From contig JBDIWM010000003.1 in assembly GCA_039638595.1 (NCBI GenBank), positions 50,427-95,588 on the forward strand: DNA of 45,162 nt. Reading direction: 5' to 3'. Below, one piece after another: positions 1 through 45,162 of this stretch. Position 1 is the first letter of the stretch, and the number at the start of each line of letters is the position of its first letter. The stretch comes from Atribacterota bacterium (GTDB lineage: Bacteria > Atribacterota > Atribacteria > Atribacterales > Caldatribacteriaceae). The position numbers and the translations under genes were made by a program. The notes under the pieces are model-generated. The model saw nothing but the letters and a program-made list of their open reading frames with translations. It was not told the origin of the DNA and made no database searches.

Positions 1-122
1 CGTTCCGTTTTAGCACGATGCCAGGGCAAATTTTGTCCTAAAAATCGGGCTATAATTCCAGCAAAAATAGCAACAAACAGAATAATGGACACGATTTTCA
101 CCACATTGGCCAGTTCTCCCAC
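1..122 (-). CDS. Small membrane protein, N-terminal part (cut by window edge)
   Basis: A GTG start at 120-122 follows a strong Shine-Dalgarno sequence (AAAGGAGG) on the minus strand, and the frame stays open to the left edge. The visible 40 residues hold one hydrophobic segment (about residues 8-27: VKIVSIILFVAIFAGIIA) followed by a basic stretch, as in a single-pass or multi-pass inner-membrane protein. I do not recognise the family. It is divergent from the FMN-binding protein gene at 265. The C-terminus lies outside the window, so length and function are unknown. Confidence 0.55.
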   Translation of the reverse strand, partial: MGELANVVKIVSIILFVAIFAGIIARFLGQNLPWHRAKTE

Positions 123-229
123 CGTGACTTCCTCCTTTGCTTGAACCCTCTACAAAGAATAGCAAAAAATCAGGGTGCTTGCTTTGTTGAGGAAGAATTC
201 TTTTTATAATTAGCATATTCCTCTGTAAC

Positions 230-258
230 TTGGTGATTGTCTCCAAAAAGTGTATAAT
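230..258 (+). promoter_or_regulatory. Promoter directly in front of the FMN-binding protein gene
   Basis: TTGGTG at 230-235, a 17-base spacer and a perfect TATAAT at 253-258. A start site about seven bases downstream falls on the ATG at 265, so the message would be leaderless. The alternative GTG start at 250 lies upstream of and across the -10 box and would not be transcribed. Confidence 0.6.
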
Positions 259-264
259 GAAACC

Positions 265-666
265 ATGAAGAAATTTTGGAAAATCCTCCTTCTGGTGGTA
301 TTGATTCTGGCAGCCCTTTTTGGCATCTTCTGGGGATACCTCACCTATGGACTGTACGAGACAGAGCGCTTGACCCTTAGTATGGTCGACCTTTCCGCCA
401 TCGAGGATGGAACGTATCGGGGAAAATATGAAAAAGGTCGTTTCACCTGTGAGGTGGAAGTGAAGGTCGAGGACCATACCATCGTGGATGTAAAGCTGGT
501 TTCTTCCTCCCGAATTTCCATTCCGGCCGTTTACCAGGAACTCATCCTGCGCCTTAAAAACGTGAATGCCTTGCCGGTTGATACCGTGGGTGGTGCCACC
601 GTATCGAGCAAAGCCTTTCTCAAAGCGGTGGAAAACGCCCTGAAGCGTGAGGAACTTCTTAAATAA
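265..666 (+). CDS. Membrane-anchored FMN-binding domain protein
   Basis: This is a 133-residue protein. An N-terminal membrane anchor (residues 5-26) is followed by a compact FMN-binding domain. The family signature is near the C-terminus: GGATVSS at residues 109-115, matching the SGAT(S/T)S-type motif in which a Thr/Ser can carry FMN through a phosphoester bond (as in RnfG/NqrC-type proteins). The domain is placed outside the cytoplasmic membrane, so a role in electron transfer at the membrane surface is inferred. No partner Rnf or Nqr gene is in the window. I chose the ATG at 265 because a perfect -10 box overlaps the upstream GTG at 250. The gene is convergent with the ICMT-like gene and overlaps its end by 8 bases. 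Confidence 0.75.
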   Translation: MKKFWKILLLVVLILAALFGIFWGYLTYGLYETERLTLSMVDLSAIEDGTYRGKYEKGRFTCEVEVKVEDHTIVDVKLVSSSRISIPAVYQELILRLKNVNALPVDTVGGATVSSKAFLKAVENALKREELLK

Positions 667-1210
667 AACGTCTGGTCTTACTCATGTACTCCCGATATTC
701 CTCGCCAAAGCACTCTAATAGCTTTCGTTCTTCCAGGGACGCTCGGTAAAGGAAACCCAGAAAGGGCAAAAAGAAGATGAAAAGTGAGGAAGGGAAATGC
801 CAGAACACCAGTGCCGCTCCCCCAAAGGCGAGGAATTCCCCGGTGTAACTGGGATGGCGGATAAGACGGTAAACCCCTTTGCGTACCAGTTTGTGGTTTT
901 CTGCTATGGCGATATCTGGAGTAAAGTACTTTCCCAGAGTAAGGATGGCAATGAGTCGCAAACTGACCCCTGCAATCATGAGTCCAATCCCGAGTTGTTG
1001 AACGGGGTTGAAGGCAGTCCGAATCTGCCAGGTCAAACGGAAATCTCGGGGCAGGATGGCCAGAATCACCCCGCTTCCGATGCATACCATCACCACGAAT
1101 TTGCTCCGGCGGTCCACAATCTGGTGAAGGTTTTGGTTTTTACCCAGCAGTACCCAAAGGTCTAATGTCATCCAGGAAAGAACTATAATCCAGAAGAGCG
1201 TTTTCACCAT
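659..1210 (-). CDS. Isoprenylcysteine carboxyl methyltransferase (ICMT)-like membrane protein
   Basis: This 183-residue integral membrane protein has about four to five hydrophobic segments. Its C-terminal half has the ICMT/PEMT family pattern: GVYRLIRHPSYTGEF around residue 115, then a long hydrophobic segment and the basic tail EERKLLECFGEEYREY. The RHPxY motif and the terminal acidic/basic helix form the S-adenosylmethionine pocket in this family. The true substrate in bacteria is usually unknown. The open frame extends far upstream, but that extension lies inside the neighbouring HEPN gene, so the ATG at 1208-1210 is preferred. It overlaps the original stop codon of the upstream MNT-HEPN gene, which suggests translational coupling. 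Confidence 0.8.
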   Translation of the reverse strand: MVKTLFWIIVLSWMTLDLWVLLGKNQNLHQIVDRRSKFVVMVCIGSGVILAILPRDFRLTWQIRTAFNPVQQLGIGLMIAGVSLRLIAILTLGKYFTPDIAIAENHKLVRKGVYRLIRHPSYTGEFLAFGGAALVFWHFPSSLFIFFLPFLGFLYRASLEERKLLECFGEEYREYMSKTRRFI

Positions 1211-1961
1211 CTTTTCTGTGTCTCTTTCCAGATTATTTTTCGCGTAATGAGTCCCAGGAGGTCCCGGCAAAGTTCCATTGCTTCTTCGGCTTCCTTTGGG
1301 TCGGTATAGAAACGGGAGGGTACACCCCCAGGAAGGCCGTTGGGGTATCGTGTTGGTTGAGTTTCTCGGTCTGGGTGAGAGAGGCAAAATCGGTGTCGAT
1401 TTCCTGCACCATCTGGAGGAGTTCATCGATGGAACGGGTAAAAAATACCTGTCGGTCGGCAACGCGCAGATACAAATACGCCTTGAGTACCTTTTCGGCT
1501 GCCTGTTGGAAATGGAAAAGGGCTAGATAAAAGCGTCCGCTCTGGCGAAGAAATTCGGCATCGTTAAACTCATCCTGAGCCTGCAGGAACCATCGCAGGG
1601 CTTCTTCACGAGGTTTTTTCTCATAAACTATCCCTCCTGATTGAAAGATTTCCTGCAAAAACGAGCTCTCTGGAAGCATTTTTTCAAAGTCATCCTGAGA
1701 GTAAATCACCATATCGGTGGCTATGCCCCGCTCAATATGCTGATAAATCTGATCTATCCATGCTTTGCTTGTTTGTGAGGATGGCATAATCACCAGAAGG
1801 TCAAGATCGCTCTGGAAATCAACGGTTCCGCAGGCAAACGAACCGAGAAGGACAACCTTTAGGGCGCCCCATTCTCGCAGTTGGGTAACAATCCGCTTCA
1901 GAGCATCCTGAAGTTTCTCTTCCCGGGCTCTCTTTTTGGCCACAATTTCTTCAAGTTTCAT
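1204..1961 (-). pseudogene. MNT nucleotidyltransferase-HEPN fusion, frameshifted in the HEPN domain
   Basis: The N-terminal half is a minimal nucleotidyltransferase: G40-S41, ten residues, then D52-L-D54, the GSX10DXD motif of MntA-type antitoxins. The second half is a HEPN domain (residues 125-200, with RFYLALFHFQQAAEKVLKAYL-like pattern). Near 1350-1355 the conserved end of the HEPN domain leaves the frame. The unbroken frame ends at 1233 with an unrelated tail. A different frame reads TRYPNGLPGGVPSRFYTDP followed by the usual acidic helix, and ends in a TGA at 1204-1206. The sequence between LNQ and TRYPNG, where relatives have a short aromatic stretch, is missing, so I infer a small out-of-frame deletion. 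The start is the ATG at 1961. A TACACT box six bases before it suggests leaderless expression. The product may be inactive or truncated. Confidence 0.65.
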
Positions 1962-1993
1962 AGCAATAGTGTACCACGAAAAAAGCCTGGTGG

Positions 1994-2299
1994 TCATTCT
2001 GTCAGGTCTTTTTTCATCCGTTCGTACTCATCTCGGCTAATTTCTCCCCGGGCATAGCGCCTTTTCAGAATTTCTAAGGGGTCTTCCTGATGCGGTTCTC
2101 GGTGAAAATCCTGATTTTCCTTTATGGTATGCACCAGAAGGTACACCACGCCCACGATGAGGGCCAACCATACCCATCTCATCGTTGTTCTGGTAAAAGA
2201 CCAAATGGAAAATCGTGTGCCGTAGTAAGTGCAAAGGGCAAAGACGTTTCGGGGAGTAAGGAGTAAGAGCAAAAACAAAACTAATACCACTTTTTTCAT
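1994..2299 (-). CDS. Small membrane protein with C-terminal SHOCT domain
   Basis: This 101-residue protein has a signal-like hydrophobic N-terminus (residues 3-22), a second membrane segment (about residues 41-58), and a charged C-terminus, EILKRRYARGEISRDEYERM. That C-terminus is a textbook SHOCT motif, a short helical module often found at protein ends and of uncertain role in oligomerisation. A GGGGG Shine-Dalgarno lies seven to eight bases before the ATG. In the mRNA it is preceded by a CCCCTT/AAGGGG inverted repeat that could partly mask it. No function can be assigned beyond membrane association. Confidence 0.75.
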   Translation of the reverse strand: MKKVVLVLFLLLLLTPRNVFALCTYYGTRFSIWSFTRTTMRWVWLALIVGVVYLLVHTIKENQDFHREPHQEDPLEILKRRYARGEISRDEYERMKKDLTE

Positions 2300-2371
2300 G
2301 ATTAGAACCCCCTTTTTAAAGGGGAAAAACCACGCATCGGCTTTATATTCCCGATATACGGTGAAGTGACC

Positions 2372-2423
2372 CCCTGGAAGGCAATTAAAGTATTTGTCTA
2401 TTTTTAATTGATTCCAGGGTTTT
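2372..2423. repeat. Long imperfect hairpin in the intergenic region
   Basis: CCCTGGAA plus CAATTAAA on the left (2372-2379, 2382-2389) pair with TTTAATTG and TTCCAGGG on the right (2403-2410, 2412-2419). Only a GG/A bulge interrupts the stem, and the loop is 13 bases. Four T residues follow on the plus strand. No plus-strand gene precedes it, so it is either an orphan terminator or part of the 5' leader of the minus-strand SHOCT gene. The rest of 2300-2520 shows no gene. Confidence 0.5.
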
Positions 2424-2520
2424 CTATGAAAAGGAATACAAAAAGACCGTACCGGCGTTCATCAAGCTTTATTTGCGAACGAAACTCTGATTTGTCTAAA
2501 GGGGCTTCATTCCGGGGTCC

Positions 2521-2549
2521 TTGACCCCCTCTCTTGCGGCAGGTATAAT
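2521..2549 (+). promoter_or_regulatory. Promoter of tRNA-Ser
   Basis: TTGACC at 2521-2526 and TATAAT at 2544-2549 are separated by exactly 17 bases. The predicted start, near 2556, is a few bases before the mature 5' end of the tRNA. Confidence 0.8.
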
Positions 2550-2559
2550 TTTTGTATTC

Positions 2560-2648
2560 GGAGGGGTGCCCGAATTGGCAAGGAACCGGTCTTGAAAACC
2601 GGCATGCTCAAACGAGCTGTGCGGGTTCGAGTCCCGCCCCCTCCGCCA
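2560..2648 (+). tRNA. tRNA-Ser (anticodon UGA)
   Basis: The acceptor strand GGAGGGG pairs with CCCCTCC. The anticodon loop reads CTTGAAA, giving anticodon UGA. There is a long variable arm as expected for serine, and the T-arm GCGGG-TTCGAGT-CCCGC is intact. The discriminator is G and CCA is encoded at 2646-2648. The total is 89 bases. It is convergent with the LarA-like gene, whose stop lies nine bases further on. Confidence 0.95.
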
Positions 2649-2657
2649 GAGAGCAAT

Positions 2658-3929
2658 TTACAGTTGATCGATATCCGGTACCGTCCCATCGGCTAAACGG
2701 TAGAGCATTTCCCCGGCCCGAGGAACGTAAAGGATGCCCTGGTCTTCTTTTCCGGTGTAGTCTTCGATGCGGATACCACGGTAGTCCATGTAACCCAGGT
2801 TAATGCGCTGACAGAGGTCTTGGGGGATGCTGGTGGCAAGAATGACCTCAATGCGGGGATATTCTTTTCCATCGTGGTATTTGCCGATTCCTTTGACGTG
2901 CGTGGAATGGGCCAGGACCCCCCAGGGGTAGTGTTTGTAGCGGTCCCAGTTAGTGAGGAAAAAGTCCCGCACGTGGTAGCCAATTTCCCGCAAGTATCTG
3001 CCGTGGGTTACCGAAATTTCCCGGATATGAGGAGCGTAGAGAATGATTTTTCCTCCGTTGGTTACCACCGGTTCGAGTTTGTACATTCCCTTTCCTCCTA
3101 CCCAGAGTTCGTTATAGATCTCTGGAATCACCGAGAGTACCGTGTGGAATGGATGGTTTTTCCAGATGATGTTGACCTGGGACGATAAATCCGCAGCTTT
3201 CGACCAGGCTTCTTCAGGGTCGCCAAGGAAGAGTCCACAGGGGTCTTTCCCGGTGACCACAACGGCTAGTTTCATGCTTGGACGGGGCATGAAGCGAGCC
3301 GCCCGGCGGAGGATTTCCCGCACCGGGGTTTCCTTGTGACCGATGATTTTGGGATTGGTGATGAGGGCTGCCAGCCAGTGAAACTGGTCAATGATTTCTG
3401 CACCAGAAATACCGGGGAAGAAATATTTGTACCCTCCGGAAAATCCCACCACTTCGTGAGGGAAAACCGGTCCCACGATCAGGAGTTCGTCATAATCGAG
3501 GATACGGCGGTTCACGGTGACGGGGATGGATTCTTTGAGTAACCCTTTCGAAATGGCTTCTACCTCTTCTTTGGAGATGGTACCAATGTGGAGGAGTTCT
3601 TGGGGGTCATTGTAAACATGGTTGAACACCTCGGTTCCCAGAGTGCGAGCTTCCCCGTAGGTGACTCCCAGATGGTTTTTCAATTCTTCGTCGGTCATGG
3701 GTGGGTGGGTGCCGAGGGCGATGAGGAAATGGAGGGTTTTTGACGGGGGAAGAAGGTCTTCCATGAGCACCGTAAAAATGGTTTTCATGGGAAAGGTCCG
3801 GGTGGCATCGGGGATGATGGCCAAAATCCGCTTTCCCTTGGTGTCGTATCGGGCAATTGCCTCTTTCAGAAAATCCCGGAATTGGTCCGGAGTTAAGGTA
3901 CAGAGAGAAGATTTTTCATAGAGAATCAT
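2658..3929 (-). CDS. LarA-family nickel-dependent hydroxyacid racemase/epimerase (candidate sugar-acid 2-epimerase)
   Basis: This 423-residue protein of the lactate racemase catalytic-subunit superfamily has DATRTFP near residue 41 and GTHPP near 73. H158, K168 and H184 are in the block PHEVVGFSGGYKYFFPGISG and the following helix. Their spacing is exactly that of H174, K184 and H200 in Lactiplantibacillus plantarum LarA, where the lysine carries the nickel-pincer (NPN) cofactor, H200 binds nickel and H174 is a catalytic base. H104 matches the other base. The superfamily includes lactate, malate and phenyllactate racemases and a D-gluconate 2-epimerase. The start overlaps the gnd stop (ATGA), so the two are co-translated, which favours a gluconate-type substrate (inference). 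The cofactor genes larB, larC and larE are not in the window. Confidence 0.85.
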   Translation of the reverse strand: MILYEKSSLCTLTPDQFRDFLKEAIARYDTKGKRILAIIPDATRTFPMKTIFTVLMEDLLPPSKTLHFLIALGTHPPMTDEELKNHLGVTYGEARTLGTEVFNHVYNDPQELLHIGTISKEEVEAISKGLLKESIPVTVNRRILDYDELLIVGPVFPHEVVGFSGGYKYFFPGISGAEIIDQFHWLAALITNPKIIGHKETPVREILRRAARFMPRPSMKLAVVVTGKDPCGLFLGDPEEAWSKAADLSSQVNIIWKNHPFHTVLSVIPEIYNELWVGGKGMYKLEPVVTNGGKIILYAPHIREISVTHGRYLREIGYHVRDFFLTNWDRYKHYPWGVLAHSTHVKGIGKYHDGKEYPRIEVILATSIPQDLCQRINLGYMDYRGIRIEDYTGKEDQGILYVPRAGEMLYRLADGTVPDIDQL

Positions 3930-5341
3930 TCTACTTCACCCTCCCATGTGGTGTGAAACGTTCCCGGTCGGTCGATGCGTTTGTAGGTATGAGCTCCAAA
4001 AAAGTCCCGCTGGGCCTGGAGAAGGTTCGCTGGCAACACGGCGCTGGTCCAGGAGTCGATATAGGCCAAAGCGGCTGATAAAACCGGTACCGGAAGGGAA
4101 CGCTCCAGCGCGATTTTCACGATTTGACGAGCCTGTTTAGCACTTTCTTTGACCCTTTGAATGAACCCACTGGCTGTAAAAAGAAGTAATGGGTTCTCAG
4201 CTAAGGCTTTCTGAATGGCGGTAAGCATCCGCGCCCGGAGAATACACCCGCCTTTCCAGATTCTGGCGATATCCACAGGATTGAGGTGGTACTTCCACTC
4301 TTCCGAAGCCACCTGCAAAAGATGGAATCCTTCACTGAAGGCTACCACCATAGAAAGAAAAAGGGTTTGTCTGAGGGCTTCTCTGGTGTCCGCATCACAA
4401 TGAAGCCTGGCGTCATTTTGACAACCCCAGATTTGGGAAAGGGACACTCTTTTTTCTTTAAAGGAGGAGAGATTGCGGGCAATTACTGACTGGTTGATGA
4501 CTGGAGTTGGTACTCCTAAATCAAAAGCGATCTGGGAGGCCCATTTTCCAGTTCCTTTCTGTTCGGCAGCATCGAGGATGATTTCCACCAGGGGTTTTTT
4601 GGTTGCCGGGTCTTCCACCCCGAGGATTTTTCCAGTGATTTCCACCAGGTACGAGGCTACATCACTTTGGTTCCATTCTTCGAAGATGGACTGGATGGCA
4701 TGGCTTTCAAGACCATAGATTTTACGCAGGATGTCATAAACTTCGGCGATGGCCTGCATCATGGCGTACTCAATGCCGTTGTGGACCATTTTCACAAAAT
4801 GTCCGCTGCCGCCTGGTCCGAGGTAGGTACAGCAGGGTCCATCTTCTACTTGGGCGGCGGCCTTTTCCAGGATTTCCCGCACCAGTTCATACCCTTCTTT
4901 GTTTCCCCCGGGCATGATAGACGGTCCATGTAGTGCACCGTGCTCTCCACCACTGATCCCGGTCCCCAAAAAGAGGAGGCTTCGTTTTTCGGCTTCCTGG
5001 AGCCGCCTTTCGGTATCCTGAAAAAACGAGTTTCCTCCGTCGATGACTAAATCCCCCGGTTCAAGGAGGGGAAAAAGGGTTTCTAAGAATTCATCCACGG
5101 CCTTTCCAGCCTTCACCATAAGCATAACCCGACGGGGTTTCCGGAGCGCTGAGACGAACGCTTCCAGGCTGTAGGTCGGCACAATCGGTTCCCCGTGGAG
5201 TCGGGTGTTTACAAATTCCTGAGTGCGTTCCTGTGTCCGGTTAAAAACGGCTACCTGAAATCCCTTACGGGCGATATTGAGGGCCAGGTTCTGCCCCATC
5301 ACCGCCATGCCAATGATACCAATATCACACAGTGCTTTCAT
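3926..5341 (-). CDS. gnd: 6-phosphogluconate dehydrogenase, decarboxylating
   Basis: This 471-residue protein is of normal family length. It converts 6-phosphogluconate to ribulose 5-phosphate, CO2 and NAD(P)H in the cytoplasm. Visible signatures are the N-terminal Rossmann motif GMAVMGQN with a following FNRT that suits NADP, the substrate-binding ISGGEHGA block near residue 126, and the catalytic Lys and Asn in HFVKMVHNG. Two ATGs lie two codons apart. The second (5341) is chosen because GAGGAGG sits seven bases before it, while it abuts the first (5347). It is the first gene of a two-gene operon with the LarA-family epimerase and is divergent from the UxaE-like operon. Together they suggest oxidation of gluconate-type acids. 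Confidence 0.93.
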   Translation of the reverse strand: MKALCDIGIIGMAVMGQNLALNIARKGFQVAVFNRTQERTQEFVNTRLHGEPIVPTYSLEAFVSALRKPRRVMLMVKAGKAVDEFLETLFPLLEPGDLVIDGGNSFFQDTERRLQEAEKRSLLFLGTGISGGEHGALHGPSIMPGGNKEGYELVREILEKAAAQVEDGPCCTYLGPGGSGHFVKMVHNGIEYAMMQAIAEVYDILRKIYGLESHAIQSIFEEWNQSDVASYLVEITGKILGVEDPATKKPLVEIILDAAEQKGTGKWASQIAFDLGVPTPVINQSVIARNLSSFKEKRVSLSQIWGCQNDARLHCDADTREALRQTLFLSMVVAFSEGFHLLQVASEEWKYHLNPVDIARIWKGGCILRARMLTAIQKALAENPLLLFTASGFIQRVKESAKQARQIVKIALERSLPVPVLSAALAYIDSWTSAVLPANLLQAQRDFFGAHTYKRIDRPGTFHTTWEGEVE

Positions 5342-5362
5342 GAGCATTCCTCCTCAAGAGTG

Positions 5363-5391
5363 ATTATACCTCTTGGGAAAACCGGGGAAAA
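5363..5391 (-). promoter_or_regulatory. Promoter of gnd-larA-like operon
   Basis: On the minus strand a perfect TATAAT (plus-strand 5363-5368) precedes the GAGGAGG ribosome site by eight bases. A weak TTTTCC lies 17 bases further upstream (5386-5391). The transcript would have a very short leader. Confidence 0.55.
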
Positions 5392-5485
5392 TAGGTGGTG
5401 ATTCTGTTTCGCTGTCTCCTTAAAATTTGGTTTTGACCCGATTTCTACCGAGGTAAACCCCCGGTACCCAGTATCCTAAAAAGCC

Positions 5486-5616
5486 TTAAAAAGTGTAAAA
5501 TCATTATGATTAGTGAATTAAAGATAGTTTGTCTCAGAGGACGAGAGGTTTGCGTGCGTTGACTCTGTGGGAAGGATATTATTTCGGTACTATGTGGGTG
5601 TTAAAAAGCGTAAAAT
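5486..5616. repeat. Pair of 16-base direct repeats between divergent sugar-acid operons
   Basis: TTAAAAAGTGTAAAAT at 5486-5501 recurs as TTAAAAAGCGTAAAAT at 5601-5616 (15 of 16 identical, 115 bases apart). They lie in the region of about 300 bases between gnd and the UxaE-like gene, which has no coding potential that I accept. The second copy ends 31 bases before the GTG at 5647. They may be operator sites or the TAAAAT may serve as -10 boxes. No good -35 element is visible. Confidence 0.45.
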
Positions 5617-5646
5617 AGGGAAGGATTTGGAATAGGAGGAATCAAG

Positions 5647-7134
5647 GTGATACAGGAGAAAATTCAAAAAATCGTGCAGAATCGTGAAGCATTTGGAAAA
5701 TCCTTCCGGGTGTATGAAAAAGCGTACCAGATTGCCGATTTTAGGTGTACCTTTTTCCCAGCGAAAAACCACATTGGGTTCTACCTTGTGGTTTGGTCAA
5801 AGGTATCGAACCTTCCTTTCGAAAATCCCTGTTTTTCCCAACTTGATGAAGAAGGTGTCTGCACGGTTTATCCCTTCGATTTGGTTAATTATCGGGCGCT
5901 AACCCAGTTTTTTCCATCTCTTCGTCCGGTCACATTTAACCACCGTCCTTCTTTTGGTTGTGGTGACCGGTTGGGGATGGTTTCGGCAGCCCACCTTAAA
6001 GCGCTGGCAGAATTTCCGGTTTTTCCAGTCATTGCCCAGCAGTCACCGAGGGAATTGGAGAGGACACAACGGACTTTTCAGGATGTCCTTCTGGGAGCGG
6101 TCTGGGGAATTTTGGAAAGTGGATACCAGGGTCCTTTTGGAGCTGATGCCGACCATGTAAAAGAGGAAAAATACCTCCTGGAAGCTCGAAACCTGGGTTT
6201 TTCCATGTATACCCTGGATGTGAGTGAAAACGTGGCTTATTCGGCACTCACTTGGCCAGAACACGAACTTAGCCGACGGTATGAGACACTTACGACAGAG
6301 GAACGGGAAATTTTCAAATATTATGAAGGGAAAAGCCTGAGACTTTCGGAGTCGGTTCGGGTTAATTTCGAAGGGACGAAGCTCCTGCCGCTTGTTTTGG
6401 CCTACCTTCCGGCGATTGAAAGGGTGGAATATCTGTACCATCTCTTGAAAGAAGAGCTATCTTCCTTTGATTTGGAGATCTCCTTAGATGAGGGAGGGAT
6501 ACTTACTTCAAAAGAAGCACACTTTTTTGTGGCTGAAGAACTGCATCGTCGAGGGATTGACTTCCGGAGTTTAGCTCTTCGTTTTCCTGGTGCCTTTGAG
6601 AAGGGGATTGATTATCTGGGTGATCTTCAGGAATTTGCCCAAGCCCTGCGACAACACATGGTAGTGGTGCGAAACATTGGTGGGTATCGTCTGAGTTTAC
6701 ACTCTGGGAGTGATAAATTCAGCGTATACCCGGTGTTCTTCCGGGAAACCGGTGGGATTTTTCATCTTAAAACTTCGGGGACCAGCTGGTTAGAAGCCCT
6801 GATGGTGGTTGCGGAAAAGAATCCGGGACTGTTCCATCGGGTTTACCGCATTGCCTATGAAACCTTTGAAGAAAATTGTCGAGCCTATCAGCTTTCGGTT
6901 AAAAAAGAAACGATTCCAGAGGACTTACGGAACGTGCCAGAAAAGGATTTTCCTCTTCTTCTTCGCGATACCGCAATCCGGCAGTTCTTTCACGTGGCTT
7001 ACGGGTCAATCCTGGGACGAGTCGGACCAGAAATTCGCCAATTCCTCTTTGCGGAAGAAGCTCAACATTATGCGCGAGTATGTGAAAATATAAAAAGACA
7101 CCTTGCGGTTCTATTTGGAAGAGAAAAGGGGTGA
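5647..7134 (+). CDS. uxaE: UxaE-like tagaturonate/fructuronate epimerase family protein
   Basis: This 495-residue protein resembles the tagaturonate epimerase family first described in Thermotoga maritima (TM0440). Recognisable blocks are SFGCGDRLGMVSAAHLKAL near residue 101 and GPFGADADHVKEE near 160. The enzyme interconverts D-tagaturonate and D-fructuronate, linking galacturonate to glucuronate catabolism in the cytoplasm. The GTG start at 5647 has AGGAGG seven bases upstream. Downstream genes overlap it or each other (ECF S component, SDR reductase, FGGY kinase), so one operon is likely. The family assignment comes from remembered motifs and gene context. The exact substrate could be another ketouronate. 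Confidence 0.72.
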   Translation: MIQEKIQKIVQNREAFGKSFRVYEKAYQIADFRCTFFPAKNHIGFYLVVWSKVSNLPFENPCFSQLDEEGVCTVYPFDLVNYRALTQFFPSLRPVTFNHRPSFGCGDRLGMVSAAHLKALAEFPVFPVIAQQSPRELERTQRTFQDVLLGAVWGILESGYQGPFGADADHVKEEKYLLEARNLGFSMYTLDVSENVAYSALTWPEHELSRRYETLTTEEREIFKYYEGKSLRLSESVRVNFEGTKLLPLVLAYLPAIERVEYLYHLLKEELSSFDLEISLDEGGILTSKEAHFFVAEELHRRGIDFRSLALRFPGAFEKGIDYLGDLQEFAQALRQHMVVVRNIGGYRLSLHSGSDKFSVYPVFFRETGGIFHLKTSGTSWLEALMVVAEKNPGLFHRVYRIAYETFEENCRAYQLSVKKETIPEDLRNVPEKDFPLLLRDTAIRQFFHVAYGSILGRVGPEIRQFLFAEEAQHYARVCENIKRHLAVLFGREKG

Positions 7135-7139
7135 ATACA

Positions 7140-7679
7140 ATGCTCACAAGCGAACGGGTTCATCGGAGTGCAGTGGTGCTTACGCGCATTGGTGTGCTTC
7201 TGGCAGTGGGAATTGTACTTCCGGTGGTTTTTCATGGTTTGGGGATTCCGGGACCGATGTTTTTGCCCATGCATTTTCCGGCTTTGTTGGCCGGATTTCT
7301 TCTTCCTTCGGGGAGTGCTTTTGTGGTGGGACTGGTATTACCTTTGGTGAATTTCCTTATTTCTGGAATGCCGCCGTTCCCCGTATTTATTCCCATGATG
7401 GTGGAATTAGGAAGCTATGGGGCTCTGGGAGCATTTTTTACCCGTCGGCTGCGGTTTTCGACCATTGTCGCCCTCATCTTGAGCCTTATTCTGGGACGGG
7501 TTGTTTTTCTCCTTGCCCAGTTTGGGATTTTGGGGCTCCTTTTTGGGCGGAAGGTATCGGTGGTGATGACGTTGCAGAGTCTTTTTGTGACTGCACTTCC
7601 GGGAATTATCATTCAGCTTTTTTTAATTCCCATCCTAGTGAAACGGATTTCTCCAAAGGAGGGTACCAATGAATCTTGA
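7140..7679 (+). CDS. ECF transporter S component (substrate-binding membrane subunit), probably for a sugar acid
   Basis: This protein of about 179 residues has five to six hydrophobic helices. The sequence PGPMFLPMHFPALLAGFLL, the following glycine-rich helix and MPPFPVFIPMMVELGSYG are typical of ECF-type S components that share an energising EcfAA'T module. No EcfA or EcfT gene is in the window, so it would use a module encoded elsewhere (group II arrangement). I prefer the ATG at 7140, which has AAGGGG eight bases upstream. A GTG at 7131 overlapping the uxaE stop is an alternative. The stop overlaps the SDR start by 11 bases. Its position between catabolic genes suggests uptake of an aldonate or uronate (inference). 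Confidence 0.72.
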   Translation: MLTSERVHRSAVVLTRIGVLLAVGIVLPVVFHGLGIPGPMFLPMHFPALLAGFLLPSGSAFVVGLVLPLVNFLISGMPPFPVFIPMMVELGSYGALGAFFTRRLRFSTIVALILSLILGRVVFLLAQFGILGLLFGRKVSVVMTLQSLFVTALPGIIIQLFLIPILVKRISPKEGTNES

Positions 7680-8496
7680 CCTTGAGTCGATGTTTTCGGT
7701 TCGGGGTAAAGTGTTTCTCTTTACCGGTGGCGGAGGAATCCTCGCTTCTACCATTGCTCGGGCTTTGGGGAAGGAAGGAGCAAAAGTGGTGCTCACGGAT
7801 ATTGTCCCGCTCGATGCGCTTCTAGAAGAATTCCGCCAGGAGGCAATCGTGGTTGAGGGATATAGAATGGACGTTCTGCAAAAAGAACACGTGGAGGAAG
7901 TGGTACACAAAGTGTTCGAAAAATTTGGACGCATTGATGCCCTCTTCAATGCGGCTGGGGGAAACATGAAAGAGGCTACTACTTCCTCGGAGGTTTCTTT
8001 TTTTGATTTGCCTGTTGAAGCCCTGCAAAAAGTGGTCAATCTCAACCTTTTCGGAGGGGCAATCATTCCTTCCCAGGTGGTGGCTCGATATATGATCAGG
8101 CAAGAGGAGGGTGGAAGCATCATCAACTTTTCTTCCATGGCTGCCCTTCGACCGCTCACGAGGGTAGTGGGGTATGCGGCCGCTAAAGCTGCGGTGAGCA
8201 ATTTTACCCAGTGGCTGGCAGTGTACATTGCTCGGGAGTTCACTCCCAAGGTTCGGGTGAATGCCCTGGCACCGGGATTTTTTGTCACCAAACAGAACTA
8301 TGCTCTGCTGTACCAAAAGGATGGTCGTTTAACTCCTCGGGGAGAAGCTGTGCTTGCCCATACTCCTTGTGGGAGATTCGGGGTTCCGGAGGATCTTTTG
8401 AGTACGGTCCTGTGGCTCCTATCTCCAGCGTCAAGTTTTGTTACTGGAGTGGTGGTTCCGGTTGATGGAGGGTTCAGTGCCTTTTCCGGGGTGTAG
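7669..8496 (+). CDS. Short-chain dehydrogenase/reductase, fructuronate (mannonate) oxidoreductase-like
   Basis: This is a 275-residue classical SDR. The cofactor motif TGGGGILASTIA is near residue 19. An acidic residue follows the second strand (VLTDIV), which favours NAD(H). NAAGG is near residue 93, the Ser of the catalytic triad is in INFSSMAA, and Tyr/Lys are in VVGYAAAKAA. The C-terminal VDGGF is standard. The subgroup with the loop GGNMKEATTSSEVSFFDLP resembles D-mannonate oxidoreductases, which reduce fructuronate to mannonate. It has a good ribosome site (GGAGGG). Its neighbours are the UxaE-like epimerase and a gluconate-type kinase, an arrangement seen in Thermotoga. A keto-gluconate reductase role is a fair alternative. 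Confidence 0.75.
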   Translation: MNLDLESMFSVRGKVFLFTGGGGILASTIARALGKEGAKVVLTDIVPLDALLEEFRQEAIVVEGYRMDVLQKEHVEEVVHKVFEKFGRIDALFNAAGGNMKEATTSSEVSFFDLPVEALQKVVNLNLFGGAIIPSQVVARYMIRQEEGGSIINFSSMAALRPLTRVVGYAAAKAAVSNFTQWLAVYIAREFTPKVRVNALAPGFFVTKQNYALLYQKDGRLTPRGEAVLAHTPCGRFGVPEDLLSTVLWLLSPASSFVTGVVVPVDGGFSAFSGV

Positions 8497-8499
8497 CTG

Positions 8500-9975
8500 A
8501 TGAAAAAAAACCTTTTTCTGGCGATTGATATCGGTACTTCTTCGTGCAAAGTCTGCGTTTTTCACCGGGAAGGCGAGATGCTCTTTTCCACCAAAAGAGA
8601 TTACAAGACCCATTCTCCCCATCCGGGGTTTGCCGAGCAGAACCCGGAAGAGATTTATCATTGTATTAAAGAGGCGGTAAAGGATGTAACGACTTCTTTT
8701 CGTACTTCTTCTTTTGTAGCCCTCGCCCTTGATACCATGCTCCATAGTTTTCTTCTCGTTGATGGGCACATGCGACCCCTTTATCCTCTTCTCAATTGGA
8801 TGGATACTCGTAGCGCTGGGGAGGTGGAAGCGATGCAAAATGAGTATCATGATTTTCAGTTCTACCAAAAGACCGCTACACCCCTTCATACCATTTTTCA
8901 TCCTCCCCGAATCGCCTGGTTTCAAAAAAAACGGTTTGCACTGTGGGAACGTACGACCAAAATTCTTTCCATCAAAGACTGGGTTCTGGGCCGATTGACC
9001 GGGGTATATTCTTGCGATTTGTCCACCGCTTCCGCCACAGGTCTTGTCGATGTGAGAAAACAGTGCTGGTCGGAGGATCTCCTATCCTGGTTATGTCTTC
9101 CACCGGAGAAATTACCAGAATTGTCTCCACCCGAAAGGGTTGAAACCTTGAAAGAGGGTGACTTTACCCGTGATACCGGTTTACCGTCTGGCATTCCGGT
9201 TGTCTTTGGGGGTGGTGATGGTCCTTTCGCCAATTTGGGAGAAGGGGCTTTCCGGGCAAAAGAAATGGTGGTTACGGTGGGCTCTTCCGGGGCAGTGCGC
9301 ATGTGTGAGCAGAATCCGGTCTTTGACCCCCAGGGACGCAGCTGGTGTTATTACCTTGCGGATGGTATCTGGGTAGGGGGTGGAGCCATCAACAACGGAG
9401 GGATTGTCTATTCCTGGGTGCGAGACCTTTTGGGCGAAAAACTGGATTTTTCCCTTGACATTTACCGGGAAAGGCCGCTTTTTCTTCCCTTTTTGACTGG
9501 CGAACGCAGTCCCCACTGGAATCCCTATGCTCGGGGAATCCTCTTTGGGCTTTCCTATTTTCATACCCCTCAAGCACTCATTCAGTCGGCTCTGGAAGGG
9601 GTGGCCTTCCGGGTGCGTTCCATTTATGACCTGCTTTCTCAAGTCATGGGTATGCCGCATCGAGTGATCCTCAACGGGGGTTTTGCCACCACCGATCACG
9701 GAAAAAGAGTCCTCTGCGATGTCCTGGGAGTCCCGGTGGAAGTGAGCCTCTACCCTTCGGCGTCTGCCAAAGGGGCTTTTCTCCTTTCTCTCAAAGCCCT
9801 CGGTGAAGTGGAACACCTTACAGACCTTCCGTCTTCCTTGTTTCCGGAAAACCCCCACCTCGAGCCAATTGAAGAACACAAAACATTTTACGCAAGACTC
9901 TATCAACTCTATGAAAAGGTGTATACTCAGAACGCCACACTCTTTAAGGAATTTGTAAAGTTGGGACTGGCGTAA
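8500..9975 (+). CDS. gntK: FGGY-family carbohydrate kinase, gluconokinase-like
   Basis: This 491-residue protein is of normal length for FGGY kinases. The first ATPase domain begins FLAIDIGTSSCKVCVF. The second domain contains GGGDGPFANLGEGA near residue 238 and the late LNGGFATTDHGKRVLCDVLG block with the adenine-binding glycine motif. The sequence and context match gluconate kinases of Thermotoga type (TM0443), which make 6-phosphogluconate, the substrate of the gnd product encoded divergently 3 kb away. The start is three bases after the SDR stop. Xylulokinase is the nearest alternative, but the locus favours gluconate. Confidence 0.78.
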   Translation: MKKNLFLAIDIGTSSCKVCVFHREGEMLFSTKRDYKTHSPHPGFAEQNPEEIYHCIKEAVKDVTTSFRTSSFVALALDTMLHSFLLVDGHMRPLYPLLNWMDTRSAGEVEAMQNEYHDFQFYQKTATPLHTIFHPPRIAWFQKKRFALWERTTKILSIKDWVLGRLTGVYSCDLSTASATGLVDVRKQCWSEDLLSWLCLPPEKLPELSPPERVETLKEGDFTRDTGLPSGIPVVFGGGDGPFANLGEGAFRAKEMVVTVGSSGAVRMCEQNPVFDPQGRSWCYYLADGIWVGGGAINNGGIVYSWVRDLLGEKLDFSLDIYRERPLFLPFLTGERSPHWNPYARGILFGLSYFHTPQALIQSALEGVAFRVRSIYDLLSQVMGMPHRVILNGGFATTDHGKRVLCDVLGVPVEVSLYPSASAKGAFLLSLKALGEVEHLTDLPSSLFPENPHLEPIEEHKTFYARLYQLYEKVYTQNATLFKEFVKLGLA

Positions 9976-10302
9976 AAGCATTCCGGCTGGAGTGCGCGTC
10001 ACACAGAAATGATAGGTCAAAGCCTGGATTATCGTGCCGGATTTTTCCAGTTTGATATTCGGGTATTGTCACTCTTGTCTTTATATCCGCAAAGTATTCG
10101 GGATGACGATGCTTTCCATGAACTGGCCTGCTATGCAGATAGACCTTGACATGCTTGAAACGTGTGTATTTTTTTCAAAAAATCAGGAGTGGACGAGTTC
10201 ACCAACGTCCACTCCTGATTTTCGCTGAGGCGGTTTGGAGAGGTTTCAGGATACACTCCTTCGTTTTTTACGTGAGATTTTTGCCAGTGTGGTCCACTAT
10301 GC
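9976..10302. other. Non-coding gap between convergent genes
   Basis: I see no convincing gene here. The 64-codon frame at 10034-10228 has no ribosome site and runs through the terminator hairpin. The only clear structure is the terminator at 10179-10222. Confidence 0.5.
10179..10222. terminator. Bidirectional intrinsic terminator
   Basis: A perfect 15-base stem AATCAGGAGTGGACG (10181-10195) pairs with CGTCCACTCCTGATT (10206-10220) around a 10-base loop. It is flanked by AAAA on the left and TTTT on the right, and a T-rich run also follows on the minus strand. It separates the plus-strand kinase operon from the minus-strand oxidoreductase gene and can serve both. Confidence 0.8.
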
Positions 10303-11541
10303 TTATGTATGTTTGAATTTCAACACTCCAAATTTTGCTCGGGTTTCCTGCAGAATTTGGGCGTACTCTTTTTCGTAGACCACACACCCGGCATTTTGCT
10401 GACGGATGAGGAGTTCCATGCAGGTATCGCAGAGGGTGCACCAGTTAATTTCGTCGAATTTTCCTTCCCTTAGTTTCTTGGGAAGGTACGGGTCGGCAAA
10501 AGATTGCCGTCCAATAGCCACCATGTCAGTGACGCCTTCGCTGATATTTTTATCACCCCAGTAAAGAAGAGAGCTCTTTTCTCGTTCCACCCCTAAGAAG
10601 TTGTTTTTTCCGTCGCGAAAAATGGAGTAGGCTGAACCCATGGTGACTACTTCTGGATAAAGCATCTTTCGGGCTTCCTTCTGGAAAAGATGGTGGAGAT
10701 ACGCATAGTCGGGAATCCGTTTATCAGGATGAGCTAAAGCGATGGTGAGTGACGGGTTTCCAGCGGAGACCAGGATAAAGTTTGCCCCACGTTCTTTAAG
10801 ACCATGCAAAAGGTCCAGAGGTTCGGTAAGGTCCATGATGGCTGTATCTGGTCCAGCACAGCCCTGTCCTCCGGGAATACCTTCCCACATGGTCACTTTG
10901 GAGCCGACCAGAAAATCGGGGTCAGGGATTTCCTTACGGATTCGTTCATACAGGTCAAAAGCAAATTGGCGACGCTTTTCCCATGGACCACCATACTTCC
11001 AGGGACGGTCATTGTAGGGGCGGAGGACCTGGGTGCCAAAGTATCCATGGCAGAGCTTAAGGTCCACACCATCGGCCCCGGCATTATAGGCAATTTTTGC
11101 ACCTAACACGAACTGGTCCATAATTTTGTCCACGTCTTCCTCGCTTAAGAGATCTCCTCCCATACCGGGAAGCGGTTTTACGCAGACTCTCCGGGAAAAA
11201 TCAGGACTGCTGAGTTCTCCGGCATGGGTCAACTGCCAGATAAAGATGGGTTTGGGATTGACGCTTTTCATTTCCTGGGTGAATTTTTGCAACGCTTTCT
11301 CGTTGTGGGGCATGACGCTTAACTGGTTTAGACGCGCCCGACTTTCGTAGCTCACGGTGATAGCCTCAAGAAAGATGACCCCGGCATCACCTTCAAAAAG
11401 CCGGCGGTACCTCCGATAGGTCTTGGGACTGGGGTTGCCTTCTTCATCAGAATCGCAGCATTCCATGGCATTGATCACGAAGCGATTAGTGGCCACTTTC
11501 TTACCAATGGTAATCGGAGTGAAAAGCAAATTTTGGTCCAT
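10303..11541 (-). CDS. NADH:flavin oxidoreductase (Old Yellow Enzyme family) with C-terminal Fe-S cysteine motif
   Basis: This 412-residue TIM-barrel flavoprotein contains the OYE motif HGYFGTQVLRPYNDR near residue 165 (substrate/FMN pocket) and the FMN-phosphate region VAIGRQSFADPYL near 341. Four cysteines at 368, 371, 374 and 386 (CTLCDTC then C) match the 4Fe-4S cluster ligands of 2,4-dienoyl-CoA reductase and trimethylamine dehydrogenase. The usual C-terminal FAD/NAD domain of those enzymes is missing, so an external electron donor is likely. The start ATG at 11541 has AAAGGAGG seven bases before it. It lies about 70 bases downstream of a PAS-LuxR regulator on the same strand, which probably controls it. 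Confidence 0.85.
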   Translation of the reverse strand: MDQNLLFTPITIGKKVATNRFVINAMECCDSDEEGNPSPKTYRRYRRLFEGDAGVIFLEAITVSYESRARLNQLSVMPHNEKALQKFTQEMKSVNPKPIFIWQLTHAGELSSPDFSRRVCVKPLPGMGGDLLSEEDVDKIMDQFVLGAKIAYNAGADGVDLKLCHGYFGTQVLRPYNDRPWKYGGPWEKRRQFAFDLYERIRKEIPDPDFLVGSKVTMWEGIPGGQGCAGPDTAIMDLTEPLDLLHGLKERGANFILVSAGNPSLTIALAHPDKRIPDYAYLHHLFQKEARKMLYPEVVTMGSAYSIFRDGKNNFLGVEREKSSLLYWGDKNISEGVTDMVAIGRQSFADPYLPKKLREGKFDEINWCTLCDTCMELLIRQQNAGCVVYEKEYAQILQETRAKFGVLKFKHT

Positions 11542-11612
11542 CCGTTTGCCTCCTTTCGGTTTACGCTCTTCCCTCATTATCCTCTTCGTTCTTTTTCTTG
11601 AGAACCACTGCA

Positions 11613-12482
11613 TTACCCCTGAAAATCACCAGGGAAACCACTGGAGGCAAGATAGGTCAAAAGGTAAGACTGGAGATTCACCTTGATTTTTCGGATGCCC
11701 AATTTTTCTCGAATCTGGCCGCGGTGGAACTCAACCGCCTTAAGCGATAGAGACAATTCTTCGGCGATCTCCTTGGTGCTTTTCCCCTGGGCAATGAGAA
11801 GAGCGATCTGGAACTCTCGCGGGGTGAGGTAAGTGAGGAGAGAGAAGTAGCGATTTTTCCTCCAGGTGATCTCATTTTGTATCGGGGAAAAGAAGGATTC
11901 CATTATCTTGAGAGGTTCTTTCTGAGGTTGATTGGGAAGGATTTCTTGGAGGAACTGGAGCGGTGATTTGAGGGTATGTCTGCAAGTGATGTTTATACGG
12001 GTTTTTTGCCAGTCTTCATAAATTTGCCGGGCCTTTCCAACAATGGTTCTTAAGGCTTCGACTTCCTGTTCCAGAGCTGCAAGAACAAGCTGGTAGAATC
12101 TGGTTTCGGTAATATCCTGGACGTATTCCATAACCCCCACTATGTTTCTGTCTCCATCAAAAATGGGGAAAGCCAGAAGTTTCTGCCATCCCTGCACTGT
12201 GCCATCTTTTCCGTGGTAGGGCACGATACCACTTTGAGCTTTTCCACGGGAAAGCGTGGTTCGAGTAGGACACCAGGGACAGGGGTTTTTGCGATTATGG
12301 TATACGCGGTAACACTTTTCTTTTGGGGTAAAAACAGTGTGGGCGTACCACGATCGCATGGTACGGTTAGCGTTAATCACAGAGAGGCTTGTATCAAGCA
12401 CGCTCACGCCGTCTGGGAGTTCGTCCCAGGCCTCGATCTCGGGATAGTTCTTGAAGCACCAGTCCCCAATCTGTTTTTCCAT
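11613..12482 (-). CDS. PAS-domain LuxR-type transcriptional regulator
   Basis: This is a 289-residue protein. The N-terminal PAS-like sensor (about residues 15-128) contains C57 and the CPWC pair C68/C71 after EKCYRVYHNRKNP, which could bind a metal, haem or act as a redox switch. It is followed by a coiled linker and a C-terminal LuxR/GerE helix-turn-helix (about residues 222-280: YLTPREFQIALLIAQG and the recognition helix SLKAVEFHRGQI). It should bind DNA in the cytoplasm in response to a ligand or redox signal. The start at 12482 is chosen over an upstream GTG because an extended -10 (TGCTATACT) overlaps the upstream extension. The downstream OYE gene is the obvious target. Confidence 0.82.
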   Translation of the reverse strand: MEKQIGDWCFKNYPEIEAWDELPDGVSVLDTSLSVINANRTMRSWYAHTVFTPKEKCYRVYHNRKNPCPWCPTRTTLSRGKAQSGIVPYHGKDGTVQGWQKLLAFPIFDGDRNIVGVMEYVQDITETRFYQLVLAALEQEVEALRTIVGKARQIYEDWQKTRINITCRHTLKSPLQFLQEILPNQPQKEPLKIMESFFSPIQNEITWRKNRYFSLLTYLTPREFQIALLIAQGKSTKEIAEELSLSLKAVEFHRGQIREKLGIRKIKVNLQSYLLTYLASSGFPGDFQG

Positions 12483-12489
12483 GACGCAT

Positions 12490-12499
12490 TCAGTATAGC
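12490..12499 (-). promoter_or_regulatory. Extended -10 promoter of the PAS-LuxR gene
   Basis: On the minus strand TGC-TATACT lies nine bases before the ATG at 12482, giving a leader of only two or three bases. No good -35 is visible, as expected for extended -10 promoters. Confidence 0.45.
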
Positions 12500-12840
12500 A
12501 GAAGTCACACAAAATCGGAAATCTTTGGAAAGGTAAAAGGAATAGGAGAGCGATCTCGGCAAGGATTTTTCCTGGTCACGGCATCCTTTTCCGGGAACGA
12601 TTTGTATAAGTAATCCTTAGTGCATGCCAGCGGGATGATAACGTGGTCAGTGATCGTGTGGGTCATGGCCCCGGATAGGAGAAGTTCATAAAAACACGAT
12701 GCCCAAAGCTGGTTTTCGAGAAGGTGCGATATTTGTTTCTTTGTGGTGTGGGATAAAATTATAGATGGAGACTTTAAGGAGGTTACAGGTATACAACCAA
12801 CCTTGACCATGGAATTTCAGTTCCGTGTCTTGGAGCGAAA
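12500..12840. other. Intergenic region without a supported gene
   Basis: A minus-strand frame at 12505-12810 has no ribosome site and resembles nothing I know. TAAAAT at 12754-12759 with a weak TTTGTT 16 bases upstream may be the promoter of the MNT gene at 12841. Confidence 0.4.
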
Positions 12841-13320
12841 ATGAGAGCAAAAAAACAGAGCGCAGAATCCCTCAGGCGGAATATGCTAGAAAAACTAAAG
12901 AAGGCGTTGGAGACGATTGCGGCAGAGATCCAGTTTGATGAGGCCTATGTTTTTGGTTCCATCACCAAACCGGGGCGCTTCGGAAACGAATCGGATATCG
13001 ATGTGGAATTTTCCGGGCTTCGGCATGAGGATTTCTTCCGGATGATGTCGTTCCTTTCCATGGAACTCGGCTGGGAAGTCACCATTATCCAGCTTGAAGG
13101 CCGCAGGCTGGCAGAAAAGGTCAAAACGGAGGGAATACGGTGGGAGAAAAAGATTTGTCATCCTGAAATCGGAACTCGTTTCCCAGTGGAACTAAATTTT
13201 GAAAATTTACGGTCGAATTGCAGAAAGGCAAAGAAAAAAAAGGTATTTGTGGCCTGGAGAGCCTTGCTTATCAACTTCATAATCTTTACTGTGCTTATGA
13301 AGACCTTTTCAAAATTGTAG
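12841..13320 (+). CDS. MntA-like minimal nucleotidyltransferase (antitoxin) with read-through tail
   Basis: Residues 12-105 form a minimal nucleotidyltransferase domain: G39-S40, then D52-I-D54 (eleven residues between, one more than the usual ten), followed by a third acidic position and the helix ending EKVKTEGIRW. Proteins of this type act as antitoxins that AMPylate a HEPN ribonuclease toxin (type VII, HepT/MntA). After residue about 105 the frame runs into sequence that in other frames encodes the HEPN partner, so the last 50 residues are probably not native. A GGAG ribosome site precedes the ATG. The toxin gene behind it is broken (13160-13602). Confidence 0.65.
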   Translation: MRAKKQSAESLRRNMLEKLKKALETIAAEIQFDEAYVFGSITKPGRFGNESDIDVEFSGLRHEDFFRMMSFLSMELGWEVTIIQLEGRRLAEKVKTEGIRWEKKICHPEIGTRFPVELNFENLRSNCRKAKKKKVFVAWRALLINFIIFTVLMKTFSKL

Positions 13321-13602
13321 CCGGTTTTTTTGAAAACACGATCGATGAACAAAAAAGTATCATACAGAACTACTCAAGAGAATGGCGCTTTCCATCGAAG
13401 GGATTCGACCGGCTCTGATTTTTGAGGAAAGTTTGAAGTTCCGCAATAACTTACGAAGCTTCAGACTTTTCCGGCATGCCTATGGATATGAGCTGGATAA
13501 ACGGAAAGTGGCCATCATCCTTGAGGATGTCCAAAACTCAAGGAAACGCTCAAGCTGGATTTTGAGCGTTTCCTGGTTCGCCTCCTGGAGGTTTCTGGAT
13601 AA
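13160..13602 (+). pseudogene. HEPN-domain (HepT-like) toxin, degraded
   Basis: HEPN sequence can be followed through three frames. Frame one (13163-13240) reads LKSELVSQWN, a TAA stop at 13193-13195, then ILKIYGRIAERQ. Frame two (13241-13350) reads GICGLESLAYQLHNLYCAYE and onward. Frame three (13353-13535) reads YHTELLKRMALSIEGIRP and FRLFRHAYGYELD, which holds the R/H/Y RNase-type motif. The last part (13538-13602) reads LKETLKLDFERFLVRLLEVSG and stops. The shifts lie at an A8 run (13234-13241), an A6 run (13351-13356) and CCAAAACTC (13531-13539). The first two cancel each other, so sequencing error in the homopolymers is possible, but the stop and the third shift remain. Confidence 0.7.
13542..13573. 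repeat. Perfect 12-base inverted repeat
   Basis: GGAAACGCTCAA (13542-13553) and TTGAGCGTTTCC (13562-13573) are separated by an 8-base loop. It lies within the HEPN remnant, just past the third frameshift, between convergent genes. No T-run follows on either strand, so it is not a standard terminator. Confidence 0.6.
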
Positions 13603-13615
13603 AGTAACCAGGAGG

Positions 13616-14727
13616 TTATTTCCACCCCATCAGCTGGTAGGCTTCCTCTAAAAATGCCTGGACTTTTACCCCGTCTTCGATGGTGGCACCTTGCGCCTTT
13701 TGACCACTCCACCGCAGAATAAAATCGTGTATGCAGGCCACATGGGCGTTGGTCCAGCCAAAGGCAAATTTCCCCGGGAGAGCATAGGGATGGGGGAACT
13801 GGGCCACGGTTTCAATCTGTTTAAAACCTCGTCTACCACCTATCGGGGCACCAGAGTCGGTAAGGTCGTAGAATTCTAAAAAGTTTGGCTGCATGGAGTT
13901 ATAGCGGAGAGCTCCTTTACTACCCTCAATTTCAATGCGGATTTCGTCACAGCTTCCGGTAGCAAAACGGCTCGTTTCCAGAGTCCCCTCGGTCTCTTCA
14001 GGAAGGGTAAAATGGACCAGTGACCAGTCATCGACTTCGATGGGTTCTTTTTCTTTTGCGCCGGGAGCAATCGGCCTTTCGGTGATGAAGGTCCGTCCTC
14101 GGGCGGAGACGATTTCTGGTTCTCCCAGAAGGAAACGCACCAGATCCACAAGATGCGACCCCAGGTCCCACAGGGAACCACCACCGGAAAGGTCTTTTTT
14201 GAGCCGCCAGCTCAGCGGGCGCGCTGGGTCCACATATCCAGAGTGAAGGTACGAAAATCGGGTTCGAAAAACCCTGCCGATTTTTCCTTCATCAATCAAT
14301 TCTCTGGCTTTCTGGATAGCTGGAACAAAACGGTTCTGGAAGGCCATTCCAAATGGGATTCGGGCTTCTTTAACCACCTTTTCCATGGCAAGTGCTTCTT
14401 CAAGATTGAGGGCCAGAGGTTTATCGCAATAGATAGCTTTTCCAGCACGGGCTGCTTTTTCCACCACCACTCTATGTCCGGCGTTGGGGAGCGCAACCAC
14501 CACCATCTCAATCTCTTTATTGTTCAAGAGCATATCGAGTGAATCGGTTGCCCAGATGCCGGTCTCCTGTTGCACCTTTTGTGCTGTTTCGGGACGCGAT
14601 GTACAAATGCCTCGAATTTCGGGAAGGAAGGGGAGTTCATGAAAGGCGTATGGTAAAACGGAAAGGGCAAGTGCATGAATCCGGCCAATGAAACCAAATC
14701 CAACGATACCCACGCCTTTTTTTTCCA

Positions 14728-14728
<1 letters not shown>
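13616..14728 (-). CDS. Gfo/Idh/MocA-family oxidoreductase
   Basis: This 370-residue cytoplasmic NAD(P)-dependent dehydrogenase has the N-terminal Rossmann motif VGIVGFGFIGRIHA. The conserved CDKPLALNLEEA block near residue 104 carries the catalytic-type lysine. The C-terminal alpha/beta domain starts at GKIGRVF and includes GGGSLWDLGSHLVDL, whose Asp/His are typical active-site residues. The family oxidises sugars, inositols or sugar derivatives, and the substrate cannot be read from sequence. The ATG at 14728 overlaps the serS stop, so it is the last gene of the T-box operon and is coupled to serS. A GTG one codon earlier is possible. Why it sits with serS is unclear. Confidence 0.85.
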
Positions 14729-17488
<2,760 letters not shown>

Positions 17489-17511
17489 ATGTCTTCATCC
17501 TCCCCAGCATG

Positions 17512-17931
17512 TCAGATATCAAAATAGACCTGGGCTCGAAAGTGTTGAGGGTGAATTTCCTCGACTTTAACCTCATAATAAGTGCAAGCCTTGATCACCC
17601 GCTGGATGAGGTGTTTTTCCTGGTCAATTGATTCTCCTGAAACTTTTGCCTTCAGATAGTACTGTCCCAATTCTTCAATGGCAAAACACGTAAGGAGGTA
17701 TCCCTCGGCTTCAAAGAGATACAGCAACTCATTGAGCCAGGTCACCAGGAGGTCTTCGTAGTCGTTGCCCTTCACCTCAACGGTTACTGTTGTGCGACAC
17801 TCTACATTTCCTAACTCACTAATGAGGGAAAACATTCCCAAGGCAGCGTTGGCAAAGAGCGCTTCGAGCGTTTCTCCCCAGGCAACTAACCCCACGTCAG
17901 CGGTATGGTCAAGAATTTCAAATGGTTTCAT
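17512..17931 (-). CDS. Archease, RtcB activator
   Basis: This 139-residue protein is of typical archease length. The acidic metal-binding motif DHTADVGL lies at residues 8-15, WLNELLYLFE is in the middle, and the C-terminal acidic residues are in place (VYFDI at the end). Archease speeds guanylylation of RtcB and lets the ligase turn over many times. The gene directly precedes rtcB in the same operon, the common pairing. It follows serA by only eight bases, so it is unlikely to have its own promoter and should be controlled by the upstream T-box. Confidence 0.93.
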   Translation of the reverse strand: MKPFEILDHTADVGLVAWGETLEALFANAALGMFSLISELGNVECRTTVTVEVKGNDYEDLLVTWLNELLYLFEAEGYLLTCFAIEELGQYYLKAKVSGESIDQEKHLIQRVIKACTYYEVKVEEIHPQHFRAQVYFDI

Positions 17932-17939
17932 AATTCCTC

Positions 17940-18893
17940 CTAATATCCGATTGGCACTCCCTCTCCAATGCGAAAAATAGCCTTCAGTTTGTTGATTAAA
18001 ATCTCTGTAGCGTTCACGAAGGCTTCTTCGGTGCTCCCCCCAATGTGGGGTGTGCAGATTACATTCTCTTTCCGCAGACAGCTTACATCGGTTGGCGGTT
18101 CGGTATCATAGACATCGAGGGCGGCGCCTGCCAGATGTCCTTCATCAAGCGCCTGTAACAACGCTCCCTGGTTGACCACCTTGCCTCGGGAAGTGTTGAT
18201 CAGGTAGGCCCCCTTTTTCATCTTCTTAATGGCTTCTTCGGAGATCAACCCTTCGGTATCTTTATTCAGCACCACATGAAGTGAAATGATGTCACTTTTT
18301 TCCAAGAGTTCATCCAGACGCATAGCCCGTTTCACACCCTTATTGTTGAACTCTTCGTCTTCCACGTAGGGGTCGTAGGCAATCACTTCTGCACGCAAGG
18401 CCTTGGCGATCTCAGCAACCCTTCGGCCAATACCCCCAAAACCAATGATTCCCCAAATTTTCCCTTCCACCGTTTGGCCAGTGTACTTGTTTTTTGCCCA
18501 CTGTCCTTCTTTTAAAAGGGAGCAAGCGGGGCACACGTGCCGCAACAGCGCGATTGCTAAACCAACTGTGAGTTCAGCCACGCTCGAGGCTGATGCTTCG
18601 GGAGAATTAATCACCTGAATACCTCGCGCTTCACAGGCTTTCTTATCGATATTATCTGTTCCCACTCCCGGTCTTGCCACCACCTTCAGGTTTGGGGCGT
18701 TCATCACCACGTTTGCAGTGACTTTGGGTTTCGAACGGACCACAAAGACATGTTTGTCCTTTATGGCACGAATGATGTCGGCTTCGTCATCAGAAGGGAG
18801 CACTTCGACTGGACCAATTTCTTCGGTGAATCGCTTCACCATATCCTCTGGTACACCGTGGGCGCACAGAATACGAATTTCCTCCTTACTCAT
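17940..18893 (-). CDS. serA: D-3-phosphoglycerate dehydrogenase (short form, no ACT domain)
   Basis: This 317-residue D-isomer-specific 2-hydroxyacid dehydrogenase has PNLKVVARPGVGTDNID near residue 70. The NAD motif is WGIIGFGGIGRRVAE near 145. The catalytic Arg is in NTSRGKVVN near 233, Glu is in DVYDTEPP and His is in TPHIGGST. It catalyses the first step of serine synthesis from 3-phosphoglycerate. The length fits SerA proteins without a C-terminal regulatory domain. The start at 18893 has GGAGGTG seven bases upstream and overlaps the end of the pseudo-aminotransferase gene by eight bases. Placement behind a serine T-box supports the serine role over other 2-hydroxyacids. Confidence 0.88.
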   Translation of the reverse strand: MSKEEIRILCAHGVPEDMVKRFTEEIGPVEVLPSDDEADIIRAIKDKHVFVVRSKPKVTANVVMNAPNLKVVARPGVGTDNIDKKACEARGIQVINSPEASASSVAELTVGLAIALLRHVCPACSLLKEGQWAKNKYTGQTVEGKIWGIIGFGGIGRRVAEIAKALRAEVIAYDPYVEDEEFNNKGVKRAMRLDELLEKSDIISLHVVLNKDTEGLISEEAIKKMKKGAYLINTSRGKVVNQGALLQALDEGHLAGAALDVYDTEPPTDVSCLRKENVICTPHIGGSTEEAFVNATEILINKLKAIFRIGEGVPIGY

Positions 18894-19860
18894 TGTAATA
18901 CACCTCCTGAGCTCTATTAATTCCCTCTTGAATCCTAAGGGGAATTCCTTGGCTCGATACAATCGTTCCCAGAACATGACACAAAGCCACGATGAGTTGA
19001 GGCGTTCGATATTCCCGGTGGTCAATGCGGATGATCTGGTTTTCCTTCCGTTTTAATCGGTTTACACCTCCCATATCTTGTTTGACAAGGTCATCGAGCA
19101 CCTGGTCCACATCCACACCTCCAGGAAGACGAATGGTGGTGAAAACTGGTGAAGCGATTTCGTCCCTTTTAACCAGAAGCTCTAATCCCATGGTTTTTAT
19201 GCCAGCGCGGAGGGTTTTTTTGATTTTCTGGTACTCTATAAGGCGATTTTTTTCGAGCATCGTTTCAATTGAAGCAAGGAATTGAGAGGAAAATTGGCCT
19301 CCGTAAGGGTATTGCCAGTCATCGGTCCTCTGAAAACCTCTTAAAGCTTTTTTGCTGGTGCTTACAAGATGTATCGCTTCCGATGCCCCTGTTACCAGAA
19401 CATCCACATCCCATTCATCCACGGCAAGTTCTACCATCCCCAGCGTATCCCAGGCTGAAACTACACAACCAATCCCTTTTGCCCGACACGTTTTTGCAAT
19501 CGGTGCAACGTCCACTACCAGTCCCGTCGATGTTTCGTGAACGGTGAGAAGCAATCCTTTTATGGTTTTTCCACCGATGCTTTGCCAGAGGAGTTCGATA
19601 TCCTCTTCTCGTATCGTTTCTCCCCACTCACTGCCCAGGCGAATGACGTTAAACCCTGACTGTTCGGCAATACTTGCCCAGTGGTCACTATCTTCCCCCA
19701 TAATGGGTACAAGAAGTGTCGCTCCTGGTGGGAAAAAGCTAACCGTCACTTTTGCTAAGACGGTATTTTTGACCTCTGGCCACAGCATCACATCACTTTT
19801 TGTTCCCAGGGTCATTTTCAGTTTAGATATGACCTCTTGAACGGACCTTTGCTCCTCCAT
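18886..19860 (-). CDS. Class V aminotransferase-like protein without the PLP lysine
   Basis: This 324-residue protein is clearly related to serine-pyruvate/alanine-glyoxylate aminotransferases: VHETSTGLVVDV near residue 107, and DEWDVDVLVTGASEA near 148, where relatives have VDVxVTGSQKAL. The Schiff-base lysine is replaced by E161. The Asp that holds the pyridine nitrogen (VDA) is S135. The phosphate-binding GSGTGA region and the first ~40 residues of the fold are absent or altered. It therefore should not work as a PLP enzyme. It sits where the aminotransferase partner of SerA is expected, right behind the serine T-box. The start could be 19860 (GGGGG upstream) or 19872. Confidence 0.75.
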   Translation of the reverse strand: MEEQRSVQEVISKLKMTLGTKSDVMLWPEVKNTVLAKVTVSFFPPGATLLVPIMGEDSDHWASIAEQSGFNVIRLGSEWGETIREEDIELLWQSIGGKTIKGLLLTVHETSTGLVVDVAPIAKTCRAKGIGCVVSAWDTLGMVELAVDEWDVDVLVTGASEAIHLVSTSKKALRGFQRTDDWQYPYGGQFSSQFLASIETMLEKNRLIEYQKIKKTLRAGIKTMGLELLVKRDEIASPVFTTIRLPGGVDVDQVLDDLVKQDMGGVNRLKRKENQIIRIDHREYRTPQLIVALCHVLGTIVSSQGIPLRIQEGINRAQEVYYNE

Positions 19861-19878
19861 ATTCGCCCCCATTTAAAT

Positions 19879-19908
19879 AAAAAACTCTCGCCCAGGGGCG
19901 AGAGTTTT
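19879..19908 (-). terminator. T-box regulated intrinsic terminator
   Basis: On the minus strand AAAACTCTCGCC pairs with GGCGAGAGTTTT around a CCTG loop and is followed by a run of T. Its 5' arm overlaps the region after the antiterminator, as in standard T-box leaders. Confidence 0.9.
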
Positions 19909-20111
19909 CCCGCGGTGCCACCCTCATTCAATGGGTTCACCCATCCTCATTAGGCTAACGCCTTCGGCGGAAGTAGCTACTCTCCTTTCACCACTTCGGC
20001 TCCAGGACGGATTCAAAGGAGAGAAAAACCGGTTTACACCTTCATCCGGATCTCTGTGTATTTCTCTTTCCTTTTACTATTTCCCTTCTTCGCCTTTATC
20101 AATTATTGAAT
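19879..20111 (-). promoter_or_regulatory. T-box riboswitch, serine specifier (UCC)
   Basis: The leader reads on the minus strand. The T-box core AGGGTGGCACCGCGG occupies plus-strand 19910-19924. The AGTA motif of stem I and the distal loop GGTGTAAACCGG are present. GAA-TCC-G-TCCTGGAGC on the 3' side of stem I places the specifier codon UCC at 20009-20011 (serine). The UGGC bulge can pair with a GCCA tRNA end, and serine tRNAs have a G discriminator. Uncharged tRNA-Ser(GGA) should favour the antiterminator over the terminator at 19879-19908. It controls the downstream genes from 19860 leftward. Confidence 0.93.
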
Positions 20112-20118
20112 TGACCAT

Positions 20119-20147
20119 ATCTTAACTAGCTTCAAAGGGAAAGTCAA
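20119..20147 (-). promoter_or_regulatory. Promoter of the serine T-box operon
   Basis: On the minus strand TTGACT (20142-20147) and TAAGAT (20119-20124) are 17 bases apart. The predicted start near 20112 gives a leader of about 235 bases up to the terminator, the right size for a T-box. Confidence 0.75.
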
Positions 20148-20260
20148 GGAAGTGGAAGAGAAAGTTTTGAGAAAAAGAGACAGCCGAGAATCAAGAAATG
20201 GTTTGAGTTTTACCTTTTTTCCTGGGCAGTGGAAGCAGACACGATGCTTTCTCAGTTGGA

Positions 20261-20289
20261 TTGACCTTCCTCTTTGTATGCATTAAAAT
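20261..20289 (+). promoter_or_regulatory. Promoter of vapBC
   Basis: TTGACC at 20261-20266 and TAAAAT at 20284-20289 with a 17-base spacer. The start near 20296 lies just before the GGGAGG ribosome site. The 110 bases between this and the T-box promoter show nothing else. Confidence 0.7.
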
Positions 20290-20310
20290 GTGTATTGGGA
20301 GGTGTATTCA

Positions 20311-20511
20311 ATGCGTACGAATATTGTCATTGACGATGAACTCTTAAAGGAAGCAATGGAATTAGCCCGGGTCAAAACCAAAAAAGAGGCTGTGGCGGTT
20401 GCCCTCCAGGAATTCGTCCGAAATAGAAGGAGAAAAAATCTTGGGGAATTGAAGGGGAAAATACAATTCGCTGAAGAGTACGATTATAAAAGTATGAGGA
20501 ATACCCTGTGA
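20311..20511 (+). CDS. vapB: VapB-family antitoxin
   Basis: This is a 66-residue protein. The N-terminus RTNIVIDDELLKEAMELA followed by KTKKEAVAVALQEFV is the ribbon-helix-helix DNA-binding fold of VapB antitoxins. The C-terminal tail (KIQFAEEYDYKSMR) would wrap the toxin. It neutralises the PIN-domain toxin encoded next and normally represses its own promoter. I chose the ATG at 20311 for its GGGAGGTG ribosome site, although the open frame extends seven codons upstream. The gene overlaps vapC by GTGA. Confidence 0.9.
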   Translation: MRTNIVIDDELLKEAMELARVKTKKEAVAVALQEFVRNRRRKNLGELKGKIQFAEEYDYKSMRNTL

Positions 20512-20906
20512 TTCTGGTCGACACTTCGGTGCTCATCCCCTTTCTGAAAGGAATCGAAAACGAAAAAACCAGAAAATTTGAGGAACTGCTCAAGAAGAGT
20601 ATTCCTTTTGGAATCAATTATTGCATTTACCAGGAAGTTTTGCAGGGTGCTCGAGACGAAAAGGAATTCAGAGTCTTGGAAAAGTACCTCTCTTCGCAGA
20701 TATTTTATGAATTCCAATATGGTCGTGAATCGTATCAAAAAGCAGCCCTTCTTTATCTCCGTTGCCGGAAAGCGGGGTTCACGATACGCAGTACCGTCGA
20801 TCTTATCATCGTTCAGACAGCGATTGAAAATGGTCTCTACCTTTTGCATGACGACCGAGATTTCACAATCATTGCCAGAGTCGAGAATAAATTGATGGAA
20901 TGGTAA
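20508..20906 (+). CDS. vapC: VapC-family PIN-domain ribonuclease toxin
   Basis: This 132-residue PIN domain has its acidic residues in place: VDTSVLIPF (D5), the Glu in YQEVLQGA, STVDLIIVQTA and HDDRDF. These coordinate Mg/Mn for RNA cleavage. Toxins of this family typically cut tRNA or rRNA. Translation starts at a GTG overlapping the vapB stop, which couples toxin to antitoxin. The pair appears intact, unlike the two MNT/HEPN loci in the same window. It is divergent from the serine T-box operon that carries the RtcB repair ligase. A link between tRNA cleavage and repair is only a thought. Confidence 0.92.
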   Translation: MILVDTSVLIPFLKGIENEKTRKFEELLKKSIPFGINYCIYQEVLQGARDEKEFRVLEKYLSSQIFYEFQYGRESYQKAALLYLRCRKAGFTIRSTVDLIIVQTAIENGLYLLHDDRDFTIIARVENKLMEW

Positions 20907-21016
20907 AGGCAACGTGTCGTTTGGTTTTCGGTTTGCCATTCTTTAGAAAGTTGAAACCAGAAAACCAGACGTTTCTGCCTGTTCTGCGTGTTAAAATAAT
21001 AATATAGGTGTTCGAT

Positions 21017-21637
21017 GTGGGTACTATCTGGCATCAAAAATTGGGAAAGAGGCTTCTTGATCTTATTTTGGCCGCAGTGGCAATGGTAGTGCTTTCTCCG
21101 GTCATTGTGGTGGTGGCATCACTCATTTATTTCACCATGGGTAGGCCAGTACTGTTTCGTCAGCGCCGCCCTGGCCTCCACGGGAAACCATTTCTCCTTT
21201 ATAAGTTTCGGACCATGCTGGTACTCTATGACCAGGAAGGTAATCCTCTTCCTGATGAGAAACGCTTGACGAAATTGGGAAAATTCCTGCGTCGCACTTC
21301 CTTAGACGAACTTCCAGAATTATGGAATATCCTGCGGGGGGATATGAGTTTTGTCGGTCCCAGACCTTTACTCATGGAATACCTTTCGCGCTACACCCCG
21401 GAACAGGCCCGTCGCCATGAAGTAAAACCAGGCCTCACTGGATGGGCTCAGGTCCACGGACGAAATGCCATATCCTGGGAGGAAAAGTTTAAGCTGGATG
21501 TGTGGTACGTGGACCACTGGAATTTGAAGCTGGATTTGCAAATCCTCTGGAAGACGTTATTTTTGGTGTTGAAAGGGGAAGGCATTAGTGCTGAAGGACA
21601 TGTCACTATGCCTGAATTTAGGGGAAAAACGGGGTGA
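21017..21637 (+). CDS. Phosphoglycosyl transferase (PglC/WcaJ-type sugar transferase)
   Basis: This protein of about 206 residues has one N-terminal re-entrant membrane helix (KLGKRLLDLILAAVAMVVLSP) and then the polyprenyl-phosphate sugar-1-phosphate transferase core: RPVLFRQRRPGLHGKPF, KFRTM, RTSLDELPELWNILRGDMSFVGPRP and PGLTGWAQ. The Asp-Glu pair in LDELPEL is the catalytic dyad of the small monotopic family. It puts the first sugar on undecaprenyl phosphate on the cytoplasmic face. The GTG at 21017 has AGGTG six bases before it. The reported longer start at 21008 overlaps that site. It heads a glycan cluster with PglD- and PglF-like genes. An extended -10 (TGTTAAAAT, 20989-20997) may be its promoter. 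Confidence 0.88.
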   Translation: MGTIWHQKLGKRLLDLILAAVAMVVLSPVIVVVASLIYFTMGRPVLFRQRRPGLHGKPFLLYKFRTMLVLYDQEGNPLPDEKRLTKLGKFLRRTSLDELPELWNILRGDMSFVGPRPLLMEYLSRYTPEQARRHEVKPGLTGWAQVHGRNAISWEEKFKLDVWYVDHWNLKLDLQILWKTLFLVLKGEGISAEGHVTMPEFRGKTG

Positions 21638-21641
21638 AGCA

Positions 21642-22268
21642 ATGAACGGAGTTGTGGTTGTGGGGGGAGGAGGGCATGCCAAAGTGGTTCTCGCTACGCT
21701 TTTAGCGGCGGATTTTTCGGTCGAGGGAATTCTTGATGATAATGAGACAAAGTGGGGGCGAAAAATCTTTGATATTCCCATCCTCGGTCCTCTGGAGATG
21801 CTTCGATCGGGAAAGTTTGTTCGGGCTGTTGTTGCCGTGGGCGACAATAAGATGCGCAAAAAAATTGTAGAAGACTTCGGGGGTTGTTGTGAATGGGTTA
21901 CCGCCGTTCATCCTCATTCTTTTGTTTCCCAGGATGTCAGGATTGGAAAAGGAACGGTAGTATTTGCAGGTACTGTGATTCAGCCTGGCACCGCGGTAGG
22001 AGACCATGTTATTATTAATACCGGCGTGACTGTGGATCACGACTGCACTGTGGGCGATTTTGTTCACCTTGCTCCTGGGGTACATCTTGCAGGTTCGGTT
22101 GTGGTTGAGGAAGGGAGTTTTTTGGGTATTGGTAGCGTAGTGATACCCGAAAAATCGGTCGGTTGCTGGGCTACCGTAGGTGCAGGAGCGGTGGTTATTC
22201 GAGATGTTCCTCCTTTGACCACCGTAGTGGGTATACCTGCAAAACCTGTACTGGGTGAGAAGAAGTAA
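21642..22268 (+). CDS. PglD/NeuD-type sugar O/N-acetyltransferase
   Basis: This is a 208-residue protein. The N-terminal Rossmann-like part (VVVVGGGGHAKVVLATLL) binds the nucleotide sugar. The C-terminal left-handed beta-helix is built from hexapeptide repeats (IGKGTVVFAGTVIQPGTAVGD and following turns) that bind acetyl-CoA, and the catalytic His is in VDHDCTVGDFVHLAPG. The family acetylates UDP-4-amino-4,6-dideoxy-GlcNAc in bacillosamine synthesis, or sialic acid. Start at the ATG 21642 after GGGGTGAAGC. It is five bases from the transferase gene. Its likely precursor-making genes are the PglF-like dehydratase downstream and an aminotransferase not seen here. Confidence 0.85.
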   Translation: MNGVVVVGGGGHAKVVLATLLAADFSVEGILDDNETKWGRKIFDIPILGPLEMLRSGKFVRAVVAVGDNKMRKKIVEDFGGCCEWVTAVHPHSFVSQDVRIGKGTVVFAGTVIQPGTAVGDHVIINTGVTVDHDCTVGDFVHLAPGVHLAGSVVVEEGSFLGIGSVVIPEKSVGCWATVGAGAVVIRDVPPLTTVVGIPAKPVLGEKK

Positions 22269-22340
22269 ATTACCTACCATGGAAAAACAAATTGACAGAC
22301 ATTGTGAGGAAAAAAACAATATAGGAGGGATGCATTCTTG

Positions 22341-22373
22341 ATGAAGCTTATAAAAGGGTTTCAGGTGATTTAA
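22341..22373 (+). CDS. Possible 10-codon leader peptide before the pglF-like gene
   Basis: ATGAAGCTTATAAAAGGG begins a tiny frame (MKLIKGFQVI) whose TAA stop overlaps the ATG of the dehydratase gene (TAATG). AGGAGGG lies upstream (22323-22329), with a spacing of 11 bases, and TTGACA at 22290-22295 may be a promoter element. It may couple translation or be chance. Confidence 0.25.
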   Translation: MKLIKGFQVI

Positions 22374-24217
22374 TGTCCTCTTCCTTTTTCAAAAGCGCGG
22401 TGGGGCATTTTTTGATTGACATTGCATCCCTGGTGTTGGCTACTGTTTTTGCCTTCTTTTTCCGATTTGAGTTTCGTTTGCCACAGGTTTATGCGCGGGT
22501 GATTCCTTGGGTGATTCTCAGAGAAATTCCTATTTTTCTCGTTTTCTATTTTCTTTTTCGCATTCATCAGCCGTTATGGGAGTATTTCAGTCTCGATGCT
22601 CTGCGGGACCTGGTGTTGGTTATAACCCTGGAAAAACTTACCTTTACGTTCCTGTATTTTATTTTTCCTTTTCAAAGTTTCCCCCGGTCGGTGGTGGTCA
22701 TCTCCTATACCACCACCCTGCTTTTCCTTTTTTTTGTGAGGGTGGTAGTCCGATGGTGGCATGAGAGGGAGAAAAGGAGAGAGGGTGTCAGGGGTGTGGC
22801 CCGGTCCAAGAGGGTTCTTGTTATCGGAGCTGGCGACGCCGGAGAGAAAATCCTGCGAGAGATTAAGGCGCACCCTGAGCTTGGATATGAGGTGGTTGGA
22901 TTGCTCGATGATGACCGTCACAAAAGAGGAAAGGTGATTCACGGAGCGAGAATTTTGGGAGGCATTGGGGATTTGCCCAGAATGGTGCAGGATTTGCATG
23001 TACATGAGGTCCTGATTGCCATTCCGTCGGCAAAACCGTCACTTTTCAGGCAAATTGTGACCCTGGCCTCTTCGGTAAAGGTTGCTTTGCGCACCTTGCC
23101 TGGTATATGGGAACTCATCGATGGGACAGTGAGCGTGAGCAAGCTGCGCAGAGTAAAGCTGGAAGACCTTCTGGAACGAGAGGTGGTAAGCCTTGATTCT
23201 TCTGCCATCAGCGAATATCTTGCGGACCGGGTGGTTCTTGTAACCGGTGCAGGAGGATCGATTGGTTCAGAAATTTGCCGACAGGTGGTTATGTACCATC
23301 CAAGAAGACTCCTTCTTCTTGGGCGGGGCGAGAATAGCATTTTTAATGTGGAGCTCGAACTCAGGTGGAAATATCCTGAACTCTCAATGCGAAGCTACAT
23401 CGCCGACATCCGGGATAGGGAACGGATTTTGGCCATCTTTGCCAGGGAAAAGCCAGAAGTGGTCTTTCATGCCGCGGCTCACAAACATGTACCATTGATG
23501 GAGGAAAACCCCTATGAAGCGATAACCAATAACATTTTTGGTACCGTGAACGTGATTGGAGCTTCTAGAGCTTACGGGGTGAAAAAGTTAATTTTTATAT
23601 CGACTGATAAAGCTGTGTATCCTGCAAATATCATGGGAGCCACCAAAAGAATTGGAGAAATGCTTCTGCGTGCTTATAGTGATTCGTCCACTCAGCTTAT
23701 CGGAGTGCGCTTTGGGAATGTGCTGGGGAGTCGGGGAAGCGTGGTGGAGGTGTTTCGAAAGCAACTGGAGGAGGGTTTACCCCTAACCATTACCCATCCT
23801 GACATGGAACGGTTTTTCATGACCATTGAAGAAGCAGTGGGACTTGTCCTGCAGGCTGGGGCAATGGGTCGTTCCGGAGATCTGTTTGTCCTGGACATGG
23901 GAAAGCCAGTCAAAATTCTGGATCTTGCCCGAAATTTCGTTGAGCTTTCAGGATATACCCTTGAGGAAGTCGGGATTCGGTTCATCGGAACGCGTTCAGG
24001 AGAACGAATTCGAGAAGACCTCTGGGAAAAAGAGGAAAAGGTTGAAAAAACCGTACATCCCAAAATCTTGCGAGTGCTTTCTTGGGGTGTTGTGGATGAC
24101 TCCTTTCTGCGGGAACTGGAAAGATTCAAAGATCACGCAAAAGCCGAAAATCCTTCGGAATGTCTTGCTCTGCTTCAAGACATCATTGCTCGGTTCGGGA
24201 CTCCAAAAGGAAGTTAA
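22373..24217 (+). CDS. UDP-GlcNAc 4,6-dehydratase, membrane-bound (PglF/CapD/FlaA1 type)
   Basis: This is a 614-residue protein. About four membrane helices occupy residues 8-125. A first Rossmann domain (VLVIGAGDAGEKIL, near 147) is followed by the SDR catalytic domain (VVLVTGAGGSIGSE near 285, then STDKAVYPANIMGATKR near 400). In this group the usual Tyr of the SDR triad is replaced by Met in NIMGATK, as here. It makes the 4-keto-6-deoxy sugar nucleotide that an aminotransferase and PglD then convert to UDP-diNAc-bacillosamine. It shares strand and order with the PglC and PglD homologues. No aminotransferase (PglE) is present nearby, so that step must be encoded elsewhere or the end sugar differs. 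Confidence 0.9.
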   Translation: MSSSFFKSAVGHFLIDIASLVLATVFAFFFRFEFRLPQVYARVIPWVILREIPIFLVFYFLFRIHQPLWEYFSLDALRDLVLVITLEKLTFTFLYFIFPFQSFPRSVVVISYTTTLLFLFFVRVVVRWWHEREKRREGVRGVARSKRVLVIGAGDAGEKILREIKAHPELGYEVVGLLDDDRHKRGKVIHGARILGGIGDLPRMVQDLHVHEVLIAIPSAKPSLFRQIVTLASSVKVALRTLPGIWELIDGTVSVSKLRRVKLEDLLEREVVSLDSSAISEYLADRVVLVTGAGGSIGSEICRQVVMYHPRRLLLLGRGENSIFNVELELRWKYPELSMRSYIADIRDRERILAIFAREKPEVVFHAAAHKHVPLMEENPYEAITNNIFGTVNVIGASRAYGVKKLIFISTDKAVYPANIMGATKRIGEMLLRAYSDSSTQLIGVRFGNVLGSRGSVVEVFRKQLEEGLPLTITHPDMERFFMTIEEAVGLVLQAGAMGRSGDLFVLDMGKPVKILDLARNFVELSGYTLEEVGIRFIGTRSGERIREDLWEKEEKVEKTVHPKILRVLSWGVVDDSFLRELERFKDHAKAENPSECLALLQDIIARFGTPKGS

Positions 24218-24321
24218 TGATATCGACTTTCGGCAATAATCTGAAGCGGAATATCTTTCTGGAAGATTTGATTCTAAGCGTGATAGACGTTGTGGAATAA
24301 TATCTTGAGGAGGTACAGAGC

Positions 24322-25452
24322 ATGGAAAAACGAAGACTCGGTCAGACCGATGTAACCCTTTCCTTGGTCGGCCTTGGTGGTTTTCACCTGGTGGAACTCC
24401 TTTTTGAGGATGCGGTGCGGTTGGTGAATGGCTATCTTGATCTGGGAGGAAATTATCTGGAAACAGCGGAAAGTTATGGCCATGGAGATTCGGAACGAAA
24501 GATTGGTGCCGTGTTAAAAACTCGCCGCAGGGAATGCGTGGTGGCGACGAAATCAAAAAGTAGAACCAGGAAAGAAATTGTACAATCAATCGATGGAAGC
24601 CTCAAGAGATTGCAGACGGACTGGATTGACCTCTTTTTTATCCATGAGTTCAACCGCTATGAGGTCCTCGATGCGGTGAGTGCTCCAGGTGGAGCGCTGG
24701 AAGGGATAGAAGAGGCCAAAAATGCTGGGAAAATCCGTTACGTAGCTTTTTCAAACCACGTAACCCCAGAAGTGGCTGAAAAGGCGCTTTCGCTCTATCC
24801 ATTTGATGCTCTAATGATTCCCCTAAATTATTTTGATCGGTTTCATTTTCCAGGTTGGGAAGAAAGAGTGATACCTCTGGCACAGTTAAAAGGTGCTGGA
24901 GTACTGGCCATGAAGGTTTTTTCTGATGGGTTTTTGTGGCAAAACCCTGAGGCAGCCCTCCGGTATACGCTTTCGCTTCCGGTGAGCTGTCTGGTTCTGG
25001 GGGCCAATACCGAAGAGTACCTGCGAAGCGATATGGCTTTGGTGGAACAACTCACCCCCATGAGCGAGGAAGAGAAAGAACGGTGGTTTTTCGATGCTCC
25101 AGAACTCGGTCAGTACGTGTGTCGGCAGTGCGGTAAGTGTCTGCCTTGCCCACAGGGGATTGATATCCCAAAGATTTTCCTCCTTGAAGGGCAATATGAC
25201 CGACAAATGAAGGATGACCAGGTTCGCAATCCAGCGGAATATGCCCTCCGGGACCGCCTGCGTTTCTGGTTTGGGAACCAGGACTATGCGCAGGAAACCT
25301 ATGCATCGATGGCGCCAAACGCTCTTACCTGTAATCAGTGTGGTGAATGTGAAAAACGCTGTCCGTACGGGTTACGCATTGTGCGAAAACTGGTCATTGC
25401 CCATGAGAAGCTGACGGATAGCCGTCCTGCAGGATATACCCGAATTTTCTGA
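24322..25452 (+). CDS. Aldo/keto reductase with C-terminal 4Fe-4S ferredoxin-like region
   Basis: This is a 376-residue protein. Residues 1-260 form an AKR barrel, with the catalytic Tyr in TAESYGHG near 54, the Lys in VATKSK near 77 and the His in FFIHEF near 103. The C-terminal part contains two cysteine clusters, CRQCGKCLPC and CNQCGECEKRC, as in AKRs fused to a dicluster-type ferredoxin domain. Such fusions occur widely in anaerobes, and their physiological substrates are mostly unknown. A GAGGAGG ribosome site precedes the ATG. About 100 bases separate it from the glycan cluster, and it may be transcribed alone. Confidence 0.88.
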   Translation: MEKRRLGQTDVTLSLVGLGGFHLVELLFEDAVRLVNGYLDLGGNYLETAESYGHGDSERKIGAVLKTRRRECVVATKSKSRTRKEIVQSIDGSLKRLQTDWIDLFFIHEFNRYEVLDAVSAPGGALEGIEEAKNAGKIRYVAFSNHVTPEVAEKALSLYPFDALMIPLNYFDRFHFPGWEERVIPLAQLKGAGVLAMKVFSDGFLWQNPEAALRYTLSLPVSCLVLGANTEEYLRSDMALVEQLTPMSEEEKERWFFDAPELGQYVCRQCGKCLPCPQGIDIPKIFLLEGQYDRQMKDDQVRNPAEYALRDRLRFWFGNQDYAQETYASMAPNALTCNQCGECEKRCPYGLRIVRKLVIAHEKLTDSRPAGYTRIF

Positions 25453-25543
25453 GGGATAAATATCGTTACGCCGTGAAACTCAGCGACTTCAAAAGAGGTA
25501 GAAACTAATTACCAAAATTTTTTCCAAAGGATGTGGTGTCTTT

Positions 25544-26629
25544 TTGTTTGCCAAGGTTTTGGACCGATATGTGATGAGAGAAAGTGCTTCAGGAATGTTT
25601 CTGTGGGTCGGCGCAGTGACCATTGTGATGCTTGTTCAGGTACTTTTCGAGCTGGCAGAGTTTTTTGTGAATGAACAGGTTCCCTTGTTTGTGGCGATAG
25701 AAATCTTACTCCTCTACATTCCGGCTCAGATGGTGATGACCTTTCCCATTTCCGCACTTCTTGCGGCGGAACTCAATCTGGGAAGGCTAAGCCGGGATAG
25801 CGAACTCGTGGCCATTGAGGCAAGTGGAGTGAGCTTGAAGCGATTTCTCTGGCCTTATATTGTGTTTTCGCTTCTGGTGGCGTTGGGGTCTTTTGCCCTC
25901 AACGACCTGGTGGTTCCGGAAACTAACCATCGTGCCCAAGTTCTTTTGCGGGAATACGTTTACAAGAAGACTCCGCCCAGAATTCAGCAGAATGTCTTTT
26001 TCCGTGATTCGGAAGACCGCTATTTTTATGTGAATGAACTTGATAACCGTACCTGGGAAATGCGTCGAGTGATCATCTATGAGATGGGTAAGTCCCGCTT
26101 CTTTCCCAATGTGATTGTGGCTCAGAGAGCGCGCTGGTTAGAGGATCAGTGGCTCCTTGAAGACGGAGTACTGAGTCGGTACAACGATGAGGGTCGCCTG
26201 GAAGAAGAGATGGCCTTTTCGCGGATGACCATTGACATGAGAGAGGAACTCAAGGAATTTTTTGAAAAACAGCGCAATCCTGAGGAAATGTCTTTTCGGG
26301 AGCTCCGCCAGCAAATTGAAATCCTCAAGAAAGCTGGGTCAAATACCCAAAAGCTTGAAGTGGCCTATCACCTCAAATTTGCTCTTCCCTTTTCCGCTCT
26401 GATGTTTATTCTGATAGGAATGCCCCTGGGGTTGCAACGACGAAAAGATAGCAAAACCCTGGGAGTGATTGTCACCGTAATCCTTGCCTTCGTTTACTAT
26501 ATCCTTCTTTCGGTTTTTCGCTCTCTGGGGCGGGGAGAGATTATGGTTCCCTGGCTTGCAGCCTGGATGCCAGACATCGTATTTGGTGTTTTTGGTTTTG
26601 TGTTATACTTGCTGATGGATAGGAAGTGA
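25544..26629 (+). CDS. LptF/LptG-family lipopolysaccharide export permease
   Basis: This 361-residue membrane protein starts LFAKVLDRYVMRES, the usual amphipathic N-terminus of YjgP/YjgQ proteins. Three helices, a large periplasmic beta-jellyroll domain (about residues 135-260) and three C-terminal helices follow. Together with LptB and LptC this family moves lipopolysaccharide from the inner to the outer membrane, so it implies a diderm envelope. A TTG codon at 25544 is the start. The ribosome site is weak (AAAGGA at some distance). Next genes follow within four bases, so it heads an operon with TPR proteins. Confidence 0.87.
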   Translation: MFAKVLDRYVMRESASGMFLWVGAVTIVMLVQVLFELAEFFVNEQVPLFVAIEILLLYIPAQMVMTFPISALLAAELNLGRLSRDSELVAIEASGVSLKRFLWPYIVFSLLVALGSFALNDLVVPETNHRAQVLLREYVYKKTPPRIQQNVFFRDSEDRYFYVNELDNRTWEMRRVIIYEMGKSRFFPNVIVAQRARWLEDQWLLEDGVLSRYNDEGRLEEEMAFSRMTIDMREELKEFFEKQRNPEEMSFRELRQQIEILKKAGSNTQKLEVAYHLKFALPFSALMFILIGMPLGLQRRKDSKTLGVIVTVILAFVYYILLSVFRSLGRGEIMVPWLAAWMPDIVFGVFGFVLYLLMDRK

Positions 26630-26633
26630 GAGG

Positions 26634-27320
26634 ATGCGATACGGAAAATGGTTGGGAATCTTCTTGTTGGTTTTTTTTCATGGCTTGGGCTCGGCTTCCG
26701 TGCTGGAACATCACGTTGACCTGGTGGAGCAGGCGCTCAACGCTAAGACGGAGGGGGATTACACCAGGGCGATGGCGCTTCTTGAACAGTGTGTCCAGGA
26801 GGGGGTGCGGCTTCACGATGCCTATTACGAGATGGGTTTGATTCTTCTGGAAAAAGGAGAATATCGTAAAGCCCTGTCGATTTCGGGAAAGGCGGTGCAG
26901 GCTTTTTGGAAACATCTGGCCGAAAACCCTGAGGACCACTGGAGCTGGTTGCGATTGGGATATATCCACGAATTGCGCAGTGAAGCTCCTACAATCAACG
27001 AATGGCAGAAAGCACTGATGGCCCTAAAAAAAGCCGTGGAGCTTTCTCCTCAAAATCCTCTATACCTTTTGCATTTGGGTTTTGTCTATTACCGGATGAA
27101 GGAACATGATGAAGCCGAAGAAGCTCTGCGCCTGGCGCTTTCTCTTCAACCTGATAACGTGGAAATTCATTATTTTTTGGCTCTTATCCTGAAAGCGCAG
27201 GGAAAAAACGAGGAGGCCAAGGAAAAATTTCGTTTCGTGGTTGAACATGCTTCTTCGGATTACAGAAACTATGGTTTGGCAAAGAGAGAATTGGCGAGCC
27301 TGGAAAGGATGGAACGCTGA
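26634..27320 (+). CDS. Exported TPR-repeat protein
   Basis: This 228-residue protein has a signal-like N-terminus (residues 6-22) and four to five tetratricopeptide repeats. The clearest are the units starting at ALNAKTEGDYTRAMALLEQ, LEKGEYRKALSIS, and the pair near residues 140-205 (LHLGFVYYRMKEHDEAEEAL, ALILKAQGKNEEAKEKF). TPR proteins are scaffolds, and no specific function can be assigned. It lies four bases after the LptF/G gene and its stop overlaps the next ATG, so it belongs to the envelope operon. Confidence 0.8.
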   Translation: MRYGKWLGIFLLVFFHGLGSASVLEHHVDLVEQALNAKTEGDYTRAMALLEQCVQEGVRLHDAYYEMGLILLEKGEYRKALSISGKAVQAFWKHLAENPEDHWSWLRLGYIHELRSEAPTINEWQKALMALKKAVELSPQNPLYLLHLGFVYYRMKEHDEAEEALRLALSLQPDNVEIHYFLALILKAQGKNEEAKEKFRFVVEHASSDYRNYGLAKRELASLERMER

Positions 27321-28483
27321 TGAAAAGGTGTCTTGCTCTGGGGATGGTGGTCATTCTGGTCTTTTTGACCGGTTGCTTGGGGAATGTCAAGAAGGGGTCG
27401 ATAGAAGGGGAAGTGTGGGGAGGTAATGGCCCTCTTACGGGAGCCCTGGTTGAAGCAGGGGGTGTAAAAGCGATTACGGACAGTGAGGGACATTTTCGCC
27501 TTGAGGACGTTCCAGCGGGGCAGACTTTTGTCTTTTTCTCGGCTGATTCGTATGTGGGTGCGTTTCGACAGGTGTCTGTCTCTCCAGATGAAACGGTTTT
27601 TCTTTCAGTGATTACGCTCCTTCCTCAATCCGAAAGGACTTTAAAGGAATATGTTTTTCTTCTCTATGAAAGTGGATTGTATGAGCGGGCACTTCGGGAA
27701 GCCGAGGTATTCCTTGTTTTGTATCCTTCAAGTCGTGATGTGTTTGATATCAGGTTTGTCAAGGGTGCTTCGCTTTTTGAGCTTGACCGGTATTTTGAAG
27801 CGGTTTCAGTCCTTGAATCTGTTACATCCTCTGCGAGTGACTTTGCCGATGACGCTCAGTACCTGATTGCCAAAAGTTTTGGGGAGGGGCTGAAAGATTA
27901 CTGGAAGGCTATTGTAGAATACCAGCGTTTTGTGGAGCAATATTCCCAGAGCGAACTTTTGGGGAATGCGTATTATGAAATGGGGGATTGTTACTACATT
28001 GTGGGTGAATACACCAAAGCCCTTTCTGCTTATGAAAATGCCGTCAATCAGGGTGGTGAAGCGGGTCGAAAAGCACTGTATTCCATGGCTCATTGCCTTT
28101 ATAAGCTGGAATTCTATAACCGGGCAGCCAGCCGGTTTTTAGAGTACGTGGAAAAATATCCTGATACTGACCTTTCTGATGACGCCCAGTACTTTGCTGG
28201 TGCTTCGTTTTATAAAGCATCCCGTTTTTCGGAAGCGCTATCGTCCTTTGAAACCTGTATCACCCGGTATCCCCAGGGGAAATGGTATAATGGCATACTC
28301 ATTGCTCCTGCGGCCCTTTTCCATAAAGGTCTGTGCTTGGAAAAGTTAGGACGGTACCTGGAAGCCTATGAGGTCTATTTGGGTATTGTCCGGGATTATC
28401 CGGGTGCTAAATGGGCGGATGGATCATCTTTGATTCAGAGCGTCTATTTTCGCATTAACTGGCTGAAACAAAACTTCCTGTAA
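27320..28483 (+). CDS. TPR lipoprotein with N-terminal carboxypeptidase-regulatory-like domain
   Basis: This 387-residue protein has a signal peptide ending in the lipobox LTGC (Cys 19), so it is lipid-anchored outside the inner membrane. Residues 28-90 resemble a carboxypeptidase regulatory-like beta-sandwich (GSIEGEVWGGNGPLTGA, then FRLEDVPAG). From residue 100 on there are TPR-type repeats like those of BamD/YbgF (YYEMGDCYYIVGEYTKAL, AQYFAGASFYKASRFSEAL). A role in outer-membrane or cell-envelope assembly is plausible given the LptF/G neighbour, but that is inference. It starts on the overlapping ATG of the previous stop. Confidence 0.8.
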   Translation: MKRCLALGMVVILVFLTGCLGNVKKGSIEGEVWGGNGPLTGALVEAGGVKAITDSEGHFRLEDVPAGQTFVFFSADSYVGAFRQVSVSPDETVFLSVITLLPQSERTLKEYVFLLYESGLYERALREAEVFLVLYPSSRDVFDIRFVKGASLFELDRYFEAVSVLESVTSSASDFADDAQYLIAKSFGEGLKDYWKAIVEYQRFVEQYSQSELLGNAYYEMGDCYYIVGEYTKALSAYENAVNQGGEAGRKALYSMAHCLYKLEFYNRAASRFLEYVEKYPDTDLSDDAQYFAGASFYKASRFSEALSSFETCITRYPQGKWYNGILIAPAALFHKGLCLEKLGRYLEAYEVYLGIVRDYPGAKWADGSSLIQSVYFRINWLKQNFL

Positions 28484-28495
28484 GTTTGCCGGTCA

Positions 28496-29080
28496 ATGTA
28501 TCCTCAAGAAGATCGGGAAATTGTTCAAGAAGTCCTAAACGGGAAAAAAGAACTCTTTGCGCTCCTTGTGCATCGTTACGAAGATAAAATTTTCAATTAT
28601 ATTTACTATATGGTCAAGCAGAAAGAAGAAGCCGAGGACCTGGCACAAACTACCTTTGTCAAAGCGTTTTTCTCCTTGCGTCAATACAATCACGCTTACG
28701 AATTTTCCACCTGGATTTATACCATTGCCCGAAATGTGTGCCTTGATTACTTCCGAAAGCGAAAAAGGGGAGATGTGGACCTGTCGCTCAATTTTGCCGT
28801 CAGTGAAGACGGGGATACGGAAATGGGGGAGTTAATCGAAGAAGAGCATTCTCCGGATCCGCTTCGGACCGTTCTGAATGAAGAGCTTCGGGAAAAAATT
28901 GAAAAGGCCATTGAGCGCCTTCCTTTGAACCTTCGAGAAATCGTTGTTTTACGGCATCTGGAAGACTGTTCGTACGAGGAAATTGCCCAGATTATGGATT
29001 TGCCAGTGGGGACGGTAAAATCGTGTCTTCATCGAGCAAGGAAAAAGCTGAAGGAATGGTTGGAAGGATATCTGGAGTGA
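28496..29080 (+). CDS. ECF-type RNA polymerase sigma factor
   Basis: This is a 194-residue protein. Region 2 (residues 15-85) includes YMVKQKEEAEDLAQTTFVKAF and FSTWIYTIARNVCLDYFRKRK. Region 4 (residues 130-190) includes LPLNLREIVVLRHLEDCSYEEIAQ and PVGTVKSCLHRARKKLKEWL. The linker is acidic. It directs transcription of a regulon, often for envelope stress. It sits directly after envelope TPR genes and before a single-pass membrane protein that may hold it inactive. No -35/-10 autoregulatory site was recognised. Confidence 0.93.
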   Translation: MYPQEDREIVQEVLNGKKELFALLVHRYEDKIFNYIYYMVKQKEEAEDLAQTTFVKAFFSLRQYNHAYEFSTWIYTIARNVCLDYFRKRKRGDVDLSLNFAVSEDGDTEMGELIEEEHSPDPLRTVLNEELREKIEKAIERLPLNLREIVVLRHLEDCSYEEIAQIMDLPVGTVKSCLHRARKKLKEWLEGYLE

Positions 29081-29122
29081 AACTTAAAGGATAGACATGC
29101 GTATATAAAAGTGGTGGGTGTA

Positions 29123-29626
29123 ATGGACCGTAAAGAAGAAAAGTTGGTTTGTTATCTTCATAGTCTCCCTCGGCAGGAGGTCAGTATCGATTTTGCCGAG
29201 CGAGTGATGAAAACCATTGATCATAAAAGTCGACCGTATACTTTTTTCAAAAAGCGTGTGGTTGTAGCTTTGGCTTGTTCCTTTCTTCTGGTTATGTTTA
29301 TCACCACTTGGCCCATTTTCCCCCGCCTGGAAATCTCCCGCTATTTTGGTTATCGAAAAATCGAGCTGGTTTTTTATTCTCCAATTCAGAATCCTAAAAT
29401 TGTGGCGGTAGCGGGTGATTTCAGTGATTGGAATTACCTGGATATGGAAAAAGTCAAAGAGAATTGTTGGAAGATTACTGTGCGTCTGCGGCCTGGAAAA
29501 TATGCTTACGGTTTCCTTTTGGATGGGAAAGAATGGGTTCCTGACCCCAGCGCACCCCGGCAGATTTCCGATGGGTTTGGTAATCGCAATTCGGTATTAG
29601 TGATTGACGGCCTGAACGGCGAGTAA
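29123..29626 (+). CDS. Single-pass membrane protein with CBM48 (AMPK-type glycogen-binding) domain; candidate anti-sigma factor
   Basis: This 167-residue protein has a cytoplasmic N-terminus (residues 1-43, with LPRQEVSIDFAERVMKTI), one membrane helix (44-64) and an outer domain (80-162) with the CBM48/AMPK1 pattern: VAVAGDFSDWN, then LRPGKYAYGFLLDGKEWVPDP. W103 and W138 are the expected sugar-stacking aromatics. The topology and position right after an ECF sigma gene fit an anti-sigma factor whose outer sensor binds glucan, but no zinc-finger motif is present and the N-terminus is short, so this is inference. The ATG at 29123 is chosen. An upstream GTG at 29111 is possible. Confidence 0.75.
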   Translation: MDRKEEKLVCYLHSLPRQEVSIDFAERVMKTIDHKSRPYTFFKKRVVVALACSFLLVMFITTWPIFPRLEISRYFGYRKIELVFYSPIQNPKIVAVAGDFSDWNYLDMEKVKENCWKITVRLRPGKYAYGFLLDGKEWVPDPSAPRQISDGFGNRNSVLVIDGLNGE

Positions 29627-29629
29627 GGT

Positions 29630-30466
29630 ATGCGAAAAATTGGTGTTTTTTGGGTTTTTCTTTTCCTCGTTATTTCTATTCTTCCAGTCTGGGCCTCGAA
29701 TGTCGAAGATATCGTTTCCAGGTCTTCCTACACCGAGGAAGAAAAAGCGTACTTGCAAAATCGAGTTACGGCAATCACCCAAGAAATATCAGTTCAGAAT
29801 CTTCCGGTATCTTTTATTTTTTCTAAATTTAAAGAAGGTGTTGGGAAACGGGTTAATCCCTATATTCTAGTTCAGACTCTGGAAAGAAGAAAAAAGGCCC
29901 TTCTCGAAGCCAAGGAAATTTTGGATGATGCCGGGATTGAGGGAAAAGCCCGGGAAAAGACCTTAACGGATCTCGCGCTCTCTATCGAACTTTCGGTACC
30001 GGCGCCGCTTTTGCGCGAAGTGGTGCAACGAGTCAAGAACACGAGTCCCAAAGACTTGCCGAAGATTATTGCTTCAATCTCCACCCTGCTTGAGGTTGGT
30101 GTGGATCCAGTAAAAGTGGGTAGTGTCGCTGAAAAGGTGGTGGTCAAAAATCTGAAAAGTGAAGAGGTTACGAAAATTGCCACCCTCTTAGAACGTGCCC
30201 GCCGTAGTGGTGTTGACATGGAACAAACAGCCGGAGTGCTGGAGGAAGCTTTAGATAAGTACAACAATTTCAACCTGGTGGAAATGGAAATACGGCAATT
30301 CATTGCTTCCTCTCGCCAGAAGCCATCTCTTTCCTCTGGCCAGGGTGTGCCATCGGGTTCGCCGGGTATTTCTGGTACCACTCCTACTCAAGAAGGAGGA
30401 ACCCCTCTGGAATCATCCTCCTCTGGTCACCCACCCACTCAGGAAGGTGGGGGTTCTTTAGAATAG
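29630..30466 (+). CDS. Secreted protein of unknown function with low-complexity C-terminus
   Basis: This 278-residue protein has a clear signal peptide (residues 1-22, ending VWASN). The body is helical and charged (residues 25-225), with no motif I recognise. The last 45 residues are rich in Ser, Gly, Pro and Gln-Glu-Gly-Gly units (PTQEGG repeated). It starts three bases after the CBM48 protein, so it may belong to the regulon-control operon. I cannot assign a function. It is convergent with the Cys-rich lipoprotein gene. Confidence 0.7.
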   Translation: MRKIGVFWVFLFLVISILPVWASNVEDIVSRSSYTEEEKAYLQNRVTAITQEISVQNLPVSFIFSKFKEGVGKRVNPYILVQTLERRKKALLEAKEILDDAGIEGKAREKTLTDLALSIELSVPAPLLREVVQRVKNTSPKDLPKIIASISTLLEVGVDPVKVGSVAEKVVVKNLKSEEVTKIATLLERARRSGVDMEQTAGVLEEALDKYNNFNLVEMEIRQFIASSRQKPSLSSGQGVPSGSPGISGTTPTQEGGTPLESSSSGHPPTQEGGGSLE

Positions 30467-30480
30467 TTCTTTCCTCCATC

Positions 30481-30747
30481 TTAAAAAGAGCACTGTATGC
30501 ACGGTGTTGCTGTCGGTGTTGCACAGGGTACGCAGGTGGGGGTTGGTGTTGGACAGGGTACGCAGGCAGGTGTAGGTGTTGGGCAGGGGCAACATCCCGC
30601 AGGACAGCTCACCGTGGGTGAAGCGGTAGAAGTGGGGGCTGTTCCCGTTGCACCACCGCTCAGCATGCGCCATAGGCATCCAGGGAGAAGAAAAACAATG
30701 CTTGCTGTCACCACAAAAAGAATCCATATTGCTACCCTTTTTTTCAT
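30481..30747 (-). CDS. Small cysteine/proline/threonine-repeat lipoprotein
   Basis: This 88-residue protein has a signal peptide ending in a lipobox-like LPGC (Cys 24), then a Thr/Ser/Ala-rich linker. From residue 48 on it has ten cysteines in a repeating pattern: CPTPTPACVP, CPTPTPTCVP, CATPTATPC. The ribosome site (GGGAAGGATT) directly before the ATG supports expression. The cysteine spacing is CxxC and C-x6-C, which would allow metal binding or disulfide cross-linking at the cell surface. I know no family that matches. The repeat also shows in DNA as GGTACGCAGG units (about 30520-30580). The frame has no close competitor on the opposite strand with a ribosome site. Confidence 0.65.
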   Translation of the reverse strand: MKKRVAIWILFVVTASIVFLLPGCLWRMLSGGATGTAPTSTASPTVSCPAGCCPCPTPTPACVPCPTPTPTCVPCATPTATPCIQCSF

Positions 30748-30857
30748 AATCCTTCCCGTCCTTTCGGTTTACCACCAGTTTATCACCTTTTTTCAAATCG
30801 CAAAGGTTTCCTGGTAATACTGAGTTTTGTGAAAGTAAGGGAAAATCTTGAAAATCC

Positions 30858-30886
30858 AAAAAGGTGGTCGCGAAGACCACCCTTTT
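30858..30886. terminator. Intrinsic terminator after the LeuB-like gene
   Basis: GGTGGTC (30863-30869) pairs with GACCACC (30875-30881) around GCGAA. On the minus strand it is followed by TTTTT, right after the leuB-like stop. A T-run also follows on the plus strand. Confidence 0.8.
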
Positions 30887-31947
30887 TATTCAACCATTGA
30901 GGCCACCAGGTCTCCCACTTCTTGGGTGGAAAGACCCATCTTGCCAGCGCTCATGCTTTTGATTTTACCGCTTTCTAAGGCTTTGGTGACCGCGTTTTCC
31001 ACCATCCAAGAGGCGTGCTCTTCTCCGATGGTTTCAAGGAGCATTCCCAAAGCACAAATAGCAGCAAGAGGATTAATAACATTCATCCCGGTGTACTTGG
31101 GTGCAGAACCGCCGATAGGTTCAAACATGGATACACCTTGAGGGTTGAGGTTTCCTCCGGCGGCAATGCCCATGCCACCTTGAATCATCGCTCCAAGGTC
31201 GGTGATGATGTCCCCAAACATGTTATCGGTGACGATGACATCAAACCATTCTGGATTTTTCACCATCCACATGGTCGTAGCGTCCACGTGGGCGTAGTCG
31301 GTTTGAATGTCGGGGTACTCTTTCGCTACCTCCTGGAAAGTTCGTTCCCAGAGATCGAAAGCAAAGGTAAGGACATTGGTTTTACCGCAGAGGGTGAGTT
31401 TTTTCTTTTTATTGCGTTTACGGGTGTATTCAAAGGCAAAACGGATACAACGTTCCACACCTTTGCGGGTATTGATGGATTCCTGGATGGCGACCTCATC
31501 AGGAGTGCCTTTCCGGAGGAATCCTCCGGCACCCACGTACAGGCCTTCGGTATTTTCCCGCACCACCACAAAGTCGATTTCTTCAGGCCCTTTATCTTTG
31601 ATAGGGGTCCAAACGTTCGGATAGAGTTTTACCGGTCGGAGGTTAATATACTGGTCGAGGCGAAAGCGAATTTTGAGGAGAATACCCTGTTCGAGAATTC
31701 CCGGTTTAACCTCAGGATGTCCAATGGCACCGAGGTATAGAGCATCAAGTTTTTTAAATTCTTCCAGGGCTGATTCGGGGAGAGTTTCTCCGGTTTTTTG
31801 GTAATATTCTCCACCGAATGGGTAGAGCACGATCTCGTAGGTAAACTGTGCCTTTTTTGCTACTGTTTCAAGCACTTTGAGTCCTTCACGGACTACTTCT
31901 GGTCCAGTGCCATCACCGGGAATCACACCGATTTTGTATGTTTTCAT
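30886..31947 (-). CDS. 3-isopropylmalate dehydrogenase-like (isocitrate/isopropylmalate dehydrogenase family)
   Basis: This 353-residue NAD(P)-dependent decarboxylating beta-hydroxyacid dehydrogenase has the N-terminal [13 protein letters not shown]. The substrate loop is [29 protein letters not shown] Tyr is in [12 protein letters not shown], a Lys in LCGKTNVL, metal-binding Asp are in [15 protein letters not shown], and the cofactor region is [13 protein letters not shown]. The family includes LeuB, isocitrate and tartrate/malate dehydrogenases. The NLRPV block fits LeuB-like enzymes. No other leucine-pathway gene is near, so the substrate is uncertain. GGAGG precedes the ATG. It is divergent from xseA, and a terminator follows. 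Confidence 0.82.
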
Positions 31948-31975
31948 GTTGTTCCTCCCTTCTTTGTACTGTCGC

Positions 31976-32011
31976 TTTATAGTTTATCCAATTTTTAGGA
32001 AAAAGTATAAT
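31976..32011. promoter_or_regulatory. Divergent promoter region of leuB-like and xseA genes
   Basis: On the plus strand TATAAT occupies 32006-32011 with a weak TTTATC 17 bases before. On the minus strand TATAAA (plus-strand 31976-31981) serves the leuB-like gene. The plus-strand -10 overlaps the ATG at 32010, so that ATG cannot be the xseA start. Confidence 0.5.
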
Positions 32012-32042
32012 GAGTGATGGAGAAAAAGAGAGGGGGTTAGGT

Positions 32043-33386
32043 GTGGAATTTTTCCATCTTCAACCAGAAGAAAACGTCGTTTTCACTCTTTCTGGCCTCT
32101 TGCAGGCAGTGCAGGCTTTGGTGGAGGGGTATTTCTCTTCGTCTTTCTGGGTGGTGGCCGAAATCGCCGACTTGCGCAAGCGGATTCATATTTATCTGGA
32201 ACTGGTCGAAAAAGAAGGCGATTCGGTTAAAGCCCGGATTCGGGGAATAATCTGGTCTTCATCAGCAAAAATTGTGGATATGTTTGAGGACGAGACTGGA
32301 CAACGTCTCAAGGTGGGGATGAAAATTCTTTTACAGGGACGGTTACGCTTTCATCCGGCTTACGGTCTCAGCCTGGAGGTACAGGGGATTAACTCCAACT
32401 ATTCTCTGGGTGAAATGGCGCGGAAGCGTCGGGAAATTCTGCAACGTCTTGCTCAGGAGGGTCTTTTGGAAAAAAATCGCCAGATTTCCCTTCCTCTTGT
32501 GCCGCAGCGGATTGCCGTGGTGTCTTCAGAACACTCGGCAGGGTTTGAGGATTTTTTGATGCACCTTAAGGAGAACCCTTATGGCTTTCGATTTACGGTG
32601 AAGCTTTTCCCAACCCTTGTTCAGGGCGAAGAGGCAGAGTTTTCTCTTCTTGGTGCTCTTGAGGCGGTTCGAATGGAGGCCCGGCATTTTGATGTGGTGG
32701 TGGTCTTGCGGGGTGGTGGCTCCAGAGTGGATTTAAGTTGCTTTGATAGCTATGCGCTGGGCAAAATGGTCGCTGAATTCCCTCTTCCGGTACTCACTGG
32801 AATTGGCCATCACAGAGATGAAAGCGTGATGGATTGTGTATCGTATTCTGCCCTAAAGACGCCAACTGCGGTGGCCGATTTCTTGGTTGACCGGGTCAAA
32901 GCTTTTGAGGAAGGACTCAACAGAGAATTATCTCGTCTCTGGGGGGCTACCTGGGAAACTTTAGAATGCTACCAGATGGAACTCAGTGATTGGATACGGC
33001 GGTTTCGGGGTGATGCTTTGCTTCTTTTTCAGAAAGAACGGGAGAAACATCTTCGCTTCGAAGAGCGCTTCGATTTGCTTCTCCGGGCTTTTCTTGAGAA
33101 AGCAAGGGTGACACAGCACGACCTTGAACAGGCTTTCCGCCGGGAGACTGTAAAAAGGCTTGAGGAAATGAAGCAATCACTGGATCAAGAGGAAAAAGCG
33201 CTGGTGTTGCTTCATCCCTCCAACGTGCTTCGCCGGGGGTATACGCTCACCTTTTCAGAGGGGAAAATCGTCAAAAGTGTTCACGACTGCTCAGTGGGGC
33301 AAAAACTATATACCCAGACGCATGATGGTCAGCTTATGAGTGAGGTGAAAGAGAGGCATGAAAGAACCGATGGCACTTTCTTATGA
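32043..33386 (+). CDS. xseA: Exodeoxyribonuclease VII large subunit
   Basis: This 447-residue protein has an OB-fold N-terminus (about residues 18-110), then the catalytic domain with RIAVVSSEHSAGFEDFL, VVVLRGGGSRVDLSCFDSY, GIGHHRDESVMD and KTPTAVADFLVD, followed by a long coiled-coil region and HPSNVLRRGYTLT. With XseB it degrades single-stranded DNA in both directions in the cytoplasm. The GTG at 32043 is chosen. It has AGAGGGGG six bases before it, and a -10 box overlaps the upstream ATG at 32010. Its end overlaps xseB by 29 bases. Confidence 0.92.
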   Translation: MEFFHLQPEENVVFTLSGLLQAVQALVEGYFSSSFWVVAEIADLRKRIHIYLELVEKEGDSVKARIRGIIWSSSAKIVDMFEDETGQRLKVGMKILLQGRLRFHPAYGLSLEVQGINSNYSLGEMARKRREILQRLAQEGLLEKNRQISLPLVPQRIAVVSSEHSAGFEDFLMHLKENPYGFRFTVKLFPTLVQGEEAEFSLLGALEAVRMEARHFDVVVVLRGGGSRVDLSCFDSYALGKMVAEFPLPVLTGIGHHRDESVMDCVSYSALKTPTAVADFLVDRVKAFEEGLNRELSRLWGATWETLECYQMELSDWIRRFRGDALLLFQKEREKHLRFEERFDLLLRAFLEKARVTQHDLEQAFRRETVKRLEEMKQSLDQEEKALVLLHPSNVLRRGYTLTFSEGKIVKSVHDCSVGQKLYTQTHDGQLMSEVKERHERTDGTFL

Positions 33387-33585
33387 AGCGGCTTTTCAGG
33401 AACTGAAAACTATTGTGGAGGAACTTGAAAGAGGGGAGGTGAGCGTTGATTTGTTGGTGGAAAAGGTGAAACGAGCTACTGCTCTCTCCCGCTTCTTGCG
33501 GGAACGCCTGCGTAAGACCGAAGAAGAAATACAGACTATCTTTGAAGAGAACGAAAAGGAGGTGTTGAAACAGGAAAATTTGTAA
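33358..33585 (+). CDS. xseB: Exodeoxyribonuclease VII small subunit
   Basis: This 75-residue helical protein has the XseB pattern: YEAAFQELKTIVEELERGEVSVD then VEKVKRATALSRFLRERLRKTEEEI. It packs on the coiled coil of XseA to form the active nuclease. It begins inside the end of xseA, so the two are co-translated. A second ATG at 33370 is a possible start. Confidence 0.9.
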   Translation: MKEPMALSYEAAFQELKTIVEELERGEVSVDLLVEKVKRATALSRFLRERLRKTEEEIQTIFEENEKEVLKQENL

Positions 33586-33635
33586 CGAGATACGGTTCGA
33601 TGGGGTGCTATGGACATGGAGGATGCGTCAGCTTC

Positions 33636-33644
33636 TGTTATAAT
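33636..33644 (+). promoter_or_regulatory. Extended -10 promoter of the branched-chain amino acid ABC operon
   Basis: TGT-TATAAT with the TATAAT at 33639-33644, in the gap after xseB, 45 bases before the binding-protein ATG. No clear -35 is visible. Confidence 0.55.
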
Positions 33645-33689
33645 GGAAATTAGAGAAGGAAATTGACCAAGAAGAAGGAGGAGAAGTGG

Positions 33690-34841
33690 ATGAGAAAAGC
33701 ATTGGTGGTTTTCTGGATTGTGACTGGTATTTTTGGAGGTATTTTCACAGGACAGCTATGGGCTGGAGAACCGATTCGTATTGGACTCCAGGCGCCAATT
33801 ACCGGGAGTTTCGCCATCGAGGGGCAGATGGCCAAACAGTGTGTGGAACTGGCTGCGGAGCTCCTCAACAAGGAGGGGGGGATAAACGGTCGACTGATTG
33901 AAATTGTTGTGGCCGATGACGCTTCGAACCCCCGTGATAGCGCTCTGGCTGCACAGCGTCTGATTTCGCAAAAAGTGGTAGCAGCCATTGCTAGTTACGG
34001 TTCTTCAGTCACCGAGCCGGCAGCGGACCTCTATGACCGCAATAAGGTGATTTCTGTTGCCTATGGGGCGACAGCGGTCAGACTGACCATGGATAAAGAA
34101 CGTCCTTACTTTTTCCGGACCTGTGGGCGAGATGACTCTCAGGGGGCTTTTTTTGCCAAGTTTGCCGTGGAAACCATGGGATGGAAACGAATTGCCATTA
34201 TGCACGATAACCAAACTTATGGAAAAGGGGTAGCAGAAGAAACGCGAAAATACTTAGAACCGTATATTCAAGAAGGTCGTGCGGAAATTGTCTACTACGA
34301 CGCCATTACCCCTGGGGAACAGGATTATAGCGCTGCGCTCACCAAACTGCGGGAGAGTAACCCTGATGTCTGGTACTATACTGCTTATTATCCTGAGGCT
34401 GGACTCCTGGTGCGTCAGGGGAGGGAACTCGGCATTACCATTCCCTTTGTGGGGAGTAACGCCGTTCCCAACGACGATTTTGTGAAAATTGCCGGTCTTG
34501 AGTATGTGGTGGGAACGCTCATGACCCAGGAACCACTTCCCCAGGACCTTGATACGCCGAAGTCCCAAGCCTTCTTTGAAGCCTACCGAGCGAAGTTTGG
34601 TGAGATTCCCTCCTCTCCCTGGCCGATTTATGCGGCTGATGCTTTGTTTGCCGTTGCCCAGGCCATTAGGAACACCGGGTCAACGGATTCGGATATCTTG
34701 GCCCGGGAAATGCGCGCCATGCAAAACGCCACAGGAATTACCGGCCCAATTTACTTTACCGAACGTGGTGACCGTAAAGATATTCCCTACGCCATGTATC
34801 GGTATAACGAAAAAGGGCAGCTCGAACTCTTTCAGCCTTGA
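33690..34841 (+). CDS. Branched-chain amino acid (Leu/Ile/Val-type) ABC transporter substrate-binding protein
   Basis: This 383-residue exported protein has a signal peptide (residues 1-24, ending LWAGEP) without a lipobox Cys. It then has the LivJ-type periplasmic fold: IRIGLQAPITGSFAIEGQ, VVADDASNPRDSALAAQRLI, AIASYGSSVTEPAADLYDR, and KRIAIMHDNQTYGKGVAEE. The ligand may be branched-chain amino acids, amides or urea, since the family is broad. AAGGAGG sits before the ATG at 33690. A hairpin separates it from the permease genes, which allows more binding protein than membrane subunits. Confidence 0.9.
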   Translation: MRKALVVFWIVTGIFGGIFTGQLWAGEPIRIGLQAPITGSFAIEGQMAKQCVELAAELLNKEGGINGRLIEIVVADDASNPRDSALAAQRLISQKVVAAIASYGSSVTEPAADLYDRNKVISVAYGATAVRLTMDKERPYFFRTCGRDDSQGAFFAKFAVETMGWKRIAIMHDNQTYGKGVAEETRKYLEPYIQEGRAEIVYYDAITPGEQDYSAALTKLRESNPDVWYYTAYYPEAGLLVRQGRELGITIPFVGSNAVPNDDFVKIAGLEYVVGTLMTQEPLPQDLDTPKSQAFFEAYRAKFGEIPSSPWPIYAADALFAVAQAIRNTGSTDSDILAREMRAMQNATGITGPIYFTERGDRKDIPYAMYRYNEKGQLELFQP

Positions 34842-34848
34842 CATAGCG

Positions 34849-34874
34849 TGGCCGAACGCACCTGCGTTCGGCCA
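34849..34874 (+). terminator. Intercistronic hairpin between binding-protein and permease genes
   Basis: TGGCCGAACGCA (34849-34860) and TGCGTTCGGCCA (34863-34874) form a perfect 12-base stem with a CC loop, followed only by TTTGC. It fits an attenuator or a 3'-end protector that sets higher levels of the upstream mRNA. Confidence 0.65.
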
Positions 34875-34905
34875 TTTGCAGTTTCCATAGAGAGGGCGAT
34901 TCTAC

Positions 34906-35823
34906 GTGAAGGTTTTCTTGGAACAGCTTATTAATGGATTGACAGTTGGTTCGTTTTACGCACTGGTAGCCTTGGGGTACTCCATGGTATACGGGGTGAT
35001 GAAACTCATTAACTTTGCTCATGGAGACCTCTTTACCCTGGGAAGTTACCTGGGGTATACCTTTCTTGTCTGGGGAACCAGTTGGATCACCCAATCCGTG
35101 GGTTTATGGTGGGGAATGGCTCTGGCTATGGGATTTGTTTTCTTTGCCAACGCTGGAGCTGGGATTGTGGTGGAACGAGTTGCGTATCGGCCGGTCTATC
35201 CCGCAGGAAGGCTACCACTTGTAGTTTCCGCGCTGGGGATGTCCATTTTCATCCAGAATGGTATTATGGCTTTATGGGGTCCGCGCTTCCAGGTATACCC
35301 GAGCCAACTCATTCCCGCAGCTTCCTTTCATTTTTTGGGAATCTCGATTTCTTTTTTGAAAATCCTGATTTTGATTCTCTCGCTTCTCGTGATGAGTATT
35401 ATCTATTATGTGGTGGAGAAAACCCCTTTTGGAGCGGCGGTAAGGGCTTCGGCGCTTGACCGGGAAACGGCCACGCTGCTTGGGGTTGACATTCGAAAGG
35501 TGATTCTCTTTGTGTTCACCCTGGGGCCGGCTCTGGGGGGAATGGCTGGAGTGATGAATGGGATGTATTACCGCTCCATTCAGTTCAGTATGGGCTGGAA
35601 TTATGGGTTAAAAGCTTTTACTGCCACGATTCTTGGAGGTATTGGTAACATCCCCGGTGCCATGCTGGGGGGGATTCTGCTTGGTATTATGGAAACGATG
35701 CTTGCTGGGTATGTTCCAGGGGGCGGTGCCTGGAAGGATGGTTTCACTTTTTTGATTCTGATCCTTGTTCTCATTTTTCGTCCCACGGGGCTTATCGGGG
35801 AAAAAGTGGCTGAAAAGGTGTAG
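34906..35823 (+). CDS. livH: LivH-type ABC transporter permease
   Basis: This 305-residue protein with about eight membrane helices opens LINGLTVGSFYALVALGYSMVYG, the LivH signature, followed by KLINFAHGDL. The late region GLKAFTATILGGIGNIPGAMLGG is the EAA-like loop that contacts the ATPase subunits. It forms the inner-membrane channel with the LivM half of the next protein. A GTG at 34906 is the start, with AGAGGG upstream. Confidence 0.92.
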   Translation: MKVFLEQLINGLTVGSFYALVALGYSMVYGVMKLINFAHGDLFTLGSYLGYTFLVWGTSWITQSVGLWWGMALAMGFVFFANAGAGIVVERVAYRPVYPAGRLPLVVSALGMSIFIQNGIMALWGPRFQVYPSQLIPAASFHFLGISISFLKILILILSLLVMSIIYYVVEKTPFGAAVRASALDRETATLLGVDIRKVILFVFTLGPALGGMAGVMNGMYYRSIQFSMGWNYGLKAFTATILGGIGNIPGAMLGGILLGIMETMLAGYVPGGGAWKDGFTFLILILVLIFRPTGLIGEKVAEKV

Positions 35824-35828
35824 TGACA

Positions 35829-37715
35829 ATGAATGTTGTGGAAATGGTTCGCCAGCGCCTTCTTTTAGGGAAGAATCATTCTGCACCGTTCTCTCGCCAG
35901 GTGAAAAGGCGTGTTTCTTCCTTGTTGATGATGGTTCTTACGGGCATATTCATTTTCCTCTTTCCGGTGTTCCCATTTGTCAACAATTACTGGATTGATG
36001 TGGGATTTTTTGTGGGTATTTACAGTCTTTTGGGATTGAGTCTCAACGTAGTTTTGGGAGAGGTGGGACTTTTTGACCTGGGGCATGCGGCGTTTTACGC
36101 TATTGGTGCCTATACCACGGCTATCCTCAACACCATGTTCAACGTTCCGGTGTTTTGGCTTTTACCCTTGAGTGCCCTTTCGGCGGCGGGATTTGCGTAC
36201 CTTGTGATGTCACCGGTGATTCACCTGCGGGGGGATTATTTGTGCATCGTCACCATTGGAATTGGTGAGATTGTACGCATTGGAATTGTCAATAACCCTT
36301 GGGGGCTTACCAATGGTCCTAATGGGATTACTGGTGTGGAAGCACCGATGGTCGGTTCTTGGGTAGTTACCACTCCCACCCATTTTTACTATTTTATCTG
36401 GATTATTGTGGTTTTGGTCATTGGAGGGCTTTTGCGCCTGCAAGGGTCACGGGTGGGTCGAGCCTGGAATTATATTCGGGAAGACGAAATCGCAGCTGAG
36501 ACAACCGGTGTTGATGTTCGTTACTATAAGCTGCTTGCCTTCACTCTGGGAGCTGCCCTGGCGGGACTCACCGGGAGCGTGTATGCCTCCAAAATGATGG
36601 TGGTTTCACCCCAGAGTTTTTTGTTCATGGAATCGGCCCTCCTTTTCTGTATCGTTCTTTTGGGGGGACTCGGCTCTATTCCCGGGACGCTTCTTGGTGC
36701 TGCGGCGGTGGTGATTTTTCCAGAAATTTTCCGCCAGTTTGCCAGTTTCCGACTCCTTTTCTTTGGGTTGGCGCTCATGGTGATGATGATTTTCCGTCCC
36801 GGAGGGCTACTTCCCCGTAAACGCGAGGGTCTTGGCTTTCAGGGCCTCGGCGTTTGGGGTCTTCGCGAAAACGATGAATGGCTCGTACAACATGGTCGGT
36901 TACTCGTTCAGGAAAGGGTGACCCCCCAGTTAGAAAGAGCCATCCAGAATGATTGTCTTCTGGAAACCTGTAGCGTAACTCTTCGATTTGGAGGGCTGGT
37001 GGCAGTGAGCAATTATGACCTCAAGGTGTGTCCGGGAAAAATCACTAGCCTCATTGGTCCAAATGGAGCAGGAAAGACCACCCTTTTTAACATCATTACC
37101 GGGATTTACCGTCCGGATAGTGGTCGGGTATTATTCCGTGGTGAAGATATCACCGGTCTTAAACCTCATCAAATCGTTTCCCGGGGTATTGCCCGCACCT
37201 TTCAAAATATTCGTCTCTTTCCGGCTTTGACCTGCGTTGAGAATGTCATGGCTGGCCTGCATGGTCATGGGAAAGCGGGAGTCTGGGCATCTATTTTGCG
37301 AACCCCTTCCCAGCTTAAGGAGGAACGGGAGTTTGTTGAAATTGCTTCGTTCCGGCTCCATCAGGTCGGCCTTTGGGAATATCGGAACGAACTGGCCAAA
37401 AATCTTCCATATGGGAAACAGCGATACCTTGAAATTGCCAGAGCTTTAGCCACAGCCCCGAAACTCCTCATTCTCGATGAGCCGTCTTCTGGTCTCAACG
37501 ACAAAGAATCGGAGGAACTGATGGAGCTCCTGCAGGATCTAACTGAGGAGGGATTGACTATGCTCCTCATTGAACATGATATGAATGTGGTGATGGGAAT
37601 CTCCGATTGGGTCAGCGTGATGGATATGGGGAATAAAATTGCTGAAGGGATTCCCCAGGAGATTTATAATCATCCCATGGTTATCGAAGCGTATCTGGGC
37701 AAGGAAGACGAGTAA
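35829..37715 (+). CDS. LivM-LivG fusion: ABC permease joined to ATP-binding subunit
   Basis: This is a 628-residue fusion. Residues 30-340 are a LivM-type permease (LGLSLNVVLGEVGLFDLGHAAFYAIGAY near 78, LGAALAGLTGSVYA near 239, LLGGLGSIPGTLLGA near 278). A linker of about 35 residues follows. From about 375 on there is a LivG-type ATPase: Walker A GPNGAGKTT near 410, ARTFQNIRLFP (Q-loop), the LivG-variant signature LPYGKQRYLE near 525 and Walker B LLILDEPSSGL near 545. No stop or shift separates the two halves, so it is a true fusion, not an assembly join that I can detect. I chose the ATG at 35829. A GTG at 35823 overlaps the livH stop. Confidence 0.9.
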   Translation: MNVVEMVRQRLLLGKNHSAPFSRQVKRRVSSLLMMVLTGIFIFLFPVFPFVNNYWIDVGFFVGIYSLLGLSLNVVLGEVGLFDLGHAAFYAIGAYTTAILNTMFNVPVFWLLPLSALSAAGFAYLVMSPVIHLRGDYLCIVTIGIGEIVRIGIVNNPWGLTNGPNGITGVEAPMVGSWVVTTPTHFYYFIWIIVVLVIGGLLRLQGSRVGRAWNYIREDEIAAETTGVDVRYYKLLAFTLGAALAGLTGSVYASKMMVVSPQSFLFMESALLFCIVLLGGLGSIPGTLLGAAAVVIFPEIFRQFASFRLLFFGLALMVMMIFRPGGLLPRKREGLGFQGLGVWGLRENDEWLVQHGRLLVQERVTPQLERAIQNDCLLETCSVTLRFGGLVAVSNYDLKVCPGKITSLIGPNGAGKTTLFNIITGIYRPDSGRVLFRGEDITGLKPHQIVSRGIARTFQNIRLFPALTCVENVMAGLHGHGKAGVWASILRTPSQLKEEREFVEIASFRLHQVGLWEYRNELAKNLPYGKQRYLEIARALATAPKLLILDEPSSGLNDKESEELMELLQDLTEEGLTMLLIEHDMNVVMGISDWVSVMDMGNKIAEGIPQEIYNHPMVIEAYLGKEDE

Positions 37716-37716
37716 T

Positions 37717-38481
37717 ATGGAAACCCTGTTGCGTATTCAGGATTTGTGGGTGGCGTATGGAGCGGTGGATGCCCTGAAAGGAGTAACCCTCGAACTCAAA
37801 AAAGGGGATATCGTTGCAGTCCTTGGGGCAAACGGTGCCGGGAAAACCACCCTTTTAAAATCGATTTCTGGACTCTTACGTCCGAAAAAAGGGCAGGTTT
37901 TTTTTCGAAATCGGGATATTCATTCTTTCCTTCCTTTTGAACTTCCTGCTCAAGGTTTAGCCCACGTTCCTGAGGGACGTCGGATTTTTGCCACCCTTAC
38001 TGTGGAAGAGAACCTGTTGTTAGGACTTTACAGTGTCCGTAATAATCTTGACCAGAAGGAAAAAAATCGCCGCAGGGACTGGATTTTCCATCTTTTTCCT
38101 ATATTGTGGGAACGCCGTCGGCAGCTGGCTGGAACTCTTTCTGGTGGTGAACAGCAAATGTTAGCCATTGGGCGGGGACTCATTTCTCGCCCTCAGGTTC
38201 TGCTCATGGATGAACCCTCTTTAGGGTTAGCCCCACGGATTGTTCAGGAAATTTTTCACGTTATCTGTGAAATTCACGAAGAAGAACAAGTCTCCATCCT
38301 TCTGGTGGAGCAGAATGCCCGTAAAGCTCTGGCCGTCGCCAGTTATGCCTATATCCTTGAAACTGGTCGGATTGCAATTGAAGGAAAAGCCCGAGACCTT
38401 TCCCAGGATGAGCGGATTCGGTCGGCCTATCTCGGAGGATCAGGAGTGATGAAAAGGCGGAATGAAAAGATTAAATCTTGA
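37717..38481 (+). CDS. livF: LivF-type ABC transporter ATP-binding protein
   Basis: This 254-residue ATPase has Walker A GANGAGKTT near residue 37, the LivF-type HVPEGRRIFATLTVEENL, signature LSGGEQQM near 143, Walker B LLMDEPSLGLAP and the switch His replaced by Gln in LVEQNA, as usual for LivF. It pairs with the LivG half of the fusion to power uptake. The start ATG at 37717 follows the fusion stop by one base. It is the last gene before a strong terminator. Confidence 0.92.
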   Translation: METLLRIQDLWVAYGAVDALKGVTLELKKGDIVAVLGANGAGKTTLLKSISGLLRPKKGQVFFRNRDIHSFLPFELPAQGLAHVPEGRRIFATLTVEENLLLGLYSVRNNLDQKEKNRRRDWIFHLFPILWERRRQLAGTLSGGEQQMLAIGRGLISRPQVLLMDEPSLGLAPRIVQEIFHVICEIHEEEQVSILLVEQNARKALAVASYAYILETGRIAIEGKARDLSQDERIRSAYLGGSGVMKRRNEKIKS

Positions 38482-38513
38482 AAAAACCGCTGGGTAGAAC
38501 CCAGCGGTTTTTT
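38481..38513. terminator. Bidirectional intrinsic terminator
   Basis: AAAAAACCGCTGGG (38481-38494) pairs with CCCAGCGGTTTTTT (38500-38513) around TAGAA. It ends the Liv operon on the plus strand and the superoxide reductase gene on the minus strand. Confidence 0.92.
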
Positions 38514-38515
38514 GT

Positions 38516-38908
38516 TTACACGACCTTGATTTCCTTTTCGTTTTTCCATAGACCGTGGATGTTGCAGTACGATGTTACGTGCAACGTTCCAGGGAGATTG
38601 GTCTTGAGGGAAAACTGAATGTAGGAATGAGTGTACACTGGACCCTGATTTGGTCCTTCTGCACTTTCCCCATGGGCATTGAATTCAAACTTGCCAATCT
38701 GGTAGGGAAATTTACCATTCTGGGGCATGAAGTAGGCTTCGATCCAGCGGATATGGTGTTCGGTGGTATTGGGATGGGGAATTTCCTTTCCCACGGTAAC
38801 TTGAAAATGGACCCATTCTCCTTGTTTCACTTGGTCCGGTCCTTCGATAACCGGGACATGTTTTTCCGCTTTCCAGTCGGCTGATTTAAAGAGTTCTTCA
38901 AAAGTCAT
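38516..38908 (-). CDS. Superoxide reductase (neelaredoxin type)
   Basis: This 130-residue protein carries the SOR iron site: E15 and H17 in EKHVP, H45 (PHP), H51 in HHIRWIEAYF, then C115 and H118 in YCNIHGLW. It reduces superoxide to hydrogen peroxide without making oxygen, as in anaerobes. There is no N-terminal desulforedoxin domain, so it is the one-iron class. AAAGGAGG precedes the ATG. It lies 14 bases downstream of rubrerythrin on the same strand, which would remove the peroxide. Confidence 0.92.
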   Translation of the reverse strand: MTFEELFKSADWKAEKHVPVIEGPDQVKQGEWVHFQVTVGKEIPHPNTTEHHIRWIEAYFMPQNGKFPYQIGKFEFNAHGESAEGPNQGPVYTHSYIQFSLKTNLPGTLHVTSYCNIHGLWKNEKEIKVV

Positions 38909-38922
38909 GGGTAGAACCTCCT

Positions 38923-39432
38923 TTAGAAACCTTTAAATTTTTCTCGGGCTGCACCACAAACCGGGCAGAATTCTGGTGCTTCATTTTCCACAGTGTAGCC
39001 ACAAACCGGGCAGATATAAATGGTTCCCAGCGCTAAGTCCTTTCCCTGCATGGCCGCTTCTTTGGCTTTCTTGTACATTTCAGCATGAATTTTCTCCGCT
39101 TCTAAGGCGTAGTGAATTCCACGCTGAGCTTCTTTTTCTTCCTGGAATTTCGCCACCGCATCGTAGGCAGGGTACATTTCATCCACTTCAAAAGTTTCAC
39201 CAGCGATAGCCATATCCAGATTTTTAACCGTATCGTTAATGTTGCCGAGATTGCGGAAATGGTTGGTAGCATGGACCTGTTCAGCGAAGGAAATGGCTTT
39301 GAAAAGGCGAGCGATGTTCGGTTTTCCTTCCCGCTCAGCAACCTCTGAAAAGATGAGGTACCTCATGTGGGCTTGTGATTCTCCAGAGTAAGCCCCTTCC
39401 AGATTTTGCTGGGTCATTTTGTGTTTGACCAT
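38923..39432 (-). CDS. rbr: Rubrerythrin
   Basis: This 169-residue protein has a four-helix ferritin-like domain with di-iron Glu/His ligands (NLEGAYSGESQAHMRY, FAEQVHATNH, RGIHYALEAEKIHAEMY). A C-terminal rubredoxin domain follows (CPVCGYTVENEAPEFCPVCG). It reduces hydrogen peroxide in the cytoplasm of anaerobes. GGAAGGAGG precedes the ATG. The 215-base gap to cheW presumably holds divergent promoters (TATAGT on the minus strand at plus 39459-39464). Confidence 0.94.
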   Translation of the reverse strand: MVKHKMTQQNLEGAYSGESQAHMRYLIFSEVAEREGKPNIARLFKAISFAEQVHATNHFRNLGNINDTVKNLDMAIAGETFEVDEMYPAYDAVAKFQEEKEAQRGIHYALEAEKIHAEMYKKAKEAAMQGKDLALGTIYICPVCGYTVENEAPEFCPVCGAAREKFKGF

Positions 39433-39647
39433 GAAAAGACCTCCTTCCCATCAATTTGACTATATCTGTATTAAAAAACAGGTGGGGAAAAAAGATATTC
39501 CAATGAGTGTAAGATTCGATTAAAAATCACATTCTTTCCAAAAATGCGGTATCATATAGAAGAAGCGATAGAAAGACTAAAGTATTGCTGGAAAAAAAAC
39601 CGAAAAATAGGGTAGAGAAGACAAGCTTAATAAAGGGGTGAGGAAGC

Positions 39648-40121
39648 ATGGCGCAAGAACTGCAATTGGTAGCGTTTCAGTTGGGTGAGGAAAGTTACGG
39701 TGTGGATATTGCCCAGGTGCAGGAGATTATCAGAATGCAGCCGGTAACCAAAGTACCGGGGGCGCCAACCTTTGTGGAGGGAGTTATTAACTTGAGGGGA
39801 AGGGTGATTCCTGTGCTGGACCTTCGGAAGCGTTTTAACCTTCCTGCCAGGCAAGATACCAAAGATACCCGAATTGTCGTGGTAGAAGTGCCTCCCCATA
39901 CGGTGGGGATGATTGTGGATGCTGTGGACGAAGTGTTGCGTATCAGTGATGATAAGGTTGAGCCACCATCACCGTTTATTGCTTCTATTGATACCGAGTA
40001 CCTCCGCGGGGTTGGGAAATTAGAGGGAAAATTGCTCATTCTCCTTGACCTTTCCAAAGTGCTCAGTAAAGAGGAAAAGAATGCTCTGGAAGATTTGAAG
40101 GGGATGACGAAGGAAGAATAA
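39648..40121 (+). CDS. cheW: Chemotaxis coupling protein CheW
   Basis: This 157-residue single CheW domain has LQLVAFQLGEESYGVDIAQVQEII at the start, then VPGAPTFVEGVINLRGRVIPVLDLRKRF, the most conserved block. It links receptors to the CheA kinase. No other chemotaxis gene is in the window, so its partner is elsewhere. AAGGGGTGAGG precedes the ATG. Confidence 0.93.
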   Translation: MAQELQLVAFQLGEESYGVDIAQVQEIIRMQPVTKVPGAPTFVEGVINLRGRVIPVLDLRKRFNLPARQDTKDTRIVVVEVPPHTVGMIVDAVDEVLRISDDKVEPPSPFIASIDTEYLRGVGKLEGKLLILLDLSKVLSKEEKNALEDLKGMTKEE

Positions 40122-40496
40122 GTGGTGAAAGTAATACTTAGTATTGGTCTTCGTTTGGGGGTGTTATTCTGGGTGCTGTTTTTGGGAGGATGCCTTCCGC
40201 TGGAGGATGTTCCCCCTCCCTGTGGAGATGTGCAAGGGATGGTGGAAGAAATTCACCGTGGGGGTGAAAACGAGGGGAACATTCTTATTGTGGGAGACGC
40301 TATCTATGACCGAGCAGTATTACGGGTTACCCCCTCGACTTCGTTTTTCCGGAGGAACTTTGAGCAGTGGGAACGGATAGATTTTTCGACTCTCAGGATT
40401 GGGGATACGATAGAAGCCTGCTTCGGTGGACCAATTATGGAGTCGTATCCCATACAGGTTTTAGTCAGACAGGTGGTGATATTCGATGCTCCTTGA
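40122..40496 (+). CDS. DUF3221-like lipoprotein
   Basis: This 124-residue protein has a signal peptide with lipobox LGGC (Cys 24). Its body has the pattern of the DUF3221 family: GMVEEIHRGGENEGNILIVG, then LRIGDTIEACFGGPIMESYP. The function of that family is unknown. The start is one of two adjacent GTG codons directly after the cheW stop. The end overlaps the peroxiredoxin gene by 11 bases, so the genes 39648-41636 form one operon. Confidence 0.72.
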   Translation: MVKVILSIGLRLGVLFWVLFLGGCLPLEDVPPPCGDVQGMVEEIHRGGENEGNILIVGDAIYDRAVLRVTPSTSFFRRNFEQWERIDFSTLRIGDTIEACFGGPIMESYPIQVLVRQVVIFDAP

Positions 40497-40938
40497 TTTT
40501 CCTGATTTTGAACATGATGCCTATTTACCGGAGCAAAACGCGGTTGTCCGCTTGCGTAAGCAGGATCTTTTGGGAAAGTGGGTCATTATGTATTTTTACC
40601 CCCGTGATGGAACGCCGGGGTGTACCAAGGAAGCACTGGAATTCAGCCAACGGCTGCAGGAAATTCACGCTTTGGGAGGCGAAGTGGTAGGAGTAAGCAC
40701 GCAATCGGCGGAAAGTCACCGTAGATTTGCCGAGAAATATGGGTTAAAGCATATTCTGATGAGTGACGATGGAACGTTGAGCAATGCATTGGGTATTCTC
40801 CAAAAAATTGGAACCGCTGCCCGGAGCACCTTTCTCATTTCTCCGGAGGGAAAGATTGAAAAAGTCTGGAAAAAGGTCAAAGTTCGAGGACACGTGGAGG
40901 AAGTGATTGAAAACCTGAAGGCATTGCATTCACGGTGA
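40486..40938 (+). CDS. Peroxiredoxin, BCP/PrxQ type (1-Cys form)
   Basis: This 150-residue thioredoxin-fold peroxidase has its peroxidatic Cys 46 in YPRDGTPGCTKEA, with VVGVSTQSAESHRRFAEKY after it. It has no second cysteine, so the resolving Cys that many BCP proteins have five residues later is missing, and an external thiol or protein is needed. It removes hydroperoxides in the cytoplasm. It overlaps both neighbours, and sfsA begins at its stop (GTGA). Confidence 0.92.
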   Translation: MLLDFPDFEHDAYLPEQNAVVRLRKQDLLGKWVIMYFYPRDGTPGCTKEALEFSQRLQEIHALGGEVVGVSTQSAESHRRFAEKYGLKHILMSDDGTLSNALGILQKIGTAARSTFLISPEGKIEKVWKKVKVRGHVEEVIENLKALHSR

Positions 40939-41636
40939 GTACCGCCCTTTTCCAAATTGAGTCATTATGCACCGCTTTTTTGGTACACAGAGTCAATCGT
41001 TTTGTAGCGGAAGTTGACATTGAGGGAAAGCGTAATCTGCTTTCCCTCAATAACACAGGGCGTCTAGAACAACTATTGCGAAAAGGGTGCAGAGTATTTT
41101 TTGTTCCTCATGCAGGCCGTAAAACCGCAGGTAAGCTCATCGGTGTTGAAGACAAAGAAGGCTTGGTGCTCGTTGATACTGGTTTACAGATGAAGGCTTT
41201 TGAGGTTGCCTTTTCTCAAGGGTTTTTCCCCTGGCTTTCCATGTGGTTTACGTATCGTCGTAGCCCTCGTTTAGGGAATTCGGTCTTAGATTACCGATTC
41301 ATAAGGGAAAGTGAAGAGGCGTACGGAGAAATAAAAAGTGCGTTGTATCGGAAGGGGAGCCTGGCTCTATACCCCGACGCTCCCACAGAACGTGGTCGAA
41401 GGCACTTCCAGACCCTTCTTAAACTTCAGCAAAAAGGTATACCGACTTATATCATCTTTGTGGTGGCATTGCTGGGGGTGACCGGATGTGCACCTTTTGA
41501 GGAGCGAGATAAAGAGGTGGCGGTGCTCTTGCGGAAAGCGTACGCCAAAGGGGTGAGGGTGAAGTCGTTTCATCTTTCTCTTGTCCGAAATGGAGTGGTT
41601 GCACTTGAAAATTCTGATTTTCCGGTATTGCTCTGA
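40935..41636 (+). CDS. sfsA: SfsA family protein (putative DNA/RNA-binding nuclease)
   Basis: This 233-residue protein has RVNRFVAEVDIEGK near residue 19 and LNNTGRLEQLLRKG near 38, both family hallmarks, and the later DYRF and YPDAPTERGRRHFQTLLKLQQKG blocks. SfsA was named for sugar fermentation stimulation in E. coli. It binds nucleic acid, and its biological role is unsettled. A GTG start overlaps the peroxiredoxin stop. Confidence 0.9.
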   Translation: MSTALFQIESLCTAFLVHRVNRFVAEVDIEGKRNLLSLNNTGRLEQLLRKGCRVFFVPHAGRKTAGKLIGVEDKEGLVLVDTGLQMKAFEVAFSQGFFPWLSMWFTYRRSPRLGNSVLDYRFIRESEEAYGEIKSALYRKGSLALYPDAPTERGRRHFQTLLKLQQKGIPTYIIFVVALLGVTGCAPFEERDKEVAVLLRKAYAKGVRVKSFHLSLVRNGVVALENSDFPVLL

Positions 41637-41701
41637 ATGGTTTTGAGGAATTTTCTTGTAGCGGTTATGGTTATTTTGACGAAAAGAAAGGAGGTTTGTG
41701 C

Positions 41702-41869
41702 ATGGCCAGGGTAGAAAAAGTTGGCGAAATCTTTCGTTGTGAAAGGTGTGGTAACGTGGTGGAAGTAAGAGAAGTCGGTGAAGGAGAGCTGGTCTGTTGT
41801 GGTCAACCGATGAGTAAGGTCGAAACGAAGAAAGGAGGAAGAAGACGATGTGGTCAAAAATCAGCGTAG
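41702..41869 (+). CDS. Desulforedoxin
   Basis: This 55-residue protein shows the desulforedoxin pattern: FRCERCGNVVEV, then GELVCCGQPM, with four Cys (CxxC and adjacent CC) holding one Fe(SCys)4 site. GAAAGGAGG precedes the ATG. The last eight codons overlap the next gene in another frame, where an AAAGGAGG ribosome site is embedded in its coding sequence. In desulfoferrodoxins this domain is fused to superoxide reductase. Here it is a separate gene beside an SOR-like exported protein. It is probably an electron carrier in oxygen defence. Confidence 0.85.
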   Translation: MARVEKVGEIFRCERCGNVVEVREVGEGELVCCGQPMSKVETKKGGRRRCGQKSA

Positions 41870-42204
41870 GGTTATTGGTGCTCTTGGTTCTGGGAATTTT
41901 ATCCAGCTTTGCTATGGCGCATCCACCGTCGAATATCAACGTCACTTTTGATGGGGAAACTCAGGTACTGCGTGTCTCTATTCCTCATGGTGTTTCAGAC
42001 CCGAAGGGTAACCATTATATCGATAAGGTGGTAGTCTCGCTGAACGGAAAAGAGGTCATTACCCAGTTCCTTAGTTCTCAGTATTCCCCTCAGGAACAGG
42101 TGGTCCTGTATCAACTCATTGATGCCAAAAAAGGCGACACCATCGAAGTCTATGCGAAGTGCAGCAAGTTTGGGGACTTGAAGTCAAGTCTGAAAGTTCA
42201 GTAA
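41848..42204 (+). CDS. Exported superoxide-reductase-like protein with incomplete iron site
   Basis: This 118-residue protein has a signal peptide (residues 1-24, ending AMAHP). The rest aligns by eye with the SOR fold: H25 (HPP), H47-G in IPHG, NHYIDKVVVSLNGKE with H56 (compare HHIRWIEAYF), and VYAKCSKFGD with C105 (compare SYCNIHGLW). The His of the CxxHG motif is replaced (K-F-G), so one iron ligand is missing. AAAGGAGG lies eight bases before the ATG. It overlaps desulforedoxin, so the two are coupled. Function as a periplasmic superoxide sensor or modified reductase is a guess. Confidence 0.6.
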   Translation: MWSKISVGLLVLLVLGILSSFAMAHPPSNINVTFDGETQVLRVSIPHGVSDPKGNHYIDKVVVSLNGKEVITQFLSSQYSPQEQVVLYQLIDAKKGDTIEVYAKCSKFGDLKSSLKVQ

Positions 42205-42207
42205 CCA

Positions 42208-42237
42208 GGATAAGGGGTAGCTTGCTACCCCTTATCC
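42208..42237. repeat. 14-base inverted repeat between convergent genes
   Basis: GGATAAGGGGTAGC (42208-42221) and GCTACCCCTTATCC (42224-42237) are separated by two bases. The right arm codes for the C-terminus of Ddl. No T-run follows on either strand, so it is a hairpin 3' end and not a clear intrinsic terminator. Confidence 0.6.
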
Positions 42238-43313
42238 GGCAGAATATAGTGCGTCTTCAGGTGCTTCTCTCGTTCAAACCGCTCCAGGGCGAGGTAAATC
42301 AGGCGGTCGATTAACTCCGGATAGGTGATGCCACTTGCTTCCCAGAGCTTCGGGTACATGCTGATTCTGGTGAACCCAGGAATGGTATTCACTTCGCTTA
42401 CGAAAATCTCTTTTTTGTTACGGATTAGAAAGTCCACCCGAGCCATGCCCTCGCAGGAGAGGGTTTGAAAGCTCTTTAGAGAGATTTCCTGTACTGTTTC
42501 GGCGATTTTTTTTGGGAGTCGAGCTGGAATGAGGAGAATAGCCCCTTTTTCATCCAGGTATTTGGCCTCATACGAGTAGAATTCATGCTGGGGAACGATT
42601 TCGCCCGGAATGGAAGCGATGGGGTTTTCATTTCCCAGAACTGAACACTCGACCTCCTGGCCCTCGATGAATTCCTCAAGGAGTACCGTCTGGTCATATT
42701 GGAAGGCGTTTTTTAGAGCGGGCAGGAATTCTTCCTCTTTTTTGACCTTGCTGATGCCCACCGAGGAACCAAGATTGGCCGGTTTGACAAAGAACGGTAC
42801 GCCTATTTGTTCTACCACCTTTTGAAAACCGGTATCCGAGGAGGGGGCAAGACTAAGAAAGCGTACCACCGGTATTCCGGCTTCCCTGAGGAGTCTTTTC
42901 GTGACTTCCTTGTTCATTCCAATCGCTGAACCCAATACTCCTGTGCCCACAAATGGCAGGTTCAGAAGTTTGAGCATTCCCTGAATGGTTCCGTCTTCAC
43001 CAAGGGGACCATGGAGGAGAGGAAAAACCACATCAACTGGCCCTATTAACCTTCCCTGGGAGTAATTGAAAAGCTGTCCGCGCTGTGGATGAGGGAGAAA
43101 GAGTACCTGGTCTTTGTCTTTCCAGCGCTCTTTCCCACGGAAAAAAGACGGAGTAACAAGGTGCCAGAGGCCTTCCTTGTCGATACCGATGAGGATGACC
43201 TCGTATTTGGTTTTATCAATGGCTTCAAAGACGTTCTCGGCCGATTGGATGGATACTTCGTGTTCCACTGATTTTCCCCCAAAAATGAGTGCGACCTTCA
43301 TTTTGCCATTCAT
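42225..43313 (-). CDS. ddl: D-alanine--D-alanine ligase
   Basis: This is a 362-residue ATP-grasp ligase with KVALIFGGKSVEHEVSIQSA near residue 5, HGPLGEDGTIQGML, PFVGTGVLGSAIGMNKEVTK, KPANLGSSVGISKV and the C-terminal SEVNTIPGFT with metal-binding Glu/Asn. It makes the D-Ala-D-Ala dipeptide for peptidoglycan in the cytoplasm. GGGAG lies before the ATG at 43313. It follows the PIG-L gene on the same strand at a distance of 28 bases. Confidence 0.94.
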   Translation of the reverse strand: MNGKMKVALIFGGKSVEHEVSIQSAENVFEAIDKTKYEVILIGIDKEGLWHLVTPSFFRGKERWKDKDQVLFLPHPQRGQLFNYSQGRLIGPVDVVFPLLHGPLGEDGTIQGMLKLLNLPFVGTGVLGSAIGMNKEVTKRLLREAGIPVVRFLSLAPSSDTGFQKVVEQIGVPFFVKPANLGSSVGISKVKKEEEFLPALKNAFQYDQTVLLEEFIEGQEVECSVLGNENPIASIPGEIVPQHEFYSYEAKYLDEKGAILLIPARLPKKIAETVQEISLKSFQTLSCEGMARVDFLIRNKKEIFVSEVNTIPGFTRISMYPKLWEASGITYPELIDRLIYLALERFEREKHLKTHYILPDKG

Positions 43314-43341
43314 ATTCGATGCTCCCTTTTTCTTTGATTTT

Positions 43342-44787
43342 TTATTCTACTAGACGGAGCAAGTACCAGACAGTCTTGCCGGCAATTTTTCTGTTCCTTT
43401 GAATTTCGGCTTGGAAGAAAAGACTTTGGGGATGGTGGAGAAGCGGAAGAGGAATGGCGATTTCAATGGTTTTCCCCTTCATTGCGGCTTGGACTTCGGG
43501 GTGAGATACGATGAGTGCTTGACCGTTCTGGCGCAGGGAAATATGGAAACTGCGGATGAAATCTTGGGCTTCGTCGAACGTGTTTACCGGATAGAAATAC
43601 AGGGAATAGGTGTTTTTCGAAGAAGGAACTCTTTCCAGGGAAAGGGCCAGGTATAGGTTTTCCATATCTTTGGCTACCATGAACTCTGCAAAAAGGTGTT
43701 CCCGTTTCCATATCTTTTCTCGCCGTGGTTCTTGGTAGGGAAAGGGCGAAGTCCACTCTGTGGTTTCGCCATCGATGTGAATCGGTGAGGGAAAGTACGG
43801 AACGCTGATGACCAGGTTTTGGGCAAAAAGTTCATTTTTGCGGACAAAACTCAGTAAGTGCTCCCCTAAGGGGGACTGACTACGGTATTGTCGGATAGCT
43901 CTTGATTTGGCAAAGTGGGCGAATGGAGAAGGGAAATACATTTGCCAGTCAAGGTGTGGTAAACAGAGTTGCGGTGGTGGTAAAAGCAACGCTTTGGGAC
44001 GAACACCGTGAGCATAAGGCCATATTCCATAGTGGATGAGATACCAGTAAATTTTTGGTTCGGTAAACGTCATTAACCCACGCAGGCGAATCTGTTCCAG
44101 GGCGTACATGGTGAAGGTATAGGTGGCCCAGTGATCAGGATGCCAGTCAAAGGGTGAGGCGGTGATAATGACCGTTGGCTGAATTCGGCTGATAATGCTT
44201 TCTAATTCCAGAGTCAGGTTTTCCCCTGAGTAGGGGCTCCCTGGGCGGTAACTGGTAAAGTAGGAGTCCATCCAGTTCTTGGTGAAACGGGAAAAATAGG
44301 GCTGGGAAGAGGACCAGTGCTCCGTCCACAGGAGTGCCAGGCCCTGGTCGGGATATCCCAGGAAAAAGACCTGTTCTCGAGGAATTCCTAAAATCCGCAG
44401 GGCCGAGATTGATTCGTTCTGCCGACGATAACCCAGTTCCACAGCCTTTTTGGTCCTCGTCCAGAAAACCCGGAAGGCATCGCCGTTGGTCACGATCACC
44501 ACATAAACCCTGGCTCCCTGGTGTACGGCATCGTAGAGAAAACCACCTGCGCCGAGCACTTCATCATCACAGTGAGGAGCAATAACAAGGATGGTATCGG
44601 TAGGGGAAAAGGAAAAGGTATAGTTTTTCTCGGCGTACTTTTTTTGGAACGAAGAGAATTTCACTTCGCTGCCACTTTTTTCCAGGAAGAAGTATAAAAG
44701 GATGATGACCACGGTGACAGAGAGGGTGAGTACTTTAAAGAGGTATGTCAAATGACCCCTTTTTCCCGATATTTTTCTGTATCTCAT
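43342..44787 (-). CDS. PIG-L (LmbE) deacetylase with C-terminal CBM9-like domain, membrane-anchored
   Basis: This is a 481-residue protein. An N-terminal membrane helix (about residues 15-35) is followed by a PIG-L/LmbE N-acetylglucosamine-type deacetylase domain (residues 60-260) with zinc ligands in VIAPHCDDEVLGAGG and HPDHWA. From about residue 325 the sequence PIHIDGETTEWTSPF opens a CBM9/DOMON-like beta-sandwich, a sugar-binding module. The protein should act outside the cell membrane on a surface or external amino sugar. The substrate is unknown. ATGA overlaps the preceding gene. Its partner Ddl follows. Confidence 0.82.
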   Translation of the reverse strand: MRYRKISGKRGHLTYLFKVLTLSVTVVIILLYFFLEKSGSEVKFSSFQKKYAEKNYTFSFSPTDTILVIAPHCDDEVLGAGGFLYDAVHQGARVYVVIVTNGDAFRVFWTRTKKAVELGYRRQNESISALRILGIPREQVFFLGYPDQGLALLWTEHWSSSQPYFSRFTKNWMDSYFTSYRPGSPYSGENLTLELESIISRIQPTVIITASPFDWHPDHWATYTFTMYALEQIRLRGLMTFTEPKIYWYLIHYGIWPYAHGVRPKALLLPPPQLCLPHLDWQMYFPSPFAHFAKSRAIRQYRSQSPLGEHLLSFVRKNELFAQNLVISVPYFPSPIHIDGETTEWTSPFPYQEPRREKIWKREHLFAEFMVAKDMENLYLALSLERVPSSKNTYSLYFYPVNTFDEAQDFIRSFHISLRQNGQALIVSHPEVQAAMKGKTIEIAIPLPLLHHPQSLFFQAEIQRNRKIAGKTVWYLLRLVE

Positions 44788-45162
44788 GGGCCTTGGTCTT
44801 GGATGGGTATAAAGGTGAAGCTCTGGATAATACGCTCAAAAACGGGCAAGTGTTTCTGGAAATGTTCCCGGGATGAGAGGCAAATAATCCGGTAAAAACC
44901 CCCTTTACGGGTGAAAAGGTATAGCCTTCCCTGCATTTCGGTATTTTCTGCTAAAAAAAGATAGTCGAACCAGTACGCGGGAATGTGGTCGATGGTGGTT
45001 TCTCCCTCACCAGTAATGGTAACATTGGGGAAAACAGTGATATCATCCCGGACCCTTTCCCGGAACCTGTCGAGGGAACCGAAATCCCGGTACTCTAAAG
45101 TAACTTCGACCTGGGTTTCAGAATTAAAGGCGAGGAACACGAGATAGGGATTGATGGATTGA
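44784..45162 (-). CDS. PsbP/DUF1795-like protein, C-terminal part (cut by window edge)
   Basis: The frame is open to the right edge of the window with no stop, so the GTG at 45138-45140 is probably internal. The visible 125 residues alternate short strands and end in REHFQKHLPVFERIIQSFTF, the pattern of PsbP/DcrB-like secreted domains. The family assignment rests only on that ending and is weak. It overlaps the PIG-L gene by ATGA and is co-transcribed with it. Confidence 0.5.
   Translation of the reverse strand, partial: QSINPYLVFLAFNSETQVEVTLEYRDFGSLDRFRERVRDDITVFPNVTITGEGETTIDHIPAYWFDYLFLAENTEMQGRLYLFTRKGGFYRIICLSSREHFQKHLPVFERIIQSFTFIPIQDQGP

Follow-up and report, generated by a model that had tools for sequence, protein, structure and literature searches.

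An Atribacterota bacterium carries a LarA-type protein of the gluconate 2-epimerase kind next to the genes of a sugar-acid pathway, in a genome in which a search detected none of larB, larC and larE, the genes for synthesis of the nickel-pincer nucleotide (NPN). Our overall reading, to which we assign a probability of about 0.5, is that the locus encodes a Thermotoga-type route with a functional GntE2-type epimerase, and that NPN or a late precursor is obtained from neighbouring cells. NPN is one of only a few organometallic cofactors. Intact LarA proteins across a clade without the NPN pathway would mean either that microbes exchange NPN or that it is manufactured by unknown enzymes. The locus would also carry the Thermotoga gluconate-epimerase route into Atribacterota.

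Organization of the sugar-acid locus

The locus lies in a window of 45,162 nucleotides, i.e., the whole stretch of DNA that was analysed. A preliminary description had listed six products encoded in two divergent operons, and all six open reading frames were located and matched to the families proposed (Table 1).

Table 1. Features of the sugar-acid locus and its conserved neighbours, in window coordinates
Feature	Position	Strand	Length and basis
gntE-like LarA-superfamily protein, predicted NPN-dependent D-mannonate/D-gluconate 2-epimerase	2658..3929	-	423 aa; Pfam Lar_N, 4NAR match, tree, AF2 model
gnd, 6-phosphogluconate dehydrogenase (decarboxylating)	3926..5347	-	NF006765 638 bits and TIGR00873 605 bits, both above cut-off
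Intergenic region between the divergent operons, probably with the promoters of both	5348..5646		299 nt; from sequence
uxaE, tagaturonate/fructuronate epimerase	5647..7134	+	PF16257 472 bits; PDB 9lhw, E 7e-93
ECF transporter S component	7131..7679	+	PF12822 44.0 bits; AF2 fold
uxaD-like SDR, D-mannonate oxidoreductase (fructuronate reductase)	7669..8496	+	NF006132 328 bits vs cut-off 281
FGGY kinase, probable gluconokinase gntK	8500..9975	+	TIGR01314 304 bits, below cut-off 648; PDB 3gbt
OYE-like flavin oxidoreductase, neighbour kept in genus	10303..11613	-	PF00724; also adjoins G017 locus L112
PAS-LuxR regulator, neighbour kept in genus	11613..12512	-	PF00196, PF08448; also adjoins L112

The gnd and larA genes overlap by 4 nt, as do uxaE and the S-component gene. 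The S-component and SDR genes overlap by 11 nt, and the SDR gene is separated from gntK by a gap of 3 nt. The locus probably consists of two divergent operons of co-translated genes. A promoter scan of the region between them gave a score barely over chance. The order LuxR-OYE / gntK-SDR-S-uxaE was seen again in the sole other genome of the genus (G017), and the gnd-larA pairing was found throughout Atribacterota, so the arrangement is not due to chance. Given this phylum-wide conservation, the combination of the epimerase with gnd is an already existing one and not new. The genes of the OYE-like flavoprotein and the PAS-LuxR regulator (10303-12512) share one base, and both stand beside the operon in the second genome as well; the regulator may control the sugar-acid locus. 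A tRNA-Ser(TGA) gene occupies 2560-2648, and about 10 nt separate its end from the 3' end of larA.

The enzymes other than the LarA-type protein fit a sugar-acid pathway to different degrees. Gnd passes the cut-offs of both of its family models, and the SDR exceeds that of the D-mannonate oxidoreductase model. In a PDB search the closest solved structures to UxaE were the tagaturonate/fructuronate epimerases 9lhw and 6il9. The top family model of the kinase was a gluconokinase model, with a score under its cut-off, and the closest solved structure in the PDB search was a gluconate kinase.

An Atribacterota version of the Thermotoga pathway

The galacturonate operon of Thermotoga maritima has the order aldH-pelB-gnd-uxaRED-gntEK (Rodionov 2013, PMC3750489). 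As in that operon, gnd, uxaE, an SDR gene (uxaD), a LarA-type gntE and an FGGY gntK are clustered here, and the flow is predicted to lead to 6-phosphogluconate. However, the genes form two divergent operons here, one of them with an ECF S component, and no GntR-type uxaR is among these genes; the genome also has no uxaC, uxuA or larBCE, whereas T. maritima has larBCE. Judged from its genes, the pathway is of the known Thermotoga type, in an Atribacterota version. Fructuronate, or tagaturonate by way of UxaE, would be reduced to D-mannonate by the SDR. D-Mannonate would then be converted to D-gluconate by the LarA-type GntE, and D-gluconate phosphorylated to 6-phosphogluconate by the FGGY kinase, from which Gnd would produce ribulose-5-phosphate, CO2 and NADPH. 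We infer both the substrate and the direction of the reactions from sequence.

The uronate isomerase UxaC had no match in this genome or in G017, with the T. maritima control scoring, and a genome search found UxuA absent from the genus. Because both are absent, no entry point into the route is known for hexuronates. The degradation of uronates that had been proposed for this locus is therefore only partly borne out: the gene set equals the galacturonate/gluconate set of T. maritima, but galacturonate and glucuronate would have to enter without UxaC. Conversion of galacturonate and glucuronate has been reported for KduI of Escherichia coli (PMC3578941). Since mannonate also has no exit through a mannonate dehydratase, the GntE step becomes more important. 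In two other Atribacterota genomes the uxaC frames are broken by stops or fragmented (G039:C38 and G044:C45), which suggests decay of the uronate isomerase in some relatives.

The LarA-type protein groups with hexonate 2-epimerases

The genome carries a single LarA gene. Its product matches the Lar_N profile (PF09861) with 93.3 bits against a cut-off of 23.3, and its best PDB match is 4NAR, the GntE2 protein of T. maritima (E 1.6e-69; 36% identity). In a maximum-likelihood tree the protein is sister to 4NAR, and a branch of length 2.04 with 100/100 support separates them from LarA and Mar2. The AlphaFold (AF2) model (pLDDT 89) aligned to 4NAR with a TM-score of 0.85 in a fold search.

Residues H158, K168 and H184 align with H174, K184 and H200 of Lactobacillus plantarum LarA at identical spacings of 10 and 16 residues, confirming what the preliminary description had noticed. 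More broadly, D41, R44, H75, H158, K168, H184 and K280 are invariant and are the equivalents of D72, R75, H108, H174, K184, H200 and K298. In the predicted mechanism, C2 would be transiently oxidized by NPN, with K168 and H184 holding the cofactor and H75 and H158 serving as acid/base. The protein also has Glu-Val directly after H158 and Trp after the nickel-binding H184. An EV/S loop together with this Trp is the signature of the GntE or hexonate 2-epimerase group, LarAH18-20 (PMC7583248). The NCBIfam hexonate equivalog NF052594 was not passed (174.9 bits against a cut-off of 500), but this model is non-discriminating, because the characterized GntE2 fails the cut-off too (191.6 bits for 4NAR).

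The protein thus shares its superfamily, NPN-binding residues and their spacing with the lactate racemase LarA of L. plantarum but differs in having only about 20% identity, Glu-Val in place of the Phe-Phe loop, and a position in a separate clade. It resembles GntE2 (LarAH20, 4NAR; Desguin 2020, PMC7583248) in fold, NPN and catalytic residues, and hexonate signature. However, GntE2 is a demonstrated D-gluconate 2-epimerase whose activity needs NPN (PMC7583248), whereas the window protein, a predicted epimerase, falls in a sister clade (31-38% identity to 4NAR). By phylogeny, PDB search and modelled fold, which agree with one another, the protein groups with the hexonate (gluconate) 2-epimerases, far from the lactate and malate racemases. 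This was the outcome on which the earlier assignment had depended. The accompanying suggestion of a mannonate-to-gluconate conversion gains support as the established role of the T. maritima relative.

Proteins of this sister clade occur elsewhere. A protein encoded on a replicon of the actinomycete Embleya sp. NBC_00888 (NZ_CP108785.1, L132) is 46% identical to the window protein, so the clade reaches beyond Atribacterota. One Atribacterota genome with a complete contig (G024) encodes two GntE proteins of the window type (L067 and L089), the second of which is more distant, at 47% identity to the window protein, and lies away from gnd.

Absence of larB, larC and larE

Searches of the genome, which is 97% complete, gave no match for larC, only weak hits below the cut-off for larE, and nothing over the cut-off for larB, the single weak hit being PurE beside PurK; the T. 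maritima control scored for all three. The three genes were likewise undetected in its only relative within the genus. Absence of larBCE had been named beforehand as evidence against a nickel epimerase. It does not make the LarA protein a non-epimerase, however, given the strict conservation of the active site.

We then surveyed 50 Atribacterota genomes for larB, larC, larE and LarA. The three lar genes co-occur: all were found in 29 of the 50 genomes, none in 18 and some in 3 (G010, G012 and G018), these last being incomplete genomes from which single lar genes are missing. The 18 genomes without larBCE are the two of the genus, G025, five from family f6 and 10/10 from family f7. Because larB, larC and larE vanish together from the same genomes, the pattern looks like loss of a pathway. 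LarA is kept in 16 of these 18 genomes, with one to five homologs each. In family f7 (G040-G049) a genome may carry as many as five LarA homologs, which are of several types, and larB, larC or larE was seen in 0/10 assemblies. The GntE proteins of this family are 51-53% identical to T. maritima GntE2, and its LarA proteins of the malate racemase type exceed the NCBIfam equivalog cut-off.

The NPN-binding and catalytic residues D72, R75, H108, H174, K184 and H200 (L. plantarum numbering) were unchanged in every LarA sequence read, from genomes with and without larBCE, and the K298 equivalent was invariant in an alignment of 30 GntE sequences. Between the two members of the genus, dN/dS was 0.07 for larA, lower than the 0.093 for gnd. 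Relaxed selection on larA after loss of larBCE was considered and rejected, as the larA/gnd divergence ratios in the genus fell within the range of larBCE-containing genomes. By these sequence measures, the LarA genes of the lineages without larBCE are not decaying.

Could the absence be an artefact of assembly or binning? Every genome without larBCE is a multi-contig, fragmented assembly and none is closed, and single lar genes are missing from the incomplete genomes named above, but three genes that lie at separate loci in many relatives are absent concordantly from both members of the genus and from all ten assemblies of family f7, some rated 96-100% complete. By a rough estimate, incompleteness alone would produce this with a probability of ~1e-11 in family f7 and of 0.003 to 1e-5 in the genus. 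We regard an artefact as unlikely.

Possible sources of the cofactor

The orphan LarA most likely reflects either scavenging of the cofactor or its synthesis by an unknown route. The NPN pathway would have been lost in this genus and, independently, in other Atribacterota lineages, so that the cofactor would not be produced through LarB, LarE and LarC in these cells, and NPN or a late precursor would most likely be acquired from neighbouring cells. We infer both the continued use of NPN and its external source from the sequence evidence above. An outside supply appears to be the simplest reading that fits, on the model of bacteria that use scavenged pyrroloquinoline quinone (PQQ). In E. coli, which has apo-quinoproteins and the PQQ importer PqqU, an enzyme is likewise retained without the genes for biosynthesis of its cofactor, and PQQ comes from the environment via PqqU (PMC12124388); the likeness to NPN is an analogy only. 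We tentatively propose, at somewhat below even odds, that NPN auxotrophs exist in several lineages of Atribacterota, among them this genus and an entire family: cells that retain at least one NPN enzyme and take up NPN, or a late precursor of it, that other microbes have produced. If true, this implies that an uptake system for NPN awaits discovery and that microbes share a pool of an organometallic cofactor.

No NPN importer was found, and the LarA neighbourhoods of the genomes without larBCE contained no common extra gene as a candidate. In family f7, PFK, HAD and PfkB genes come after gntE. In the literature on NPN enzymes that we covered, we found neither a description of NPN scavenging or of an NPN importer nor a discussion of LarA without larBCE. 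What has been discussed is the opposite case, in which larBCE occurs and larA does not (PMC11796402).

Alternatively, NPN might still be synthesized in these cells, with non-homologous enzymes taking the place of LarB, LarE and LarC. The maintained active sites and purifying selection, and the retention of several LarA types together in family f7, would be explained in this way. However, simultaneous replacement of three such unusual enzymes is improbable, the concerted loss of all three genes from the same genomes resembles loss of a pathway, and no candidate gene was found near LarA. We therefore regard in-cell synthesis as unlikely. It seems equally doubtful that the LarA proteins have abandoned NPN for a different cofactor or a different activity: the lysine that tethers NPN, the nickel-binding histidine and the equivalents of the phosphate-binding Asp and Arg are unchanged in all the larBCE-lacking genomes read, and some of the proteins pass the cut-off for NPN-dependent malate racemases, even though the missing NPN genes would fit such a change and other reactions are suspected for LarA-fold proteins in which residues are altered (PMC7583248).

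The ECF S component

The S component passes the PF12822 cut-off of 30.7 bits. Its AF2 model has six helices, and the nearest known folds are the S components TmRibU, ThiT and FolT, with weak E-values; a PDB search with the sequence gave no useful match. The genome encodes a shared EcfA-EcfA'-EcfT module (G000:C49, L121), beside rplQ and truA, the gene names being assigned by sequence and order.

Uptake of an aldonate or uronate through this ECF transporter had been proposed. The S-component gene overlaps uxaE and the SDR gene in translation and is retained in the genus, and the energizing module named above is present, both of which are consistent with import of a sugar acid for the pathway. 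However, the gene is located in a sugar-acid operon only in this genus. Its orthologs in families f1, f3 and f4 are solitary genes, and in the seven other genomes with readable context no uxaE, SDR gene, gntK or gnd lies alongside. Both the family and the fold of the protein are like those of vitamin S components. The proposed uptake is thus left unsupported, and we consider it quite improbable. As a general explanation, an S component that imports NPN to offset the loss of larBCE was rejected, because the orthologs occur in genomes with larBCE and were not found in family f7; in this genus alone, the S component may be an NPN importer. A search for a riboswitch as a hint to the substrate gave no match at or above the Rfam gathering score in nine S-component loci.

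Other features of the window

A T-box leader at 19891-20099 on the minus strand lies upstream of genes for a class-V aminotransferase and a 2-hydroxyacid dehydrogenase, and probably marks serine-responsive serine biosynthesis. Seryl-tRNA synthetase is encoded near it, at 14728-16014. A single open reading frame at 1233-1997 fuses a nucleotidyltransferase with a HEPN domain.

Follow-up and report, generated by a model that had tools for sequence, protein, structure and literature searches.

Genes of the PF00266 family that share an operon with serA are predicted, in the available portion of the report on them (PMC9026213), to encode alternative phosphoserine aminotransferases, designated SerC3. 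The locus analyzed here resembles the SerC3 arrangement of that report portion (PMC9026213) in that a class V gene and serA lie in one operon, and the description suits the intact orthologues of f2 and f3. However, the class V protein of this locus, designated pAT, is without a PLP site, and the likeness is one of class and operon place. A retained homologue of a PLP enzyme that, like pAT, is without the PLP lysine is found in LCB1/SPTLC1 of serine palmitoyltransferase, according to the part of PMC3794620 that could be consulted; LCB1, in contrast, belongs to a different subclass and its partner is its own catalytic paralogue. A T-box over serine biosynthesis, as in the present locus, occurs in Paenibacillus polymyxa, and the accessible text of the source (PMC8002221) describes no pseudo-aminotransferase. 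A class V-like fold is also combined with an aminoacyl-tRNA synthetase in Mycoplasma penetrans, whose MetRS carries a fused aminotransferase domain (9os7; PMC7694997, available in part), to which the pAT model showed a structural match with a Z score of 29.1. The M. penetrans domain is described there as an active, fused aminotransferase, whereas the fold and the synthetase of the present locus are encoded by separate genes of one operon. A published aminotransferase without the lysine in a serine operon was not found in our searches of open-access papers, among them one on serine in Atribacterota.

The window is the whole stretch of Atribacterota DNA that was analyzed (45,162 nucleotides; genome G000, C3:50427-95588), and all coordinates below are on its scale. 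The minus strand carries, in order, a T-box leader, pAT, SerA, archease, RtcB, SerS and Gfo/Idh (Table 1), and this order, with an aminotransferase gene in the place of pAT, was common to f1, f2 and f3 where the contigs allowed. The pAT stop codon and the SerA ATG overlap by 8 nt, and an overlap or close junction was also present in relatives. The pAT open reading frame begins at 19872 (328 residues), and the coding sequence in Table 1 fits the second methionine (MEEQ, 324 residues). No ACT domain was matched in the window SerA by the domain profile search.

Table 1. Serine operon of the window, with the evidence for each assignment
Feature	Position	Strand	Evidence
T-box leader riboswitch	19891..20099	-	Rfam RF00230, 118.2 bits (gathering cut-off 93, passed)
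pAT, class V aminotransferase-fold protein without PLP site, 324 residues from MEEQ	18886..19860	-	
SerA (3-phosphoglycerate dehydrogenase)	17940..18893	-	
AGGAGG ribosome-binding-like site of SerA, within the pAT 3' end	18903..18908	-	sequence
Archease	17512..17931	-	PF01951
RtcB RNA ligase	16028..17488	-	PF01139
Seryl-tRNA synthetase (SerS)	14728..16014	-	PF00587 + PF02403
Gfo/Idh/MocA oxidoreductase, at the end of the conserved cluster	13616..14731	-	PF01408, PF22725

In the leader of the window, the conserved GAA is followed by UCC. We take the triplet in this position to be the T-box specifier, in which case UCC denotes serine and the leader is expected to read tRNA-Ser; the UGGC on the antiterminator side presumably fits a G discriminator base. 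UCC was found in 16/16 leaders read across the order, 15 of which were Rfam matches, while the leader of G013 was read from the sequence and fell below the Rfam cut-off.

A sequence search of solved structures matched pAT to class V aminotransferases, often as two separate stretches, and the Pfam model Aminotran_5 (PF00266) passed its cut-off (28.2 bits vs 21.5) over residues 36-163 only. In HMMER alignments with 3isl, 2dr1 and 3zrp, the column of the PLP-ring Asp held S139 (S135 from MEEQ; codon 19456..19458, minus strand), so that the Asp is absent, and E165 (E161 from MEEQ; codon 19378..19380, minus strand) lay under the Schiff-base lysine. The MAFFT alignment of the orthologues placed a gap in pAT at the lysine column because the loop that bears the lysine is also shortened. 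The strand-to-strand link comprised 5 residues in the pAT model (163-167, including E165), as opposed to 9, with the lysine among them, in the intact model (194-202). An earlier note on this DNA had the lysine replaced by glutamate; its loss was evident in both alignments, but a simple replacement does not account for the shorter loop, and a shortened lysine loop with Glu at the nearest position is the more exact description. The other copies that lack the lysine had Leu, Gly or a gap in this column, compared with Glu or a gap in the window and G001.

The substitution of the ring Asp by Ser and the loss of the N-terminal phosphate-binding part, both claimed in the earlier note, were borne out. 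The N-terminal arm (PGPT...HHR) was missing. The YTP segment was gone as well, D61 stood where the PLP-stacking aromatic is expected, and K35-N36-T37 occupied the place of the GTG/phosphate loop. Fourteen active-site positions were chosen from the intact orthologues, with G017 itself as the reference row; their choice and roles follow what we take to be established in the aminotransferase literature. Four of the 14 (E113, T114, T116 and the carboxylate Arg, R282) were kept in pAT. A shifted PLP lysine was looked for in the orthologue alignment and none was found. K173 and K174 align to the lysines of the intact SVSKKGW motif, which are other than the PLP lysine. An artefact of sequencing was rejected as well, since G001 has the same deletions and the same Glu. 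The loss of catalysis proposed in the earlier note is consistent with the disappearance of the residues of the PLP mechanism, and the absence of PLP-type catalysis is a prediction as sure as a sequence can make it. Phosphoserine transaminase activity is likewise predicted to be absent from the loss of these residues. The SerC models TIGR01364 and PRK05355 gave no match to pAT at E values up to 1. As a class V gene adjoining serA in one operon, pAT conforms to the SerC3-serA arrangement, presumably by descent.

The remainder of the fold is well kept, as the earlier note had held. The AlphaFold2 model of pAT (pLDDT 89, pTM 0.87) had a fold-type I fold, matching 3isl with an E value of 2.2e-23 and 2z9u with a Z score of 34.5 and an rmsd of 2.6 over 323 aligned residues, nearly the full length. 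A chance resemblance to class V aminotransferases is excluded because of the confidence of the model and the strength of the latter match.

Orthologues were sought in 61 genomes and, in addition, in the 25 genomes of the order that were available. An intact enzyme, with 14/14 positions kept, occupied the operon place in G012, G015, G017, G019 and G023 (f2 g5; f3 g8 and g10). Copies without the lysine were truncated in f1 (g1, the genus of the window, g2 and g3) and full-length in f3 g9 (G018), and kept 4 positions in the window, 4 in G001, 2 in G002, 2 in G003, 1 in G005, 2 in G009 and 5 in G018. The variant is therefore present in close relatives, the absence of which the earlier note would have taken as a sign of a decaying gene. 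The glutamate, whose conservation the earlier note had proposed to check, proved to be of no particular significance: Glu was present in both species of g1, but in the least constrained stretch of the protein (43% identity, omega 0.48), and g2, g3 and g9 had other residues or a gap. The copies in g4 (G004, G006, G010) retained 5-7 of the 14 positions, including the lysine and Asp, and had lost the stacking aromatic, the substrate Arg and the Thr of the YTP segment. The G011 copy was frameshifted and had lost about 167 nt from its interior, a C-terminal remnant lay between the T-box and SerA in G013, and the aminotransferase gene was absent from G014 and G016, where no serine T-box was found upstream of SerA and the rest of the operon was kept. 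The order can do without the gene, which is broken or gone in these four genomes. The gene tree placed the losses of the lysine in g1-g3 and in g9 on separate branches. The tree of the neighbouring genes left the order of g1+g2, g3 and g4 unresolved, so that the lysine may have been lost once or more than once within f1.

A SerC gene that passed the equivalog cut-offs of PRK05355 and TIGR01364 was found in the genome of the window, G000, unlinked to the operon (C1:93600-94709), and provides a second, intact aminotransferase, for which the earlier note had proposed a search. A search with this SerC gave matches in 12/61 genomes, a weak one among them in G058, outside the phylum; within the order, SerC was present in 11/25 genomes. 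In the 16 genomes whose operon copy could be scored, SerC accompanied 8/8 operon copies without the lysine and 0/8 of those that bear it (Fisher p 1.6e-4, with relatedness ignored), and the same direction was seen in two separate contrasts, g1-g3 vs g4 in f1 and g9 vs g8/g10 in f3. The nine genomes left out of this table were G013 with its remnant, G014 and G016 with no gene, and G007, G008, G020, G021, G022 and G024, in which the operon copy was not seen; the contigs of G007 and G021 end in or at SerA. Three of the nine (G007, G013, G014) had SerC, which was not found in the other six (G008, G016, G020, G021, G022, G024). In g4, no SerC was found in 4/4 genomes and the operon copy was eroded in 3/3 seen. 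GlyA was present in all three genomes searched (G004, G006, G010), and the formation of serine from glycine is therefore open to them. The presence of SerC likely allowed the loss of the lysine, on evidence that is correlational and weakened by g4, as the erosion of the g4 copy is unexplained by SerC and does not fit neatly with such a course.

Selection on pAT was assessed by pairwise omega values, computed with our own GY94 script from the start codon and with the last 25 codons removed. The values given below for intact enzymes, SerA and g4 pairs, the bootstrap, the stretch-by-stretch omegas and the neutral simulation used stop-to-stop open reading frames, which brought T-box or overlap sequence into the 5' end of some genes; this raised the omega of archease from 0.11 to 0.28. 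The value for G000-G001 was 0.262 (297 codons; 2dlnL 60.0 vs omega 1), with a bootstrap interval of 0.16-0.31 for the whole open reading frame (60 resamplings), and this pair samples evolution after the loss of the lysine because the loss is common to both. In g3, omega was 0.198 for G003-G005 (2dlnL 78.3), 0.187 for G003-G009 (2dlnL 78.4) and 0.239 for G005-G009 (2dlnL 59.1). The pair of G009 and the broken G011 gave 0.304 (191 codons; 2dlnL 20.3). Pairs of intact enzymes gave 0.020-0.023, SerA gave 0.028-0.103 in 9/10 pairs and 0 in the nearly identical G014-G016, and the g4 copies were likewise near 0.2. The branch model returned similar values, 0.25 for the g1 tips (2dlnL 75), 0.24 for g3, 0.21 for g4 and 0.03 for the intact branches. 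Omegas on the deep branches were unreliable, with the lengths of the G002 and G018 branches at the bound, and the value of 0.064 for G018 (2dlnL 28) was not relied on. Neutral simulation at d=0.96 left 22% identity and about 14 stops, with 0/300 runs free of stops, whereas G000 and G001 were 66% identical with no stop over 328 codons at a dS near 1.

Signs of decay (stops, frameshifts, omega near 1) were absent from the window, G001, G003, G005 and G009 and present in G011 (frameshift) and G013 (remnant). Purifying selection on pAT after the loss of the lysine is, on these sequence comparisons, well supported in g1 and g3. A simple pseudogene in the genus of the window was ruled out by omega and the neutral simulation, and pAT of that genus is best described as a maintained pseudoenzyme. 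The claim of the earlier note that the gene is not decaying holds for this genus, where omega was 0.26 with the ends trimmed, but does not extend to G011, G013, G014 and G016. Constraint was unevenly distributed. In g1, codons 151-210, the former active-site stretch noted above, were the least constrained, and constraint was strongest in the stretches from codon 211 onwards (omega 0.06-0.13), while in g3 the N-terminal half was better conserved than the C-terminal half. Since g1 and g3 are constrained in different stretches, there is no pointer to one shared binding surface. Charged residues were kept between G000 and G001 at 77/107 positions and hydrophobic residues at 84/131, a difference that is not significant (p 0.21); in g3, charged residues were kept less often than hydrophobic ones.

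The reading we prefer, with a probability of roughly one half, is that the operon enzyme was displaced by SerC and that pAT was then kept as a non-catalytic protein, perhaps with SerA as its partner. The ancestor of pAT would have been the PLP aminotransferase encoded in an operon under a serine-responsive T-box, and SerC3-like in being of class V and adjoining SerA, and the unlinked canonical SerC would carry out phosphohydroxypyruvate transamination in the lineage of the window. The operon copy, once freed, would have lost the N-terminal arm, phosphate loop, stacking aromatic, Asp, lysine loop and YTP segment, and become a pseudoenzyme through non-orthologous displacement by SerC. Continued purifying selection on its amino acids in the genus of the window and in g3 suggests that a non-catalytic job was kept or gained, and the most probable role for pAT is one without catalysis. 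The earlier note had proposed that pAT may regulate or stabilise SerA, or bind serine or tRNA; nothing in the analysis spoke for binding of serine or tRNA. The co-translated SerA is the foremost candidate partner: the operon, the gene overlap and the lack of an ACT match in SerA suggest that pAT may bind it, with binding elsewhere, or upkeep of the fold before final loss, as serious rivals. We infer the ancestral reaction and the causal order of the displacement in the same way as this partnership. That pAT is a dedicated non-catalytic subunit, a stabiliser or serine sensor, of the ACT-less SerA under serine T-box control after the takeover by SerC is put forward tentatively and is, in this specific form, rather unlikely; the full-length copy of G018 without the lysine may be a second, independent case.

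It is possible, though we doubt it, that pAT is functionless and in slow decay, its constraint reflecting selection against misfolding of a still-expressed protein and its loss yet to come. The gene has been lost or broken in G011, G013, G014 and G016, its omega is about tenfold above that of the intact enzyme and the former active-site stretch changes fastest, all of which would be expected of such a course. However, 328 codons free of stops and an omega of 0.2-0.26 at a dS near 1 argue otherwise, and a constraint on the fold alone should favour the core, whereas charged residues were kept as often as hydrophobic ones between G000 and G001. The 8-nt overlap with the SerA ATG, repeated as an overlap or close junction in relatives, could instead mean that the reading frame is kept as a spacer, so that ribosomes trail the T-box transcript and pass to the SerA start. 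This is improbable, as SerA has its own AGGAGG site and is present without an aminotransferase gene in G013, G014 and G016, and a spacer has no need of amino acid conservation, yet omega is well below 1 away from the 3' end. A role for pAT as the catalytically inactive half of a heterodimer, with SerC or a different aminotransferase as the other half, we regard as equally improbable. In fold-type I enzymes, which are dimeric, the subunits share their active sites, and the N-terminal arm and YTP segment reach the site of the dimer partner. The co-occurrence of pAT and SerC (8/8) would agree with a heterodimer, but SerC is present without pAT in G013 and G014, its gene is unlinked, and pAT no longer has the two parts, arm and YTP segment, with which it would complete the site of the partner. 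LCB1 offers a precedent for a subunit without the lysine, as far as the consulted part of PMC3794620 describes it. Finally, E113, T114, T116 and R282 are still there, and catalysis of a different reaction by the remaining residues, with no Schiff-base lysine, could be imagined; it is very improbable, given that the PLP-stacking, phosphate-binding, ring-binding and Schiff-base residues are all gone and that constraint on the protein in g1 is weakest at the former site.

The related genomes show stages of displacement at one operon position (intact without SerC, eroded, selected pseudoenzyme, broken, remnant and gone), and this series allows a direct test of what selection retains in a protein once its catalysis has gone. 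There is a warning here too: an aminotransferase beside SerA is not to be counted as a phosphoserine aminotransferase before its lysine has been checked.

Several other genes were observed. Archease and RtcB lie inside the serine T-box operon with SerS throughout the order (16028-17931, minus strand, in the window), and from this operon place RNA repair or tRNA ligation appears to be tied to the supply of serine. A VapB antitoxin (20311-20511) and a PIN-domain VapC (20508-20906), both on the plus strand, are divergent from the operon and directly upstream of the T-box. A tRNA-Ser with the anticodon TGA is encoded on the plus strand of the same window (2560-2648). On contig C1 of G000, an encapsulin shell gene (Linocin_M18, 205 bits; L002:541-1335) is located just upstream of the unlinked serC.
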